NCBI GenBank assembly: GCA_025774605.1 | Contig: JALGVR010000005.1 | Span: forward strand, 1 to 52,312 | Source: a bacterium | GTDB lineage: Bacteria > Electryoneota > AABM5-125-24 > Hatepunaeales > Hatepunaeaceae | Length of the DNA: 52,312 nt | Direction: 5' to 3' | Part shown: in pieces, positions 1 to 52,312 of the stretch | How the letters are laid out: every line of letters starts with the position of its first letter | How positions within the stretch are numbered: the first letter of the stretch is position 1 | The notes under the pieces: model-generated | Databases searched by the model: none | The model's input: the letters and a program-made list of their open reading frames with translations, nothing else | Told to the model about the DNA's origin: nothing | Made by a program: the position numbers and the translations under genes

Positions 1-91
1 TTCTACAAGGGCTTGATAAATCAGCCCCTGCGTGAAATTTATTCAGGCGTCAGCATTATATCCCAATAGAGGACAGAAGATATTGTCAAGG

Positions 92-120
92 AAATAAACC
101 CGTCCAGCTCGCCGGACGGG
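92..120 (-). terminator. Rho-independent terminator after gcvPB
   Basis: On the minus strand a 7-bp perfect GC-rich stem (CCCGTCC, 8-nt loop, GGACGGG; 99-120) is followed at once by a T-rich run (TTTATTT; 92-98). It lies about 80 nt past the gcvPB stop, in the right orientation to end that transcript. The T-rich tract exists only on the minus-strand side, which fixes the direction. Confidence 0.75.
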
Positions 121-196
121 TCACATGGGAAGCGCACGAAACGTAAACAGTATGTCGAACGCAAGTTTAATGGATCAAGACTAACTTCGCGGCAGT

Positions 197-1660
197 CTAA
201 CCTTCAGAACTATTTCCTCCCGCACCGTCCCGATAACAGACATCCAGCCTGCGCGCCGCGCTGGCTTCGTCGAGTCGTGACACCGGCGTGTTGTGCGGCG
301 CATTCTTCAGCATGTCGGGGTTCTCGCGCGCTTCACGGTCGATCCGCTTCAGCGCTTCGATGAAACTGTCCAGCGTTGCCAGGGTCTCCGTTTCCGTCGG
401 TTCCATCATCAGCGCCTGGTGTACGATCAGCGGGAAGCTGACGGTCGGGGCGTGGAAGCCGAAGTCGAGCAGCCGCTTGGCGATATCGACGACCTTCAAA
501 CCGTTGATGCACTGATTGTCGGCAGAGAAGACGACTTCGTGCATGCAGAGGTCGTCATAGGGCAGTTTGTAGATGCCGATGAGCCCGGCGCGCAGGTAGT
601 TGGCGTTCAGGATCGCCGTTTCCGAGACCCGCTTCAACCCCTCGCTCCCCAGCGACCTGATGTATGCCGCAGCGCGCACCAGCACACCAAAATTGCCGGC
701 GAAAGCCTGCACCCGCCCGATCGATTCAGGTCTGTCCCAATCCCAGTCGAAGCCGTCGCCGGTCCTCATGATGCGCGGCACCGGCAGGAATCTCCCGAGA
801 TCAGCAGACACCGCCACCGGTCCCGAACCGGGACCGCCACCGCCGTGAGGCGTTGAAAAGGTCTTGTGCAGGTTCAGATGAACGATGTCGAAGCCCAGGT
901 CACCCGGTCGAGCCAGTCCCATCAGGGCGTTCATGTTGGCGCCGTCCATGTAGAGCAGGGCGCCGGCGTCGTGAACCGCTTCGGCGACCTCATCTATCCG
1001 GTTCTCGAACAGCCCGAGTGTGTTGGGGTTGGTTACCATCAACGCCGCGATGTCCGGAGTGAGGGCTTCCTGCAACGCTTTCAGGTCGATCCGGCCGCTT
1101 CGATCGGAAGGGATCGGCACCGGCTCGAACCCCGCCATCACGATCGTCGCCGGGTTGGTGCCGTGCGAGGAGTCCGGGATAAGGACCTTCGTGCGCATAT
1201 CGTGACGCGAACGGTGGTAAGCCCTTGTCAGGAGCATGCCGGTCAGCTCGCCGTGTGCGCCGGCCGCCGGTTGAAGCGTTACCGCCGACAGACCGGTGAT
1301 CTCGCACAGCCATTCCTCGAGCGTCGCCATCAATTCCAGCGCGCCCTGGATAGTCGCAGCAGGCTGATGCGGGTGCAGTCCCGCAAATCCCGGCAGCGCG
1401 GCAAGGGTCTCGCTGACCTTGGGATTGTACTTCATCGTGCACGATCCGAGCGGATAGAAGCCCTTGTCAACGTGATGGTTCATGGTCGACAGGTTGATGA
1501 AATGCCGCACGACTTCGGACTCGGCAACCTGGGGCAGATCGAGCTCCCTGCGGCGCATTTCCCGCGGCGGTCCGGCAATATCCTCGGGAATGTCGGATGG
1601 CGGTATGTGACTGCTGCCGGCAGTCTGATTGTTAAGTTTGAATATCAACGGTGTGGACAT
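197..1660 (-). CDS. gcvPB: Glycine dehydrogenase (decarboxylating) subunit 2, P-protein beta
   Basis: This is the C-terminal half of the split P-protein of the glycine cleavage system, the PLP enzyme that decarboxylates glycine and passes the aminomethyl group to lipoyl-GcvH. At 487 aa it has the usual length of the two-subunit type. Visible motifs are the YPLGSCTMKYNP segment (residues 69-80), SSHGTNPA (164-171), and the PLP lysine K266 in NLHKTFSTPHGGGGPG. ATG start, with AAGG 8 nt upstream. In many bacteria gcvPA lies directly upstream; here the 400 bp upstream hold no coding sequence and the next gene is an ABC exporter, so gcvPA must lie elsewhere or beyond the left edge. A terminator follows at 92-120. 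The family call is very secure; the genomic isolation is the odd feature. Confidence 0.97.
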   Translation of the reverse strand: MSTPLIFKLNNQTAGSSHIPPSDIPEDIAGPPREMRRRELDLPQVAESEVVRHFINLSTMNHHVDKGFYPLGSCTMKYNPKVSETLAALPGFAGLHPHQPAATIQGALELMATLEEWLCEITGLSAVTLQPAAGAHGELTGMLLTRAYHRSRHDMRTKVLIPDSSHGTNPATIVMAGFEPVPIPSDRSGRIDLKALQEALTPDIAALMVTNPNTLGLFENRIDEVAEAVHDAGALLYMDGANMNALMGLARPGDLGFDIVHLNLHKTFSTPHGGGGPGSGPVAVSADLGRFLPVPRIMRTGDGFDWDWDRPESIGRVQAFAGNFGVLVRAAAYIRSLGSEGLKRVSETAILNANYLRAGLIGIYKLPYDDLCMHEVVFSADNQCINGLKVVDIAKRLLDFGFHAPTVSFPLIVHQALMMEPTETETLATLDSFIEALKRIDREARENPDMLKNAPHNTPVSRLDEASAARRLDVCYRDGAGGNSSEG

Positions 1661-1708
1661 TGTGACAGCCTTCAGTTATTGGTTTCGGTTCACTCCTCCT
1701 GCAGAGTA

Positions 1709-1720
1709 GGTGACGTCACC
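1709..1720. promoter_or_regulatory. Perfect 12-bp palindrome in the gcvPB leader
   Basis: GGTGACGTCACC is a perfect inverted repeat 49 nt upstream of the gcvPB ATG and just downstream of the predicted transcription start. Its position suits a repressor operator, but the regulator is unknown and a palindrome of this size can arise by chance. Confidence 0.35.
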
Positions 1721-1731
1721 GCTTCATTGTC

Positions 1732-1751
1732 ATTCCCGCGAAAGCGGGAAT
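1732..1751. repeat. Dispersed palindromic repeat (ATTCCCGC type)
   Basis: ATTCCCGC-GAAA-GCGGGAAT forms an 8-bp stem with a 4-nt loop. The same core appears twice more, in inverted arrangement, inside the element at 6210-6375 (6261-6280 and 6315-6334). Here it overlaps the predicted start of the gcvPB transcript and could form a 5' stem-loop on it. Confidence 0.65.
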
Positions 1752-1753
1752 TT

Positions 1754-1783
1754 AGAATACTGTTATTATTAAGCTTACATCAA
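1754..1783 (-). promoter_or_regulatory. Candidate sigma-70-type promoter for gcvPB
   Basis: On the minus strand TTGATG (-35; 1778-1783) and TATTCT (-10; 1754-1759) are separated by 18 bp. Transcription would start near 1747, giving a leader of nearly 90 nt that carries the palindromes at 1732-1751 and 1709-1720. Both hexamers match consensus only in part. Confidence 0.35.
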
Positions 1784-1918
1784 TAACAGGGCATGAACAC
1801 CTTAATTCGGCATAAGTGTATAAACAACAAGCCGGATTCCGGTTTTCCGGTCTGTCCGAAGATGATCGGTTCTTCGCTGTTTCATATGGGCTGTGATACA
1901 AAAGGGTAACTTTAACCT

Positions 1919-1989
1919 GGAGGGCGGACATTCCTGTCCGCCCCGCGGGCGCAGGGTTAATCCCGATCCCCGGACCGCAAGGGTCCGGG
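1919..1989. repeat. Composite GC-rich palindromic repeat
   Basis: Two palindromes lie side by side: a GGGCGGACATTCCTGTCCGCCC-like unit (1919-1943) and an 8-bp stem CCCGGACC-GCAAG-GGTCCGGG (1969-1989). The first is the same family as the inverted pair at 14512-14586 and the fragment near 9212. Both behave as short dispersed intergenic repeats. No T-tract follows either, so they are not clear terminators. Confidence 0.6.
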
Positions 1990-2059
1990 CCGCGTCGTCA
2001 GTTTCTTAGAGATGACAACAGGAAAACCCATATTATCAACCCTACATCTACAGTGCTGT

Positions 2060-3838
2060 TCAGGAAAACTGCAAACGGTACAGCCTGGCATAGATGCCGT
2101 CCTGTGCCAACAGTTCTTTATGCGTGCCGGTCTCGCGGACGCGACCCTTGTGGATCACCACGATCCTGTCCGCCTGCTGAATGGTTGAAAGCCTGTGAGC
2201 CACCACCAGCGTGGTGCGATCCTTCATCAGCCGCTCCAGCGCCTCCTGTATCTGCCGTTCGGTCTCGGTGTCCACTGCGGACGTGGCTTCATCGAGCAGC
2301 ATAATCGGCGCATCGGCGGCAACGGCGCGCGCTATCGCCAGCAGTTGCTTCTGTCCGCCCGATAGCCTGGCGCCCCGCTCGCCGACCGATTCGTCCATCG
2401 CATCGGGCAATGCCTCGACGAATTCAAGCGCATTGGCGCTCCGCAGCGCATCCTTAAGCTCGGCTTCGCTGACGGCGGTGTCGCCAAGGGTGACGTTATC
2501 GGCGATGGAGCCGCTGAACAGAAACACGTCCTGCTGAACCACTCCGAATACCCTTCTCAGATCGGCGACGTTATATTCTCGAATGTCCCTGCCGTCAAGG
2601 AGTATATGCCCGGACGTCACATCCCAGAACCGTTGCAGCAGGCTGATCAACGTGGTCTTGCCCGCGCCGGTGGCGCCGACGATGGCGACCGTCTGACCGG
2701 GCTCGACACTAAAAGATACATCCGTAAGTACCCTTTCGCCACTCTTGTACTCGAATCCCACCCGGTCGAACTCGACTTTGCCCCTTATGCCTCCGGTCGA
2801 AACCGGTTCCGGCGGATCATCTATCTCCGGCTCGGTGTCGAACAGCCAGAACACCCGTTCCGCAGCCGCCATTGCCGCCTGCATGGTGTTGTAACGCTCG
2901 CTGAGGTCGCGGATCGGCCGGAAGAAGCGTTCGGCGTACTGCAGGAACGCCACCAGCGCGCCCCAGCTCAGCGCGTCGTCCCTGATCATCAATCCGCCGA
3001 CCAGCAGGATCAGCGCGGTGGAGATCGCCGACGTCAACTGAACACCCGGGAAGAACAGGGCGAAATAACGGATGGCTCTCAGGTAGGCGTTGCGGAAATC
3101 GATGTTCAAGAGCCTGAATTTCTTCAACGCATACTTCTTCTTGACAAACAGTTGAACCGTGCGTACGCCGCTGATGTGCTCCTGCATGAAGCCGTTCAGC
3201 TTTGCCAGAGCCTCGCGTATATCACGGAAGGTAACCCGCACCTTTCGCCTGAAAGCAACGACCATCCAGATCAGCAGCGGCAGAACGAGGAAGGTGACCA
3301 GCGCCAGCTTCAGGTTCAACACGATCATCACCACGACGATCCCCACCAGCGTCAGCAGGTCGCCGACTATCGACACCACGCCGGTGCTGAACAGCTCGTT
3401 TAACGTCTGGATGTCGTTGGTGACGCGTGTCATCATCCAGCCGATCGGTTTGGAATCGATGAACTTGACGTCCATGCGTTGCAGGTGGTCAAAGAGCCGC
3501 GTGCGCATGTCAAAAACCACCCGCTGTCCGATCCATTGGGTCAGATACATCTGCAGGGAGCGAAAGATGAACGTTATTACCTGCAAACCCATGAATAACA
3601 GGACGATCCAGCCCAGCCCCTCCAGCCTGCCGACGGCTATATGTTCATCGATGCCGATCTTGATGATCAGGGGCCCCGCCAGCTCCGCGCCCGTTCCGAC
3701 CAGGAGCAGAACGACCGCGCAGACCAGGTGAAGGTAATAACCCTTCATGAAGCCAAGCAGCCTCTTCATCAGCCGGGCGTCGTAAGCCTGCCCGTAGATG
3801 TCCTCATCCGGGCCAAGGGCGTGGGGACCGGGACTCAT
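2060..3838 (-). CDS. ABC exporter subunit B, fused permease-ATPase (catalytically consensus half)
   Basis: A 592-aa type IV exporter half-transporter: six hydrophobic segments in residues 30-330, then an ATPase domain. Visible are Walker A GATGAGKT (388-395), signature LSGGQ (492-496), Walker B MLLDEATSAVD with the catalytic Glu, and the switch His in VVAHRLST. The ATG overlaps the stop of the upstream half-transporter by 4 nt (ATGA), so the two are translationally coupled and almost certainly form a heterodimer like MdlA/MdlB, TmrA/TmrB or TM287/TM288. Substrate unknown; lipids, peptides or drugs are all possible for this family. This half keeps the Walker B Glu that its partner lacks. Confidence 0.92.
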   Translation of the reverse strand: MSPGPHALGPDEDIYGQAYDARLMKRLLGFMKGYYLHLVCAVVLLLVGTGAELAGPLIIKIGIDEHIAVGRLEGLGWIVLLFMGLQVITFIFRSLQMYLTQWIGQRVVFDMRTRLFDHLQRMDVKFIDSKPIGWMMTRVTNDIQTLNELFSTGVVSIVGDLLTLVGIVVVMIVLNLKLALVTFLVLPLLIWMVVAFRRKVRVTFRDIREALAKLNGFMQEHISGVRTVQLFVKKKYALKKFRLLNIDFRNAYLRAIRYFALFFPGVQLTSAISTALILLVGGLMIRDDALSWGALVAFLQYAERFFRPIRDLSERYNTMQAAMAAAERVFWLFDTEPEIDDPPEPVSTGGIRGKVEFDRVGFEYKSGERVLTDVSFSVEPGQTVAIVGATGAGKTTLISLLQRFWDVTSGHILLDGRDIREYNVADLRRVFGVVQQDVFLFSGSIADNVTLGDTAVSEAELKDALRSANALEFVEALPDAMDESVGERGARLSGGQKQLLAIARAVAADAPIMLLDEATSAVDTETERQIQEALERLMKDRTTLVVAHRLSTIQQADRIVVIHKGRVRETGTHKELLAQDGIYARLYRLQFS

Positions 3839-5724
3839 GAGATCTCCCCCAGTTCATCGGCGAGGCGTTGGCGGTGGTACATATCGGCGTAGACACCGCC
3901 GAGCTTCATCAGTTCCTCATGGGTGCCGAATTCAGCCACAGCGCCACCCTCAAGTACTGCGATACGGTCGGCGCGCTCGGACGCGGCGAGCCGGTGAGTC
4001 ACCAGGATTACGGTTTTGCCCTTGAGCCCGGTCTTGATGTTGTTGATGATCTCGGACTCGGTGCGCGTGTCGACAGCGCTGAGGGCGTCGTCCAGGACGA
4101 GTATCGGTGGATCGAGCAACAGGGCGCGCGCCAGCGTGAGCCGTTGCTGCTGACCACCGGAAAGGGTTACGCCCCGCTCGCCGATGCGGGTGTCATATGC
4201 GTCGGGGAAATCGTCTACATCGAGGTCAAAGCGGGCCATCTGTGCCGCGTGCCGGATCTCCTGGACCGTGGCGTCGGGTTTGCCGAATGCGATGTTCTCG
4301 GTGATCGTGGCTGAAAAGAGGAACGGCGTCTGATCAACATAGCCTATCATGCGGCGCAGTCGGGATACCGGCAGTTCGTTCCAGGCCACCTCCCGCCCGT
4401 CAGCCGCCGAACGAGACTCCCGGGAGGCAGTACGTCCAGCCTCAAGCCTCGCCGGGGGCGCGAGCTCGGGAAATCCACTGAGAATCACAGTACCCTGCCG
4501 GGGTTCATACAAGCGGCTTAGTATCCGCAACAGCGTACTCTTCCCCGATCCGGTTCTGCCCACCACGGCGGTGATTTTTCCTTGCGGGAACAGCAGATTC
4601 AGATTGTCAAAGACCTGCGGTCCCTGATCGTTGTAGCTGAAACGGATGTTGCTGAACCTTATGCCGGACGCTTGAGCCTCGGACGCCGGCTGGACGGTCT
4701 TATCGTCGGCTTCATGACCATCAGCCGAGCCGTCATCATCGGAGAACTGTTCATTGACGTCGAGTATCTCCCTTAGTCGCTTGTGTGAAGCCTTGCCGCG
4801 CTGGTAGAGGTGAGTGACCCAGCCCAGTGCGATCATCGGCCAGGTCATCAACGCCAGGTAGCTCAGGAAGGCGATGAAGTCGCCCAGTCCGATAACTCCG
4901 GCGATTACTCTCTGCCCGCCGACCCACATGATACCGGCGACGCCGAACCCGATCAGCATGGTCAAGACAGGCATGAACAGCGCCTGTACCCTTGCCACGA
5001 CCATGCTGCGCTTGAAGTAAAGCCTGCAGGTGGCGGCGAATTTTTCTGATTCGCGCTGCTCGCGCACGAAGGATTTTATCACCCTTGCGCCGGAGAGATT
5101 CTCCTGGACATGCGCCTCCAACGCACCATATACCCTCTGCTGCTGCAGGTTCACACGGTGTATCGTACCGGTCAATGATATCACAACGCCGCCGATGACG
5201 GGCGCCAGGATCATCACGAGCAGCGCAAGTTTGGGATCCAGGTAGAACATCATCGCGGCGGAGAAGATCAGCGTCAGCGAGGTGGCGACCGAGAATTGCA
5301 ACGCCGGTCCCAACACCATCCTGACCCGTTCAAGATCATCGGTCGAACGCGCCATCAGGTCACCGGTCAGGCTGCGGTCGAAGAACTTCGGCGCCAGGCT
5401 GAGAAGGTGGCTGAAATAATTCTCGCGCAGGTCGCTCTCCACCCACCGTGAAGCCCCGATGACCACGCGACGCATCAGGTAACGGAAGACGCCGCCGATG
5501 AAGGCGACGATGATGATCGACCCGGCGAAGCCGTACAGCCAGCCGACAGGACGCGACGCCTGCAGGGCGTTTACGCCCGACCTGAGCAGCATCGGACCCA
5601 GGACGTCAAACGCCGAAGCCAGCGCCGCCGCGGTCAGTCCGAAAGCAAGCCGTTTGCGGTACGGTCTGGTGAATGCGGCCAGAGTGCCAATGAAGCTCGT
5701 ATCATTGAATGACATTCTCTTCAA
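3835..5724 (-). CDS. ABC exporter subunit A, fused permease-ATPase (degenerate ATPase site)
   Basis: A 629-aa permease-ATPase fusion, partner of the gene that overlaps its 3' end. Transmembrane domain about residues 20-310, Walker A GRTGSGKS (389-396), signature LSGGQ (521-525). Walker B reads LVLDDALSAVD (542-552): the catalytic Glu is replaced by Asp546, the hallmark of the degenerate site in heterodimeric exporters. Two features are unusual: an acidic low-complexity linker before the ATPase domain (about 327-352) and an insertion of about 30 residues (419-449) between the nucleotide-binding strands and the Q-loop. The TTG at 5724 overlaps the upstream stop (TTGA) and has GGGAG 4 nt before it; an ATG three codons later is the alternative. 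Confidence 0.9.
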   Translation of the reverse strand: MKRMSFNDTSFIGTLAAFTRPYRKRLAFGLTAAALASAFDVLGPMLLRSGVNALQASRPVGWLYGFAGSIIIVAFIGGVFRYLMRRVVIGASRWVESDLRENYFSHLLSLAPKFFDRSLTGDLMARSTDDLERVRMVLGPALQFSVATSLTLIFSAAMMFYLDPKLALLVMILAPVIGGVVISLTGTIHRVNLQQQRVYGALEAHVQENLSGARVIKSFVREQRESEKFAATCRLYFKRSMVVARVQALFMPVLTMLIGFGVAGIMWVGGQRVIAGVIGLGDFIAFLSYLALMTWPMIALGWVTHLYQRGKASHKRLREILDVNEQFSDDDGSADGHEADDKTVQPASEAQASGIRFSNIRFSYNDQGPQVFDNLNLLFPQGKITAVVGRTGSGKSTLLRILSRLYEPRQGTVILSGFPELAPPARLEAGRTASRESRSAADGREVAWNELPVSRLRRMIGYVDQTPFLFSATITENIAFGKPDATVQEIRHAAQMARFDLDVDDFPDAYDTRIGERGVTLSGGQQQRLTLARALLLDPPILVLDDALSAVDTRTESEIINNIKTGLKGKTVILVTHRLAASERADRIAVLEGGAVAEFGTHEELMKLGGVYADMYHRQRLADELGEIS

Positions 5725-6164
5725 GCAGCTCCCGTTTCGAGGGAACGAACCCGGTACGGCAGCCTTTCACGCAGACCTTCGGCCTCCTCTTGCGTGGGGG
5801 TGATCAGAATTACATCCTCCTTCATGCTCAGCGGGTCGACATCCCCGACGATACGCCATTCACTTTCCCGCCGCCAGTCATGTTTCATCGCCGTATTAAC
5901 CCTTCCGCCCTGAAACTGGTAGTATGTTTTATCCTCAGGCGATAATCGACCATACATGTCCTTCGATCCGTAAATTACCCGGCGGGCGCACAGTTTTCGC
6001 GGCACGCGGGATGTTATCAAAATACAACGATCACAGCCGCTTTCCAATGCCGCGCCAGTTACAGCGACACCTTTAATTAAATGGTTGAAGGATGGTTCGG
6101 CGGACGCAACAGGATATACAGGGAATTCTTTAAGCTGTTCTCGAGGAACGATTTCCACGTTCAA
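5721..6164 (-). CDS. Hypothetical protein, first gene of the ABC exporter unit
   Basis: A 147-aa soluble protein with no signal peptide or membrane segment. I do not recognise the family with confidence. The C-terminal half has a KHDWRRESEWRIVGD stretch loosely like the end of DUF2971-type proteins, which is weak evidence. Two Cys lie in GCDRC and one more in KLCARR. It starts at a TTG (6164), or a GTG two codons later, and its stop overlaps the start of exporter subunit A by 4 nt, so it is probably co-translated with the exporter. The repeat element at 6210-6375 sits directly upstream. It may be an accessory factor, or the 3' remnant of a larger gene. Confidence 0.6.
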   Translation of the reverse strand: MNVEIVPREQLKEFPVYPVASAEPSFNHLIKGVAVTGAALESGCDRCILITSRVPRKLCARRVIYGSKDMYGRLSPEDKTYYQFQGGRVNTAMKHDWRRESEWRIVGDVDPLSMKEDVILITPTQEEAEGLRERLPYRVRSLETGAA

Positions 6165-6209
6165 TTTAAGCCTGATTTAGCCTGCGGTTCTTCGCTTCAT
6201 TGACTGGGA

Positions 6210-6375
6210 GCGCGGACACTACTACCTACTTGAGTAAAAAAGCGTATGAAAGATGCTGTCATTCCCGCGAAGGCGGGAATCCAGGCAACTTACGTAATAT
6301 CAAATGCTTATCTGGATTCCCGCCTTCGCGGGATTAATAACGGTTATATATGCAAGTAGGTACTACCGTCCGCGC
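6210..6375. mobile_element. MITE-like element with terminal inverted repeats and nested palindromes
   Basis: About 166 bp bounded by imperfect inverted repeats of roughly 23-25 bp: the left end begins GCGCGGACACTACTACCT and goes on to ACTTG, the right end is the near complement, ending TACTACCGTCCGCGC. Inside, a 22-bp perfect inverted repeat (6263-6284 and 6312-6333; core ATTCCCGCGAAGGCGGGAAT) surrounds an AT-rich centre, and each arm is itself a small hairpin. No ORF is present. The size, TIRs and lack of coding capacity fit a miniature inverted-repeat element; no target-site duplication is obvious by eye. Confidence 0.55.
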
Positions 6376-6393
6376 ATGCAGCCGATTGCAGTA

Positions 6394-7020
6394 TCACCCG
6401 ATCACGGTCGTCCTCAGCCTCTCGATCTGTTCATCGGTCAACCTCATCGGTTCACCGATCAGGCGGGCGATAAATGTAACCTTTGCGCAGAACTCAAGCC
6501 GTTCCAGCCGGTGGTGGGCTTCGATCAGGGTCTCTCCCGCCGTCAGAGCGCCGTGCCGGTCAAGAATGACGGCATCATGACCGTCGATCAAGCCTTTTAT
6601 TGCTTCCGCTCCTTCAGCGCTCGAAGGCGCGGCGAAGGGCGCGGTCGGGACGCGCCCCAGTGTCATGACCATCTCGGGCAGCAGATCCGCCTCAAGCGAA
6701 ACCCCCGCCAGGCTGAGGGCGACAGTATACGGCGGGTGGGCGTGGATGACGGCGTTGACGTCCGGTCGTATCCGGTATGCCTCGAAGTGCATCGGAGCTT
6801 CACTGGTCAAGCGACCGTCCGTCTCGAGATGACCTCCCCTGTCGCAGACAAGCAGCTCATCCTCGACGAGATCTCCCTTGCACCTGCCGGCGGGTGTAAA
6901 CAGAAACCTGCCGGAGGCCAGCCTGATCGATATGTTTCCATCGGTCGCCACAACCAGACCGCTGTCATACAGTCTATGCGCAACGGAGACAATCTCATGT
7001 CTGGCCTGCCGTTCGTTCAT
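6394..7020 (-). CDS. Class II aldolase/adducin family protein (fuculose-phosphate aldolase-like)
   Basis: A 208-aa zinc-dependent aldolase of the FucA/AraD fold, expected to split or epimerise sugar phosphates. The TDGNISIRL segment, the catalytic Glu in TSEAPMH, the paired zinc ligands in VIHAHPPY, and the third His in LDRHGAL are all present, so the enzyme looks active. Substrate cannot be read from sequence; L-fuculose-1-phosphate, a ribulose phosphate or a methylthioribulose phosphate are possible. The ATG overlaps the stop of the ABC ATPase upstream by 4 nt, an unexpected coupling of a sugar enzyme to an efflux-type ATPase. Confidence 0.9.
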   Translation of the reverse strand: MNERQARHEIVSVAHRLYDSGLVVATDGNISIRLASGRFLFTPAGRCKGDLVEDELLVCDRGGHLETDGRLTSEAPMHFEAYRIRPDVNAVIHAHPPYTVALSLAGVSLEADLLPEMVMTLGRVPTAPFAAPSSAEGAEAIKGLIDGHDAVILDRHGALTAGETLIEAHHRLERLEFCAKVTFIARLIGEPMRLTDEQIERLRTTVIG

Positions 7021-7718
7021 CGTCGATCACCGGTTTGCGGCTCTTCGCTGATCTCGCCGTCCAACATCCCGACGATCCGGTCGGCGTATCCGAGCAGGCG
7101 GGGATCATGGGTTACCATAATCACGGTTTGTCCCTCCTGAGACAGCCTGACCAGTAGTTCAACGATCTCCTGCCCGGTTTTCGTGTCAAGGTTGCCGGTG
7201 GGCTCATCGGCAAGTACCACAGAGGGGTTACTCGCCAGAGCCCTGGCGACCGCAACCCGCTGCTGCTCACCGCCCGACAACTGCGAGGGCAGATGGTTCA
7301 TTCGTCGCGCCAGCCCAACCTTCTCGAGCGCGAGTTGCGCCCTCTCCAGCCGCTCCGAATCCTTCATTGAACGGTAGGAAAGGGGCAGTATCACGTTTCT
7401 CAGCGCCGACGTGCGCGGCAGGAGGTTGAAATTCTGGAAGATAAAGCCGATGGTTCGGTTCCTTACACGTGATCGCTCGTCATCGCTCAAGTCGCCGACA
7501 TTCCTGCCGTCAAGGTGGTAGCTCCCGCTGTCCGGGGTGTCAAGCAGTCCGATAATGTTCATCAGGGTGGATTTGCCGGAGCCGGACGGACCGGATACGA
7601 CCAGGAAATCGCCCTTGTTTACAGCAAGATTGACATCCTTCAAGGCGTGGACAGTCACGGAGCCCATCGGATAGCTTTTGTGGATACCGCTGAGATTGAT
7701 TAAATATGAGTTGTTCAA
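7017..7718 (-). CDS. ABC transporter ATP-binding protein, MacB/LolD type
   Basis: A 233-aa stand-alone ATPase of the MacB/LolD/FtsE class. Walker [10 protein letters not shown], signature LSGGEQQRV, Walker [13 protein letters not shown] and the H-loop VTHDP are all present. The [11 protein letters not shown] and [16 protein letters not shown] segments are typical of MacB-like ATPases. It follows a TolC-like outer-membrane gene by 40 nt, as in MacAB-TolC efflux operons, but no FtsX/MacB permease or MacA-type adaptor is nearby. The start is TTG at 7718 because the conserved N-terminal strand begins right after it; the ribosome site is weak. The downstream aldolase overlaps by 4 nt. Confidence 0.9.
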
Positions 7719-7758
7719 GTCGATCTTGGTAATGTTGCCTGAATCCTGCTGATCTGCA

Positions 7759-9138
7759 TTATCTCAAAACCTTGCCGGTCGCCAGCTCCAGCTCACCGAG
7801 CGCCACGTAGAATTCGGTCTCGAGGTCAATCTGATCGTTCTTAGCCTGGATATAGCTGATCTGCGCGCTGCCCAGTTCGATAACCGTCGCGCTGCCGAGT
7901 CTGTACCGCTCCTGTTCGAACTTGAGCGTCTCCTCCGCCCAGCGGCTGTTCTGAGCCGCCACCTGAACCTGGTCATAAAGCGAGACCAGTCTGTCCGTCG
8001 CGATCCTGACCTGGTGGCGAACGTCCCGGGCCAGTTCGAAAGCCGACAGTTTCGCCTGGTGATTGCGCACCTTCGCCTCCTGGAGCCTCAGCGACCGCGT
8101 GAACCGGTTGAACAGCGTCCACCTCAGGTTCAGGCCTACCTCCGTGTACCTGTTGCGCGGTTTAAGCGAATATGCCCTGTCGACGCCGGATTGCTCAGAG
8201 CGCGAATGCAGGTAGGACAATGACAGTGACGGCAGATAATCCCCCTTGGCGGCGAGATGATCGTTGCCCGTGGTCTTGACTGCCAATTCGGCGGACCTGA
8301 GATCGCCGCGCAGTTCAACAGCCTGATCGGCGAGCGCCGCCGCGTCCCAATCAGGCTTGAACGGCGGGGGAAGCCCGGCAAAGCTGTAAACCGTATCCAG
8401 CGGCAGACCGATTTGTATATTGAGTTCCTCGAAGGTGCGTCTTTTCTCAAGATGCGCGGACAGACTGTCGCTGAGCGCCCGCCCCAGGTCGACCTCGGCC
8501 TGCATCACGTCGCGGCGGGTTACCGAGCCCGTTTCAAACCGGGTTTCGGCGAGCTTGAGCTGCAACCTCCTCTGATCAACAATCCTGCCGGCGAGTTCGA
8601 GCCTCCTCTCGGCGGCGACCGCCTGCGCGAAGGCACGGGTGATCTCCGAGCGCAGCAAAAACCGCTCGTACTCGAGATTACTGCGCCTGGTCCTGTTGAC
8701 CAGTGCGCTGTTTTTCAAATTGAGGTAGTTCCGCCCGCCGTCGAAGATAATCTCCTCGACGTTAATGAAATAACTTGAATTGCGTCGTTTACCCTCCGGA
8801 ACTCCGTGCACGATGACCGTTTCTCGACCGTCGATTGTAACGGTCTCGGAATAGGGCAGTGTCACCACCTTCCCGTCCGCATCCACGTAGGTCGGGTTAT
8901 AGTATTTCGACTGGTCGATGCCGTAGCCGACCAGAACCGAAGGCAGGAACTGACCCCAGGCTGCCAGCGATCCGGGTCGGTCAAGCTGTTTCTCCAGCGC
9001 GGTTCTGCGCAGGGAAGGGTTGCGATCCAGCCCCCACTGTATGCACTGGTTGAGTGTCACCTGAGCCGGCAGGGACAAGGGATATCCGGCAACCAGCAAG
9101 ACTGTCAGCGCGGCCAGGGATTTGTATCTGTTCATCAT
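7759..9138 (-). CDS. TolC-family outer membrane efflux protein
   Basis: A 459-aa precursor with a signal peptide (residues 1 to about 25, ending in SLPAQ) and the duplicated long helical segments of the outer membrane efflux protein fold: alternating Glu/Arg-rich coiled helices around 160-250 and 370-450, with FETGSVTRRDVMQAEV and YRLGSATVIELGSAQ at equivalent places in the two repeats. This doubled FxxGxxxxxxxxxA pattern is diagnostic of TolC. It should form a trimeric channel across outer membrane and periplasm for export with an inner-membrane pump; the ATPase gene next downstream is the likely partner. Tandem ATG codons; the first is taken. Confidence 0.9.
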   Translation of the reverse strand: MMNRYKSLAALTVLLVAGYPLSLPAQVTLNQCIQWGLDRNPSLRRTALEKQLDRPGSLAAWGQFLPSVLVGYGIDQSKYYNPTYVDADGKVVTLPYSETVTIDGRETVIVHGVPEGKRRNSSYFINVEEIIFDGGRNYLNLKNSALVNRTRRSNLEYERFLLRSEITRAFAQAVAAERRLELAGRIVDQRRLQLKLAETRFETGSVTRRDVMQAEVDLGRALSDSLSAHLEKRRTFEELNIQIGLPLDTVYSFAGLPPPFKPDWDAAALADQAVELRGDLRSAELAVKTTGNDHLAAKGDYLPSLSLSYLHSRSEQSGVDRAYSLKPRNRYTEVGLNLRWTLFNRFTRSLRLQEAKVRNHQAKLSAFELARDVRHQVRIATDRLVSLYDQVQVAAQNSRWAEETLKFEQERYRLGSATVIELGSAQISYIQAKNDQIDLETEFYVALGELELATGKVLR

Positions 9139-9207
9139 GGGTGATTATTCTGTGATCTATCAGTTTTCAGGTTTTTGCGTTGTTAAGTGGGATATTTCAA
9201 ATTGTTC

Positions 9208-9226
9208 CCTGTGGGCGGACGTTCCC
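9208..9226. repeat. Fragment of the GGGCGGAC dispersed repeat
   Basis: GGGCGGACGTTCCCG, in the gap between the methyltransferase and TolC genes, matches one arm of the palindromes at 1919-1943 and 14512-14586. Only one arm survives, so it looks like a decayed copy. Confidence 0.45.
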
Positions 9227-9241
9227 GGCTGCACCAAGGCG

Positions 9242-10162
9242 TTAATTGAACACCTTTATATTTGGAAATTCTCCTGATGAACTGTTGAAAGTATCCTGTT
9301 CAGTCCTCGCCAGTCTCTCGCGGGTAAGCTCGATCGCTTCCGGTGAGCAGTCGATGCCGATCCAGTTTCTGCCCAGCCTCTCCGCGGCGACCAGAGTCGT
9401 GCCGCTGCCGCAGAACGGATCCAGAACGACATCCCCGGGGCGGCTTGACGACTGAATGATCCGCTCCAGCAGCGCCACCGGCTTCTGAGTAGGATATCGG
9501 GTCCGTTCGCGCGCCATGTTGTTGATGGCCGGGATATCCCAGAAGTCGGGCGCTTTCTTAAGCTGACCCTTCATCCGCTGCGAGGTCGCCGGAATCTTTA
9601 TCGCCCTAAAATAGTGTCCATCCACAACCTTCGAATACCATAGTATGTCATCATGTTTGCGCGGCCAATAGCGCGGTGAGCTTCCGCCCAGCCCGTAGCA
9701 CCAGACAATGCAATTCAGAAAGTTGTCCCGACCGAAGACCGCATCCATCAGAAGCTTGATGTAAGCGCCTGCGCGCTGATCGCAGTGCAGGTATATCGAT
9801 CCGCCCGGCTTCAGAATCCGGTGAAGCTGTATCAGCCGCGGCGCCAGCATCAGTATATACGCCATTAGACCGGTTTCTCCGGTGATTTGTTTCAGTGCGG
9901 GCAGCAGAGATGACAGCCTGTCGTCTCCCTCGCCGCTCAATTCCTCGTATGTTTCGATGGCCAGATCGTTCCACTGCCACCTGTCTTCGAATGCACTCGA
10001 GTTGTCCGCGCTGATACCGCTGTGGGTGTTCCCCGACAGGGCAAAATAATCCCGATTACTGTTGAACGGCGGATCAAGGTATGTCAGATCGACCGATTCG
10101 TCGGCCAGCTGACGTCGCAGAACCTCGAGGTTGTCACCCTGGAACAAGCGGTTTTCAGGCAT
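9242..10162 (-). CDS. Site-specific DNA methyltransferase, beta class (probably adenine-N6)
   Basis: A 306-aa amino-methyltransferase. Motif IV DLTYLDPPFNSNRDYF lies near the N-terminus and the AdoMet motif LDPFCGSGTTLVAAERLGR near the C-terminus, the order of beta-class enzymes. DPPF favours N6-adenine over N4-cytosine. RYPTQKPVALLERII is typical of this family. The reading frame extends upstream to 10459 over the Yip1-like gene, but the ATG at 10162 has GGGGA six bases before it and starts directly at the conserved NRLFQGDNLEVLR; an ATG at 10237 overlapping the upstream stop is the alternative. No restriction endonuclease is adjacent, so it is an orphan enzyme, perhaps epigenetic. Target site unknown. 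Confidence 0.9.
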   Translation of the reverse strand: MPENRLFQGDNLEVLRRQLADESVDLTYLDPPFNSNRDYFALSGNTHSGISADNSSAFEDRWQWNDLAIETYEELSGEGDDRLSSLLPALKQITGETGLMAYILMLAPRLIQLHRILKPGGSIYLHCDQRAGAYIKLLMDAVFGRDNFLNCIVWCYGLGGSSPRYWPRKHDDILWYSKVVDGHYFRAIKIPATSQRMKGQLKKAPDFWDIPAINNMARERTRYPTQKPVALLERIIQSSSRPGDVVLDPFCGSGTTLVAAERLGRNWIGIDCSPEAIELTRERLARTEQDTFNSSSGEFPNIKVFN

Positions 10163-10233
10163 TATCGATCCCCGCGGTTCGGAGGCTGTCGACCGGCGCC
10201 TGCGTTGAACCGCGCCCCGGTCGACCTTCGATA

Positions 10234-10965
10234 TCATGACCCGGTGAACAGTGCATTGAGGACTCCGAGGAAGACAAACATCGTTCCCACCGCGCTGACT
10301 GTCCTTTGAATGCTCACTTCGTAGATCACGGACAGTCCGACGCTCAACAGCCATACCTGCCAGATCAGGAAGATATCGACAATGGAGATGAAGCGGTTGA
10401 AATACCCGCCGACCAGCTCCGGCGTGAGGATCAACGACAGGTTGGTGGGCAGGAACCATTGGTGATTTACGAGTTTTAAGGGGATGTTCAACAGCATGGG
10501 GAAGCCGCTGATTATCGACGCCCAGGCGACCATTGAAAAGACACTCTTAAAGGGCATTTTCCTCTTATAGCCGAACCTGCCGATCATGAGCAGCAACAGG
10601 GCGATGCCGGCGGTGCCCGCCAGAACGGTGAAGGGAGCCTCAAGGAAGATCATGAACGGCGCGCTGCTTATCATCTGCGAGATGTCCTTTCGGGCGGCCT
10701 CATCGCTTATCCCCCGCACCTCCATGTACCAGTCGTGAAACTCGGCGCTGGAGTAATGTTCGTACACTTCAGGCAACATGATCAGGCGCAGCCCGATGAA
10801 GGCGATCACCACGAACAGAATCGGAAACCAGTAGTCCGGATTAACGTTCAACCTCGTGAAGGAGCGGCGTGGAGCCAGTATGATACCGATCATCCTGAGG
10901 ATGTACCGTTTGAAATCGACGGTTCCGGGACCGGAATCCCCGAGGCTGTTCTTCGGTTCATTCAT
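10234..10965 (-). CDS. Yip1-domain-like integral membrane protein
   Basis: A 243-aa protein with about five hydrophobic segments (roughly YWFPILFVVIAFIG, FTVLAGTAGIALLLLMI, a segment near ISGFPMLLNI, FLIWQVWLLSVGLSVIY, and a C-terminal one). An early IILAPRRSFTRLN stretch matches the P-x-x-x-F entry seen in bacterial Yip1-family proteins. Function is unknown; bacterial homologues are uncharacterised inner-membrane proteins. The ATG at 10965 is chosen because it overlaps the stop of the CCA-adding enzyme by 8 nt (ATGAATGA) and gives a compact protein; a longer reading with an Ala/Ser-rich head from 11028 is less likely. The methyltransferase follows. Confidence 0.75.
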   Translation of the reverse strand: MNEPKNSLGDSGPGTVDFKRYILRMIGIILAPRRSFTRLNVNPDYWFPILFVVIAFIGLRLIMLPEVYEHYSSAEFHDWYMEVRGISDEAARKDISQMISSAPFMIFLEAPFTVLAGTAGIALLLLMIGRFGYKRKMPFKSVFSMVAWASIISGFPMLLNIPLKLVNHQWFLPTNLSLILTPELVGGYFNRFISIVDIFLIWQVWLLSVGLSVIYEVSIQRTVSAVGTMFVFLGVLNALFTGS

Positions 10966-12451
10966 CGGTCGGGAACCTGAAGTCGCGGTCGACCCTGGTG
11001 CGGTTCCTGGCGCGGTTGCGGATCTCAACTATCAGGTCTTTCGGGTCGGTTTTCATTGCCTCATCCTTGATCGAGAGGAGATACTGTTTGGCGGCATCGT
11101 AATCATAGGGTATTCCGCCGTCCAGGATGGCGTCCTCGATCCTCCCCTTCAGCGCTCCGACCACAGGGCCTGCTTCGACTCCGCAGATATCCATGATCTC
11201 ATCGCCGCGGATCGGGGATTGGAAGGAGCGCATCCTGTCACGCGCCTCGACATCCTCCATGCGGCGCGCCATATCCTCAAAGTTGGCCAGATAGCGGTTG
11301 ACGAGCTTGGGGTTGGCGGTGGTGATGTCGGCTCGGCAGAGGATCAACTGATCGTCGAGGTCTTCGCCGGCTTCGATCATCATTCGGCGGATGGCGCTGT
11401 CGGTCACGCCCTCGGATGTCAGGTTGATCGGCCTCATGTGCAGCCGGACGAGCTTCGACAGGCGGGCTGTGTTCGCCTTGCCGAGTCGCAGCCTGCGGGC
11501 GATGCGGGCGGCGATGCGCGCGCCCACCACTTCATGCCCGTGAAATGTCCAGCCCTGGTCGGGATAGAACCTCTTGCTGGCAGGCTTGCCGATGTCGTGA
11601 ATGAGACCGGCGAACCTCACGACCGGATCCCCGGAATTTTCAACCACGTTCTGCATCACCCGCAGCGAGTGTTTCAAGACATCCTTGTGATGATGCCTGC
11701 CGACCTGCTCGATCCCGCTCATCGCGCTGATCTCGGGCATTATCACAGCCATCAAACCGCTGTCAATCATTAACTGCACGGCACGGACAGGATCCGATCC
11801 GGACAGCATCTTCCAGATCTCCTCTCCGATCCGTTCCCGGGCGACGATCTCGAGACGCGCCAGGTTTTTTCGGATGCCCGACCAGGTGCCCGGCTCGATC
11901 TTGCAGCCATATTCCGCGGCGAACCGGATACCGCGCAACATCCTGAGCGGGTCGTCGGAGAAAGTCAGGTCAGGTTCGAGCGGGGTGCGCAGGATGCGGT
12001 TCTCCAGGTCGGCAAGCCCCTCGAACAGGTCCAGGAGCTCCCCCTTCCGTGGGCCGGTCAGCCCCAAAGCCAGCGCGTTCATGGTGAAATCCCGGCGTTT
12101 AAGGTCTTCACCGATAGGCACGGGCTTGACCGCCGCCGGTTTGCGCGAATCGGGAAGGTAACTCTCGGCTCTGGCGGTGGCGAACTCGTAATCCCTGTCG
12201 TTGTGCCTGACCAGCGCCGTTCCGAAGCGGGAGTAAACCGTCACCCTTCCGGACGCCAGGCGTTCTGTTATTCGCCTCGCCAGCTGGACGGCGTCGCCAA
12301 CCACCGACAGATCGATGTCACCTATCTCCCGCCCCAGCAGGAGGTTGCGGATACAGCCGCCGACGGCGTACAGTTCATATCCCTCCTCACCGGCCGTGTC
12401 CATCATCTCCTGAGGAACATGAAGGCTGATCTCCCGAAAAATGCTCTCCAA
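10958..12451 (-). CDS. cca: CCA tRNA nucleotidyltransferase / poly(A) polymerase family with HD domain
   Basis: A 497-aa class II nucleotidyltransferase. The N-terminal head has VGGCIRNLLLGREIGDIDLSV with the metal-binding DxD, RRDFTMNALAL, and the neck motif DPLRMLRGIRFAAEY. An HD domain (GLIHDIGKPASKR, FHGHEVVGA, LVRLHMRP) follows. It should add or repair the 3' CCA of tRNAs; this fits the tRNA-Phe gene in this window, which does not encode CCA. A poly(A) polymerase role cannot be excluded from sequence. The start is taken as TTG at 12451; no better ATG precedes the conserved GYELYAVGGCIRN. Confidence 0.9.
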   Translation of the reverse strand: MESIFREISLHVPQEMMDTAGEEGYELYAVGGCIRNLLLGREIGDIDLSVVGDAVQLARRITERLASGRVTVYSRFGTALVRHNDRDYEFATARAESYLPDSRKPAAVKPVPIGEDLKRRDFTMNALALGLTGPRKGELLDLFEGLADLENRILRTPLEPDLTFSDDPLRMLRGIRFAAEYGCKIEPGTWSGIRKNLARLEIVARERIGEEIWKMLSGSDPVRAVQLMIDSGLMAVIMPEISAMSGIEQVGRHHHKDVLKHSLRVMQNVVENSGDPVVRFAGLIHDIGKPASKRFYPDQGWTFHGHEVVGARIAARIARRLRLGKANTARLSKLVRLHMRPINLTSEGVTDSAIRRMMIEAGEDLDDQLILCRADITTANPKLVNRYLANFEDMARRMEDVEARDRMRSFQSPIRGDEIMDICGVEAGPVVGALKGRIEDAILDGGIPYDYDAAKQYLLSIKDEAMKTDPKDLIVEIRNRARNRTRVDRDFRFPTDE

Positions 12452-12533
12452 ATCTATCTTGTCATCCCTGGATTATTAACTCGTGGAAACACCACCGCTG
12501 GTCGATTGAACCACGCATTGGCTGTAAACTCAG

Positions 12534-13568
12534 TCAACGCCCGGCGGTTCTCTTCAGTCCTTCCTCGCGCAGCTTCTTCAACCGCTTGATATCATTCGCC
12601 TTGCGTTCGGCGACCACCCTTGTCAACTGGATTCCCAACGCTTCATCGGCAAGCCTGACCACAGCCGCCCAGTCCCCCAGCCCGGCATGGGCTCTGGCGA
12701 GTGCGTGCAGACAGCCGATTTCGTTGTACCTGTTGTTGCGGCTCTCGCTCCTGACCGATGATAATATCCTCCGGTAGGTGTCGACGGCGTCGCTCCATCT
12801 GCCGGCCTCCATCTGCGCCCTTCCCAGGCACCAGAGAAAGGATCTGCCCTCCGGGTACTCCTCGAGCAGCTGTCCGGCGATCCTTATCGCGGTGTCATAT
12901 TCTTTGCGTGAGATGGCGATCCACGCCAGGTTCGAGCGCGCCGCCTGCCGTGAAAACGTCCCGTGTTCGGCGCAGATCCGGATCAGACTCAGCCCCTCTT
13001 CGCGCCTGTCGGATACCAATCCCAGGCTGCGCAGAAGGCCAGCTTTGTCACTGCTGTGATAGTAAAATGACCCCAGTCCCAGGTAGGCGTCGTAACAACT
13101 CGAATCGAGCGAAACAGCCTCCCCGAGCCAGCGAGCCATTCTCCTGCCGTAGGAGATGGCTTTCAGTCTATTATCTCTCTTGAACTCCCGGAACGACAGG
13201 TATCCGTCAACCGCCCCCAGATAGAACCTGACAACCGCCGAATGATCGCCCTCGTCAATCAGCCGGCTGCAGATCGCCGTTACGCTGTCGCAGGCCTCGG
13301 TCAGGGCATCATCGTCAAGCTCGTCCTCGAAATCGGTGGATCTGCCGCTGAGGATGGAGGCTCGCAGGAACCAACCCTGAAGTCCGGGATTCCCGTTCGT
13401 TATCAGGCTGTCCGCCAGCCTCAAGGCGGAACCATATCTCTCCATGCTGATGAGGTCGACAACCTGCACCGCCAGGGAGGAATCGAGACGGACGCTGCAA
13501 TTCTCCGGCCGGGCCTCAACCGCTGAAATGGTCGATAATACAGTCAGTGTCAACGCAGGGATGAACAA
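12534..13568 (-). CDS. Secreted TPR-repeat protein
   Basis: A 344-aa protein with a hydrophobic N-terminus (ALTLTVLSTISAVEA) that looks like a signal peptide, then helical repeats of TPR character (AVSLDSSCYDAYLGLGSFYY, AWIAISRKEYDTAIRIAGQL, GRAQMEAGRWSDAVDTYRRI, ALARAHAGLGDWAAVVRLAD). It probably works as a periplasmic scaffold; no catalytic motif is present. It lies 10 nt downstream of a lipoprotein gene, so the two are likely an operon and may act together. The start is TTG at 13568 without a strong ribosome site. Confidence 0.75.
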   Translation of the reverse strand: MFIPALTLTVLSTISAVEARPENCSVRLDSSLAVQVVDLISMERYGSALRLADSLITNGNPGLQGWFLRASILSGRSTDFEDELDDDALTEACDSVTAICSRLIDEGDHSAVVRFYLGAVDGYLSFREFKRDNRLKAISYGRRMARWLGEAVSLDSSCYDAYLGLGSFYYHSSDKAGLLRSLGLVSDRREEGLSLIRICAEHGTFSRQAARSNLAWIAISRKEYDTAIRIAGQLLEEYPEGRSFLWCLGRAQMEAGRWSDAVDTYRRILSSVRSESRNNRYNEIGCLHALARAHAGLGDWAAVVRLADEALGIQLTRVVAERKANDIKRLKKLREEGLKRTAGR

Positions 13569-13578
13569 TTACCAACCG

Positions 13579-14343
13579 CTAATTAACCTTGACCAGCAGG
13601 CCGGTCGCCTCGCCTTCGAGGTCTCGTGCGTCCAGCGGGATGCCGGTGACGATCTTGACCGGACCTACGCCGCGCGCGTACCAGACCGCCTGCCGCCTGG
13701 TTTTGGTCGTGCCGTTCGAATAGTCGTCGGTCCGCTGGGATTCGACGACGACAACATTCTTCCACCTGCCGAATTCCGTCTGCAGCTGGCATCTGTCGAT
13801 CAGCCGGTATTTCTGCCTCACATCACTCGAGAACAACTTTTTGCCGGCCCCGGAGTATATTTCGCAGTGATAGTCGTACGTGTATTCCCTGCCGCCGTCC
13901 ACGCGGGCGGGCAGCACGGTTCTCGCCGGTCTGAAGCAGGTGCTGTCGCCGTTCGCTCCGACCCGGTAAAGATGCTTCAACCCTTCAACATCCCACATGT
14001 ACGCCGACCGCGAGACGACCGTCTTGTCATCCGTGATTGTCGTGTCCACTATCAGGTAAACCTCGAGCCCATCATCCTCCGTCATGTCCGTCACCGTCAT
14101 AACACCTCGCCATACGTCGCCGCGCAGGTTCTTCCATTCAAGGGACCAGACACGATTCTCCCGGATGGGATAGTATTCCCCAAGCGAAATATCCCTGGCG
14201 AGTTTGTACGGCTGGGTTTCGGTCCTGCTTCCCCCGCAGCCTGAGATCAACAGTGTAACCGCAAGCATCAGCAGCGCACGATTCGGAAGCAGCACCGCCT
14301 TTAAGGATGTTTTTTGATACGCGGGCAATGTTTTCCAAGTCAA
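13579..14343 (-). CDS. Hypothetical lipoprotein
   Basis: Up to 254 aa. A hydrophobic segment ending in a lipobox (LLISGCGGS, Cys at about residue 36) marks it as a lipoprotein. The mature part is beta-rich (WSLEWKNLRGDVWRGVMTVTDM, YDYHCEIYSGAGKKLFSSDV, GRWKNVVVVES, ARGVGPVKIVTG) and resembles the many uncharacterised beta-sandwich lipoproteins whose C-terminus carries a Y/W-x-x-G-V-G-x-V-K motif. Function unknown. The start is TTG at 14343 or GTG at 14295, either giving a usable signal peptide. A good promoter lies just upstream at 14375-14402, so this is probably the first gene of the long minus-strand run. Confidence 0.7.
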   Translation of the reverse strand: MTWKTLPAYQKTSLKAVLLPNRALLMLAVTLLISGCGGSRTETQPYKLARDISLGEYYPIRENRVWSLEWKNLRGDVWRGVMTVTDMTEDDGLEVYLIVDTTITDDKTVVSRSAYMWDVEGLKHLYRVGANGDSTCFRPARTVLPARVDGGREYTYDYHCEIYSGAGKKLFSSDVRQKYRLIDRCQLQTEFGRWKNVVVVESQRTDDYSNGTTKTRRQAVWYARGVGPVKIVTGIPLDARDLEGEATGLLVKVN

Positions 14344-14374
14344 GATGGTTGTAATGTACTGAACCGTACTTCAT

Positions 14375-14402
14375 AATATAAGCCTCAATCCTTACCGATC
14401 AA
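14375..14402 (-). promoter_or_regulatory. Candidate promoter for the lipoprotein-TPR-cca run
   Basis: On the minus strand TTGATC (-35; 14397-14402) and TATATT (-10; 14375-14380) are 16 bp apart. Transcription would begin near 14368, about 25 nt before the lipoprotein start. It heads a long series of closely spaced minus-strand genes. Confidence 0.45.
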
Positions 14403-14508
14403 GATATTTGTGCAGTTTCCTTGCGACCGATTGCGGTAGGTCTTATCTTTTTCGAGCGAGATTAATGTCGTTACATATTAAGGGGAGCAACTGATACGTA
14501 GGCTGCAG

Positions 14509-14590
14509 CATGGAGGGCGGACATTCCGGTCCGCCCTGAAACTGCCGCCATACAACCACTTGGGCGGACAGGAACGTCCGCCCTCCATGC
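14509..14590. repeat. Head-to-head palindromic repeat pair (BIME-like)
   Basis: Two copies of a GGGCGGAC palindrome (14512-14535 and 14562-14586) face each other. Their outer arms, GCATGGAGGGCGGACATTCC and its complement at 14571-14590, match with one mismatch over 20 bp, so the unit can form either two small hairpins or one large cruciform. It lies between the divergent lipoprotein and symporter genes. Related single copies occur at 1919-1943 and near 9212. Confidence 0.7.
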
Positions 14591-14650
14591 CCGACTGCAA
14601 AGCGCCCCTCTTAATATCCATCATACATGTTAATTACAGGGGATCTCGAG

Positions 14651-16096
14651 ATGGGCTTGAACGAAGTCATAGGAGCCATATCCGGCATCGTCTGGGGACC
14701 GGTCATGATAGTGTTTCTGGTCGGCACCGGTCTTTACCTGACCTTCCGGCTGCGTTTTCTCCAGGTGCGCTACCTTGGTCATGCGCTTAAATGTATCAGC
14801 GGCAAATACGACGATCCGGAGGAGGAGGGCGACATATCCCACTTCAGAGCCCTGTCCGCCGCCCTGTCGGCAACGATCGGCACCGGCAACATCGCCGGCG
14901 TGGCTATCGCCATCGCGCTGGGGGGACCGGGCGCTGTCTTCTGGATGTGGATAACTGCGCTGGTGGGAATGGCAACCAAGTTCACCTCATGTTCGCTGGC
15001 GCTGCGCTTCCGCGAGATCGGTTCCGACGGCACGGCGCGCGGCGGTCCGATGTATTTCCTGGAAAAGGGCTTCGCTCCGAAGTGGCTTATAGCTCTGGCC
15101 GGAGAGACGCGGACCAGACGATGGGCCGTCGCCCTGGCGGTGGCATTCGCTCTTTCCGCCATGATCGCCTCGTTCGGCATCGGCAACATGGTGCAGGCGA
15201 ATTCGGTGGTAGACGGGCTCAGTTATGTCCTGCCCGACACCTGGAACGCCACCGGCTTCAACCTGTTCGGTTTCAGGATCGGCTGGCTGAGCCTGATCAT
15301 CGGCCTGGTTCTGGCTCTTCTGGTCGGGTTGGTGATCCTCGGCGGTATCCGACGAATCGCGAGTGTGGCGTCCAGGCTGGTTCCGGGGATGTCGGTCATC
15401 TACGTGGCAGGCGCCCTTGTGATCCTTATTCTGCACGCCGACAAGATCATCGATGCGTTCGTGATGATCTTCAGGCACGCCTTCACACCCTATTCAGCCG
15501 GCGGAGGTGTTGCCGGAGCGACGATGGCAATGGCGCTGCGCTGGGGCGTGGCGCGCGGGGTGTTCAGTAACGAATCCGGACTGGGATCGGCACCGATGGC
15601 TCACGCCGCGGCAAAAACCCGCGAGATGGTGCGCGAGGGCTTCGTCGCCATGCTGGGCCCGCTGATCGATACCCTGATCATATGCACAATGACGGCGCTG
15701 GTGATCCTCGTCACCGGTGCGCGAGCCACCGGCCTGACGAGCACTTCGCTCACTGCCCATGCGTTCGACGTCGGTCTGTTCGGCTACGGACACGTCATAA
15801 TCGGCTTCGGACTGATCCTGTTCGCCTACTCGACGATGATCAGCTGGTCGTACTACGGCGACCGCTGCGCTCAATATCTGCTCGGATCGAAGGCGGTGGT
15901 CTGGTACCGCGGGCTGTACGTTCTGCTGGTGGTGGTCGGAGCGGTGGGCGGGTTACGATTGATCTGGGATATAGCCGACGTTCTCAACGCTCTGATGGCT
16001 GTTCCCAACCTGATCGGACTGCTGGCGCTCTCCGGCATCGCCGCCGGTCTGACGAAGAAATACCTGGAGCGGTTGAAGGCGGGGGAATTCGATTAG
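14651..16096 (+). CDS. AGCS family sodium:alanine/glycine symporter
   Basis: A 481-aa inner-membrane carrier with around ten hydrophobic segments. Family motifs include SATIGTGNIAGVAIAIALGGPGA near residues 65-90, FTSCSLALRFRE, ARGGPMYFLE, and GVFSNESGLGSAPMAHAAA, the AGCS signature. It should import alanine or glycine with Na+ or H+. The ATG at 14651 is preferred to one at 14627 because GGGGA precedes it by 7 nt and the family normally begins close to this point. It stands alone: the next gene has its own promoter. A link to glycine use by gcvPB is only suggestive. Confidence 0.93.
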   Translation: MGLNEVIGAISGIVWGPVMIVFLVGTGLYLTFRLRFLQVRYLGHALKCISGKYDDPEEEGDISHFRALSAALSATIGTGNIAGVAIAIALGGPGAVFWMWITALVGMATKFTSCSLALRFREIGSDGTARGGPMYFLEKGFAPKWLIALAGETRTRRWAVALAVAFALSAMIASFGIGNMVQANSVVDGLSYVLPDTWNATGFNLFGFRIGWLSLIIGLVLALLVGLVILGGIRRIASVASRLVPGMSVIYVAGALVILILHADKIIDAFVMIFRHAFTPYSAGGGVAGATMAMALRWGVARGVFSNESGLGSAPMAHAAAKTREMVREGFVAMLGPLIDTLIICTMTALVILVTGARATGLTSTSLTAHAFDVGLFGYGHVIIGFGLILFAYSTMISWSYYGDRCAQYLLGSKAVVWYRGLYVLLVVVGAVGGLRLIWDIADVLNALMAVPNLIGLLALSGIAAGLTKKYLERLKAGEFD

Positions 16097-16176
16097 CCGG
16101 TCATTCATTTTAAGTGGATTTCGGGCGGGGATACCGGTTAGAGCATGCCTGAATGATGGGAATTGTGATCCCAAAG

Positions 16177-16205
16177 TTGACTTTTGGCAATATTTAGAGT
16201 ATTCT
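16177..16205 (+). promoter_or_regulatory. Promoter for nfeD-comEC
   Basis: TTGACT (-35; 16177-16182) and TATTCT (-10; 16200-16205) are separated by exactly 17 bp of AT-rich sequence. Transcription would start near 16212, giving a 5' leader of about 54 nt before the nfeD ATG. It is among the best sigma-70-type matches in the window. Confidence 0.55.
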
Positions 16206-16265
16206 ATGACTATCCGCTTTCTACCGTAACCGGATTGTATGCCTCCAAATAACTTATGGAGAATT

Positions 16266-17585
16266 ATGAAGTTACTTGTACATATATCACTCATGACAGG
16301 CGCCCTGATGCTGCTGTCCGCCCCGGCGCAGGCCGGAGTTGTGCATAAGATCAGGGTTGACGGCGTGATCAATCCGGTCAGTTCGAAGTTCATGATCGAA
16401 GCGGTGGACCGCGCCGAAGAGGACGACGCCGAAGCATTGATGATCGAACTTGACACGCCCGGCGGGTTGCTTGAAGCGACGCGGGACATCGTCCAGCGGT
16501 TTCTGGCGGCGGATGTTCCCGTCATTGTGTACGTCTCACCGTCAGGCGCACGAGCCGGCTCGGCGGGCGTCTTCATCGCGCTCGCCGCCCACATCGCCGT
16601 CATGGCGCCGGGGTCGAACATCGGCGCGGCGCACCCGGTGACCATCGGAGGGGGGGGAATGCCCGGGCAGGGAGAGCCGGATTCGACCAGCAAGTCGGTG
16701 ATGAGTGACAAAATGACCAACGACGCCGTGGCGCTGATCCGTTCCATCGCCGAACAGCGCGGTCGCAACATGGAATGGGCGGAGAGGGCTGTTCGGGAAA
16801 GCATCGCCGTTACAGCCACCGACGCCTTGAAGAAGGGGGTGATCGACCTGATCGCCGCGGATGTCGATACGCTGCTCAAAGCCATCGACGGACGCACGGT
16901 CAACCTTCCAAACCGCGAATTGACACTGCATACGGATGAGGTCCGCGTCAAGGATTTCAGAATGGACTGGCGGCAGAACATTCTCAATCGTCTGAGTGAT
17001 CCGAATATAGCATATATCTTCATGATGCTCGGCATCTATGGTCTTATCTTCGAACTGTCGAATCCCGGGGCGATCTATCCGGGTGTGATCGGGGTTATCT
17101 GTCTCCTGTTGGCGTTCTTCGCCTTTCAGACTCTGCCGCTCAACCTGGTCGGTGTTCTCCTGATCATCTTTGGCATCATCCTGCTTTTACTGGAGGTTAA
17201 GGTGACGAGCTACGGTATCCTTACAATCGGCGGCGCAGCGTCGCTCCTGCTTGGATCACTGATGTTGATTGACACGAAAGTGCCCATCCTGAGGGTTTCA
17301 CTCGAAGTAATTATTCCGGCTGTCATCGCCACCGTACTGTTCGCCCTCTTCGCGGTCGGCATGGGCATAAGGGCTCAGTCGCGCAAGGTCACAACCGGGC
17401 TCGAGGGTCTGGTGGGAGAAATCGGCGAAGCGTTGACCGACCTTGATCCCAAGGGCGAAATACTGGTATGTGGCGAGCGTTGGAAAGCCCGGTCCGACAG
17501 CAGGATAGAACGGGGACAGGAGGTCAGGGTCACCCGAGTCAACAGGATCACGCTCACGGTCGAAGCCGCCGATAATTCCGGTTGA
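16266..17585 (+). CDS. NfeD-family membrane serine protease (ClpP class, NfeD1b type)
   Basis: A 439-aa protein: signal peptide (residues 1 to about 22), a ClpP-like Ser/Lys protease domain, a cluster of membrane segments (about 250-360), and a C-terminal OB-fold NfeD domain (TGLEGLVGEIGEAL to the end). ELDTPGGLLEATRDIV, the nucleophile in GARAGSAGVF, GSNIGAAHPV and the likely general-base Lys in SDKMTNDAV match active homologues of PH1510, which cleave stomatin-type proteins. No stomatin gene is adjacent. The ATG at 16266 has GGAG just upstream and gives a clean signal peptide. The last codons overlap the comEC start. Confidence 0.9.
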   Translation: MKLLVHISLMTGALMLLSAPAQAGVVHKIRVDGVINPVSSKFMIEAVDRAEEDDAEALMIELDTPGGLLEATRDIVQRFLAADVPVIVYVSPSGARAGSAGVFIALAAHIAVMAPGSNIGAAHPVTIGGGGMPGQGEPDSTSKSVMSDKMTNDAVALIRSIAEQRGRNMEWAERAVRESIAVTATDALKKGVIDLIAADVDTLLKAIDGRTVNLPNRELTLHTDEVRVKDFRMDWRQNILNRLSDPNIAYIFMMLGIYGLIFELSNPGAIYPGVIGVICLLLAFFAFQTLPLNLVGVLLIIFGIILLLLEVKVTSYGILTIGGAASLLLGSLMLIDTKVPILRVSLEVIIPAVIATVLFALFAVGMGIRAQSRKVTTGLEGLVGEIGEALTDLDPKGEILVCGERWKARSDSRIERGQEVRVTRVNRITLTVEAADNSG

Positions 17586-19966
17586 CGACCTTGCGTCGTT
17601 TACCGGCACTCAAATCTGCACTCCTGCTGGCGACCGGCATCCTGATCGCCTTCTGGACTGAAACCGCCGCAACGACGTTTCTCCTGATCAGTTCGGTCTC
17701 GCTGTGTGCGGCGATCGTGCTCGACCGGCGCCTGACCGGTCAACTGTTCCTGGCGCTGGCTCTGGTCGCTTCGGGCGGCTTGACCCTCCGCTCCACCATC
17801 CCAATCGACGATTTCCAACCCGCCAGGCTCCTGCTCACCGGAACCATATCCGAACCCCCGATCATCCGACGGAACCAGACATATTTCCCGATCAGCCGCA
17901 ATGAATTTCAGGACAACTCCGGACGGAGAGCGCGGCTGCACGGCAGGATATGGGTCAGGCGGGAAGCCCGGGAAGCCGCTTTGAAATCGGGGATGAGGGT
18001 TGAGATCGAAGGGATTCTGAGCCCCACCGGACCACCGCGCAACCCGGGTGACTTCAACACGAAAGCCTGGCGCGAGCGCAACGGATTCATCGGCGTTTTA
18101 AGCTCCTCCGGCCGCGATGAACTTAAGGTCACATCGCCCACCGGGTCGTTTATCCATCGAATCCGAAACGGTATAATCCGCATCAGCGACAGATATGGCG
18201 GTCAGAACGCGCCGCTTTTAAGGGCATTGCTGCTGGGGATCAGGCGCGACATCGATCCGGAGCTGGTCGATAATCTCAGGTCGGCCGGTCTCTCGCACCT
18301 GCTGGCGCTGTCTGGTTTGCACATCGGGTTCCTGGTCCTTATCCTGTTCGGTGTCGCCTCGATGGTGAGGCTTCCGCCTGCCGGTCGATCGCTCCTGGTG
18401 ATCGTCGGGATTGTACTGTTCCTGATTCTGGTGCCGATGCGCAGCTGCACTCTGCGCGCGGCGATCATGGCGTCCGCATTTTTTATCGGGCCGGTCGTTA
18501 AACGCTGGAGCCCGCCTCTCAACAGCTTAAGCCTGGCGGCGCTGCTGGTGCTCTGCATCCGTCCGGGCGACCTGTTCGACGCCGGATTTCAGCTCTCGTT
18601 CGCCGCCGCGGGCGGGATAATACTCTATCTGCCGTCAAGAGACAGAGCCAGGCTGTTCCTCGGCGCAGCGAAGCGGAGATCCCGGCGGTTGTTGTGGCGA
18701 TATATCGTTGAGCCGTTCCTGGTCTCAAGCGCCGCGACGCTGTTCGTTCTGCCGTTGACCTCCTGTCATTTCGGCATGATGGCTTTCGGCGCGCCGGTTT
18801 ACAACATCATCGCCATTCCCCTCCTTGGATTCATATTTGCCGCTTCCTGGCTGATGGTCGGCTTGTCGCTGGTCTGGTCAGGGCTGGCTTCCCTCGCCGC
18901 CGACGGGGTCAATGGAGCCGTTTTCCTGTTCAAGTGGCTCGTTCACTGGTTTTCGATCTGCGCGCCGGTATGGCGGGGACATCTGGCGCCGGTGACCATC
19001 CTTGTGCTGTTGTCATCACCGGCATGGCTGGTCATCAGCAGGCGGAAATATCCCGCCAAGCTGACGATCGCCCTCCTGTTGCTGCTCACCGGTATCGTCA
19101 TCGACGCTGCGATACCCTTTCCCTCCAGATTCCAAGTATGGTTCCTCGACGTCGGGAGCGCGGACGCGCAGGTCTGGCTCTTCCCCGACGGACGCACGGC
19201 GGTTATCGACGGCGGACGCGGCAGGCGGGGAAGAGGCGGGAATGCGGTTGCGGGTCTGCTCGATCGTTATGACATCGGGCGGGTCGACCTCATGAACGCA
19301 AGTCATCCCGAGGCTGATCATATCGGCGGGTTAATCGATGTTATTGAAAAATTTCCGGTCAAGACAGCGCTCTCCGGACCCAAGCGGTCAACCACGCTGA
19401 CCTATGCCCGGTTGTGTTCGGTATCGACGGCAAAGGGGTTGAACTGGCGGGTTGTATCGGCGGGCGACCGGGTCCTGGGGCTTGCCCGCGGTTATGACCT
19501 GAGCATAGAAGGACCGCCTGCGGGAGCTGAAAGCTGGTCGGCGAACGATGCCTCGGTGGTGATGAAGTTGAAGGTTCCGGCAGGCGGCGGGGAAAGCCTC
19601 CGGCTGCTGACGACCGGCGATGTCGAGCGGCGCGGCGAGGCTGCGCTGGTTAAGCGGGGCGGTATCGAGGCTCAGATCCTGAAGATTCCCCATCACGGAT
19701 CGAAAACGTCGAGCTCGCCCGATTTCATCGCCGCGGTCAAGCCTCGAACAGCGGTCGTAACCCGGTCGTCAAAACGGTATTCCATGGAACGTCCTTCGTT
19801 CAGGGCGTTGTTGAAACGGTTGAAAACGGCGGGGATCGAGGTTCATCAGACCGGCGTGGAGGGCGCCCTGTTGTTTGAGCCGGCTGTCAGGTCCGGGCGG
19901 GCTGAGTGGCGTCTGACGGACTGGCGTCACCCGCCGTTCTGGCGTTGGTTTTTCGGGCTGATCTGA
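17582..19966 (+). CDS. comEC: ComEC/Rec2 family DNA internalisation protein
   Basis: 794 aa. The N-terminal DUF4131 region is followed by the Competence domain (LLGIRRDIDPELVDNLRSAG, HLLALSGLHIGFL) with many membrane helices, and a C-terminal metallo-beta-lactamase domain (VWFLDVGSADAQV, SHPEADHIGGL, LTTGDVERRGE, IPHHGSKTSSSPDFI). ComEC forms the inner-membrane channel for single-stranded DNA in natural transformation, and its beta-lactamase domain is thought to degrade the other strand. It starts at a TTG that overlaps the nfeD stop (TTGA), so it is translationally coupled. comF occurs at 40392. Full length with all expected domains. Confidence 0.93.
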   Translation: MTTLRRLPALKSALLLATGILIAFWTETAATTFLLISSVSLCAAIVLDRRLTGQLFLALALVASGGLTLRSTIPIDDFQPARLLLTGTISEPPIIRRNQTYFPISRNEFQDNSGRRARLHGRIWVRREAREAALKSGMRVEIEGILSPTGPPRNPGDFNTKAWRERNGFIGVLSSSGRDELKVTSPTGSFIHRIRNGIIRISDRYGGQNAPLLRALLLGIRRDIDPELVDNLRSAGLSHLLALSGLHIGFLVLILFGVASMVRLPPAGRSLLVIVGIVLFLILVPMRSCTLRAAIMASAFFIGPVVKRWSPPLNSLSLAALLVLCIRPGDLFDAGFQLSFAAAGGIILYLPSRDRARLFLGAAKRRSRRLLWRYIVEPFLVSSAATLFVLPLTSCHFGMMAFGAPVYNIIAIPLLGFIFAASWLMVGLSLVWSGLASLAADGVNGAVFLFKWLVHWFSICAPVWRGHLAPVTILVLLSSPAWLVISRRKYPAKLTIALLLLLTGIVIDAAIPFPSRFQVWFLDVGSADAQVWLFPDGRTAVIDGGRGRRGRGGNAVAGLLDRYDIGRVDLMNASHPEADHIGGLIDVIEKFPVKTALSGPKRSTTLTYARLCSVSTAKGLNWRVVSAGDRVLGLARGYDLSIEGPPAGAESWSANDASVVMKLKVPAGGGESLRLLTTGDVERRGEAALVKRGGIEAQILKIPHHGSKTSSSPDFIAAVKPRTAVVTRSSKRYSMERPSFRALLKRLKTAGIEVHQTGVEGALLFEPAVRSGRAEWRLTDWRHPPFWRWFFGLI

Positions 19967-20049
19967 GCGGAGGCGGCTAAGACGCTGACCACTTGCCTAT
20001 GTGATTCATTGTTATATTATTGCTGATACAAGGGATCCGGGCTGTCCGC

Positions 20050-23000
20050 TTACCTGACCATAACCATCTTCCTCGTCGCCGTGAACGGGCCGGCTTCAAT
20101 CCGGCAGAGATATATTCCGCTCGGGAGGTGCGATCCGTCGATGACCGCCTGATGACCGCCGCGCGGAAGTCGTCCGTCGACGAGGGTACGCACGGGACGG
20201 CCGTTAAGATCATACAGCGCCAGCCTGACGTCTGCCGCCTCCTTCAGCGAGTACTCGATCGTTGACGACGAGTTGAACGGGTTGGGATGGTTCTGCTCCA
20301 ACGACCATTCGAAAGGCGGCAGGTGTGGGCCGGCCCCGGAGCCGTTGTCCCCGTCGACGTTCAGGAACACCGGCAGCTCAACGGCAACCTGCGCCAGTGT
20401 GTCCCCGATGACGATGACCTTCCGGTAGTCACCGTTCTCCAGGTTGCGGGTGTCGAAGACGGCGCGGATGACCGTCCATTCCCCGGGCGCCAGCGAGCCG
20501 GATCTTGGCTCAATGCTCAGCCAGGACGTGAAACAGACCTGACGCCGGCAATCCTTCCATCGATCCACCCCTTCGCGATCGATTCCACTGCCTTCATCTT
20601 CGATGGGGTCTCCCAACGACACGATGTATTCGAGCGGTCCTGTGCCGCTGTTCTGAATACCGACATGATGGCTGGTTCGGTGACCCGGGACAAGGAACTC
20701 GCCGACCTCGTTGCGATTGAGCCAGATCCGCGGGCGCAGCAGATACAGATCGATGTCCAGCGTGTCATTCTCCCGCATGGAGTCCGCTTCGGCGCGCACG
20801 CCGCGGTATCCCTTCCGGGTCACTTCGATCCGGTCGACGTTCAGCCCGACCAGACCGGTCATGTGGAACTCGCCGTCAGCGCCGGTCGTGTCTGAAGATA
20901 CAGCCTCTATTCCGTAATCCGCATAAACCCTGACCTTCGCCCCGGACAGCGGTTCGTCCGTTGCGTCGTCAAGGACACGACCGCAGGTGGCTCCGGAGGT
21001 GTAGCTGAGATTCGTGGTGAACAGGATCGCCCTGCGCCTGCCAAGTTCGGCGGCGCCCGCGGGATAGGTGTCCTGATAGGTGTAGCTCAAACCTGCAGTG
21101 CCGTCGGGGCTCGATATGCCGACCGAGGCGTAAGGCATGTCGGCGGCGGGGCCACGCGTCTGGTATATATCCTTGTAATAAAAAAGGATATCCGAATCGC
21201 CGCTGAGGGTCACGTGATATCTCGGGTCGTTGATGATCACCTGGAAGTTCAGGTTTTCATCCTGGTTTTCGTGATGCACATTGTACCATTCGACGATGAA
21301 GCGCTGATCCAGGTCGTCGTAATAGTAGTAAACACCCGGTCGGTTTAAGCCACCGACGTAGAGGCGCGTCCAGAACGGCGCGATCATGCCCAGCGGACCG
21401 CCTATCGCCAGCTCTACCGGATAGTTCTGCAGGTTCACCATCCGCCGCTGGTCTCCGACGCCGATAAACCCGTTCGTGCCGATGGTTATGGTGTCGTATT
21501 CCCTGCCGTAAAAACGCATCTTGAACGGCAGCGCGATAACCTCCGCCGCGTTGACCTGGACTGTGTCGAACAGTTCTATCCGCGTACCGTCGCCGTCCTG
21601 ATCACCCGTTCGCGGGGAGATCTCGAACCACCTGTAACGCGGGGCAAGCCGCCAGCCGTCGTCGGAATCATCGTAACAGTAATAGCCGTAATCGTCAGGC
21701 CCAAAAGGGGCATTCGGCTGTGCTTCGTTGACCCGCAGGTTGAAAAACGCCGTATCGAATGCGACATCGTCGCGACGGAAGACCAGCATCATCGGCGCAG
21801 TGGTGCCGGGCACGGCAAGGTCCCGAACGTTGACGCGAAACGGATTGCCATTGGAGCTTCGCCGCTCCTCGACAGCGATACCCGGATATTGAACCTCATC
21901 CCGGTTGATTTCAATCCCATACCCCTGTGATACAAGCCTGGCGGTCATCTCCGGCGCGTCGATCCTCCCCCGGTTCACGATCTCGATATTCAGGTCGCGC
22001 GGTTCGTTCATCACCAGGTTTCCGCCTTCGATCTCTGAGACCTCGAGATCCGTTCCCCAGATGTCGAGCGTAATGACCGAGCTCCAGATGAAGCCCGTTG
22101 ACGAGAAGTCCACGTACAGGGTCGGTTCAGAACCGTCGGGACAGGCGGGATCGACCGTGAAGTCAACCGCATGGTCACCATCGCCGCGCCCCCCGGGCGC
22201 GAGGTCATCGAAGCGGATCGGATCATGTTCTGCAACCGACAGGCAGGGTGAACCGCTCCGAATCCTCGCCTGAAGGTCAACGGCGGTTTCCCCGCCGCCG
22301 AAGTTGGCGGCGGTTATTTCGAGACTGACGGTCTCACCCGGATTCACGACGCCGTCGCCGTTGCCGCCGGCGGAATCGTCCAACTCATAATCTGAAACAG
22401 CTATGAACAGGTCGCTCGCAACGACTTCGATCTCCTCAAGCAGAGGATAGATATCCCTGCCGGTCACGGTCAGGTAGAGCGTGCCGCCGTCGATCAGCGG
22501 GTCGAACGGCAGCCTGATCTTTCCGGACGCGTCCGTTTTCCCGGTGACCATGAACTCGGGCTGCCAGTCATGGTAATCAGCCTGGTCGGGCAGCTCACCC
22601 GGGTGGTAGAGCGTCACCTGCGCACCGCGCACGACGTCGTCGCTGTTCTCCCTGTAAACCGTAACTTCGACCTGGTCTGTCCCGGGCGAAACCGTCGCGG
22701 GAAAGGCGGCCTCGACCGGTTGCGGAATCCCTATCCAGGGCTTGATACCCGGGTCGCCGTAGAGGTCGGTGTCGGACTGGTATTGCCGCATGGCGAGATC
22801 GGCGTCTTCGAATGTCTGAAAGATGCGCGGGAAGCTGACGCCGGCATAGTTGCGCGCCCAGCCGAGGCTCATGTCGTGAGCCAGCACGCCGCTGACCGTC
22901 GCCAGGTAGAAGGCGTTGTTGAATATGGTCGCCGGATTGCCCCAACTGTAGATTGTAGCGGCGGGTCCTTTAAGGTTGTCGATGTCGCCGGTGCGGAACA

Positions 23001-24474
23001 TGTTGTCCGCAGTGAACTCACCGTGGGCGTTGACGGTTATGTATATCGGGAACACGGTGTTGTTGTTTACGCCGCGGAATGAATGTTCCCAGTACTGATT
23101 GCGGGCGCGCCCGACCATGATACTCATTCCGTCGTTGAACCAGTCTGCCAGAACCGGACCGATGATCCCCCCGTTGGGATCGTTGGTGCCGTCGGTCTCC
23201 TCGATCCGGATGTCGGTAAAGCCGCGTTCCCTGAGTATCCGCTCGCCCCACCTGGTGGTATACACGATCGACATGTTGAAATCCGCCCAAGCCTGGCTGA
23301 ACACACCGGCACGGTCGAACCAGCCGGCATCCTCCATCCACGGCTCCATCTCATAGGACAGCGTTCTGGCGACGGCCAGCTCCATCATGTCCCGGTTGCC
23401 CGATCCCAGGCGGCCGATTGCCGCATCGGGAAAGAAGTCGTTCCCCTCCAGCAGGGTGTATTCATAGTCGGCGTGATCAGCCACATCCGGCATTGAAGTG
23501 TTCCCTTCGGGTGCGTACAGGTTCCACGGAGCATCCTGATGATCGTCTGACGGTCTGTCACCCAGCAGCAGTATGTATCCGAACGGATCCAGGCCGTCAT
23601 CGAGGTAATCATTATATATATCCTGGATGTCTTCGCGAATCAGGTCAACGTTCCGCGCCTCGTCATCGGTAAGGCGCAGTATGTCCACCTTGTAACCACA
23701 GCGACGCTTCCATTCGATCAGCGGTATGGCATACTGGAGGCAACTGTCGTGCGCAACGACCAGGTAATGCCCGACGTAATCACCGCCGATTTCACCCTCG
23801 TCGCGCGAGACAAGGTCAGCGTTGACCGCCAGGGCTCGCAGCATTCGAACGAACTCCGGACTGCGACCACGTCTTTGACCGGTGAATTCCACCGGATTTA
23901 CCGCTTCGCCGTCGGTAAAGCGCAGATTCAGATCGATCCGGTCGTGACGGATATAATCGCCGGTCGTCGTGTTGTACTGGACGGGATACATGGTGATCCT
24001 GACCATTCTGACCCCGCGCATTATCACCGGACCCTCTATCACAACCGGCTGAGGGGGATAGAGTCCGTCGTTTTCTTCAACCTTGCGTGAGCTCGATCCG
24101 TCCGGGGAAACGGCAGGACACAGCTGCGGTGCCGGAAGGTTATTCAACGTGACTGATGAACAACTTGTCACTTCGAGCCGAACGCCCGATCGTGGCGGGA
24201 CGATCACGTACCTTGAGACCGCCGGCAGCAGCGGAAGACCGGCATCCGTCAATCGTCCCTCCCCCTCGAGCGTGAACTCCACATGCTGTTGACCTCGCAT
24301 CTCCAGGTTGCGCATGGTTAAATCGCCTGCATCGAAGGAGACGCTGAGGCGTTGATCATTCTCTGCGTTTACCCGTGCATGAGATTCGGGAAGAGACCGC
24401 TGCCCGGCCCGCAGCGGGAGAAAAGTAAGCAGAATCGCCGGGATTACGGCGTTCAGGAGATGAAGCTGTTTCAT
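20050..24474 (-). CDS. Secreted gingipain-like (C25) protein, probably inactive, with sorting domain
   Basis: A 1474-aa secreted protein. The order is: signal peptide; C25-type propeptide; a C25-like domain (about residues 230-600) with YLVVAHDSCLQYAIPLIEWK, GYILLLGDRPS and the DPGIKPWIG close; several beta-sandwich domains; a carboxypeptidase-regulatory repeat (CGRVLDDATDEPLSGAKVRV); and a C-terminal sorting domain with NHPNPFNSSSTIEYSL. At the catalytic places, gingipain GHG reads GRA (IMVGRARNQYWEH) and the catalytic Cys site reads ITVNAHGEF, so both His and Cys appear lost. It is probably a non-proteolytic surface or adhesin protein. The ATG at 24474 has AGGGG 5 nt upstream; a longer frame to 24597 is less likely. 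Confidence 0.8.
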   Translation of the reverse strand: MKQLHLLNAVIPAILLTFLPLRAGQRSLPESHARVNAENDQRLSVSFDAGDLTMRNLEMRGQQHVEFTLEGEGRLTDAGLPLLPAVSRYVIVPPRSGVRLEVTSCSSVTLNNLPAPQLCPAVSPDGSSSRKVEENDGLYPPQPVVIEGPVIMRGVRMVRITMYPVQYNTTTGDYIRHDRIDLNLRFTDGEAVNPVEFTGQRRGRSPEFVRMLRALAVNADLVSRDEGEIGGDYVGHYLVVAHDSCLQYAIPLIEWKRRCGYKVDILRLTDDEARNVDLIREDIQDIYNDYLDDGLDPFGYILLLGDRPSDDHQDAPWNLYAPEGNTSMPDVADHADYEYTLLEGNDFFPDAAIGRLGSGNRDMMELAVARTLSYEMEPWMEDAGWFDRAGVFSQAWADFNMSIVYTTRWGERILRERGFTDIRIEETDGTNDPNGGIIGPVLADWFNDGMSIMVGRARNQYWEHSFRGVNNNTVFPIYITVNAHGEFTADNMFRTGDIDNLKGPAATIYSWGNPATIFNNAFYLATVSGVLAHDMSLGWARNYAGVSFPRIFQTFEDADLAMRQYQSDTDLYGDPGIKPWIGIPQPVEAAFPATVSPGTDQVEVTVYRENSDDVVRGAQVTLYHPGELPDQADYHDWQPEFMVTGKTDASGKIRLPFDPLIDGGTLYLTVTGRDIYPLLEEIEVVASDLFIAVSDYELDDSAGGNGDGVVNPGETVSLEITAANFGGGETAVDLQARIRSGSPCLSVAEHDPIRFDDLAPGGRGDGDHAVDFTVDPACPDGSEPTLYVDFSSTGFIWSSVITLDIWGTDLEVSEIEGGNLVMNEPRDLNIEIVNRGRIDAPEMTARLVSQGYGIEINRDEVQYPGIAVEERRSSNGNPFRVNVRDLAVPGTTAPMMLVFRRDDVAFDTAFFNLRVNEAQPNAPFGPDDYGYYCYDDSDDGWRLAPRYRWFEISPRTGDQDGDGTRIELFDTVQVNAAEVIALPFKMRFYGREYDTITIGTNGFIGVGDQRRMVNLQNYPVELAIGGPLGMIAPFWTRLYVGGLNRPGVYYYYDDLDQRFIVEWYNVHHENQDENLNFQVIINDPRYHVTLSGDSDILFYYKDIYQTRGPAADMPYASVGISSPDGTAGLSYTYQDTYPAGAAELGRRRAILFTTNLSYTSGATCGRVLDDATDEPLSGAKVRVYADYGIEAVSSDTTGADGEFHMTGLVGLNVDRIEVTRKGYRGVRAEADSMRENDTLDIDLYLLRPRIWLNRNEVGEFLVPGHRTSHHVGIQNSGTGPLEYIVSLGDPIEDEGSGIDREGVDRWKDCRRQVCFTSWLSIEPRSGSLAPGEWTVIRAVFDTRNLENGDYRKVIVIGDTLAQVAVELPVFLNVDGDNGSGAGPHLPPFEWSLEQNHPNPFNSSSTIEYSLKEAADVRLALYDLNGRPVRTLVDGRLPRGGHQAVIDGSHLPSGIYLCRIEAGPFTATRKMVMVR

Positions 24475-24534
24475 CGAAGCCCCTGTTCGTTCGGTTGAAG
24501 CGTACTTGGATTTTCCGGTAATCGTACCTGTTAC

Positions 24535-24564
24535 AATATAACTGTTTACTGGACGGAATAGCAA
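24535..24564 (-). promoter_or_regulatory. Candidate promoter for the C25-like gene
   Basis: On the minus strand TTGCTA (24559-24564) and TATATT (24535-24540) are 18 bp apart. Transcription would start near 24528, about 54 nt before the ATG at 24474. It is divergent from the tRNA-Phe promoter. Confidence 0.45.
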
Positions 24565-24610
24565 TTGCAGGATCCCGAAGAAAAGAGTCGAGAGCAAAAC
24601 TAAAAACGGC

Positions 24611-24639
24611 TTGCATTGTCTGGCATCATTGTTTATATT
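24611..24639 (+). promoter_or_regulatory. Candidate promoter for tRNA-Phe
   Basis: TTGCAT (24611-24616), 17-bp spacer, TATATT (24634-24639), about 38 nt before the mature tRNA 5' end. A second TATATT at 24651-24656 could be the -10 of an overlapping promoter. Confidence 0.4.
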
Positions 24640-24676
24640 AGCAGATTAATTATATTCAGGGGAATGAAACCCCGAT

Positions 24677-24749
<73 letters not shown>

Positions 24750-24779
24750 CAAGCTGTAAATCTGTAATTTCAAACAATT

Positions 24780-24818
24780 AACGCTCCGCGAGGCGACACT
24801 GCGGAGCGTTTTTAATTT
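24780..24818 (+). terminator. Rho-independent terminator after tRNA-Phe
   Basis: A perfect 10-bp stem (AACGCTCCGC / GCGGAGCGTT; 24780-24789 and 24801-24810) with an 11-nt loop is followed by TTTAATTT. It ends the tRNA-Phe transcript about 30 nt past the tRNA. Confidence 0.85.
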
Positions 24819-25174
24819 GTGCTCACGAGCGGCGGCGTCTCAAACGGCTGATCGATTATGCCGGGGTCATAAGCTCGTATTCAAAATCCTATTTTGGACG
24901 GGTGTGATAAAACAACACGAATTATTTGAAAATTCTTATATTACAAATATTGAGCGCCTTTTCGCTTCCGAGCGGAGTTTCCCGTGATTGTTGAGGTCAC
25001 GTCAAGATCGCCAGAAATGCCCCATCGTCCTGATTGCAGTTTTATCTTCTCATAAAAGTCGCCGAGCTGTAATTGCATCGACATCTCTTGATTTCTCTCC
25101 TGTTGAGAAGTTATCTTTTACATGTACGGTCCGGGAAGTCGGATCCAAACAGGGAACTGACGGTAAATCCAGCC
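24819..25174. other. Non-coding spacer between tRNA-Phe terminator and tRNA-Arg
   Basis: About 355 bp with no convincing ORF or structured RNA. It must hold the tRNA-Arg and lon promoter, but I find no hexamer pair I would defend. An AT-rich patch lies around 24900-24955. No repeat of the tRNA-Phe 3' end is visible, so there is no sign of an integrated element. Confidence 0.6.
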
Positions 25175-25251
25175 GCGCCTGTAGCTCAACAGGATAGAGC
25201 AACGGCCTTCTAAGCCGTAGGTTCCGCGTTCGAGTCGCGGCAGGCGTACCA
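25175..25251 (+). tRNA. tRNA-Arg (TCT)
   Basis: A 77-nt gene including an encoded 3' CCA. Acceptor GCGCCTG pairs with CAGGCGT (terminal G-U), anticodon stem ACGGC/GCCGT with loop CTTCTAA giving anticodon TCT (reads AGA and AGG), T-arm CCGCG-TTCGAGT-CGCGG. It ends only 31 nt before the lon start and may be on the same transcript. Confidence 0.96.
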
Positions 25252-25282
25252 CGAAAGCAAATACCAAGGACGAAGAGTTCAG

Positions 25283-27694
25283 ATGAATGAAACCTTAAAT
25301 TTAAATCAGGACATAATAACCGTACCCGACAGGCTGCCGGTTCTTCCCCTGCGCGATATCATTATCTTTCCGCACATGGTTCACCCGTTGGTGGTCGGTC
25401 GTGCCGGCACATTGAGCGCAGTCGAGAAAGCCAGGGGTTCCGACGACCTGATTGCGCTGATCGCCCAGAAGGACGCATCGATTGAATATCCCGGCGCCGC
25501 GGATATGTACCGTGTCGGTGTCCTGGGACGGATCGCGCAGATGATGAAGCTGCCCAACGGTCTGGCAAAGGTATTGGTCGAGGGACTTGAACGGATCAAG
25601 GTCGTCCGCTTCCACCGTGTTGATCAATCCATCCATGCCACCATCCGCATCTTGGAGGACAAGAGCGTAAATACACCCCAGCTCGAAGCGGCGCGCAGAC
25701 ATCTGATCTCCATGTTCAAGGAATTCATCGCTCTGAACCGACAGATCCCCGATGAAGTGGGGATGACCGTTGACCAAATAACCGACTCCCGCCGCATCAG
25801 CGATTTCGTCACCATGCACCTCAATCGCGACCTGCGCGAAAAACAGGCGCTGCTCCAGACGACGGACATCTATAATCTGCTGGTCAAGCTGTCGCGCGAG
25901 CTTAAGAAGGAGATCGAAATCCTGAACCTCGAGCAGAATATCGAGGACAAGGTCAAGGATAAAATCACCAAGACCCAGCGCAACTTCTACCTCCAGGAGC
26001 AGCTAAGAGCCATCAAGAAGGAATTGGGCGAAGATCTCGACGAAGATATTTCCGATGTGATCGAGTACCGGCGGAAGATCAAGAAAGCCAAACTGCCGTC
26101 GCAGGCGCGCCAGAAGGCGGAGGAGGAACTCGGCCGACTCGAAAATACGCCGATGATGTCGCCGGAGGCCACGGTCATCCGAACCTATCTCGACTGGATG
26201 ATCGGAGTACCCTGGTACAAGGCGACCGAGGACAACAGGGATATTGAGGCTGCCTCCGTGATACTCGACGAAGACCACTACGGCCTGGAGAAACCCAAGG
26301 AGCGGATACTTGAACACCTGGCGGTGCTGGCGATCGCCGGCAAGATTCGCGGACCGATTCTGTGCCTTGTCGGACCTCCCGGAGTGGGAAAAACCTCCCT
26401 GGGCAAGTCGATCGCACGCGCCTTGAACCGCCGCTTCGTCAGGATTTCACTGGGTGGAGTGCGGGACGAGGCCGAGATTCGCGGTCACCGGCGGACGTAC
26501 ATCGGCGCGCTGCCCGGACGAATCATCCAGTCGATGAAGAGAGCCGGAACCATCAACCCGGTGTTTCTGATGGACGAGATTGACAAGATGAGCATGGATT
26601 TCCGGGGCGATCCGTCCTCAGCCCTGCTGGAGGTGCTCGACCCGGAACAGAACAGCGCCTTCAGCGACCACTACCTCGAGGTCGATTACGATCTTTCCCA
26701 GGTGTTGTTCATAACAACCGCTAACACCCGCGACGCCATTCCCTGGGCACTGCAGGACAGGATGGAGATCATTGAGCTGCCGGGCTACCTCCACCAGGAG
26801 AAGTTCGAGATCGCCAGACGTTTCCTGATCCCCAAGAAATTGTCGGAGATCAGCCTGTCCGAAGAGGACATACATATCACACCAAGTGCGATCAACAAGG
26901 TTATCGAACGGTACACGCGTGAAGCCGGCGTCCGCGAGCTGGAGCGCAACATCGCCAAGATACTGCGCAAGTCAGCCAGGGAACTGCTGGATAACAGGAA
27001 ACGCTCCAAGCCGTTGAAAGTGGACGCACGCAGCGCTTCCCGCATGCTCGGCGTAGCCCGATACGACAGACATACCGTTGACGGCGAGGACAGAGTCGGC
27101 GCAGCGGTCGGACTCGCCTGGACACCCACCGGTGGAGATCTGCTGCTGATTGAAGCGGAGACGATGAGCGGCAAGGGAAACCTGACCCTGACCGGTCACC
27201 TCGGCGATGTGATGCAGGAATCAGCCCGCGCCGCGCTGACCTCCGTACGGTCTCGAGCCAGGGAGATAGGCTTCAACGCCGGCGACTACCTCAAGCGCGA
27301 GGTGCACGTTCACCTCCCGGAGGGAGCCGTTCCCAAGGATGGACCGTCTGCCGGTGTAACCATCGCGGTCGCGCTCGCTTCAGCCTTCTCGGGAAGACTC
27401 GTGCGAGGCGACATCGCCATGACGGGTGAAATTACCCTGAGGGGCGACATCCTGCCCATCGGCGGGTTGCGTGAGAAGCTGATGGCGGCCCTGCGCGCTG
27501 GAATTAAAACCGTGCTTATACCTGAAAAGAACCGTCGCGAGTTGGCCGAGGTGCCTCAAGCGGTTCGTCGTCCGCTCCAGATAATCCCCGTTAAAAACAT
27601 CGACGAAGTGCTGGAGATGATGCTGCGTCCGGCAAAGCCCGGCGTTAAGGCAACGCGTAAATCCGTGCAACGGGGCAGGGCGGCGGTCAACTGA
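25283..27694 (+). CDS. lon: ATP-dependent protease Lon (La)
   Basis: 803 aa, the full LonA architecture: N-terminal substrate-binding domain (LPVLPLRDIIIFPHMVHPL), coiled helical segment with NFYLQEQLRAIKKELGE, AAA+ domain with Walker A GPPGVGKTS (from residue 364), Walker B PVFLMDEIDKM, and the C-terminal protease domain with the catalytic dyad Ser689 (PKDGPSAGVT) and Lys732 (GLREKLMAALRAG). The 43-residue spacing equals that of the E. coli S679/K722 pair. It degrades misfolded and regulatory proteins in the cytoplasm. AAGGACGAAGAG lies upstream of the ATG. No heat-shock operator is evident. Confidence 0.98.
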   Translation: MNETLNLNQDIITVPDRLPVLPLRDIIIFPHMVHPLVVGRAGTLSAVEKARGSDDLIALIAQKDASIEYPGAADMYRVGVLGRIAQMMKLPNGLAKVLVEGLERIKVVRFHRVDQSIHATIRILEDKSVNTPQLEAARRHLISMFKEFIALNRQIPDEVGMTVDQITDSRRISDFVTMHLNRDLREKQALLQTTDIYNLLVKLSRELKKEIEILNLEQNIEDKVKDKITKTQRNFYLQEQLRAIKKELGEDLDEDISDVIEYRRKIKKAKLPSQARQKAEEELGRLENTPMMSPEATVIRTYLDWMIGVPWYKATEDNRDIEAASVILDEDHYGLEKPKERILEHLAVLAIAGKIRGPILCLVGPPGVGKTSLGKSIARALNRRFVRISLGGVRDEAEIRGHRRTYIGALPGRIIQSMKRAGTINPVFLMDEIDKMSMDFRGDPSSALLEVLDPEQNSAFSDHYLEVDYDLSQVLFITTANTRDAIPWALQDRMEIIELPGYLHQEKFEIARRFLIPKKLSEISLSEEDIHITPSAINKVIERYTREAGVRELERNIAKILRKSARELLDNRKRSKPLKVDARSASRMLGVARYDRHTVDGEDRVGAAVGLAWTPTGGDLLLIEAETMSGKGNLTLTGHLGDVMQESARAALTSVRSRAREIGFNAGDYLKREVHVHLPEGAVPKDGPSAGVTIAVALASAFSGRLVRGDIAMTGEITLRGDILPIGGLREKLMAALRAGIKTVLIPEKNRRELAEVPQAVRRPLQIIPVKNIDEVLEMMLRPAKPGVKATRKSVQRGRAAVN

Positions 27695-28008
27695 AGGTGT
27701 CCGGCGATGATTCAGGACAACCGTCAGCATCGTCATTCAGACCGTTCAGAAATATTAAGGGCTGGATAATTAAGTATATATGACGCGGCTCGCGGAGTAT
27801 CGGCGGCGTGGCGTCTCATTCTCCGGCGGCATATCCGCGAAAATGACGGCAAATATCTGAAATCTTCACATTAGTGATCTACATCAATTCGAGACATGGG
27901 AAGATCGTTTATATTTCAGAAAATCAGCGGGACTTCCCGTCGCACTTCATGCCACCAGCCTGTTCGTCAGGGAATAAGTCCGATTTCAACAACATCTCCT
28001 CATCCAAA

Positions 28009-31000
28009 ATGAATCATACATCATACGATTGCCGCACTGACAACATACCGCTACTCTCCGTGAAGAGAAATATACGCATATACGCGATCGTTTTTTCGTT
28101 GCTGTTCGTGCTTCCATTGCAAGCCTCCCAGCTGGCGGAAGTCGCCCTGATCAGCCGCAGCGACCTGGATCGACTGCTTCGCGGCGGCTTCGATATAACC
28201 TGCGTCAGCGGCGGAAACATGGCTGAGGTCGTTCTGCACAATGAAACCGACGTTGAGCTGTTGAACGAAACCGGTCTTCATTACATGATAACCAACCGCA
28301 ACATCGAGGCGTTCCTGGCGGACCGGCTGGGTGGAAGGCGCGACGATATGGGCGGTTACAGAACCTACGATGAGATCGTCGAAGAGATGGCGTCGATTCA
28401 TGACGATTTTCCGGACATCGCGGGCGAGCTCGTTTCGATAGGCGAGACAATTGAGGAGCGCGATATCTGGGCGTTCAAGATTTCCGATCATCCCGAGGAG
28501 GATGAGGACGAGCCCGAAATACTCTATTCGTCGTTGATACACTCCCGTGAAGTTATCACCGCTGAGGTCCTGTTCAATTATATCTACTATCTTGTCGACA
28601 ATTACGGTCGGGATGAGGCGGTCACTGAACTGGTCGACACGAGGCAGTTGTGGTTTATACTGTGTAACAACCCCGACGGCTATGTCAAGAACGAGGAGGA
28701 CCACCCGGACGGCGGCGGAATGTGGCGGAAGAACTGCCGCCGCAACGACGACGGAGATATTATTGGCGTCGATCTGAACAGGAACTTCGGTTACATGTGG
28801 GGCTATGACAACATCGGCTCCAGCCCCGACGAGGGCCGGGATACGTACCGGGGGACAGGACCGTTCTCGGAACCGGAAAGCCAGGCCGTCAGGGAATTTG
28901 TAAACGATCATAATTTCGGCATCTCCATGTACTTTCACTCATGGGGTGACCTCGTCCTCTACCCTCTCGGCTACGATTACTATTTTCCGGAGGATCTCGA
29001 CGTGTTCAACGCGCTGTCGATGCTGATGTCGCGTGAGAACAGCTACCTGTTCGGAACCGGTTGGGAAGTAATCTACATCACCAACGGCGACACCGACGAC
29101 TGGCTCTATATGTCCGACGAACATGAGCCCGTCGTTGCGTTGACCTTGGAAGTCGGCAACCGCAACGACTACTTCTGGCCGCCGCGCAACCGCGTCGAAG
29201 CGCTGGTCGACGAGAACCTGGAGGCCTGCCTGACAGCCGCCGAATACTGCGACGAGCCGCGCCGGATACTGCGACCGCCCACGCCGGTCAACGTCACCGC
29301 CATGACCGATCAACATGACCGGATCGTCGTCCGTTGGGAGAGCCCGGATGATGAAATCAACCGGGCGGTGAGCTATCGCGTCCGCGCCTGTACGCCGGAT
29401 GATCCCGTCTTTGACGACGCCCCCGAAGACCAGGAGCTTTGGGAGATGAAGGGGGTAAGTTGCTCAGGCATTGATCCCCACAGCGAGCCCCTCAGCTACC
29501 GGTTCGAAACCCGGGATGACATGGCGACCATGACCCTCATCGAGGAGATCCCCGCTCCGGACACCCTCAGCGCCTGGGTCAGGTACAGTTTCAGACACTA
29601 TCTTCCCCACGGTATCGCCCTCGAAGTCTCTTATGACGGCTTCGAATGGGAGCCAATCCCCGGCGCTGATACAGAGGATATCATCACTCATGATATCAAC
29701 CTCGGACCCGCCCTCAGAGGCGACAGCGAAGGATGGACACAAACCGAGTGGTACCTGGGCGATCATGCCGGTGAAATGGTCAAACTGCGCTTCCGCTATT
29801 ACCAGTTCGCCCGCCGGCTCAACGGGGAAACAGCTTACATAGACGACATCGGACCGCTGCCGCAATGGCAGGACCGCGAGATCCTCGCCGAAGACCTCGA
29901 CAACTGGGTCTGGGTCGATCGCGAGCACGACCTGGAAGACAACTTGTACTATCAGGTTCAGGCTCTCGACGCCGACGGCGACGTTTCGTTCTGGAGCGAA
30001 CCGACCGGCGTCACGGAAGGTCCGGCACGGTTCAGCATCGACATACCGATCGGCTGGTCGATTATCAGTTCGCCGCTGGAGCTGGTTGATCCCGATCTCG
30101 AGAGCGTCTTTGCGGAGCTGATCGACAAGGACGCGCTCAATCTGGTCAAGGATGTGACGGGGGATTTCTTCTCGCCCGCGCACAACTATAACGGCATCGG
30201 CGACTGGGATCCCCTCTGCGGCTACCAGGTCAAGTTGAACCAGTCCGCCGAGCTTGAGCTTGAAGGATACTACCTGCCCGAGGATACGCCGATACCCCTC
30301 GAAGCCACCTGGAGTATAATTCCCTACCTTCCCGACGAACATATTCCGACCGAAGACGCCCTCGGCAGCATCGAGGAAAACCTCATCATCGCCAAGGACG
30401 GCTTCGGCAGGTTCTGGCTGCCCGAGTGGAATTTCAACAACATACCCGACATGAACCAGGGGGAGGGTTATTTTGTTCTGCTCACCGATCCCGACACCCT
30501 TGTCTATCCGGTCGAACATGCTGATTTCGCCCTGGAGCCCGAAGATCACGGCTTCGATTTGGCCGGATTTGACCCGCCGGGGCCGGACAATCACAGCCTG
30601 CTTCTTCAGTTTGATCAACCGCTCGAACCGGGGATCATCTCGCTGATGGACCGTGATGGCAACCTCTGCGGCAGATCCAGGACTTTTGCCGGTCAGACCG
30701 ATCTCGGGCTGGCGGCCTGGGGCGAGCCCCCCGGCAGGCGGAACGGCTACAGGACGGGTGAGCCCTTCAGCGCCGTCTGGAGCGCTGAGGATTCCGACGA
30801 GGGAATCGCATTGTCGCTCTCGGTTGTCATGGGCGATCCCGTATACAGGAAAAACGGTATCTCGGTCATCTCCGCCGTTCGCGAAGCGGCTGCTCCCCCG
30901 TTTGAACACGGTGTGATCAGCGCCGCCCCCAACCCGTTCAACGGCAGGCTGACGCTGAGATTCAACCTGCTTGAACCGGCGCACATAAACCTGTCCATAT

Positions 31001-31176
31001 ATAACACCTCCGGTCGCCTGGTGGATCAGGTCGCGGCGGGTGATCATCCGGCAGGCCGGTATCGCCTGGTCTGGCGGGGTGAAGAGAGACCCTCCGGGCT
31101 GTATTTCGCCAGACTTGACACCCGATCCGGAGACAATACCAGCCGAACACAAACCAGACTTCTACTCATCCGCTAA
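28009..31176 (+). CDS. Secreted M14 zinc carboxypeptidase with C-terminal sorting domain
   Basis: About 1055 aa. After a signal peptide (NIRIYAIVFSLLFVLPLQAS) comes an M14 domain with zinc ligands in LIHSREVITAE (His/Glu, codon near 28540), substrate Arg in GVDLNRNFGYMWG, third His in MYFHSWGDL, and the catalytic Glu in ALTLEVGN, so it looks active. Then follow a fibronectin-like region, an immune-inhibitor-like beta domain, and a C-terminal sorting domain with AAPNPFNGRLTLRFNL, ending LLLIR. It probably degrades extracellular peptides for nutrition. The start is uncertain: ATG 28009 is used here, GTG 28060 gives the most typical signal peptide, and the frame is open to a GTG at 27874. None has a clear ribosome site. 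Confidence 0.88.
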   Translation: MNHTSYDCRTDNIPLLSVKRNIRIYAIVFSLLFVLPLQASQLAEVALISRSDLDRLLRGGFDITCVSGGNMAEVVLHNETDVELLNETGLHYMITNRNIEAFLADRLGGRRDDMGGYRTYDEIVEEMASIHDDFPDIAGELVSIGETIEERDIWAFKISDHPEEDEDEPEILYSSLIHSREVITAEVLFNYIYYLVDNYGRDEAVTELVDTRQLWFILCNNPDGYVKNEEDHPDGGGMWRKNCRRNDDGDIIGVDLNRNFGYMWGYDNIGSSPDEGRDTYRGTGPFSEPESQAVREFVNDHNFGISMYFHSWGDLVLYPLGYDYYFPEDLDVFNALSMLMSRENSYLFGTGWEVIYITNGDTDDWLYMSDEHEPVVALTLEVGNRNDYFWPPRNRVEALVDENLEACLTAAEYCDEPRRILRPPTPVNVTAMTDQHDRIVVRWESPDDEINRAVSYRVRACTPDDPVFDDAPEDQELWEMKGVSCSGIDPHSEPLSYRFETRDDMATMTLIEEIPAPDTLSAWVRYSFRHYLPHGIALEVSYDGFEWEPIPGADTEDIITHDINLGPALRGDSEGWTQTEWYLGDHAGEMVKLRFRYYQFARRLNGETAYIDDIGPLPQWQDREILAEDLDNWVWVDREHDLEDNLYYQVQALDADGDVSFWSEPTGVTEGPARFSIDIPIGWSIISSPLELVDPDLESVFAELIDKDALNLVKDVTGDFFSPAHNYNGIGDWDPLCGYQVKLNQSAELELEGYYLPEDTPIPLEATWSIIPYLPDEHIPTEDALGSIEENLIIAKDGFGRFWLPEWNFNNIPDMNQGEGYFVLLTDPDTLVYPVEHADFALEPEDHGFDLAGFDPPGPDNHSLLLQFDQPLEPGIISLMDRDGNLCGRSRTFAGQTDLGLAAWGEPPGRRNGYRTGEPFSAVWSAEDSDEGIALSLSVVMGDPVYRKNGISVISAVREAAAPPFEHGVISAAPNPFNGRLTLRFNLLEPAHINLSIYNTSGRLVDQVAAGDHPAGRYRLVWRGEERPSGLYFARLDTRSGDNTSRTQTRLLLIR

Positions 31177-31208
31177 GGGTAAACCGCCTGAAAATGCCCC
31201 GTTAAGTT

Positions 31209-31237
31209 TTGGAGAGAGGCATTAATATCCTTATATT
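31209..31237 (+). promoter_or_regulatory. Candidate promoter for the patatin gene
   Basis: TTGGAG (31209-31214), 17-bp spacer, TATATT (31232-31237). A start near 31244 would leave about 22 nt before the GTG start at 31266. Confidence 0.4.
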
Positions 31238-31265
31238 AATGTTTTAAGTCCATTTTCGAATTAAA

Positions 31266-33968
31266 GTGAACCTCAGGCATCCGGAAAGCTTGAATCTCCA
31301 CACCCCTAATCTCAGTTCAGCTGTCAAGGCTGCAATCGTCAGCCTGGCGGTGGTCATGTCATACGTCCAGGCACCGGGCTGTCTTTGCGCTCCGCTGGAG
31401 ATCACCGTCCCCACCCGCACCGTTAAGGATGCCTTTTACCATCAGCGCATCATGCCGGATCGACGACGCCTGATGATCGCGCTCTCGGGGGGAGGCGACC
31501 GGGGACTGGCACAGGTCGGCGTGCTGGAGATCCTCGAGGAGGCCGGACTGAAACCGGACGGCATCACCGGCGTGTCCATCGGCGCGCTGGTCGGCGGCTT
31601 GTATGCCGCGGGCTATACGACCTCCCAGATAACCGCGCGCCTGGCGCAACTGGACTGGAGCGGCATCCTTCTCGACAGGCCGGAACGTAAGACGCTCTTA
31701 CTGGCGCGCAAGGACGAACAGGCGCGCCACCTTTTAAGCCTCCGTCTGGGGAAACACCTGACGCCCGTCATACCCGGCGCCATCGCGCCCGGGCAGAAAC
31801 TTTACATGAGCCTGCTCGATCTCACCCTCGATATCCCCTGTCGCACGGACGGGGACTGGTCGAACCTGAGAATTCCCCTGCAGATACTTGCTACCGACCT
31901 TAAAACCGGCAGGGGCGTCGTCTTCAACTCCGGTGACCTGACGCCCGGCATACGCGGGTCGATCTCCATGCCGTTGCTCTTCGACCCGTTTCAATACGAC
32001 ACGCTGCAGCTAATCGACGGCGGCATCACCAACAATATCCCGGTTAAACTGGCTCGCACAGCGGAAAATGACGTTGTACTGGCGGTCAATACGACCTCGC
32101 CCCTTCGCTCCACCGCACCCCCTGTCCAGCCCTGGCGCATCGTGGATCAGGTTACCAGCATAATGGAGAAGGAAGCCGATGCGCGATCGCTGGACGAAGC
32201 CGACATCGTGGTTTCGCCGCAACTGGGGAACATCTTCATCGTCGAACCGGAGCAGGTTGATGATGTGGTGGATGCCGGCCGGAGGGCAATGGAGACCGTT
32301 CTTCCCGATCTGCAGCGGCTGCTGAAGCGACCTGTTCAGGAGGATGATACCGTTTTCATCCGTTTCAGCCGGGTTGACTTCAACGGCGGCGCGTCGCCTG
32401 CGCCGCCGCCGTTTCATGAGGGATCGGACCTGAACGGCGGCGCTGAAATCGGTGAAATCAGGGATTATCTGTGGCGCCTCTACCGCGACGGCACGGTTCG
32501 CAACGTGCACGCACGCTACGACAGCTCAAATTCCGTTCTGTCGATCAAAGTGATCAGAACCCACCGGCTGACCGGGGTTGAATTCAGCGGTGAACCGTTA
32601 ATTCCGGACAGCATCCTCGTGGAGCCCTTCAAGCCGCTGCTCGGCAGACTGTTGAACCTCGACACCGCCGCGGTCGCGCTGTGTAACGTCCTGTCTCTCC
32701 AGCGCCGGGCGGGTTTCCCGCTGACCACGGTATCCGCCGTTTCTTTCGACACCACGACCGGTAAGCTCGACCTGAAAATGGATGCGGGATGCCTGGGCGG
32801 GATACGTTTCGTCGGTCTGAAGAAGGTCGCGGAGGGATGGATAAGGCATGAGATCCCGCTGGAACGGGGTCAGCCGGTAACCCGGCAGGGCGTCGTCAAG
32901 GGTACGGCGAACCTGTACGCCACCGGGCTGTTCCGCAACGTTCATCCGGTGCTGTCCCGGAACAGGCGGGGGAGCGGGTACTGGACGCTGGAGGTTCATG
33001 TCAGCGAACATCCATCACCCCCGGTTCTGCTGGGTTTAGCCTATCAGAGCGAACAGCTGACCCGGGGCTTCATCGAACTGGTACATCCCTATTCGTTCTA
33101 TTACGCGGCGCGAACGGTTCTCTTCACCTCCTTCGGCAAAATGGATACGGAGTACAGAATCTCGACCCTCACCGACAAGCTCTTCGGACTCCCGCTCACA
33201 TACAACCTGTCAATGGCGTATAATATGAGAAAACGGACCTCGTACGACAGTGATCATAACAGCGCCGGCGATTACCGCCAGACGCGCTGGGGGGGCAGCA
33301 TCCAGGTCGGAGGTCACATCCTGACATGGGGAATGCTGACGTTCGCCTGTCGGTGGGAGAAACACGAGAATCATTACCCGGCAAAGGACGAATTTTACAG
33401 CCTGGGCGCAATAAACGCCAGGTTCGCCATCGACACGCAGGATCGGACGGTTTTTCCCAAACATGGGATCAGGCTGGAGTCGATGTATGAATCAGCGAGC
33501 GACTACCTCGGATCGGATCGTAAATTCAACCGTTTTCTGGGTTCTTTCGACGGATGCGCCACAGCCTTCAGGCGACATACGCTGAGCCTGCATTTCAGGG
33601 GGGCGACCAGCGATCGAACCACGCCCTCTGACGAACAGTTCAGGCTGGGCGGCATCCATTCGTTTCCCGGCTTGCACCTTGACGAGAAGGTGGGCCAGAT
33701 GCAGATAGCCGGCGGGGTCGAATACCGCCTCGACCTGATCAGCCGCATACTGGCGGAAAGCTACGTCGGTCTGCGCTATGACATCGCCGGCAGTTGGAGA
33801 GACCCTGAAGCGCAGATCACGCGGCGTGACTGGATGCATTCGAGCGGTATATACCTCGCCCTCGACACCATGCTGGGACCGGTGATCATTCAATGGGGGC
33901 ACCTGTTTGACATAGGCCCTTCGCCGATGCAGGACATCTTATTCATCCAGATCGGGAACCAATTCTAA
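31266..33968 (+). CDS. Patatin-like phospholipase with POTRA and outer-membrane beta-barrel
   Basis: 900 aa. A hydrophobic N-terminus (about residues 18-41) is followed by a patatin domain: oxyanion loop ALSGGGDRG (72-80), nucleophile Ser104 in GVSIG, catalytic Asp251 in LIDGGITNNIP. POTRA-like repeats (RTHRLTGVEFSGEPL, GGIRFVGLKKVAEGWIR) and a BamA/Omp85-type barrel make up the rest, and the last residue is Phe, the usual signal for BAM insertion. This is the type V/PlpD-like arrangement, in which a lipase is displayed or released through its own barrel. Phospholipase activity is inferred from the intact Ser/Asp dyad. Start GTG 31266 with no good ribosome site; TTG at 31290 is possible. The S41 protease follows by 52 nt. 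Confidence 0.9.
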   Translation: MNLRHPESLNLHTPNLSSAVKAAIVSLAVVMSYVQAPGCLCAPLEITVPTRTVKDAFYHQRIMPDRRRLMIALSGGGDRGLAQVGVLEILEEAGLKPDGITGVSIGALVGGLYAAGYTTSQITARLAQLDWSGILLDRPERKTLLLARKDEQARHLLSLRLGKHLTPVIPGAIAPGQKLYMSLLDLTLDIPCRTDGDWSNLRIPLQILATDLKTGRGVVFNSGDLTPGIRGSISMPLLFDPFQYDTLQLIDGGITNNIPVKLARTAENDVVLAVNTTSPLRSTAPPVQPWRIVDQVTSIMEKEADARSLDEADIVVSPQLGNIFIVEPEQVDDVVDAGRRAMETVLPDLQRLLKRPVQEDDTVFIRFSRVDFNGGASPAPPPFHEGSDLNGGAEIGEIRDYLWRLYRDGTVRNVHARYDSSNSVLSIKVIRTHRLTGVEFSGEPLIPDSILVEPFKPLLGRLLNLDTAAVALCNVLSLQRRAGFPLTTVSAVSFDTTTGKLDLKMDAGCLGGIRFVGLKKVAEGWIRHEIPLERGQPVTRQGVVKGTANLYATGLFRNVHPVLSRNRRGSGYWTLEVHVSEHPSPPVLLGLAYQSEQLTRGFIELVHPYSFYYAARTVLFTSFGKMDTEYRISTLTDKLFGLPLTYNLSMAYNMRKRTSYDSDHNSAGDYRQTRWGGSIQVGGHILTWGMLTFACRWEKHENHYPAKDEFYSLGAINARFAIDTQDRTVFPKHGIRLESMYESASDYLGSDRKFNRFLGSFDGCATAFRRHTLSLHFRGATSDRTTPSDEQFRLGGIHSFPGLHLDEKVGQMQIAGGVEYRLDLISRILAESYVGLRYDIAGSWRDPEAQITRRDWMHSSGIYLALDTMLGPVIIQWGHLFDIGPSPMQDILFIQIGNQF

Positions 33969-33993
33969 CCTGATCGCATTAAACAGATCAGGT
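33968..33993. promoter_or_regulatory. Inverted repeat between patatin and S41 protease genes
   Basis: ACCTGATC, a 10-nt loop, GATCAGGT: an 8-bp perfect stem that begins at the last base of the patatin stop codon. No T-tract follows. It could be an mRNA stem limiting read-through or processing, or an operator for the protease gene 28 nt downstream. Confidence 0.4.
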
Positions 33994-34020
33994 ACCTAAA
34001 CACACATTCGGAGCCAAGGC

Positions 34021-35754
34021 ATGAAACTGTTGCCGATTATTTTCTCAACCATATTCCTCTTCACTTCGGCTTATTCCGACAACTCACAAGCATCCAGGAG
34101 CACCAGGCGGGACCGTTACCGGGATATCGCCGTCCAGATCAAGCGGATCGGTGAAGTCATCAACGGTGTGAACGAACGCTATGTGGATCCCATTGACATG
34201 GATGAATTCATCCAGGCCGGCATCGAGGGAATGTTGAGAACGCTCGATCCGTACACCGTTTATTTCGAACCTGATCGAGTCAAGGATCTCGACGAGATCA
34301 CCAAGGGTGAGTTCTGCGGTGTGGGCATCGAAATCGGTCTGCGCGGCAAGGAGAAGGAGCTGACCGTCATATCCCCGATGCCGAACACGCCTGCCTCGCG
34401 TATCGGCATCAGAGCCGGCGACGTCATAATCGCGGTCGACGGGAAATCCACCAAGGGCTTTACCACGGCGGATGCCGCCAAGCACATCCGCGGTGAACCC
34501 GGCACGGAAGTCACCCTGACCATCAGACGCAGGTCCAACGAACAGCCTCTTGAATACACCATCGTCAGGGAGAACATCCGGGTGCACGACGTGGCCTATT
34601 CCGGGATGCTCAAAGACAACATCGGTTACATCAAGCTGGTGAGGTTTTCCAGTCATGCCGGCACCGAGCTCCGGCAGGCACTAAGGGAATTGCTGCCACA
34701 TAATCCGGCCGGTCTGATACTTGATCTCCGCTCCAACCCGGGGGGACTGCTGCCGTCGGCGGTGGATGTGTCAGAGGAATTCCTGCAGCCGAACCTGCAG
34801 ATAGTGTCAACCCGGGGAAGATACCCCCGTTCGATACGCTCATTTAAGGCGACCGCGGAACCGCTGGCGGCGGATATTCCACTCGTCGTGCTGGTGAACG
34901 GCGGCAGCGCCTCCGCGTCCGAAATCGTCGCCGGCGCGCTCCAGGATCACGACCGGGCGGTTATCATCGGCACCACAACCTTTGGCAAGGGGCTGGTTCA
35001 GTCGGTGCGCAAGCTCTCAGGCAACGCCGCGCTCAAGATCACCACTGCCCGATATTATACGCCGTCGGGACGGTTGATCCAGCGTGACCGCCACCGTGAT
35101 GAAGACGATCTGTTCTCCGCGGTTGACAGTAATCGGAGCTCTTCCGCCGGCACCGGCGAAACGACCGCTCCCGACACGAGCGGGGAGAAGTTCTACACCG
35201 ATTCCGGTCGGGAGGTGTTCGGTGGAGGCGGCATCACACCCGATATAATACTGAAACCGGAACCACTCGATCCAACCAGGGTGGAGATGTATCGAAGGGA
35301 CCTGTTCTTCATGTTCGTCGAGAACTGGCTGACCAAGAACACGCGACCGGATACGGTCGTTGTGACCGAAGAGATGCTCAGCGACTTCGACAGGTTCATC
35401 GACAGCCTTGACTTTCAGCCGCCCATACACGGTGAAGAGCAGATCGAGGCGCTGCGGGAGATCGGGCGGCATGATTCGCTGGACACCCTTTTCACGGCTG
35501 ACCTGGACCAAATCGAAGATATATTACGGCGGTCGTCGCGTGATTTCAATCCGCAGATACGGGAGTTTATCAGGCAGAGCATCGACATGGAGCTCGCCTC
35601 GGTCCTGGGTGGCAGGGAGTGGCGTATCCGCGCCTCGTTCGACGAAGACGTTCAACTGGCTGAAGCGATTGCCATACTCAAGGACAAGGCTCGGTATACC
35701 GCCGAGCTTCAGGGCGTAAGCCGTGCTGATGCCGGTGAAAACCGAACCGAATAA
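34021..35754 (+). CDS. S41 family C-terminal processing peptidase
   Basis: 577 aa with a signal peptide (residues 1 to about 19), the CTP N-terminal helix region (YVDPIDMDEFIQAGIEGMLRTLDPYTVYF), a PDZ domain (about 95-175; PASRIGIRAGDVIIAVDGK), and the S41 catalytic domain: LDLRSNPGGLL, the nucleophile in NGGSASASEIVAGAL, and Lys323 in TTTFGKGLVQ, all intact. It should act in the periplasm, trimming C-termini or degrading envelope proteins. The C-terminal region (about 400-570) is a charged helical extension. The ATG has GGAG 7 nt upstream. It lies just after the patatin outer-membrane gene and may share its transcript. Confidence 0.93.
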   Translation: MKLLPIIFSTIFLFTSAYSDNSQASRSTRRDRYRDIAVQIKRIGEVINGVNERYVDPIDMDEFIQAGIEGMLRTLDPYTVYFEPDRVKDLDEITKGEFCGVGIEIGLRGKEKELTVISPMPNTPASRIGIRAGDVIIAVDGKSTKGFTTADAAKHIRGEPGTEVTLTIRRRSNEQPLEYTIVRENIRVHDVAYSGMLKDNIGYIKLVRFSSHAGTELRQALRELLPHNPAGLILDLRSNPGGLLPSAVDVSEEFLQPNLQIVSTRGRYPRSIRSFKATAEPLAADIPLVVLVNGGSASASEIVAGALQDHDRAVIIGTTTFGKGLVQSVRKLSGNAALKITTARYYTPSGRLIQRDRHRDEDDLFSAVDSNRSSSAGTGETTAPDTSGEKFYTDSGREVFGGGGITPDIILKPEPLDPTRVEMYRRDLFFMFVENWLTKNTRPDTVVVTEEMLSDFDRFIDSLDFQPPIHGEEQIEALREIGRHDSLDTLFTADLDQIEDILRRSSRDFNPQIREFIRQSIDMELASVLGGREWRIRASFDEDVQLAEAIAILKDKARYTAELQGVSRADAGENRTE

Positions 35755-36109
35755 CGCAGTCCGGCTGACCGTTCACCGGTGGAACAGGCTGTCACATCAT
35801 CTCCTTACGCCGGAATGATCAAGCGTCTCCCGCCTGAACGGCGGGAGACGCGTCACTTTGACAGAACATGACCCGCCGCAATGCACTTCCAGCCGGGCCG
35901 CAATAATCTCCAGTGAATCCCACGATCGCCGGTCAAATCACCGTCGCGCGGCACCCGTCTCGAAAGTAAGAATTTTACAAATTTTTCCCTCAATCTCTTG
36001 CGTATGATGTGCAGTTGATTTATCTTTCGCTTGCGCATTTTTTGCACACAGATTCGCTTATTCTGCAAATTATTCGCAGTGGAACTGTCATGATAACAAG
36101 GGAGGCGGA
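35755..36109. other. 355-bp non-coding spacer
   Basis: No gene is visible. It starts with a strong hairpin (35823-35851). An AT-rich stretch from about 35970 probably carries the promoter for the next lipoprotein; the best pair I see is TTGCGT (35998-36003) with TATCTT (36021-36026) at 17-bp spacing, a weak match. Confidence 0.6.
35823..35851 (+). terminator. Perfect 12-bp hairpin after the S41 gene
   Basis: GCGTCTCCCGCC-TGAAC-GGCGGGAGACGC is a flawless 12-bp stem with a 5-nt loop, 68 nt past the S41 stop. Only a weak T-rich stretch follows (GTCACTTTGA), so it may be a terminator of the U-poor type or a dispersed repeat. Confidence 0.5.
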
Positions 36110-37129
36110 TTGTCTGAGCGACCTTTAGGATGGGTTTTTCTCCTGGCCACGACTTTGCTTTTGGCAAACTGTGATTGGGATCCTGCACACGACCACATTT
36201 TAGACCCTGATAATCCTCAGTCCAGACCGTTCGGCAGCCTTAGATTAACGGTACTTACCCTGGATCAGCACCCCGTCAACAACGCTTACGCCCAGATCAA
36301 GGAGGTCGGCCGTTTCGGGACAACCGATACAAGCGGTGTGGTCTGTTTCTACGATCTGCCGGAGGGCGAATGGTGGGTTGTGGCTTACCGCAACAGTGTT
36401 CCCGATACGGTATATGCGCCCGACTCGGTGCAGGTAACCATCCGGCATTTCACCCGTACAGACACCAACCTGCAGCTTGACGCCGTACCCTCCTTTATCA
36501 ACGTCACCGTGAACTCGATAACACAGGCTGTCAATATCGACAGCAACTACATCTATGCCAGGCTGACGGCGAGGGTGTTCGATCCCGATGGAATCACCGA
36601 TCTGGACCGGGTCGAATGGAAGTTGCGGGACCTCCGAAACAACATACTGATGCATGATACTCTCGATCACTACGATCCCGATTCCGCGTATTGGTGGGAG
36701 GAGATTCCCTCCGGTGAATTTCCGGGGGGGAATCTCATAAACACGTTTACCACACCCTTCATCTTTGAATCGTATGACCATGCGGGAAATTCATCGCAGT
36801 CAACGGCTTACCTGGCCAGGATCATATACCGTCCCCCTGAACTGCGGGCGGTTGTCCAGTCAGGTCCCAAGCCGACGCTGAGGTGGAACTACAGTTGGAG
36901 CCTCGAGTTTCCCGTGCCCGAATCGTTCTACTATCTGGTCAGCATTTACGAGGTTCCCAGCGAGACACTCGTCTACCGCCGACAGCTCATCCCGGACGGC
37001 TCCGGAGAGATTTCGCATACGGTGGAGGATTCCCTTGAAATCGCCGGGACCTATCGCTGGGATGTGTGGGTGTTTGACCTTTTCGGCAACAATGCCCGTT
37101 CGCTGCGTAACGGTTTTGTAGTCGGCTGA
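36110..37129 (+). CDS. Hypothetical lipoprotein with N-terminal regulatory-type beta domain
   Basis: 339 aa. Lipobox LLLANCDWD (Cys at about residue 21) after a short hydrophobic stretch. The first mature domain (GSLRLTVLTLDQHPVNNAYA, TDTSGVVCFYDLPEGEWWVV) resembles carboxypeptidase-regulatory or Cna-B-like sandwich repeats; later beta-rich parts (YIYARLTARVFDPDGITDLDRVEW, GTYRWDVWVFDLFGNNARS) look like fibronectin- or PKD-type modules. Probably a structural surface lipoprotein; no enzyme motif. It starts at a TTG with a near-perfect ribosome site (GGGAGG 4 nt upstream), the clearest TTG start here. The sigma-54 activator begins 24 nt downstream. Confidence 0.75.
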   Translation: MSERPLGWVFLLATTLLLANCDWDPAHDHILDPDNPQSRPFGSLRLTVLTLDQHPVNNAYAQIKEVGRFGTTDTSGVVCFYDLPEGEWWVVAYRNSVPDTVYAPDSVQVTIRHFTRTDTNLQLDAVPSFINVTVNSITQAVNIDSNYIYARLTARVFDPDGITDLDRVEWKLRDLRNNILMHDTLDHYDPDSAYWWEEIPSGEFPGGNLINTFTTPFIFESYDHAGNSSQSTAYLARIIYRPPELRAVVQSGPKPTLRWNYSWSLEFPVPESFYYLVSIYEVPSETLVYRRQLIPDGSGEISHTVEDSLEIAGTYRWDVWVFDLFGNNARSLRNGFVVG

Positions 37130-37153
37130 TAAAAAATTTGGCTTGGGTATAAC

Positions 37154-38626
37154 ATGTGCGCTGAACGAAAATATCCCCCGGGCAGCCTGGAAGCAGGTCT
37201 GAAATCGACGCCGGACGCGACATCACAGGATGAAGTAACCAGGCTGCTGAATACCACCCTCAAACTGGCGGTGGAGATGATGCAGGCCGATCGCGGCGTC
37301 ATCCTGCTGGACGAGGGCGGCAGGCTGGAGGAACTGGCGTCCTTCGATTCAACCGCCGACAGTCCGGACAGCGATATTGATTATTCGTCCAGTTCGGTCG
37401 ACATGGTTATGAAATCGGGTACACCGATATTGACTCACGACGCGTTGGCTGATCCAAGGTTCGGCGACGCTGAGAGCATCATCATGCACCAGATAACGTC
37501 CATTATCTGCACACCGATGTATCTCGAGGATCAGGTGATCGGGGTAATCTACCTTGACAGCCGTCACAACAGGCAGCGTTTCACAGAGGGCAATCTCGAC
37601 TTCGTTCACACCTTTGCCAAAATGGCGGCGATTGCTGTGGATTACGCCCGCAGAAACAAAATGTTGCACATTGAGAAACAGCGGTTGCAGAGCGAGCTGG
37701 AATTCTCCCTGAAAGATATCGTCGGGAAGAGCCCGAAGATGTCCGAGATATTCAAGCTGATTCACCGGATTGTCAACTCCGACATCTCCGTGCTTCTGGA
37801 GGGCGAGAGCGGTACCGGCAAGGAGCTGGTGGCGCGCGCCCTCCATTACAACGGTCCGAGGCGTGACAAGCCGTTTGTGGCGCAGTTCTGCGGCAACCTC
37901 GCCGAGTCGCTGCTGGAAAGCGAGCTGTTCGGACACAAAAAGGGCTCCTTCACCGGCGCGATCGCCGATAAGATGGGGCTGTTCGAGGTTGCCGACGGCG
38001 GTTCGTTCTTTCTCGATGAGATTGCCGATATCAGTCCGACCATTCAGACCAAGCTGCTGCGGGTTCTCCAGGAGGGTGAGATACGGCGTGTCGGCGATAC
38101 GGTATCTCGCAAAGTGGATGTCCGCATCATCTCCGCCACAAACAAGAGCCTCAGGGAGGAGGTTGAAGCCGGCAAGTTCCGCGAAGACCTGTATTATCGG
38201 CTGAACGTGATTACGATTAATCTGCCGCCCCTGCGTGAACGTATCGGTGATATTCCCCTGCTCGTAAACCACTATTTGCGGAAATTCGCCGAGACCAACA
38301 AGATGCCCTCCAAAAAGATCTCGCCGCGGGCCATGGAGGTGCTGGCCAACTATCATTGGCCCGGGAATGTACGCGAGCTGTTGAACACGATCGAGCGCGC
38401 CATGATTCTGTCCGATGACGACGTGATCAAGGTCGACGACCTGTTTATTCCCGAGGCGGAAAAACTCGCCACCGGCCGCAAATCACTCAAGGAGCACGAG
38501 AAGGACTACGTCCTCAAAACCCTTGAGGATTGCGGCAACAATAAGACGAAGACCGCTGAAATGCTCGGCGTTTCGCTGCGGTGGCTGCATTATAAGTTGA
38601 ACGAATGGAAGAAACCGGTCGGTTAG
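37154..38626 (+). CDS. GAF-domain sigma-54-dependent transcriptional activator (copy 1)
   Basis: 490 aa: N-terminal GAF sensor (about 28-165), AAA+ domain with Walker A GESGTGKE (217-224), Walker B FFLDEI (285-290), and a Fis-type helix-turn-helix (about 450-487; NKTKTAEMLGVSLRWLHYKLNEW). It should remodel sigma-54 RNA polymerase at -24/-12 promoters. The loop that contacts sigma-54 reads GSFTGA (264-269), not GAFTGA, and the segment after Walker A has FCGNL where most relatives have NCAAL; the second copy near the right end shares FCGNL. There is no receiver domain. It overlaps the downstream kinase by 22 nt, suggesting a functional pair. Target promoters are not identified. Confidence 0.93.
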   Translation: MCAERKYPPGSLEAGLKSTPDATSQDEVTRLLNTTLKLAVEMMQADRGVILLDEGGRLEELASFDSTADSPDSDIDYSSSSVDMVMKSGTPILTHDALADPRFGDAESIIMHQITSIICTPMYLEDQVIGVIYLDSRHNRQRFTEGNLDFVHTFAKMAAIAVDYARRNKMLHIEKQRLQSELEFSLKDIVGKSPKMSEIFKLIHRIVNSDISVLLEGESGTGKELVARALHYNGPRRDKPFVAQFCGNLAESLLESELFGHKKGSFTGAIADKMGLFEVADGGSFFLDEIADISPTIQTKLLRVLQEGEIRRVGDTVSRKVDVRIISATNKSLREEVEAGKFREDLYYRLNVITINLPPLRERIGDIPLLVNHYLRKFAETNKMPSKKISPRAMEVLANYHWPGNVRELLNTIERAMILSDDDVIKVDDLFIPEAEKLATGRKSLKEHEKDYVLKTLEDCGNNKTKTAEMLGVSLRWLHYKLNEWKKPVG

Positions 38627-40395
38627 GATCCTACCGGATTGATGCCGAGCTGGCTCACAGCAATATCTGCACGGTTTACCGCGCCTTCGAAGAGAGCCTG
38701 GGTCGTCCGGTTTTAATCAAGAAACTTCACCCGCAGATGGCGCGGGAGGAGGATATCCGGACCCGCTTCAAGCGCGAAGCCCAGGTGTGTGCCCAGGTCA
38801 AGCATGAGAACATCGTTGACATCTATGGCTACATCGCCGATTCCGATCAAACCATGCTGATTCTGGAGTTCGTCGAAGGATTGTCCCTGGGGGAGCTGAT
38901 CTCGAACTGTGTGTATATTCCCTGGCAGCCGGCGCTGGCAATACTGAGCGGTGTGCTTGAGGGTCTGGCGTTTGCCCATTCCAGGTCCGTGATTCACCGG
39001 GACATCAAGCCCGGCAACATCCTCATTTCCCTGGATGGTCAGGCGAAGATATCCGACTTCGGACTCGCCACGCTTGAGGATGCACCCAAGCTGACCAGGC
39101 AGGGAATGGTGGTCGGCACACCCGCCTACATGCCGCCTGAGCAGATTACCGGCGGGCAGATAGACCAGCGCAGCGACCTCTTCTCCCTGGGGGCGAGCTT
39201 CTACGAGGTGCTGACCGGAAAATCACCCTTCTATGCGGACAACTTCTCGGAGATCATGAAGAAGGTGTTGAATGCCCATCCGCAAAGACCGTCCGCTGTT
39301 ATTCCCGACATCCCGACTGAATTTGACCAGATCGTGCTGCGCCTGATCGAAAAGCAGCCGACCAAACGATACGCCAGCGCCGATCAGGCTTTGCGGGATG
39401 TGAAAAAACTCGCCGAGCAGAAAGACGTTAGTCTGGACAAGGACTCCGTCCGTGAATTTCTTGATCAACTGGATGTTGCTCCGGCTGGCGGCGCGAAATC
39501 ATCGACATCCATAACCGAGCCCGCTCCCCTCCGAAACAGACGGAACTATTCAACATGGCTGCTCGGCGCGATCGGTGTGACGGCAATTGTCGTTGCCCTG
39601 CTGCTTCCCGGCTCGCGAAACGACTATGTGAAACCGACTCCCCGACCATTCAACCAGATCAGTCCGCCTCCGCGGAGAGGCGCGAGTAAGACCGTGCCTC
39701 TTCAGCCGAGAGAATCAGCCGGAATCGAACGGTACTCCAAGGCGGTTGAACAGCCGAAGGCATCAGAGGGAGCCGTCTCCGGGCGGCGGCGGAATGTCAG
39801 TCGGGACACCGCAGGCGGGGAATCCAAAGTGGTTAAACCGGCGGAAGAACTGGTTGCGCACGAACCGATCGATAATCGAACCGCTCCGGTTTACCCGACA
39901 CCCTCAGCGATCGATACGACGGAACCCGGTCAACTCTTTATCTTAACCGGAAGACAATGGGCTGCAGTGACAATCGATAATAAGACAATAGGTGTAACAC
40001 CACTCACTGAACCGATCAAGCTTGCGCCGGGCAAACACCAGGTTACTTTATTCAACGACCAATTCCCCGGGCCGGTGTCTGAGACCGTCATCATTGAACC
40101 GGGAGCCGAGCAGCGGTTGGTCGTTGATCTCGAACGTTACTTTGCTGTAATTAAGGTTCTTTCAGTCAAACCCTGGGCGGAGATCTTCGTCGACGGCGTT
40201 TCCTACGGTGAAACACCTCTTAACAGACGGATAATCCTCCCGCTGGGTCAACATGAAATCGAACTGCGCAACCCGGATTTTAGAACCTGGCGGCAGGTGT
40301 TCAATTTCAGCCAGGGCGACCCCCCGGTGGAAATATCCGTGTCACTTGCGCCGCTTCAAAGCGCTGAATCGAGACAAGATCTGCTGCCGAGATGA
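38605..40395 (+). CDS. Transmembrane Ser/Thr protein kinase with PEGA domains (copy 1)
   Basis: 596 aa. The cytoplasmic kinase domain (about 9-290) has the ATP Lys in VLIKK (residue 39), HRDIKPGN (131-138), DFGLA (151-155), VGTPAYMPPEQ and the D-x-F-S-L-G motif. The Gly-rich loop is unusual: ELAHSNICTVYRA has no glycines. One membrane helix (about 318-335) leads to a Pro/Arg-rich stalk and two C-terminal PEGA modules (about 440-590; VTIDNKTIGVTPL and IFVDGVSYGETPL), expected outside the inner membrane. The start overlaps the sigma-54 activator and the stop overlaps comF by 4 nt, so all three are translationally coupled. A signal from periplasm to activator is inferred. Confidence 0.92.
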   Translation: MEETGRLGSYRIDAELAHSNICTVYRAFEESLGRPVLIKKLHPQMAREEDIRTRFKREAQVCAQVKHENIVDIYGYIADSDQTMLILEFVEGLSLGELISNCVYIPWQPALAILSGVLEGLAFAHSRSVIHRDIKPGNILISLDGQAKISDFGLATLEDAPKLTRQGMVVGTPAYMPPEQITGGQIDQRSDLFSLGASFYEVLTGKSPFYADNFSEIMKKVLNAHPQRPSAVIPDIPTEFDQIVLRLIEKQPTKRYASADQALRDVKKLAEQKDVSLDKDSVREFLDQLDVAPAGGAKSSTSITEPAPLRNRRNYSTWLLGAIGVTAIVVALLLPGSRNDYVKPTPRPFNQISPPPRRGASKTVPLQPRESAGIERYSKAVEQPKASEGAVSGRRRNVSRDTAGGESKVVKPAEELVAHEPIDNRTAPVYPTPSAIDTTEPGQLFILTGRQWAAVTIDNKTIGVTPLTEPIKLAPGKHQVTLFNDQFPGPVSETVIIEPGAEQRLVVDLERYFAVIKVLSVKPWAEIFVDGVSYGETPLNRRIILPLGQHEIELRNPDFRTWRQVFNFSQGDPPVEISVSLAPLQSAESRQDLLPR

Positions 40396-41057
40396 AAACA
40401 GTCCGATACCTGAAACTGCTGTTGAGTTCGCTGGTATTCCCCCAATATTGCCCATCCTGCGGCAGGGAGTGGACAGGAGGGGCGGGGTGGCTCTGTCCGG
40501 ACTGCTGGCTTAATCTGCCCGCGGCGGGAAGAGGGTACTGGCGGCACATGCCGCGGCTGAGAGACAGGGTTATAACAGCCTTCCGGTACAACGAAACAAC
40601 ACGCGAGCTTACCCACCAGATGAAGTTCAACGGCCGCGTTGACATCGCCGTGGAGCTGGGGGGCAGGGTGGCCCGCCGGATCATGGATTTGATCTCCCCG
40701 GGGGATATCGCCGCCGTCGTGCCGGTGCCGCTGCATCCGACGCGAATCAGGGAGCGCGGCTACGACCAGAACCTCGTTCTCTCCCGCCGCATCGCCGAAG
40801 GACTCAACCTCCCCCTCCGTACCGGATTGATCAGGAGGGTGAAGCATCGACCACCCCAGTCGCGCCTTTCCAACCTGGAGAGACTGACAAACCTGAAAGG
40901 CGCGTTTCGACCGGATACATCCTCCGGGACGAAGATTGACGGTGCAGTCCTGCTGGTGGATGACATCATTCACACCGGCGCCACAGCCCTGAGCTGCATC
41001 GATGCACTATCCAGGATGGGGATCAGCGACGTCAGGGTGTTGGCGGCGCTTGGCTGA
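40392..41057 (+). CDS. comF: ComF family phosphoribosyltransferase-like protein
   Basis: 221 aa. An N-terminal zinc-ribbon-like Cys set (YCPSCGREW, WLCPDCW), then a type I phosphoribosyltransferase fold with VVPVPLHPTRIRERGYDQN and the PRPP-binding loop VLLVDDIIHTGATA. ComF is needed for DNA uptake and is thought to act on incoming single-stranded DNA with ComFA and helicases. All hallmarks are intact. It is coupled by a 4-nt overlap to the PEGA kinase, an unexpected neighbour. comEC is at 17582. Confidence 0.93.
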   Translation: MKTVRYLKLLLSSLVFPQYCPSCGREWTGGAGWLCPDCWLNLPAAGRGYWRHMPRLRDRVITAFRYNETTRELTHQMKFNGRVDIAVELGGRVARRIMDLISPGDIAAVVPVPLHPTRIRERGYDQNLVLSRRIAEGLNLPLRTGLIRRVKHRPPQSRLSNLERLTNLKGAFRPDTSSGTKIDGAVLLVDDIIHTGATALSCIDALSRMGISDVRVLAALG

Positions 41058-41134
41058 ACTTTCACGCTTGCGCGCGGGAATACGGTTGCATCTTTTTCGT
41101 ATCCATCAACAACGTAAACCAAATCGGATCTTCC

Positions 41135-42832
41135 ATGACAAAGGGAAAGACAGAAGTAGCCTCAATTCAGCTCTCGACAGACCGTCAGATAAACTCGCTG
41201 CTCAACGATATTGTCAGCCGTCTCAAGGAGTACACCGAGACGCAGGTGAACCATATCAACAAGCTCGCCAAGATCGGCGTCGCACTTTCATCGACACGGA
41301 ACCTTGACAAGCTGCTCGAGATGATCCTCGACGAAGCGCGCGCCTTTACGCGTTGCGACGCCGGTACGTTGTACCTCGTGAACGACGAGAACAGAACGGT
41401 TGAATACAAGATCGTTCAGAACGAATCGATGGGCACCCGCGTGGGCGGCGCTACCGGAGAGGCGATAAATGCCGGTTTCTTTCCACCCGTTCCCCTCACG
41501 GTTGACGGTAAACCCAACAACTCGAACGTCTGTGCATACGTTGCCAACTCAGGGAAAATGGTCAACATTCCCGACGTATACGAAGTCGACGGTTTCGACT
41601 TTCAGGGACCCCGCAGGTTTGACGCCAGCACGGGTTACCGCACCAAATCGATGATGGTCTTTCCCATGCGCAACCACGAGGGAGACATCATCGGCGTGAT
41701 GCAGCTCATCAACGCATTGGACAAGGACACCGGCGAACTGATCCCGTTTGCCAAGGAATTCGAGGAGCTCTCCGAGGCGCTGGCATCCCAGGCCGCGGTC
41801 GCCATAACCAACGCGCAGCTCATCCGCGATCTGGAGAACCTGTTCGAATCGTTCATCCAGACCATCGCCACGGCGATCGATGAAAAATCGCACTACACCG
41901 GCGGACACATCGAGAGAGTCGCCAACCTGACGATGGAAATCGCCGAACGGATCAACGCCGCGACCGAAGGACCGTACGCCGCTTCCCGGTTCGACGAAGA
42001 CAAGCTAACCGAGCTGCGACTGGCGGCCTGGCTGCACGACACGGGCAAGATCACCACACCCGAATACGTGGTCGATAAGGGCAGCAAGCTGGAGACCATA
42101 TTCGACCGCCTGGAATTGGTTCGCACCCGCTTCGAGCTGGCCATGGCCGAGGCAAGGCTCAAGGCCGCCGAGACCGGATCAGCTCCCGCGGATGACGATG
42201 CCTCAGGCGGCGAAGGATCCCGCTCGATTCGGAAAACCGATGAGATTGTGAGGCAACTGATCGATGATTTCAAGTTTGTTGAGAGCAACAATGCCTCACA
42301 GGAGTTTGTGCCCGACGAGAAGATCGAGAGGCTGCGCGACATATCCCGCGCGACCGTTCATACTTACACCGGCGGTGATGAGCCGATGTTGACGGACGAC
42401 GAGCTTTACAATCTGGAGATCCGCAAGGGCAACCTGACTCGCGAGGAACGCCAGACGATTGAGAACCATGTCGTTGTCACCAGGAGGATGCTCGAGAATG
42501 TGCCCTTCCCGAAGAAGCTGAAGGATGTGCCGTTCATAGCCGCCGCTCACCACGAAAAACTCAACGGCAAAGGCTACCCGGACGGCTTGAAGGGGGACGA
42601 AATCCCGTTGCAGGTGCGCATCATGACGCTGGCGGACATATTCGAAGCCCTGACCGCGGCCGACAGACCATACAAGACCGCCAAAAAGCTGTCGGAGGTG
42701 TTGAAGATCCTGGGGTTCATGGTCAAGGACGGAGAGTTGGACGGCGACCTGGTGCAATTCTTCCTGGATGAGAAGATGCATATCGAATATGCGCGCAAAT
42801 TCATGGACCCCGAGCTGATCGATGTTGATTAG
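41135..42832 (+). CDS. GAF-HD-GYP domain protein, probable cyclic-di-GMP phosphodiesterase
   Basis: 565 aa: short helical N-terminus, GAF domain (about 50-230), HD-GYP domain (about 240-560). The metal and signature residues are present: HTGGHIERV-type motif (254-262), HD at 301-302 (WLHDTGK), a His near 445 (IENHV), HHEKLNGKGYPDGL (472-485) and DIFEALTAADRPY (501-513). About 120 extra residues (320-440), charged and helical, separate the first HD from the next His, longer than in standard HD-GYP proteins. Substrate (c-di-GMP or cGAMP-type) is inferred. prmC starts immediately after the stop. Confidence 0.92.
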   Translation: MTKGKTEVASIQLSTDRQINSLLNDIVSRLKEYTETQVNHINKLAKIGVALSSTRNLDKLLEMILDEARAFTRCDAGTLYLVNDENRTVEYKIVQNESMGTRVGGATGEAINAGFFPPVPLTVDGKPNNSNVCAYVANSGKMVNIPDVYEVDGFDFQGPRRFDASTGYRTKSMMVFPMRNHEGDIIGVMQLINALDKDTGELIPFAKEFEELSEALASQAAVAITNAQLIRDLENLFESFIQTIATAIDEKSHYTGGHIERVANLTMEIAERINAATEGPYAASRFDEDKLTELRLAAWLHDTGKITTPEYVVDKGSKLETIFDRLELVRTRFELAMAEARLKAAETGSAPADDDASGGEGSRSIRKTDEIVRQLIDDFKFVESNNASQEFVPDEKIERLRDISRATVHTYTGGDEPMLTDDELYNLEIRKGNLTREERQTIENHVVVTRRMLENVPFPKKLKDVPFIAAAHHEKLNGKGYPDGLKGDEIPLQVRIMTLADIFEALTAADRPYKTAKKLSEVLKILGFMVKDGELDGDLVQFFLDEKMHIEYARKFMDPELIDVD

Positions 42833-43741
42833 ATGATATCCAGCGAAGAAATCGCCGCCGACCTCAACGTTGTGCCGGGCTCGATCGGCGCCTCACTGCT
42901 GGAGGGTGAACAACGGCTTCACTATGCCGGCGTGATCCGCCCGCGCCGTCACACCGAACTGCTGCTGGAGAAGGTGATGGGGGTCGACCGCACCGAGCTG
43001 TACCTGAGAGCCCGCGATCCGATCAGTCCGGAGCAATCGGCTCACTTTCGTTCGCTGCTGGCGCGCCGGGAAGCCGGTGAACCGGTGCAGTACATCGTGG
43101 GCTGGGCGCCCTTTTATGGTCGAAAGTTCTACATCGGCGAAGGGGTCTTCATCCCGCGCTTCGAGACTGAAACCGTGATCGAACGATTCCTCACGGCGCT
43201 GGCTGAAGATCGACCGGCGGAGCGACCTGTTGAGGTTCTGGACCTATGCTGTGGCAGCGGCGTTGTCGGTTTGACCGCCGCCGCGGAAGCGCCCGGCGTC
43301 AGGGTCACCTTGATCGATCTCTCTGAGACTGCGATTGAATGCACGAATCGGAATGCGCGGGAACTGAAGGTTGAGAACTGCGTTGAAATTATTAAACGGG
43401 ATGCTCTCAGCGATCCGCCGCGCCGATGGCGGGGGCGATTTCGGTATATTCTTGCCAATCCGCCCTATATCCCGCTTGCCGGGCTGGATGATCTTCCCCG
43501 GGATGTACGGGACGGCGAGCCGCGCCACGCGCTGACCGACCGCGCTGACGGCCTCAGCTTTTACCGGCGCTGGATGCAGACGCTGCCCGCCATAATGATC
43601 CCGCACGGCAGGTTGATCGTCGAGTGCGGCGATAACACCGCCCGCTCGGTAATGAACATACTCCAAGCATCCTTCAAGGATGTCATGGCAACGCGGGACA
43701 TGAACGGAATGGAAAGGGCCGTGGAGGGAATCCTGTTGTAG
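42833..43741 (+). CDS. prmC: Peptide chain release factor N5-glutamine methyltransferase PrmC
   Basis: 302 aa. An N-terminal helical domain with RREAGEPVQYIVGWAPFYG and VFIPRFETE (usual form VLIPRPETE), an AdoMet domain with DLCCGSGVVGLTAA, and the NPPY catalytic motif in ILANPPYIP that binds the Gln amide. It methylates the GGQ glutamine of RF1/RF2, improving termination. Its usual neighbour prfA is absent. The ATG abuts the preceding stop (TAGATG) with no spacer, so translation is coupled to the HD-GYP gene. Confidence 0.92.
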   Translation: MISSEEIAADLNVVPGSIGASLLEGEQRLHYAGVIRPRRHTELLLEKVMGVDRTELYLRARDPISPEQSAHFRSLLARREAGEPVQYIVGWAPFYGRKFYIGEGVFIPRFETETVIERFLTALAEDRPAERPVEVLDLCCGSGVVGLTAAAEAPGVRVTLIDLSETAIECTNRNARELKVENCVEIIKRDALSDPPRRWRGRFRYILANPPYIPLAGLDDLPRDVRDGEPRHALTDRADGLSFYRRWMQTLPAIMIPHGRLIVECGDNTARSVMNILQASFKDVMATRDMNGMERAVEGILL

Positions 43742-43807
43742 GCTCAACGGTCTGTAAACGGACCTTCAGCTTTCAGATTTCAAATCAACACACTACTTGA
43801 GAGACAG

Positions 43808-44920
43808 ATGTTATCATTCGCCAACAGCCTGGCAATGTTGCTTATCCTGACCGTAAGCGGTTACCAACCGGGGGGGACGTCAGCCCAATACACAGGTGAA
43901 AACTTTTACCTGAAGGAGATAAAACAGCTGTCGCCGGATGTCGGTGAATTGAAGACCGGCTGTATAAGCCCCGACAGTCTGTGGATCTGCTGGCAGGGCA
44001 ACTGCGCGGACGGCTGCATGGGCGATCAGATCTGGATCATGCCGATAATCGGCGGTACACAACGGATGATCTCACCGGCGGTGGGTGAAGCTGTCAAACC
44101 GGTTTTCACTCCGGACGGGAAGCGAGTCGTCTACAGCATGAGCACGGGTCCCGAGCCTGAAAAAATCAATCCGGCTGAACCGGCGTCCAGCCTGCACTGG
44201 CGCCTGGATGACCTGGATATTTACATCACCGACCTTGGGGGCGTCCACCAGACTCAATTGACGAACGTTCCCGGCTTTGACGGCGAGGCGGCGGTGTCAC
44301 CGGACGGGAAAACGGTGGCTTTTACTTCGGTCAGGGACGGCGATGTCGACATTTTCACAATGACCATCGACGGGCTGGCTGCAACTCGGTTGACCGATAC
44401 GTTCGGTTATGACTGCCTGCCGAGATTCTCGCCCGACGGGGAATGGATCCTGTTTTCAAGCTACACGCCCAGGACGGACGCCGAGATAGAGCATTACGGG
44501 GAGATGATCGCCGCCGGCAAGGCAGCCCCACCGTGGCTGGAGCTTGACATAATGCGGGCTGACGGCTCTGAGCGAAGACGGATCACCAACCTGAAGGCGA
44601 TCTCGATCTCGCCGTGCATGCATCCCCATAAAAAAGTCATAGTCTTCTCATCGAATTATAATCAGTCCCCGTTGAGCGGCAAGGGAGGCATTGAAAACTT
44701 CGATCTGTTTATGATCGGTCTCGACGGCACCGGGCTCCGGCAGGTGACCTTTGATCCCAAGTTCGACGGTGAGCCGAGCTTTTCGGGCAACGGTTCGAAA
44801 CTGACCTGGATATCCGGCAGGGGATCAGCTTCCACCGGAGGGCGAAGTATTTATTCTGCGATATGGACGGGGGGAAAGACCGTGCCGGCGCCGGCGCCGG
44901 AGCCGACGACGGGTAATTGA
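43808..44920 (+). CDS. Secreted TolB-like beta-propeller (PD40) protein
   Basis: 370 aa. A signal peptide (residues 1 to about 26) precedes several PD40/WD40-like beta-propeller blades: FTPDGKRVVYSMS, VSPDGKTVAFTSVRDGDVDIF, FSPDGEWILFSSY, FSGNGSKLTWISGR. Cys residues in GCISP and GNCADGCMGD may form disulfides. The fold is that of TolB, but there is no TolB N-terminal domain or Pal/Tol context, so the role is open; a binding or scaffolding protein in the periplasm is likely. It probably ends the plus-strand cluster and is convergent with the DUF2520 gene. Confidence 0.82.
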   Translation: MLSFANSLAMLLILTVSGYQPGGTSAQYTGENFYLKEIKQLSPDVGELKTGCISPDSLWICWQGNCADGCMGDQIWIMPIIGGTQRMISPAVGEAVKPVFTPDGKRVVYSMSTGPEPEKINPAEPASSLHWRLDDLDIYITDLGGVHQTQLTNVPGFDGEAAVSPDGKTVAFTSVRDGDVDIFTMTIDGLAATRLTDTFGYDCLPRFSPDGEWILFSSYTPRTDAEIEHYGEMIAAGKAAPPWLELDIMRADGSERRRITNLKAISISPCMHPHKKVIVFSSNYNQSPLSGKGGIENFDLFMIGLDGTGLRQVTFDPKFDGEPSFSGNGSKLTWISGRGSASTGGRSIYSAIWTGGKTVPAPAPEPTTGN

Positions 44921-44980
44921 TTTTCCCGCACTCGAACAGTCGGGTGGCTGAAGCCGGCGGACGCGCGGGACGGCTTGCCT

Positions 44981-45019
44981 GCCCCCCTTCCTTCCCCCCG
45001 CAACAGAAGGGGGAGGGAA
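44981..45019. repeat. Polypyrimidine/polypurine dispersed-type repeat
   Basis: A C/T-rich block followed by CGCAACAGA and a G/A-rich block forms a stem of about 6 bp around a short loop between convergent genes. No T-tract follows on either strand, so it is not a standard terminator; it has the look of a short intergenic repeat. Confidence 0.35.
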
Positions 45020-45032
45020 AACCGTCCCTGTT

Positions 45033-45893
45033 TTAAGGGCATAACAACGGTTTCAACTCTGCAGAGATCCTTTCATCACCCAGCCTGTCCAACAGCTCAA
45101 GGCTCAACCGCCGATAGATCACCGCCGCGTCCGGATAGTCCTCCAGGATCTCGAGATGCGCCCTGACGGTTTTCGCGTCACCCCGGCGCAGGGGGCCCGA
45201 AACGGCATCAGGCAAGCCCTTTTCAGCAATGTTCAGGGCGGTCTTCTTCATCAGCGGACCCAACGTTCGCATCGCCTGCCCGTCCGTCATTCCACTGTCA
45301 TGAAGTAACTTCATCGCCGTTCCGGCAAGCCCGGCCATCAGGTTGCAGGCCACGACCGCGCTCAGATGGTACAGGCGCCGTTTATCGGGCGGAACCCTGA
45401 ACGGGACGCCGCCCAGCTCGAGCGCGATTCTCTCGCCGAGCTCAACCGCCCCCGGATCGCCGTCTATCCCGAAGGTTACACCGTTCAACAGCTCGGCTCC
45501 CTCGCCTCCGACAAAGGTCTGCATCGGATGCCAGCTCAACGGCAGCGCTCCCACCTCGCGCAGACGATCAAGCGGTTCAGCCGACAGGGCGCCGGCGGTA
45601 TGGGCGACAACCGTGCCGGGCTTGAAACCTTTTCTCATCACGATCTCATCGACCAGTCCGGCTATCTGACTGTCTCTCACACAGAGAACAACAAAATCGG
45701 TTTCCGCTGCAAGGTCAGCGACCCTGCTCACGACCGGCAGACGCAGGCTGTCCAGCCAGACATCCCGCCCCCGGCGCCTGATGACCAGCCCCGACAAGGT
45801 GTATCCCGCCGCAACGAATGCCTTCGCCAGAACGCTTCCGACCCTGCCGTATCCCACAACTGCGATCGGCGGCTTCGAGCCGTTTCCGTTCAT
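45033..45893 (-). CDS. Rossmann-like DUF2520 oxidoreductase family protein
   Basis: 286 aa. An N-terminal NAD(P) fold (IAVVGYGRVGSVLAKAFVAAG) and a C-terminal helical DUF2520 domain, with FVVLCVRDSQI, VAHTAGALSAEPLDRL, LPLSWHPMQTF and the YHLSAVVACNLMAGLAG helix typical of the family. It resembles 6-phosphogluconate dehydrogenase-type reductases; as I recall, one related type (PanG) reduces ketopantoate, but that function cannot be assigned here. It is 30 nt downstream of the HAL2-like nucleotidase, with AAGGA before its ATG, so likely co-transcribed. Confidence 0.85.
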   Translation of the reverse strand: MNGNGSKPPIAVVGYGRVGSVLAKAFVAAGYTLSGLVIRRRGRDVWLDSLRLPVVSRVADLAAETDFVVLCVRDSQIAGLVDEIVMRKGFKPGTVVAHTAGALSAEPLDRLREVGALPLSWHPMQTFVGGEGAELLNGVTFGIDGDPGAVELGERIALELGGVPFRVPPDKRRLYHLSAVVACNLMAGLAGTAMKLLHDSGMTDGQAMRTLGPLMKKTALNIAEKGLPDAVSGPLRRGDAKTVRAHLEILEDYPDAAVIYRRLSLELLDRLGDERISAELKPLLCP

Positions 45894-45923
45894 GACCGAT
45901 CTTCCTTTGATCCATCCTTCAAG

Positions 45924-46934
45924 TTAAATCTCCAGCACCTCTTTAACCGCATCCAACACCCTGTCATGCAACAAGCCGTTGGTGACTATCACGCCGACGT
46001 TCCGCTCAAGCGTCCTGCCGGATGAAAAGTCAAGTTTCGTCCCGTATACATCGGTTACCATCCCGCCCGCTTCCTCTATTATGATCGATCCGGCGGCATG
46101 ATCCCAGATCTTCTCCGCGTACCTGTCCGGATCGTTCACCGCGATTCCCGCGACGGGCAGTCTCAGGTATATCGACGCTTCGCCCCGGGCTGTCACCGCA
46201 TACTTGCACTGGCTGTCGATGCGCACGGGCGGCTCATGCAAGCCCAACAGCGCCGCGATCCTTGCCGAATCGGAGTGCGATGAATGACCGGATTCGACCG
46301 ACTCGCAGAACCTCGCCCGAGCGGGATCGGTGACATCATCAACCCTGACAGGCAGGAGCTCGGCGGATGATTCCAATGGTGACATGAAGCTTCCATCACC
46401 CCTGACCGCAACCACCAGGCAGCCGGTGGAGTCTCCGGGCTTATCCAGGTCCGGAGGCAGATTCGGGCAGCCCAACACCCCCAACGCCACCTCGCCCTCA
46501 ACAATCAGCGCCAGCGCGACCGCATACTGTCCGCCGCGCAGGAAGCCCTTGGTGCCGTCAATCGGGTCGAGGCACCAGAACCTTCCCTGTGCACCGCCAC
46601 CGTACGATCCCCGATCGATCGCCCCGATGACGGACGCTTCGTCGATCCCGGGGTCGACCCGCCGGACGACTTCAATCACACGCTCCTTCAGCATCCGTTG
46701 CCCGGGTTGAACGAGACGGCTGGAATCCTCTTCAGCCACCAGCGGAATTTCGGGAAACGATCGATACAACGCATGGCTGACGATCGCCTGCGCCCCGAAA
46801 TCAGCCAGCGTCACCGGTGAACGATCGTCCTTGGAGACGGTTTCAGCCGAAACGAGGCTCTTCCGAACCGATCGGCAGAGCCTGCAAGCCTGTACTACTG
46901 CCGCAACTGCGGATTTCAGCTCATTCTCGAACAA
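45924..46934 (-). CDS. 3'(2'),5'-bisphosphate nucleotidase (HAL2-like, inositol monophosphatase superfamily)
   Basis: 336 aa. Metal-binding motifs of the Li+-sensitive phosphatases are intact: LVAEEDSSRL, FWCLDPIDGTKGFLRGGQYA and WDHAAGSIIIEEAGGM. The DPIDGTKGFLRGGQYAV segment is closest to the HAL2 branch, which removes the 3'-phosphate of PAP from sulfate assimilation or carrier-protein transfer. The frame opens at a GTG at 46940, but TTG at 46934 has GGAG 7 nt upstream and is preferred. The DUF2520 gene follows by 30 nt. Confidence 0.88.
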   Translation of the reverse strand: MFENELKSAVAAVVQACRLCRSVRKSLVSAETVSKDDRSPVTLADFGAQAIVSHALYRSFPEIPLVAEEDSSRLVQPGQRMLKERVIEVVRRVDPGIDEASVIGAIDRGSYGGGAQGRFWCLDPIDGTKGFLRGGQYAVALALIVEGEVALGVLGCPNLPPDLDKPGDSTGCLVVAVRGDGSFMSPLESSAELLPVRVDDVTDPARARFCESVESGHSSHSDSARIAALLGLHEPPVRIDSQCKYAVTARGEASIYLRLPVAGIAVNDPDRYAEKIWDHAAGSIIIEEAGGMVTDVYGTKLDFSSGRTLERNVGVIVTNGLLHDRVLDAVKEVLEI

Positions 46935-46995
46935 TATCACACTCCATCAGTATCGGCCGTCGATCCTCCACCTCGACAGCCGTTCCCATGAATAT

Positions 46996-47023
46996 ATGAA
47001 AAAGGGCGGCGATATGCCGCCCT
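46996..47023 (-). terminator. Rho-independent terminator after the DUF5683-like gene
   Basis: On the minus strand a 7-bp stem (GGGCGGC-ATATC-GCCGCCC) is followed by TTTTTTC. It lies about 80 nt past the stop at 47101 and separates this unit from the nucleotidase gene. Confidence 0.8.
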
Positions 47024-47100
47024 CGACAGGGAATTCCATCCACCGAAAAATGATTCGGATAATAATCCCGCCTGTGAACCATATTCGCATCATGTGCGTA

Positions 47101-47970
47101 TCACATTCGCAGTTTCCATGCCAGTGATATGAAATAAGCGCGTGCCTTTACCGACATCGTCCCGGAATCAATCCGGTCATCGATCGATAGTGAGACGGGG
47201 ACTGGAGGGGATGAACTGAAGAAGTCAACCTGTGCGGCGAGATAAACCACTGCCGTAACCACCGCGAACCCCCAGGTCATCCGGTATGAACGGTTATAAC
47301 TGTCGTACCCGGCGTCGATTTCCGCCGGATCGCGGGCGGCGAGGTAATCATCCCGGTTTCGGCTTGTTTCAAGCGCCGAGACGACCAATCCGGTTACGGC
47401 AACGGCTTCGATGCCGGCGAAAATATAGCCCTTTCGCCTGCCTTCCGTCAGGTGGCCCCAGCCGGGAAAGACGAGCGATTTCACCGCCGCAGAAGGCTGG
47501 CGGTACACCGGTTTGAAGATGTAGGCGGTATCAATCCTCGCTGTGGTCGGCGGCGTATCGGCTGCTGCGGGTTCAGCGCCGGTCGTCGCACGATTTTCCA
47601 GCCTTCTCTTGACTGTCTCAGAGGTGGGGAGCGGAATCCGGTTGCGCACCGATTCATAGATCTTCCACACCGGCGGCGGCAGTTCGGACGGGGATAGTTC
47701 AATCGATGGATCGAGGTCAAGAGCGATTTCAAAGGAAGTGACGGCGACGCTGTCCTTCCCCTGTATTGCATCCGCACAACCCAGCGTGAGATAGAGCCTC
47801 GCCAGTTGGGTGGTATCGGCGGAGCCGGAGCCTTCAGCCTCGATCACCAACTGCTCGACCCGGTCAAAATCGCCGACAAGATAGGCCTCCCACGCTTCAT
47901 CAGCCGGACCGGCGGCATGCAGGGAGACGGAAACCAGGATATTAAGCAGGACAACCGTCCCGAGGATCAT
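47101..47970 (-). CDS. DUF5683-like secreted/membrane protein with TPR-like N-terminus
   Basis: 289 aa. Signal peptide (MILGTVVLLNILVSVSLHA), a helical TPR-like N-terminal region (residues about 25-100), then a membrane-linked domain with AVKSLVFPGWGHLTEGRRKGYIFAGIEAVA, the PGxG motif and two hydrophobic segments of DUF5683-type proteins. Function unknown; such proteins are common in FCB bacteria. The ATG at 47970 overlaps the kelch gene stop (ATGA); an upstream extension to 48066 is unlikely because it has no signal and overlaps the kelch gene. Confidence 0.78.
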   Translation of the reverse strand: MILGTVVLLNILVSVSLHAAGPADEAWEAYLVGDFDRVEQLVIEAEGSGSADTTQLARLYLTLGCADAIQGKDSVAVTSFEIALDLDPSIELSPSELPPPVWKIYESVRNRIPLPTSETVKRRLENRATTGAEPAAADTPPTTARIDTAYIFKPVYRQPSAAVKSLVFPGWGHLTEGRRKGYIFAGIEAVAVTGLVVSALETSRNRDDYLAARDPAEIDAGYDSYNRSYRMTWGFAVVTAVVYLAAQVDFFSSSPPVPVSLSIDDRIDSGTMSVKARAYFISLAWKLRM

Positions 47971-49187
47971 TTCACCACCACGATTCGCCCGGTCTGCGCA
48001 ACGCCCCCGGACAGAGGCGCATACCTGTAGATGTAACACCCGGCGCTGAACGGACTGCTGTCCCATATCCGGCAGCCGCCCGATGCGGGGATGGAGATGT
48101 CCGCGATCGATCTGCCGTTCAGGTCAGACAGTTTCAGAAGCGCCGTACCGGGAGGCAGGATGAACCTGACGGAACCGTTGGTCGGATTCGGCAGCGTCAC
48201 AACAGGTGATACCCGGGGTGGGTAGTGACCGTAATCGGCTACGTCACTGGCGTCGTCGTACAGGATTTCAACCGAATTCAGCACAGTCATCATCCGCTGG
48301 CCTCTGCCGCCGATGGCGTAAAGGGTATCGTTCAACTCGATCAGCGCGAAATCCATGCGCGGGGTGGTCATCCCGGGCAGCTCACGCTCGACCCACTCGT
48401 TGTCCCGCGCTGAATAAGCCTCCACGAGGTTGGTCACCTGCCTGTCGTGCATGCGGGTTCTGCCGCCGGCGACTATCAACAGGTCACCCAGGAATGCTGC
48501 GCCCAGTCCACCCCTGGCGGTGGGCATCGGTTGAAGATTCACCCAGCCGCGCCCGCGCAGCACCTCAAAGCTGTTCAACGGTCCACCGAGGTTAAACCCA
48601 CCGATCGCCCAGACGACATCGTCTCTCTCCAACAGTCCGAAATTGGCGCGGGGATTGTTGAGAGTGTCAGCGACCGTCCACCTCGAGCTGTCCGGCGAAA
48701 ACCATCTGCCCCTCCCTTCGAATCTCCGTTCTCCCGCCGCGCCGCCCAGGATCAGGATCCTCCTGCCGACCCTCGCCGCGCCATGACCGTACAGGTAAGG
48801 CTCCGACATTCGCCCCGCGACCAGAAACGTGTCGTTCTCCGGGTTGTAGAGATAGATCCTGTTGTTGAAGTTCCCGTTGCTGGTCAAGCCGCCGATTATC
48901 AGGATGTTCCGTCCGTAACTGACGGCGGTGGCCTGATACAGCGGCGCCGGCAGCGGCTCTATCTCGCGCCAGCCTCCCCGCCGGGGAATGAAGACCTCTG
49001 CGGAGGTGGTCATTTCCCGACGAGCGCCGCGCATGCCGCCGAACACATAGATTCTCCCTTCGTGCGCCACGGCGGCATACCCCATGCGGGGATCGTGCAT
49101 CGATGGCGCCGCTCCCCACCTGAGATCAGCCGACGCCGCCGGCGCCAGGAGAAACAACAGTACCGATATATATACGATCAGCTTCAT
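47967..49187 (-). CDS. Secreted kelch-repeat protein with C-terminal sorting domain
   Basis: 406 aa: signal peptide (about 1-20), six kelch blades (each around G-G, for example IYVFGGMRGA, ILIIGGLTSNGN, ILILGGAAGERR, VWAIGGFNLGGP, LIVAGGRTRMHD, LYAIGGRGQRM), then a C-terminal domain with VVTLPNPTNGSVRFILPPG ending in IVVVK, like the other sorting domains here. The propeller probably binds a ligand or partner protein at the surface. It is the first gene of a two-gene unit; the 3' end overlaps the DUF5683-like start. Confidence 0.85.
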   Translation of the reverse strand: MKLIVYISVLLFLLAPAASADLRWGAAPSMHDPRMGYAAVAHEGRIYVFGGMRGARREMTTSAEVFIPRRGGWREIEPLPAPLYQATAVSYGRNILIIGGLTSNGNFNNRIYLYNPENDTFLVAGRMSEPYLYGHGAARVGRRILILGGAAGERRFEGRGRWFSPDSSRWTVADTLNNPRANFGLLERDDVVWAIGGFNLGGPLNSFEVLRGRGWVNLQPMPTARGGLGAAFLGDLLIVAGGRTRMHDRQVTNLVEAYSARDNEWVERELPGMTTPRMDFALIELNDTLYAIGGRGQRMMTVLNSVEILYDDASDVADYGHYPPRVSPVVTLPNPTNGSVRFILPPGTALLKLSDLNGRSIADISIPASGGCRIWDSSPFSAGCYIYRYAPLSGGVAQTGRIVVVK

Positions 49188-49245
49188 TATCCTGGAAAGT
49201 ATGTCGAGCCCTCAATTACATTTAACGGGAGCGTTTTACAGTTGT

Positions 49246-49412
49246 GCCGTTATCCCGAACGCAGTGAGGGATCTTCCTGGTGTAAGGAGATGAGATTCTT
49301 CACTTCGTTCAGAATGACGCATCGCCCTGTTCACAATGACGCATCGCCCTGTTCACAATGACGCATCGCCCTGTTCACAACGACGTAGTGCTCCGTTCAC
49401 AATGACGCGCGG
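49246..49412. repeat. Intergenic repeat with 22-bp tandem units
   Basis: A sequence of the widespread ATCCCGAACGCAGTGAGGG / ATTCTTCACTTCGTTCAG type is followed by three identical 22-bp units (AATGACGCATCGCCCTGTTC plus AC; 49313-49378), a fourth diverged unit (49379-49400) and the start of a fifth. It lies between the kelch gene start and the second PEGA kinase stop. No coding potential. Confidence 0.8.
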
Positions 49413-49472
49413 AAATACAACCATAAGTTGCCCCCCGTAATGAGCTTGACGGCAACGGATGTTGATCCTCTG

Positions 49473-51008
49473 TTAATGCTTTACACTGTTTATGTCAGTC
49501 GCAATCATCGTGCCGCTCTTCATGTCGACGCGCAGGCTGCGGCGCCCGCCCGGCTCAACCTCGATCGGTGTGCGCCAGGTCTTGAATTCGGGATGTTTTA
49601 TTTCGATCAGATGTTCCCCCGGCGCCAGCCAGAGCGGGCTTTTGCGCGGAAGCAGACCGATTGAATCGCCATCGACCCACAAGCAGCCCCAGGGAACGGC
49701 GGAGAGACTGACCCGTGCGTTCTCAGCGGTGAAATCGACCTCGACCGTGTCCCGCAGGCCGGACTTAAGTATCAACCTCCGCCGAACTTCCGGATAGAGA
49801 TCGTGCCTGAAAACAACATCGTGCTCTCCTGCCGGCAGCAGAATCGTGCCCAACGGTGTCACCCCGGCATCCCGCCCGTCGACGGTTACCTCAGCCCAGG
49901 GACGGGCGATAACGGTCAGCCGCGCCGGCTTGCGGGCGACTGAGGTTTCGACCGGCGCCGGTTCATACCGGATCGCCGGTTCGATCACCGGAACCAAGGT
50001 GTCGACGTCTGTGCTGATCACCGTAGATTCAGCTTGAACATCCAGGGTGTCTCCCGTCTGCTCCGATGCCACATTCTCATCGGCGCCGCTTCGTCCCTCG
50101 ATGCGCGAAGCCCGGTCCGACCGGAACAGCATGGCGAACACGACAATCAGCGCCACGCCCAGAGCCGCCCAGGCAAGCGTCAATCTCTTCCCGGTTGTCT
50201 CTTTCCGCGTCAGCGGCTCGCCTTCAAGAATGGCGATGGCTGCGTCGGGATTGACTGGTCTCGCCTGCGGATCCCGCTCCAGCAGAGTATCGATCAGCTC
50301 GGCCAACCCGGGTGTAAACCGCTTCTTCCCCGTGAGCCGCGGCGGTTCGATCTTCCTGATCCTGTCGAGGCTGACCAGCGGATCATCGGCAGCGTACGGG
50401 TTGAAGCCGGTCAAGGCCTCAAGCAGTATGACACCCACTCCGAACAGATCCGAACGCGCTGAAGCGGGTTTCCCCTCCGCCAGTTCGGGAGCCATATATG
50501 CCGGTGAACCGACGATGGCGCCGTGTTGTGTCACGCCCGGCAACGCCTCAAATCCGGCCAGCGAAAAATCCGCCAGTACGATCCTGCCGTCTCTGCCGAT
50601 CAGGATATTGTCAGGTTTCAGATCGCGGTGGAGCAACCCCTGCGCATGAACCGCGGATAAACCCTTCAGGATTGCCAGGGCGATCCGCCGGACCTCCTCC
50701 TCGCGCATGGGCCCCCTGGCGATTTCGTCCGCCAGTGTCCCGCCCTCGATCCATTCCAGCGCCAGGTAGGGAATCTCCTCCTCTTTGCCGCACTCATAGA
50801 CGCGCACCACGTTGGGGTGATCGATCCTCGCCACCGCCCTGCCCTCGCGGATGAACCGTTCGACCAGCTCTTCGTCCTCGATCCAGTGCCGGTGCAGCAC
50901 CTTCAGCAGGACTTTTCGATCAAGCGATCTCTGCCGTGCCGGATAAGCCGTGGCGACCTGACCGACATGCAGCGGACTCTCTATGTCAAACCGGTCTTCT
51001 AAGGACAA
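49473..51008 (-). CDS. Transmembrane Ser/Thr protein kinase with PEGA domains (copy 2)
   Basis: 511 aa. Kinase domain about 5-265: ATP Lys36 (VLLKVLH), HRDLKPDN (127-134), then ADFSLAG (146-152), where the DFG glycine is Ser, followed by IVGSPAYMAPE. The Gly-rich loop (PLHVGQVATAYPA) lacks the usual GxGxxG. One membrane helix (about 276-295) and two PEGA modules (VTVDGRDAGVTPL, LWVDGDSIGLLPR) follow, ending with HPEFKTWR, close to NPDFRTWR of copy 1. TTG start at 51008, 63 nt after the second activator's stop. Activity may be altered by the DFS change; binding metal is not excluded. Confidence 0.9.
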   Translation of the reverse strand: MSLEDRFDIESPLHVGQVATAYPARQRSLDRKVLLKVLHRHWIEDEELVERFIREGRAVARIDHPNVVRVYECGKEEEIPYLALEWIEGGTLADEIARGPMREEEVRRIALAILKGLSAVHAQGLLHRDLKPDNILIGRDGRIVLADFSLAGFEALPGVTQHGAIVGSPAYMAPELAEGKPASARSDLFGVGVILLEALTGFNPYAADDPLVSLDRIRKIEPPRLTGKKRFTPGLAELIDTLLERDPQARPVNPDAAIAILEGEPLTRKETTGKRLTLAWAALGVALIVVFAMLFRSDRASRIEGRSGADENVASEQTGDTLDVQAESTVISTDVDTLVPVIEPAIRYEPAPVETSVARKPARLTVIARPWAEVTVDGRDAGVTPLGTILLPAGEHDVVFRHDLYPEVRRRLILKSGLRDTVEVDFTAENARVSLSAVPWGCLWVDGDSIGLLPRKSPLWLAPGEHLIEIKHPEFKTWRTPIEVEPGGRRSLRVDMKSGTMIATDINSVKH

Positions 51009-51071
51009 GTCTGTTCCGTTAATTGGGAGCTGATATCGCCGCCCCGGCGAAACAATCTGTCGATGACGGGA

Positions 51072-52312
<1,241 letters not shown>

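Follow-up and report, generated by a model that had tools for sequence, protein, structure and literature searches.

A MITE with a CGTC-1 REP dimer as cargo, probably inserted in the loop of an older palindrome of a bacterial genome

A set of nested inverted repeats occupies an intergenic site in the analysed stretch of 52,312 nucleotides (hereafter the window), raising the question of whether a mobile element inserted here, where its borders lie and what its palindromic core represents. Repeat finding identified outer arms of 47 nt (6199-6245 and 6340-6386) with 72% complementarity and inner arms of 22 nt (6263-6284 and 6312-6333) with 100% complementarity. The 23-nt outer arms occur at a single site in the whole window, with 0 expected in shuffles. 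Based on the ORF list and domain search, the upstream neighbour is a class II aldolase gene (PF00596, 6394-7020, minus strand), and the downstream neighbour is an ORF of 147 aa (5721-6164, minus strand) that has no Pfam or NCBIfam match and overlaps the first ABC-exporter gene (3835-5724). All of these genes lie on the minus strand; 31 bp separate the aldolase stop from the element, as delimited below, and 58 bp separate the element from the 147-aa ORF downstream. An Rfam scan of the window returned two tRNAs and nothing else.

The alignment of further copies in the same genome (G000; a 2.83-Mb draft of 175 contigs, 93% complete) enabled us to define the borders. BLAST of window positions 6195-6390 against G000 gave 100 matches. 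A genome-wide search with the end pattern (at most one mismatch) identified 57 ends, compared with 0 for the reversed-pattern control; hand sorting assigned 30 of them to the left and 27 to the right, with 13 left/right pairs on one contig at element spacing, which puts the number of insertions between a minimum of 30 and a maximum of about 43. A large number of contigs stop about 110 bp into an element, as would be expected of a repeat that breaks short-read assembly, and the complete copies are therefore biased towards altered ones. The 14 complete copies in the assembly are 130-170 bp long, with a consensus of 160 bp and a pairwise identity over ungapped columns of 0.950-1.000 (mean 0.984). 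When these copies are aligned with their flanks, similarity starts at TACCTACTTG and stops at CAAGTAGGTA, which places the window copy at 6223-6362 (plus strand, 140 bp). Its terminal inverted repeats, a perfect 10-bp pair of TACCTACTTG, are located at 6223-6232 (plus strand) and 6353-6362 (minus strand, CAAGTAGGTA on the plus strand). The repeats are perfect in 12 of the 14 complete copies, and L086 and L138 carry one change each in the right repeat. An exact 4-bp duplication flanks 12 of the 14 copies (CTAC in five, GTAG in three, CTAA in two, CTAG and ATAG in one each), and in the window it is CTAC at 6219-6222 and 6363-6366; the flanking 4-mers differ at one base in L086 and L138, where the right end is altered as well. 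The duplicated bases in 29 left flanks follow STAS (G/C-T-A-G/C), with T and A each present in 28 of 29. The element is a short non-coding MITE with several near-identical dispersed copies, terminal inverted repeats and a target-site duplication. The first-pass annotation had called it MITE-like with terminal inverted repeats, and this is borne out by the many copies with these ends, by the target duplications and by a gene interruption that is undone on removal of the element.

That interruption is found in contig C152, where a copy (L011, about 5144-5309 of G000:C152) and its GTAG duplication split the frame of a dehydrogenase E1 gene (2-oxoacid dehydrogenase). Joining the flanks less one duplication leaves the frame open, reading ...KDAAV-VTFFGDG..., and the rejoined frame matches E1_dh (PF00676) with an E-value of 2.5e-41. 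Farther downstream the rejoined frame no longer looks family-like by eye, and the gene may have been broken by other causes besides the element. By a simple choice of ORFs, 12 of the 14 complete copies lie outside ORFs of at least 100 codons, three of these 12 having one flank shorter than 90 bases and hence only a partial ORF test; besides the copy within the E1 gene, the remaining one lies in a 165-codon ORF that is maybe spurious.

The window copy is a deletion derivative of the 160-bp consensus, lacking 20 bp at 6333/6334 (the exact base is ambiguous in the copy alignment). Different deletions of 16-30 bp were observed in four of the 14 complete copies (window 6333 and L002, L003 and L010, on C65, C168 and C41, respectively), all starting no more than a few bases from the foot of the second REP hairpin; the long palindrome of the element might be a hot spot for deletions.

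The core of the element reads TGTC-ATTCCCGC-GAAG-GCGGGAAT-CCA, after which the unit is repeated in inverted orientation. It has the features given for CGTC-1 dimers in PMC3733652, namely a TGTC tag, an 8-bp stem beginning with AT, a 4-nt loop, a CCA tail and tags on the outside, and by sequence it is classified as a head-to-head dimer of CGTC-1 REPs. Unit 1 (6257-6283, plus strand) comprises the TGTC tag, the 8-bp stem, the GAAG loop and the CCA tail of that definition (PMC3733652), and the inverted unit 2 (6313-6335, minus strand) has lost its tag here via the 20-bp deletion. The ATTCCCGC-N4-GCGGGAAT palindrome occurs above chance in the window (0.48 expected in shuffles), with exact matches at 1732-1751 and 6261-6280, one mismatch at 6316-6335 and a fourth place with three mismatches at 44425. 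The first of these belongs to a solitary REP-like unit without the ends of the element (1729-1754, plus strand, two mismatches to GTCATTCCCGC-N4-GCGGGAATCCA), in agreement with the earlier remark that the palindrome also stands singly at 1732-1751. Genome-wide, 176 REP places were identified within two mismatches, 71 of them exact over the 26-mer. Hand sorting revealed that the 53 exact REPs with the loop GAAG all lie inside MITE copies and that the other 18, with the loop GCAG or GCAC, all lie outside them, some in tandem arrays. Since every exact GAAG-loop REP is found in the element, the MITE carries and multiplies its own REP subtype.

The core and the ends of the element have different distributions outside G000. 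The element was matched in 33 of 99 genomes including G000, i.e. in 32 of 98 others, where the matches listed cover the core or slightly more (mostly positions 45-135 of the 180-position query, at the widest 26-167), and the best locus in each other matching genome has flanks that differ from those of the element. The end pattern was found in 0 of the 38 other genomes of the phylum. These observations support the initial suggestion that the core is an independent repeat captured inside a larger element. Two near-matches of the ends in relatives had no partner end at MITE spacing. The left-end 18-mer was found at seven places in 84,980 genomes, about the chance level by our own estimate, none with a right end at MITE spacing, and the right-end 18-mer had 0 matches in viral contigs. 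A search of viral contigs with the pair of terminal repeats and a gap yielded two matches, the first in a phage gene and the second in a contig of 4.7 kb; neither includes the inner sequence of the element, and we take both as chance. In plasmids, 20 records match, each of those 20 at the REP core or along its margins. Among the genomes searched the MITE family is seen only in G000, and it is new to the searches made.

Removal of the element and one CTAC from the window joins GCGCGGAC-ACTACC-GTCCGCGC, which forms a stem of 8 bp and has the duplication at the centre of its loop. This reconstructed empty site, GCGCGGACACTACCGTCCGCGC, together with the GCGGAC-N6-GTCCGC repeats of the genome, assigns the left arm GCGCGGAC (6210-6217) and the right arm GTCCGCGC (6368-6375) to host DNA. 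GCGGAC-N6-GTCCGC is a repeat family of G000 in its own right, with 101 forward matches at no more than one mismatch vs 31 for the reversed pattern and three sites in the window (1924-1941, 14517-14534 and 14564-14581). Several of the sites of this family are paired, about 46 bp apart. The loops of its members are mostly ATTCCT and the target loop is ACTACC; the target palindrome would therefore be a diverged member or a look-alike. A stem of at least 7 bp is present at two of 13 testable insertion sites (the 14 complete copies minus one with a flank below 15 bases) vs one of 347 control STAS sites, but the numbers are small and the controls are not matched by coding or intergenic position, and therefore no preference for hairpin loops is claimed.

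The best explanation overall, to which we assign a probability of about 0.93, is a REP-dimer-carrying MITE that duplicates 4 bp and inserted in the loop of an older palindrome. It builds on directly observed copies, ends and duplications, one gene interruption, the REP dimer and the empty-site palindrome. Judging from its ends and duplications, the element would be a non-autonomous DNA transposon moved in trans by a DDE-type transposase, inserting at A(G/C)TA(G/C)T-like sites with duplication of 4 bp, and with a head-to-head CGTC-1 REP dimer as cargo each jump would bring the genome two more REPs. In the window, the element most likely hit the exact centre of the loop in an older palindrome of the form GCGGAC-N6-GTCCGC, which lies between the class II aldolase and ABC-exporter genes, and the 20 bp beside the second hairpin were lost at some point, presumably after insertion. 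The identity of about 98% among complete copies suggests a recent burst. The first-pass annotation had instead taken the entire 166 bp at 6210-6375, including GCGCGGAC and GTCCGCGC, as the mobile unit, in keeping with the good match between the 23-nt arms. The repeats at these positions are real and the arms exist, but the similarity of the 13 other complete copies ends at TACCTACTTG and CAAGTAGGTA, the outer arms are found again as a palindrome family independent of the element, and the outermost GCGCGGAC/GTCCGCGC part is host DNA. We rejected the 166-bp unit, which the alignment of copies refutes and which retains a negligible probability, and corrected the borders to 6223-6362. The outer arms look imperfect because they are a composite of 8 bp of the older palindrome, one base, the 4-bp duplication and the 10-bp terminal repeat of the element, a caution that a nested repeat can owe its outer arms to host sequence. 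It is also very improbable that the REP dimer itself is the mobile unit, spread by a RAYT (Y1/HUH) transposase with passive flanks. The REP core with unrelated flanks in those 32 other genomes and the single Y1_Tnp gene of G000 (IS200-like, L203 1405-1989, G000:C9) would fit such a process, but in all 14 complete copies the full 130-170 bp is shared up to precise ends, and 12 of them have 4-bp duplications, a feature not known from Y1 enzymes. Furthermore, a Y1 gene flanked by the same REP would define a REPtron, and the 2.6-kb locus of this gene holds no CGTC REP within five mismatches; PMC3733652 likewise mentions no transposase gene with CGTC REPs at its flanks. A regulatory hairpin selected at this locus, either an attenuator or an mRNA-stability element, is unlikely as well. 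The very stable predicted folds of the two strands (-84.1 and -89.0 kcal/mol, z -9.6 and -11.2) and the site between two same-strand genes may speak for it; against this, any such MITE folds well, the window copy is damaged, and a scan of 6100-6450 found no promoter- or terminator-like sites. The element may nevertheless affect expression at this site, as the first-pass annotation proposed.

Neither the 93%-complete draft of G000 nor the relatives searched yielded an autonomous partner with these ends. Duplications of 4 bp can also arise from IS5- and IS1380-type elements, and the length of the duplication is not decisive alone. We tentatively regard an IS701-type enzyme as the leading candidate, somewhat short of even odds, and place the chance of a different DDE family that makes 4-bp duplications, such as IS5 or IS1380, just under one half. 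IS701-type genes (PF13546) occur in 4 of 39 genomes (G000 and 38 of the phylum) and in 33 of 386, G000 not being among them: its draft of 175 contigs gave 0 matches, which favours another family. Another point in favour is that G000 has one PF01609 (DDE_Tnp_1) gene, an IS1380-family member located where a contig ends (L096 1060-2229, C142). Its locus contains no TACCTACTTG within one mismatch, the PF01609 genes in eight other genomes have no such ends, and a PF01609-type element of a relative (L192), in which both ends are seen, ends differently. From reading, the IS1380 gene adjoins an opposite-strand ORF resembling an integrase remnant. The IS701 elements of relatives, in contrast, share the YACT core of TACCTACTTG and adjoin CTAG or CTAA. 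Among 25 PF13546 loci examined for inverted ends, six have ends of this kind, including CATTACTTTGTTAAGTA (G006, then CTAA) and CACTACTTTGACA adjoining CTAG (G284), and no such ends were readable at the other 19; the G006 and G012 proteins are named IS701 by NCBIfam. In front of the YACT core that they share with TACCTACTTG, the ends of the relatives are one base shorter. The IS701 ends in Table 1 of PMC2266710 are ---YACT-Y--YR with 4-bp direct repeats, which argues against a non-IS701 enzyme. The MITE resembles this family in its 4-bp repeats and YACT core. Unlike the MITE, IS701 encodes a transposase, its published consensus aligns to TACCTACTTG only with a one-base offset and one position still mismatched (PMC2266710), and no IS701 element was found in G000.

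The nearest precedent for a REP-carrying MITE in the literature consulted is QMITE2 of Coxiella burnetii, as described in PMC5896051. It is likewise a MITE of 150-190 bp with terminal inverted repeats, direct repeats and an internal REP, and some copies lie at gene 3' ends; it differs in its GTAG REP and direct repeats of 7-11 nt, compared with a CGTC-1 dimer and 4-bp duplications here. The small versions of QMITE2 are solitary REPs (PMC5896051), whereas the present MITE holds another REP subtype than the solitary copies. CGTC-1 REPs, among them dRS3 of Neisseria, are widespread and share with the core the TGTC/CGTC tag, 8-bp stem, 4-nt loop, CCA tail and head-to-head dimer, but are described in PMC3733652 as mostly not associated with other repeats and without a dedicated transposase; here the dimer is MITE cargo. 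The CGTC-1 dimers of Halothiobacillus neapolitanus (PMC3733652), which lie in 41-bp palindromes, are also regularly enclosed by flanking inverted sequence; they differ in sequence and are described there as inserted into palindromes, the passage concerned not mentioning duplications. Our literature search found no description of a MITE with duplications that contains a CGTC REP, and the CGTC-REP dimer as MITE cargo is the unusual part of this element.

PMC3733652, the 2013 survey that named the CGTC REPs, leaves their spread as an open question and suggests that a wide range of transposases may mobilize them; in G000 a REP dimer multiplies as MITE cargo. That capture in DDE-type MITEs is a general way for CGTC-REP dimers to multiply and to reach new lineages seems rather doubtful to us; if it were true, solitary dimers across phyla would partly be remnants left after decay of MITE ends. 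PMC3733652 calls the head-to-tail orientation of CGTC REPs negligible. In contigs C43, C141 and C143 of G000, CGTC REPs with the loop GCAG form tandem arrays in this orientation, mostly 36-38 bp apart.
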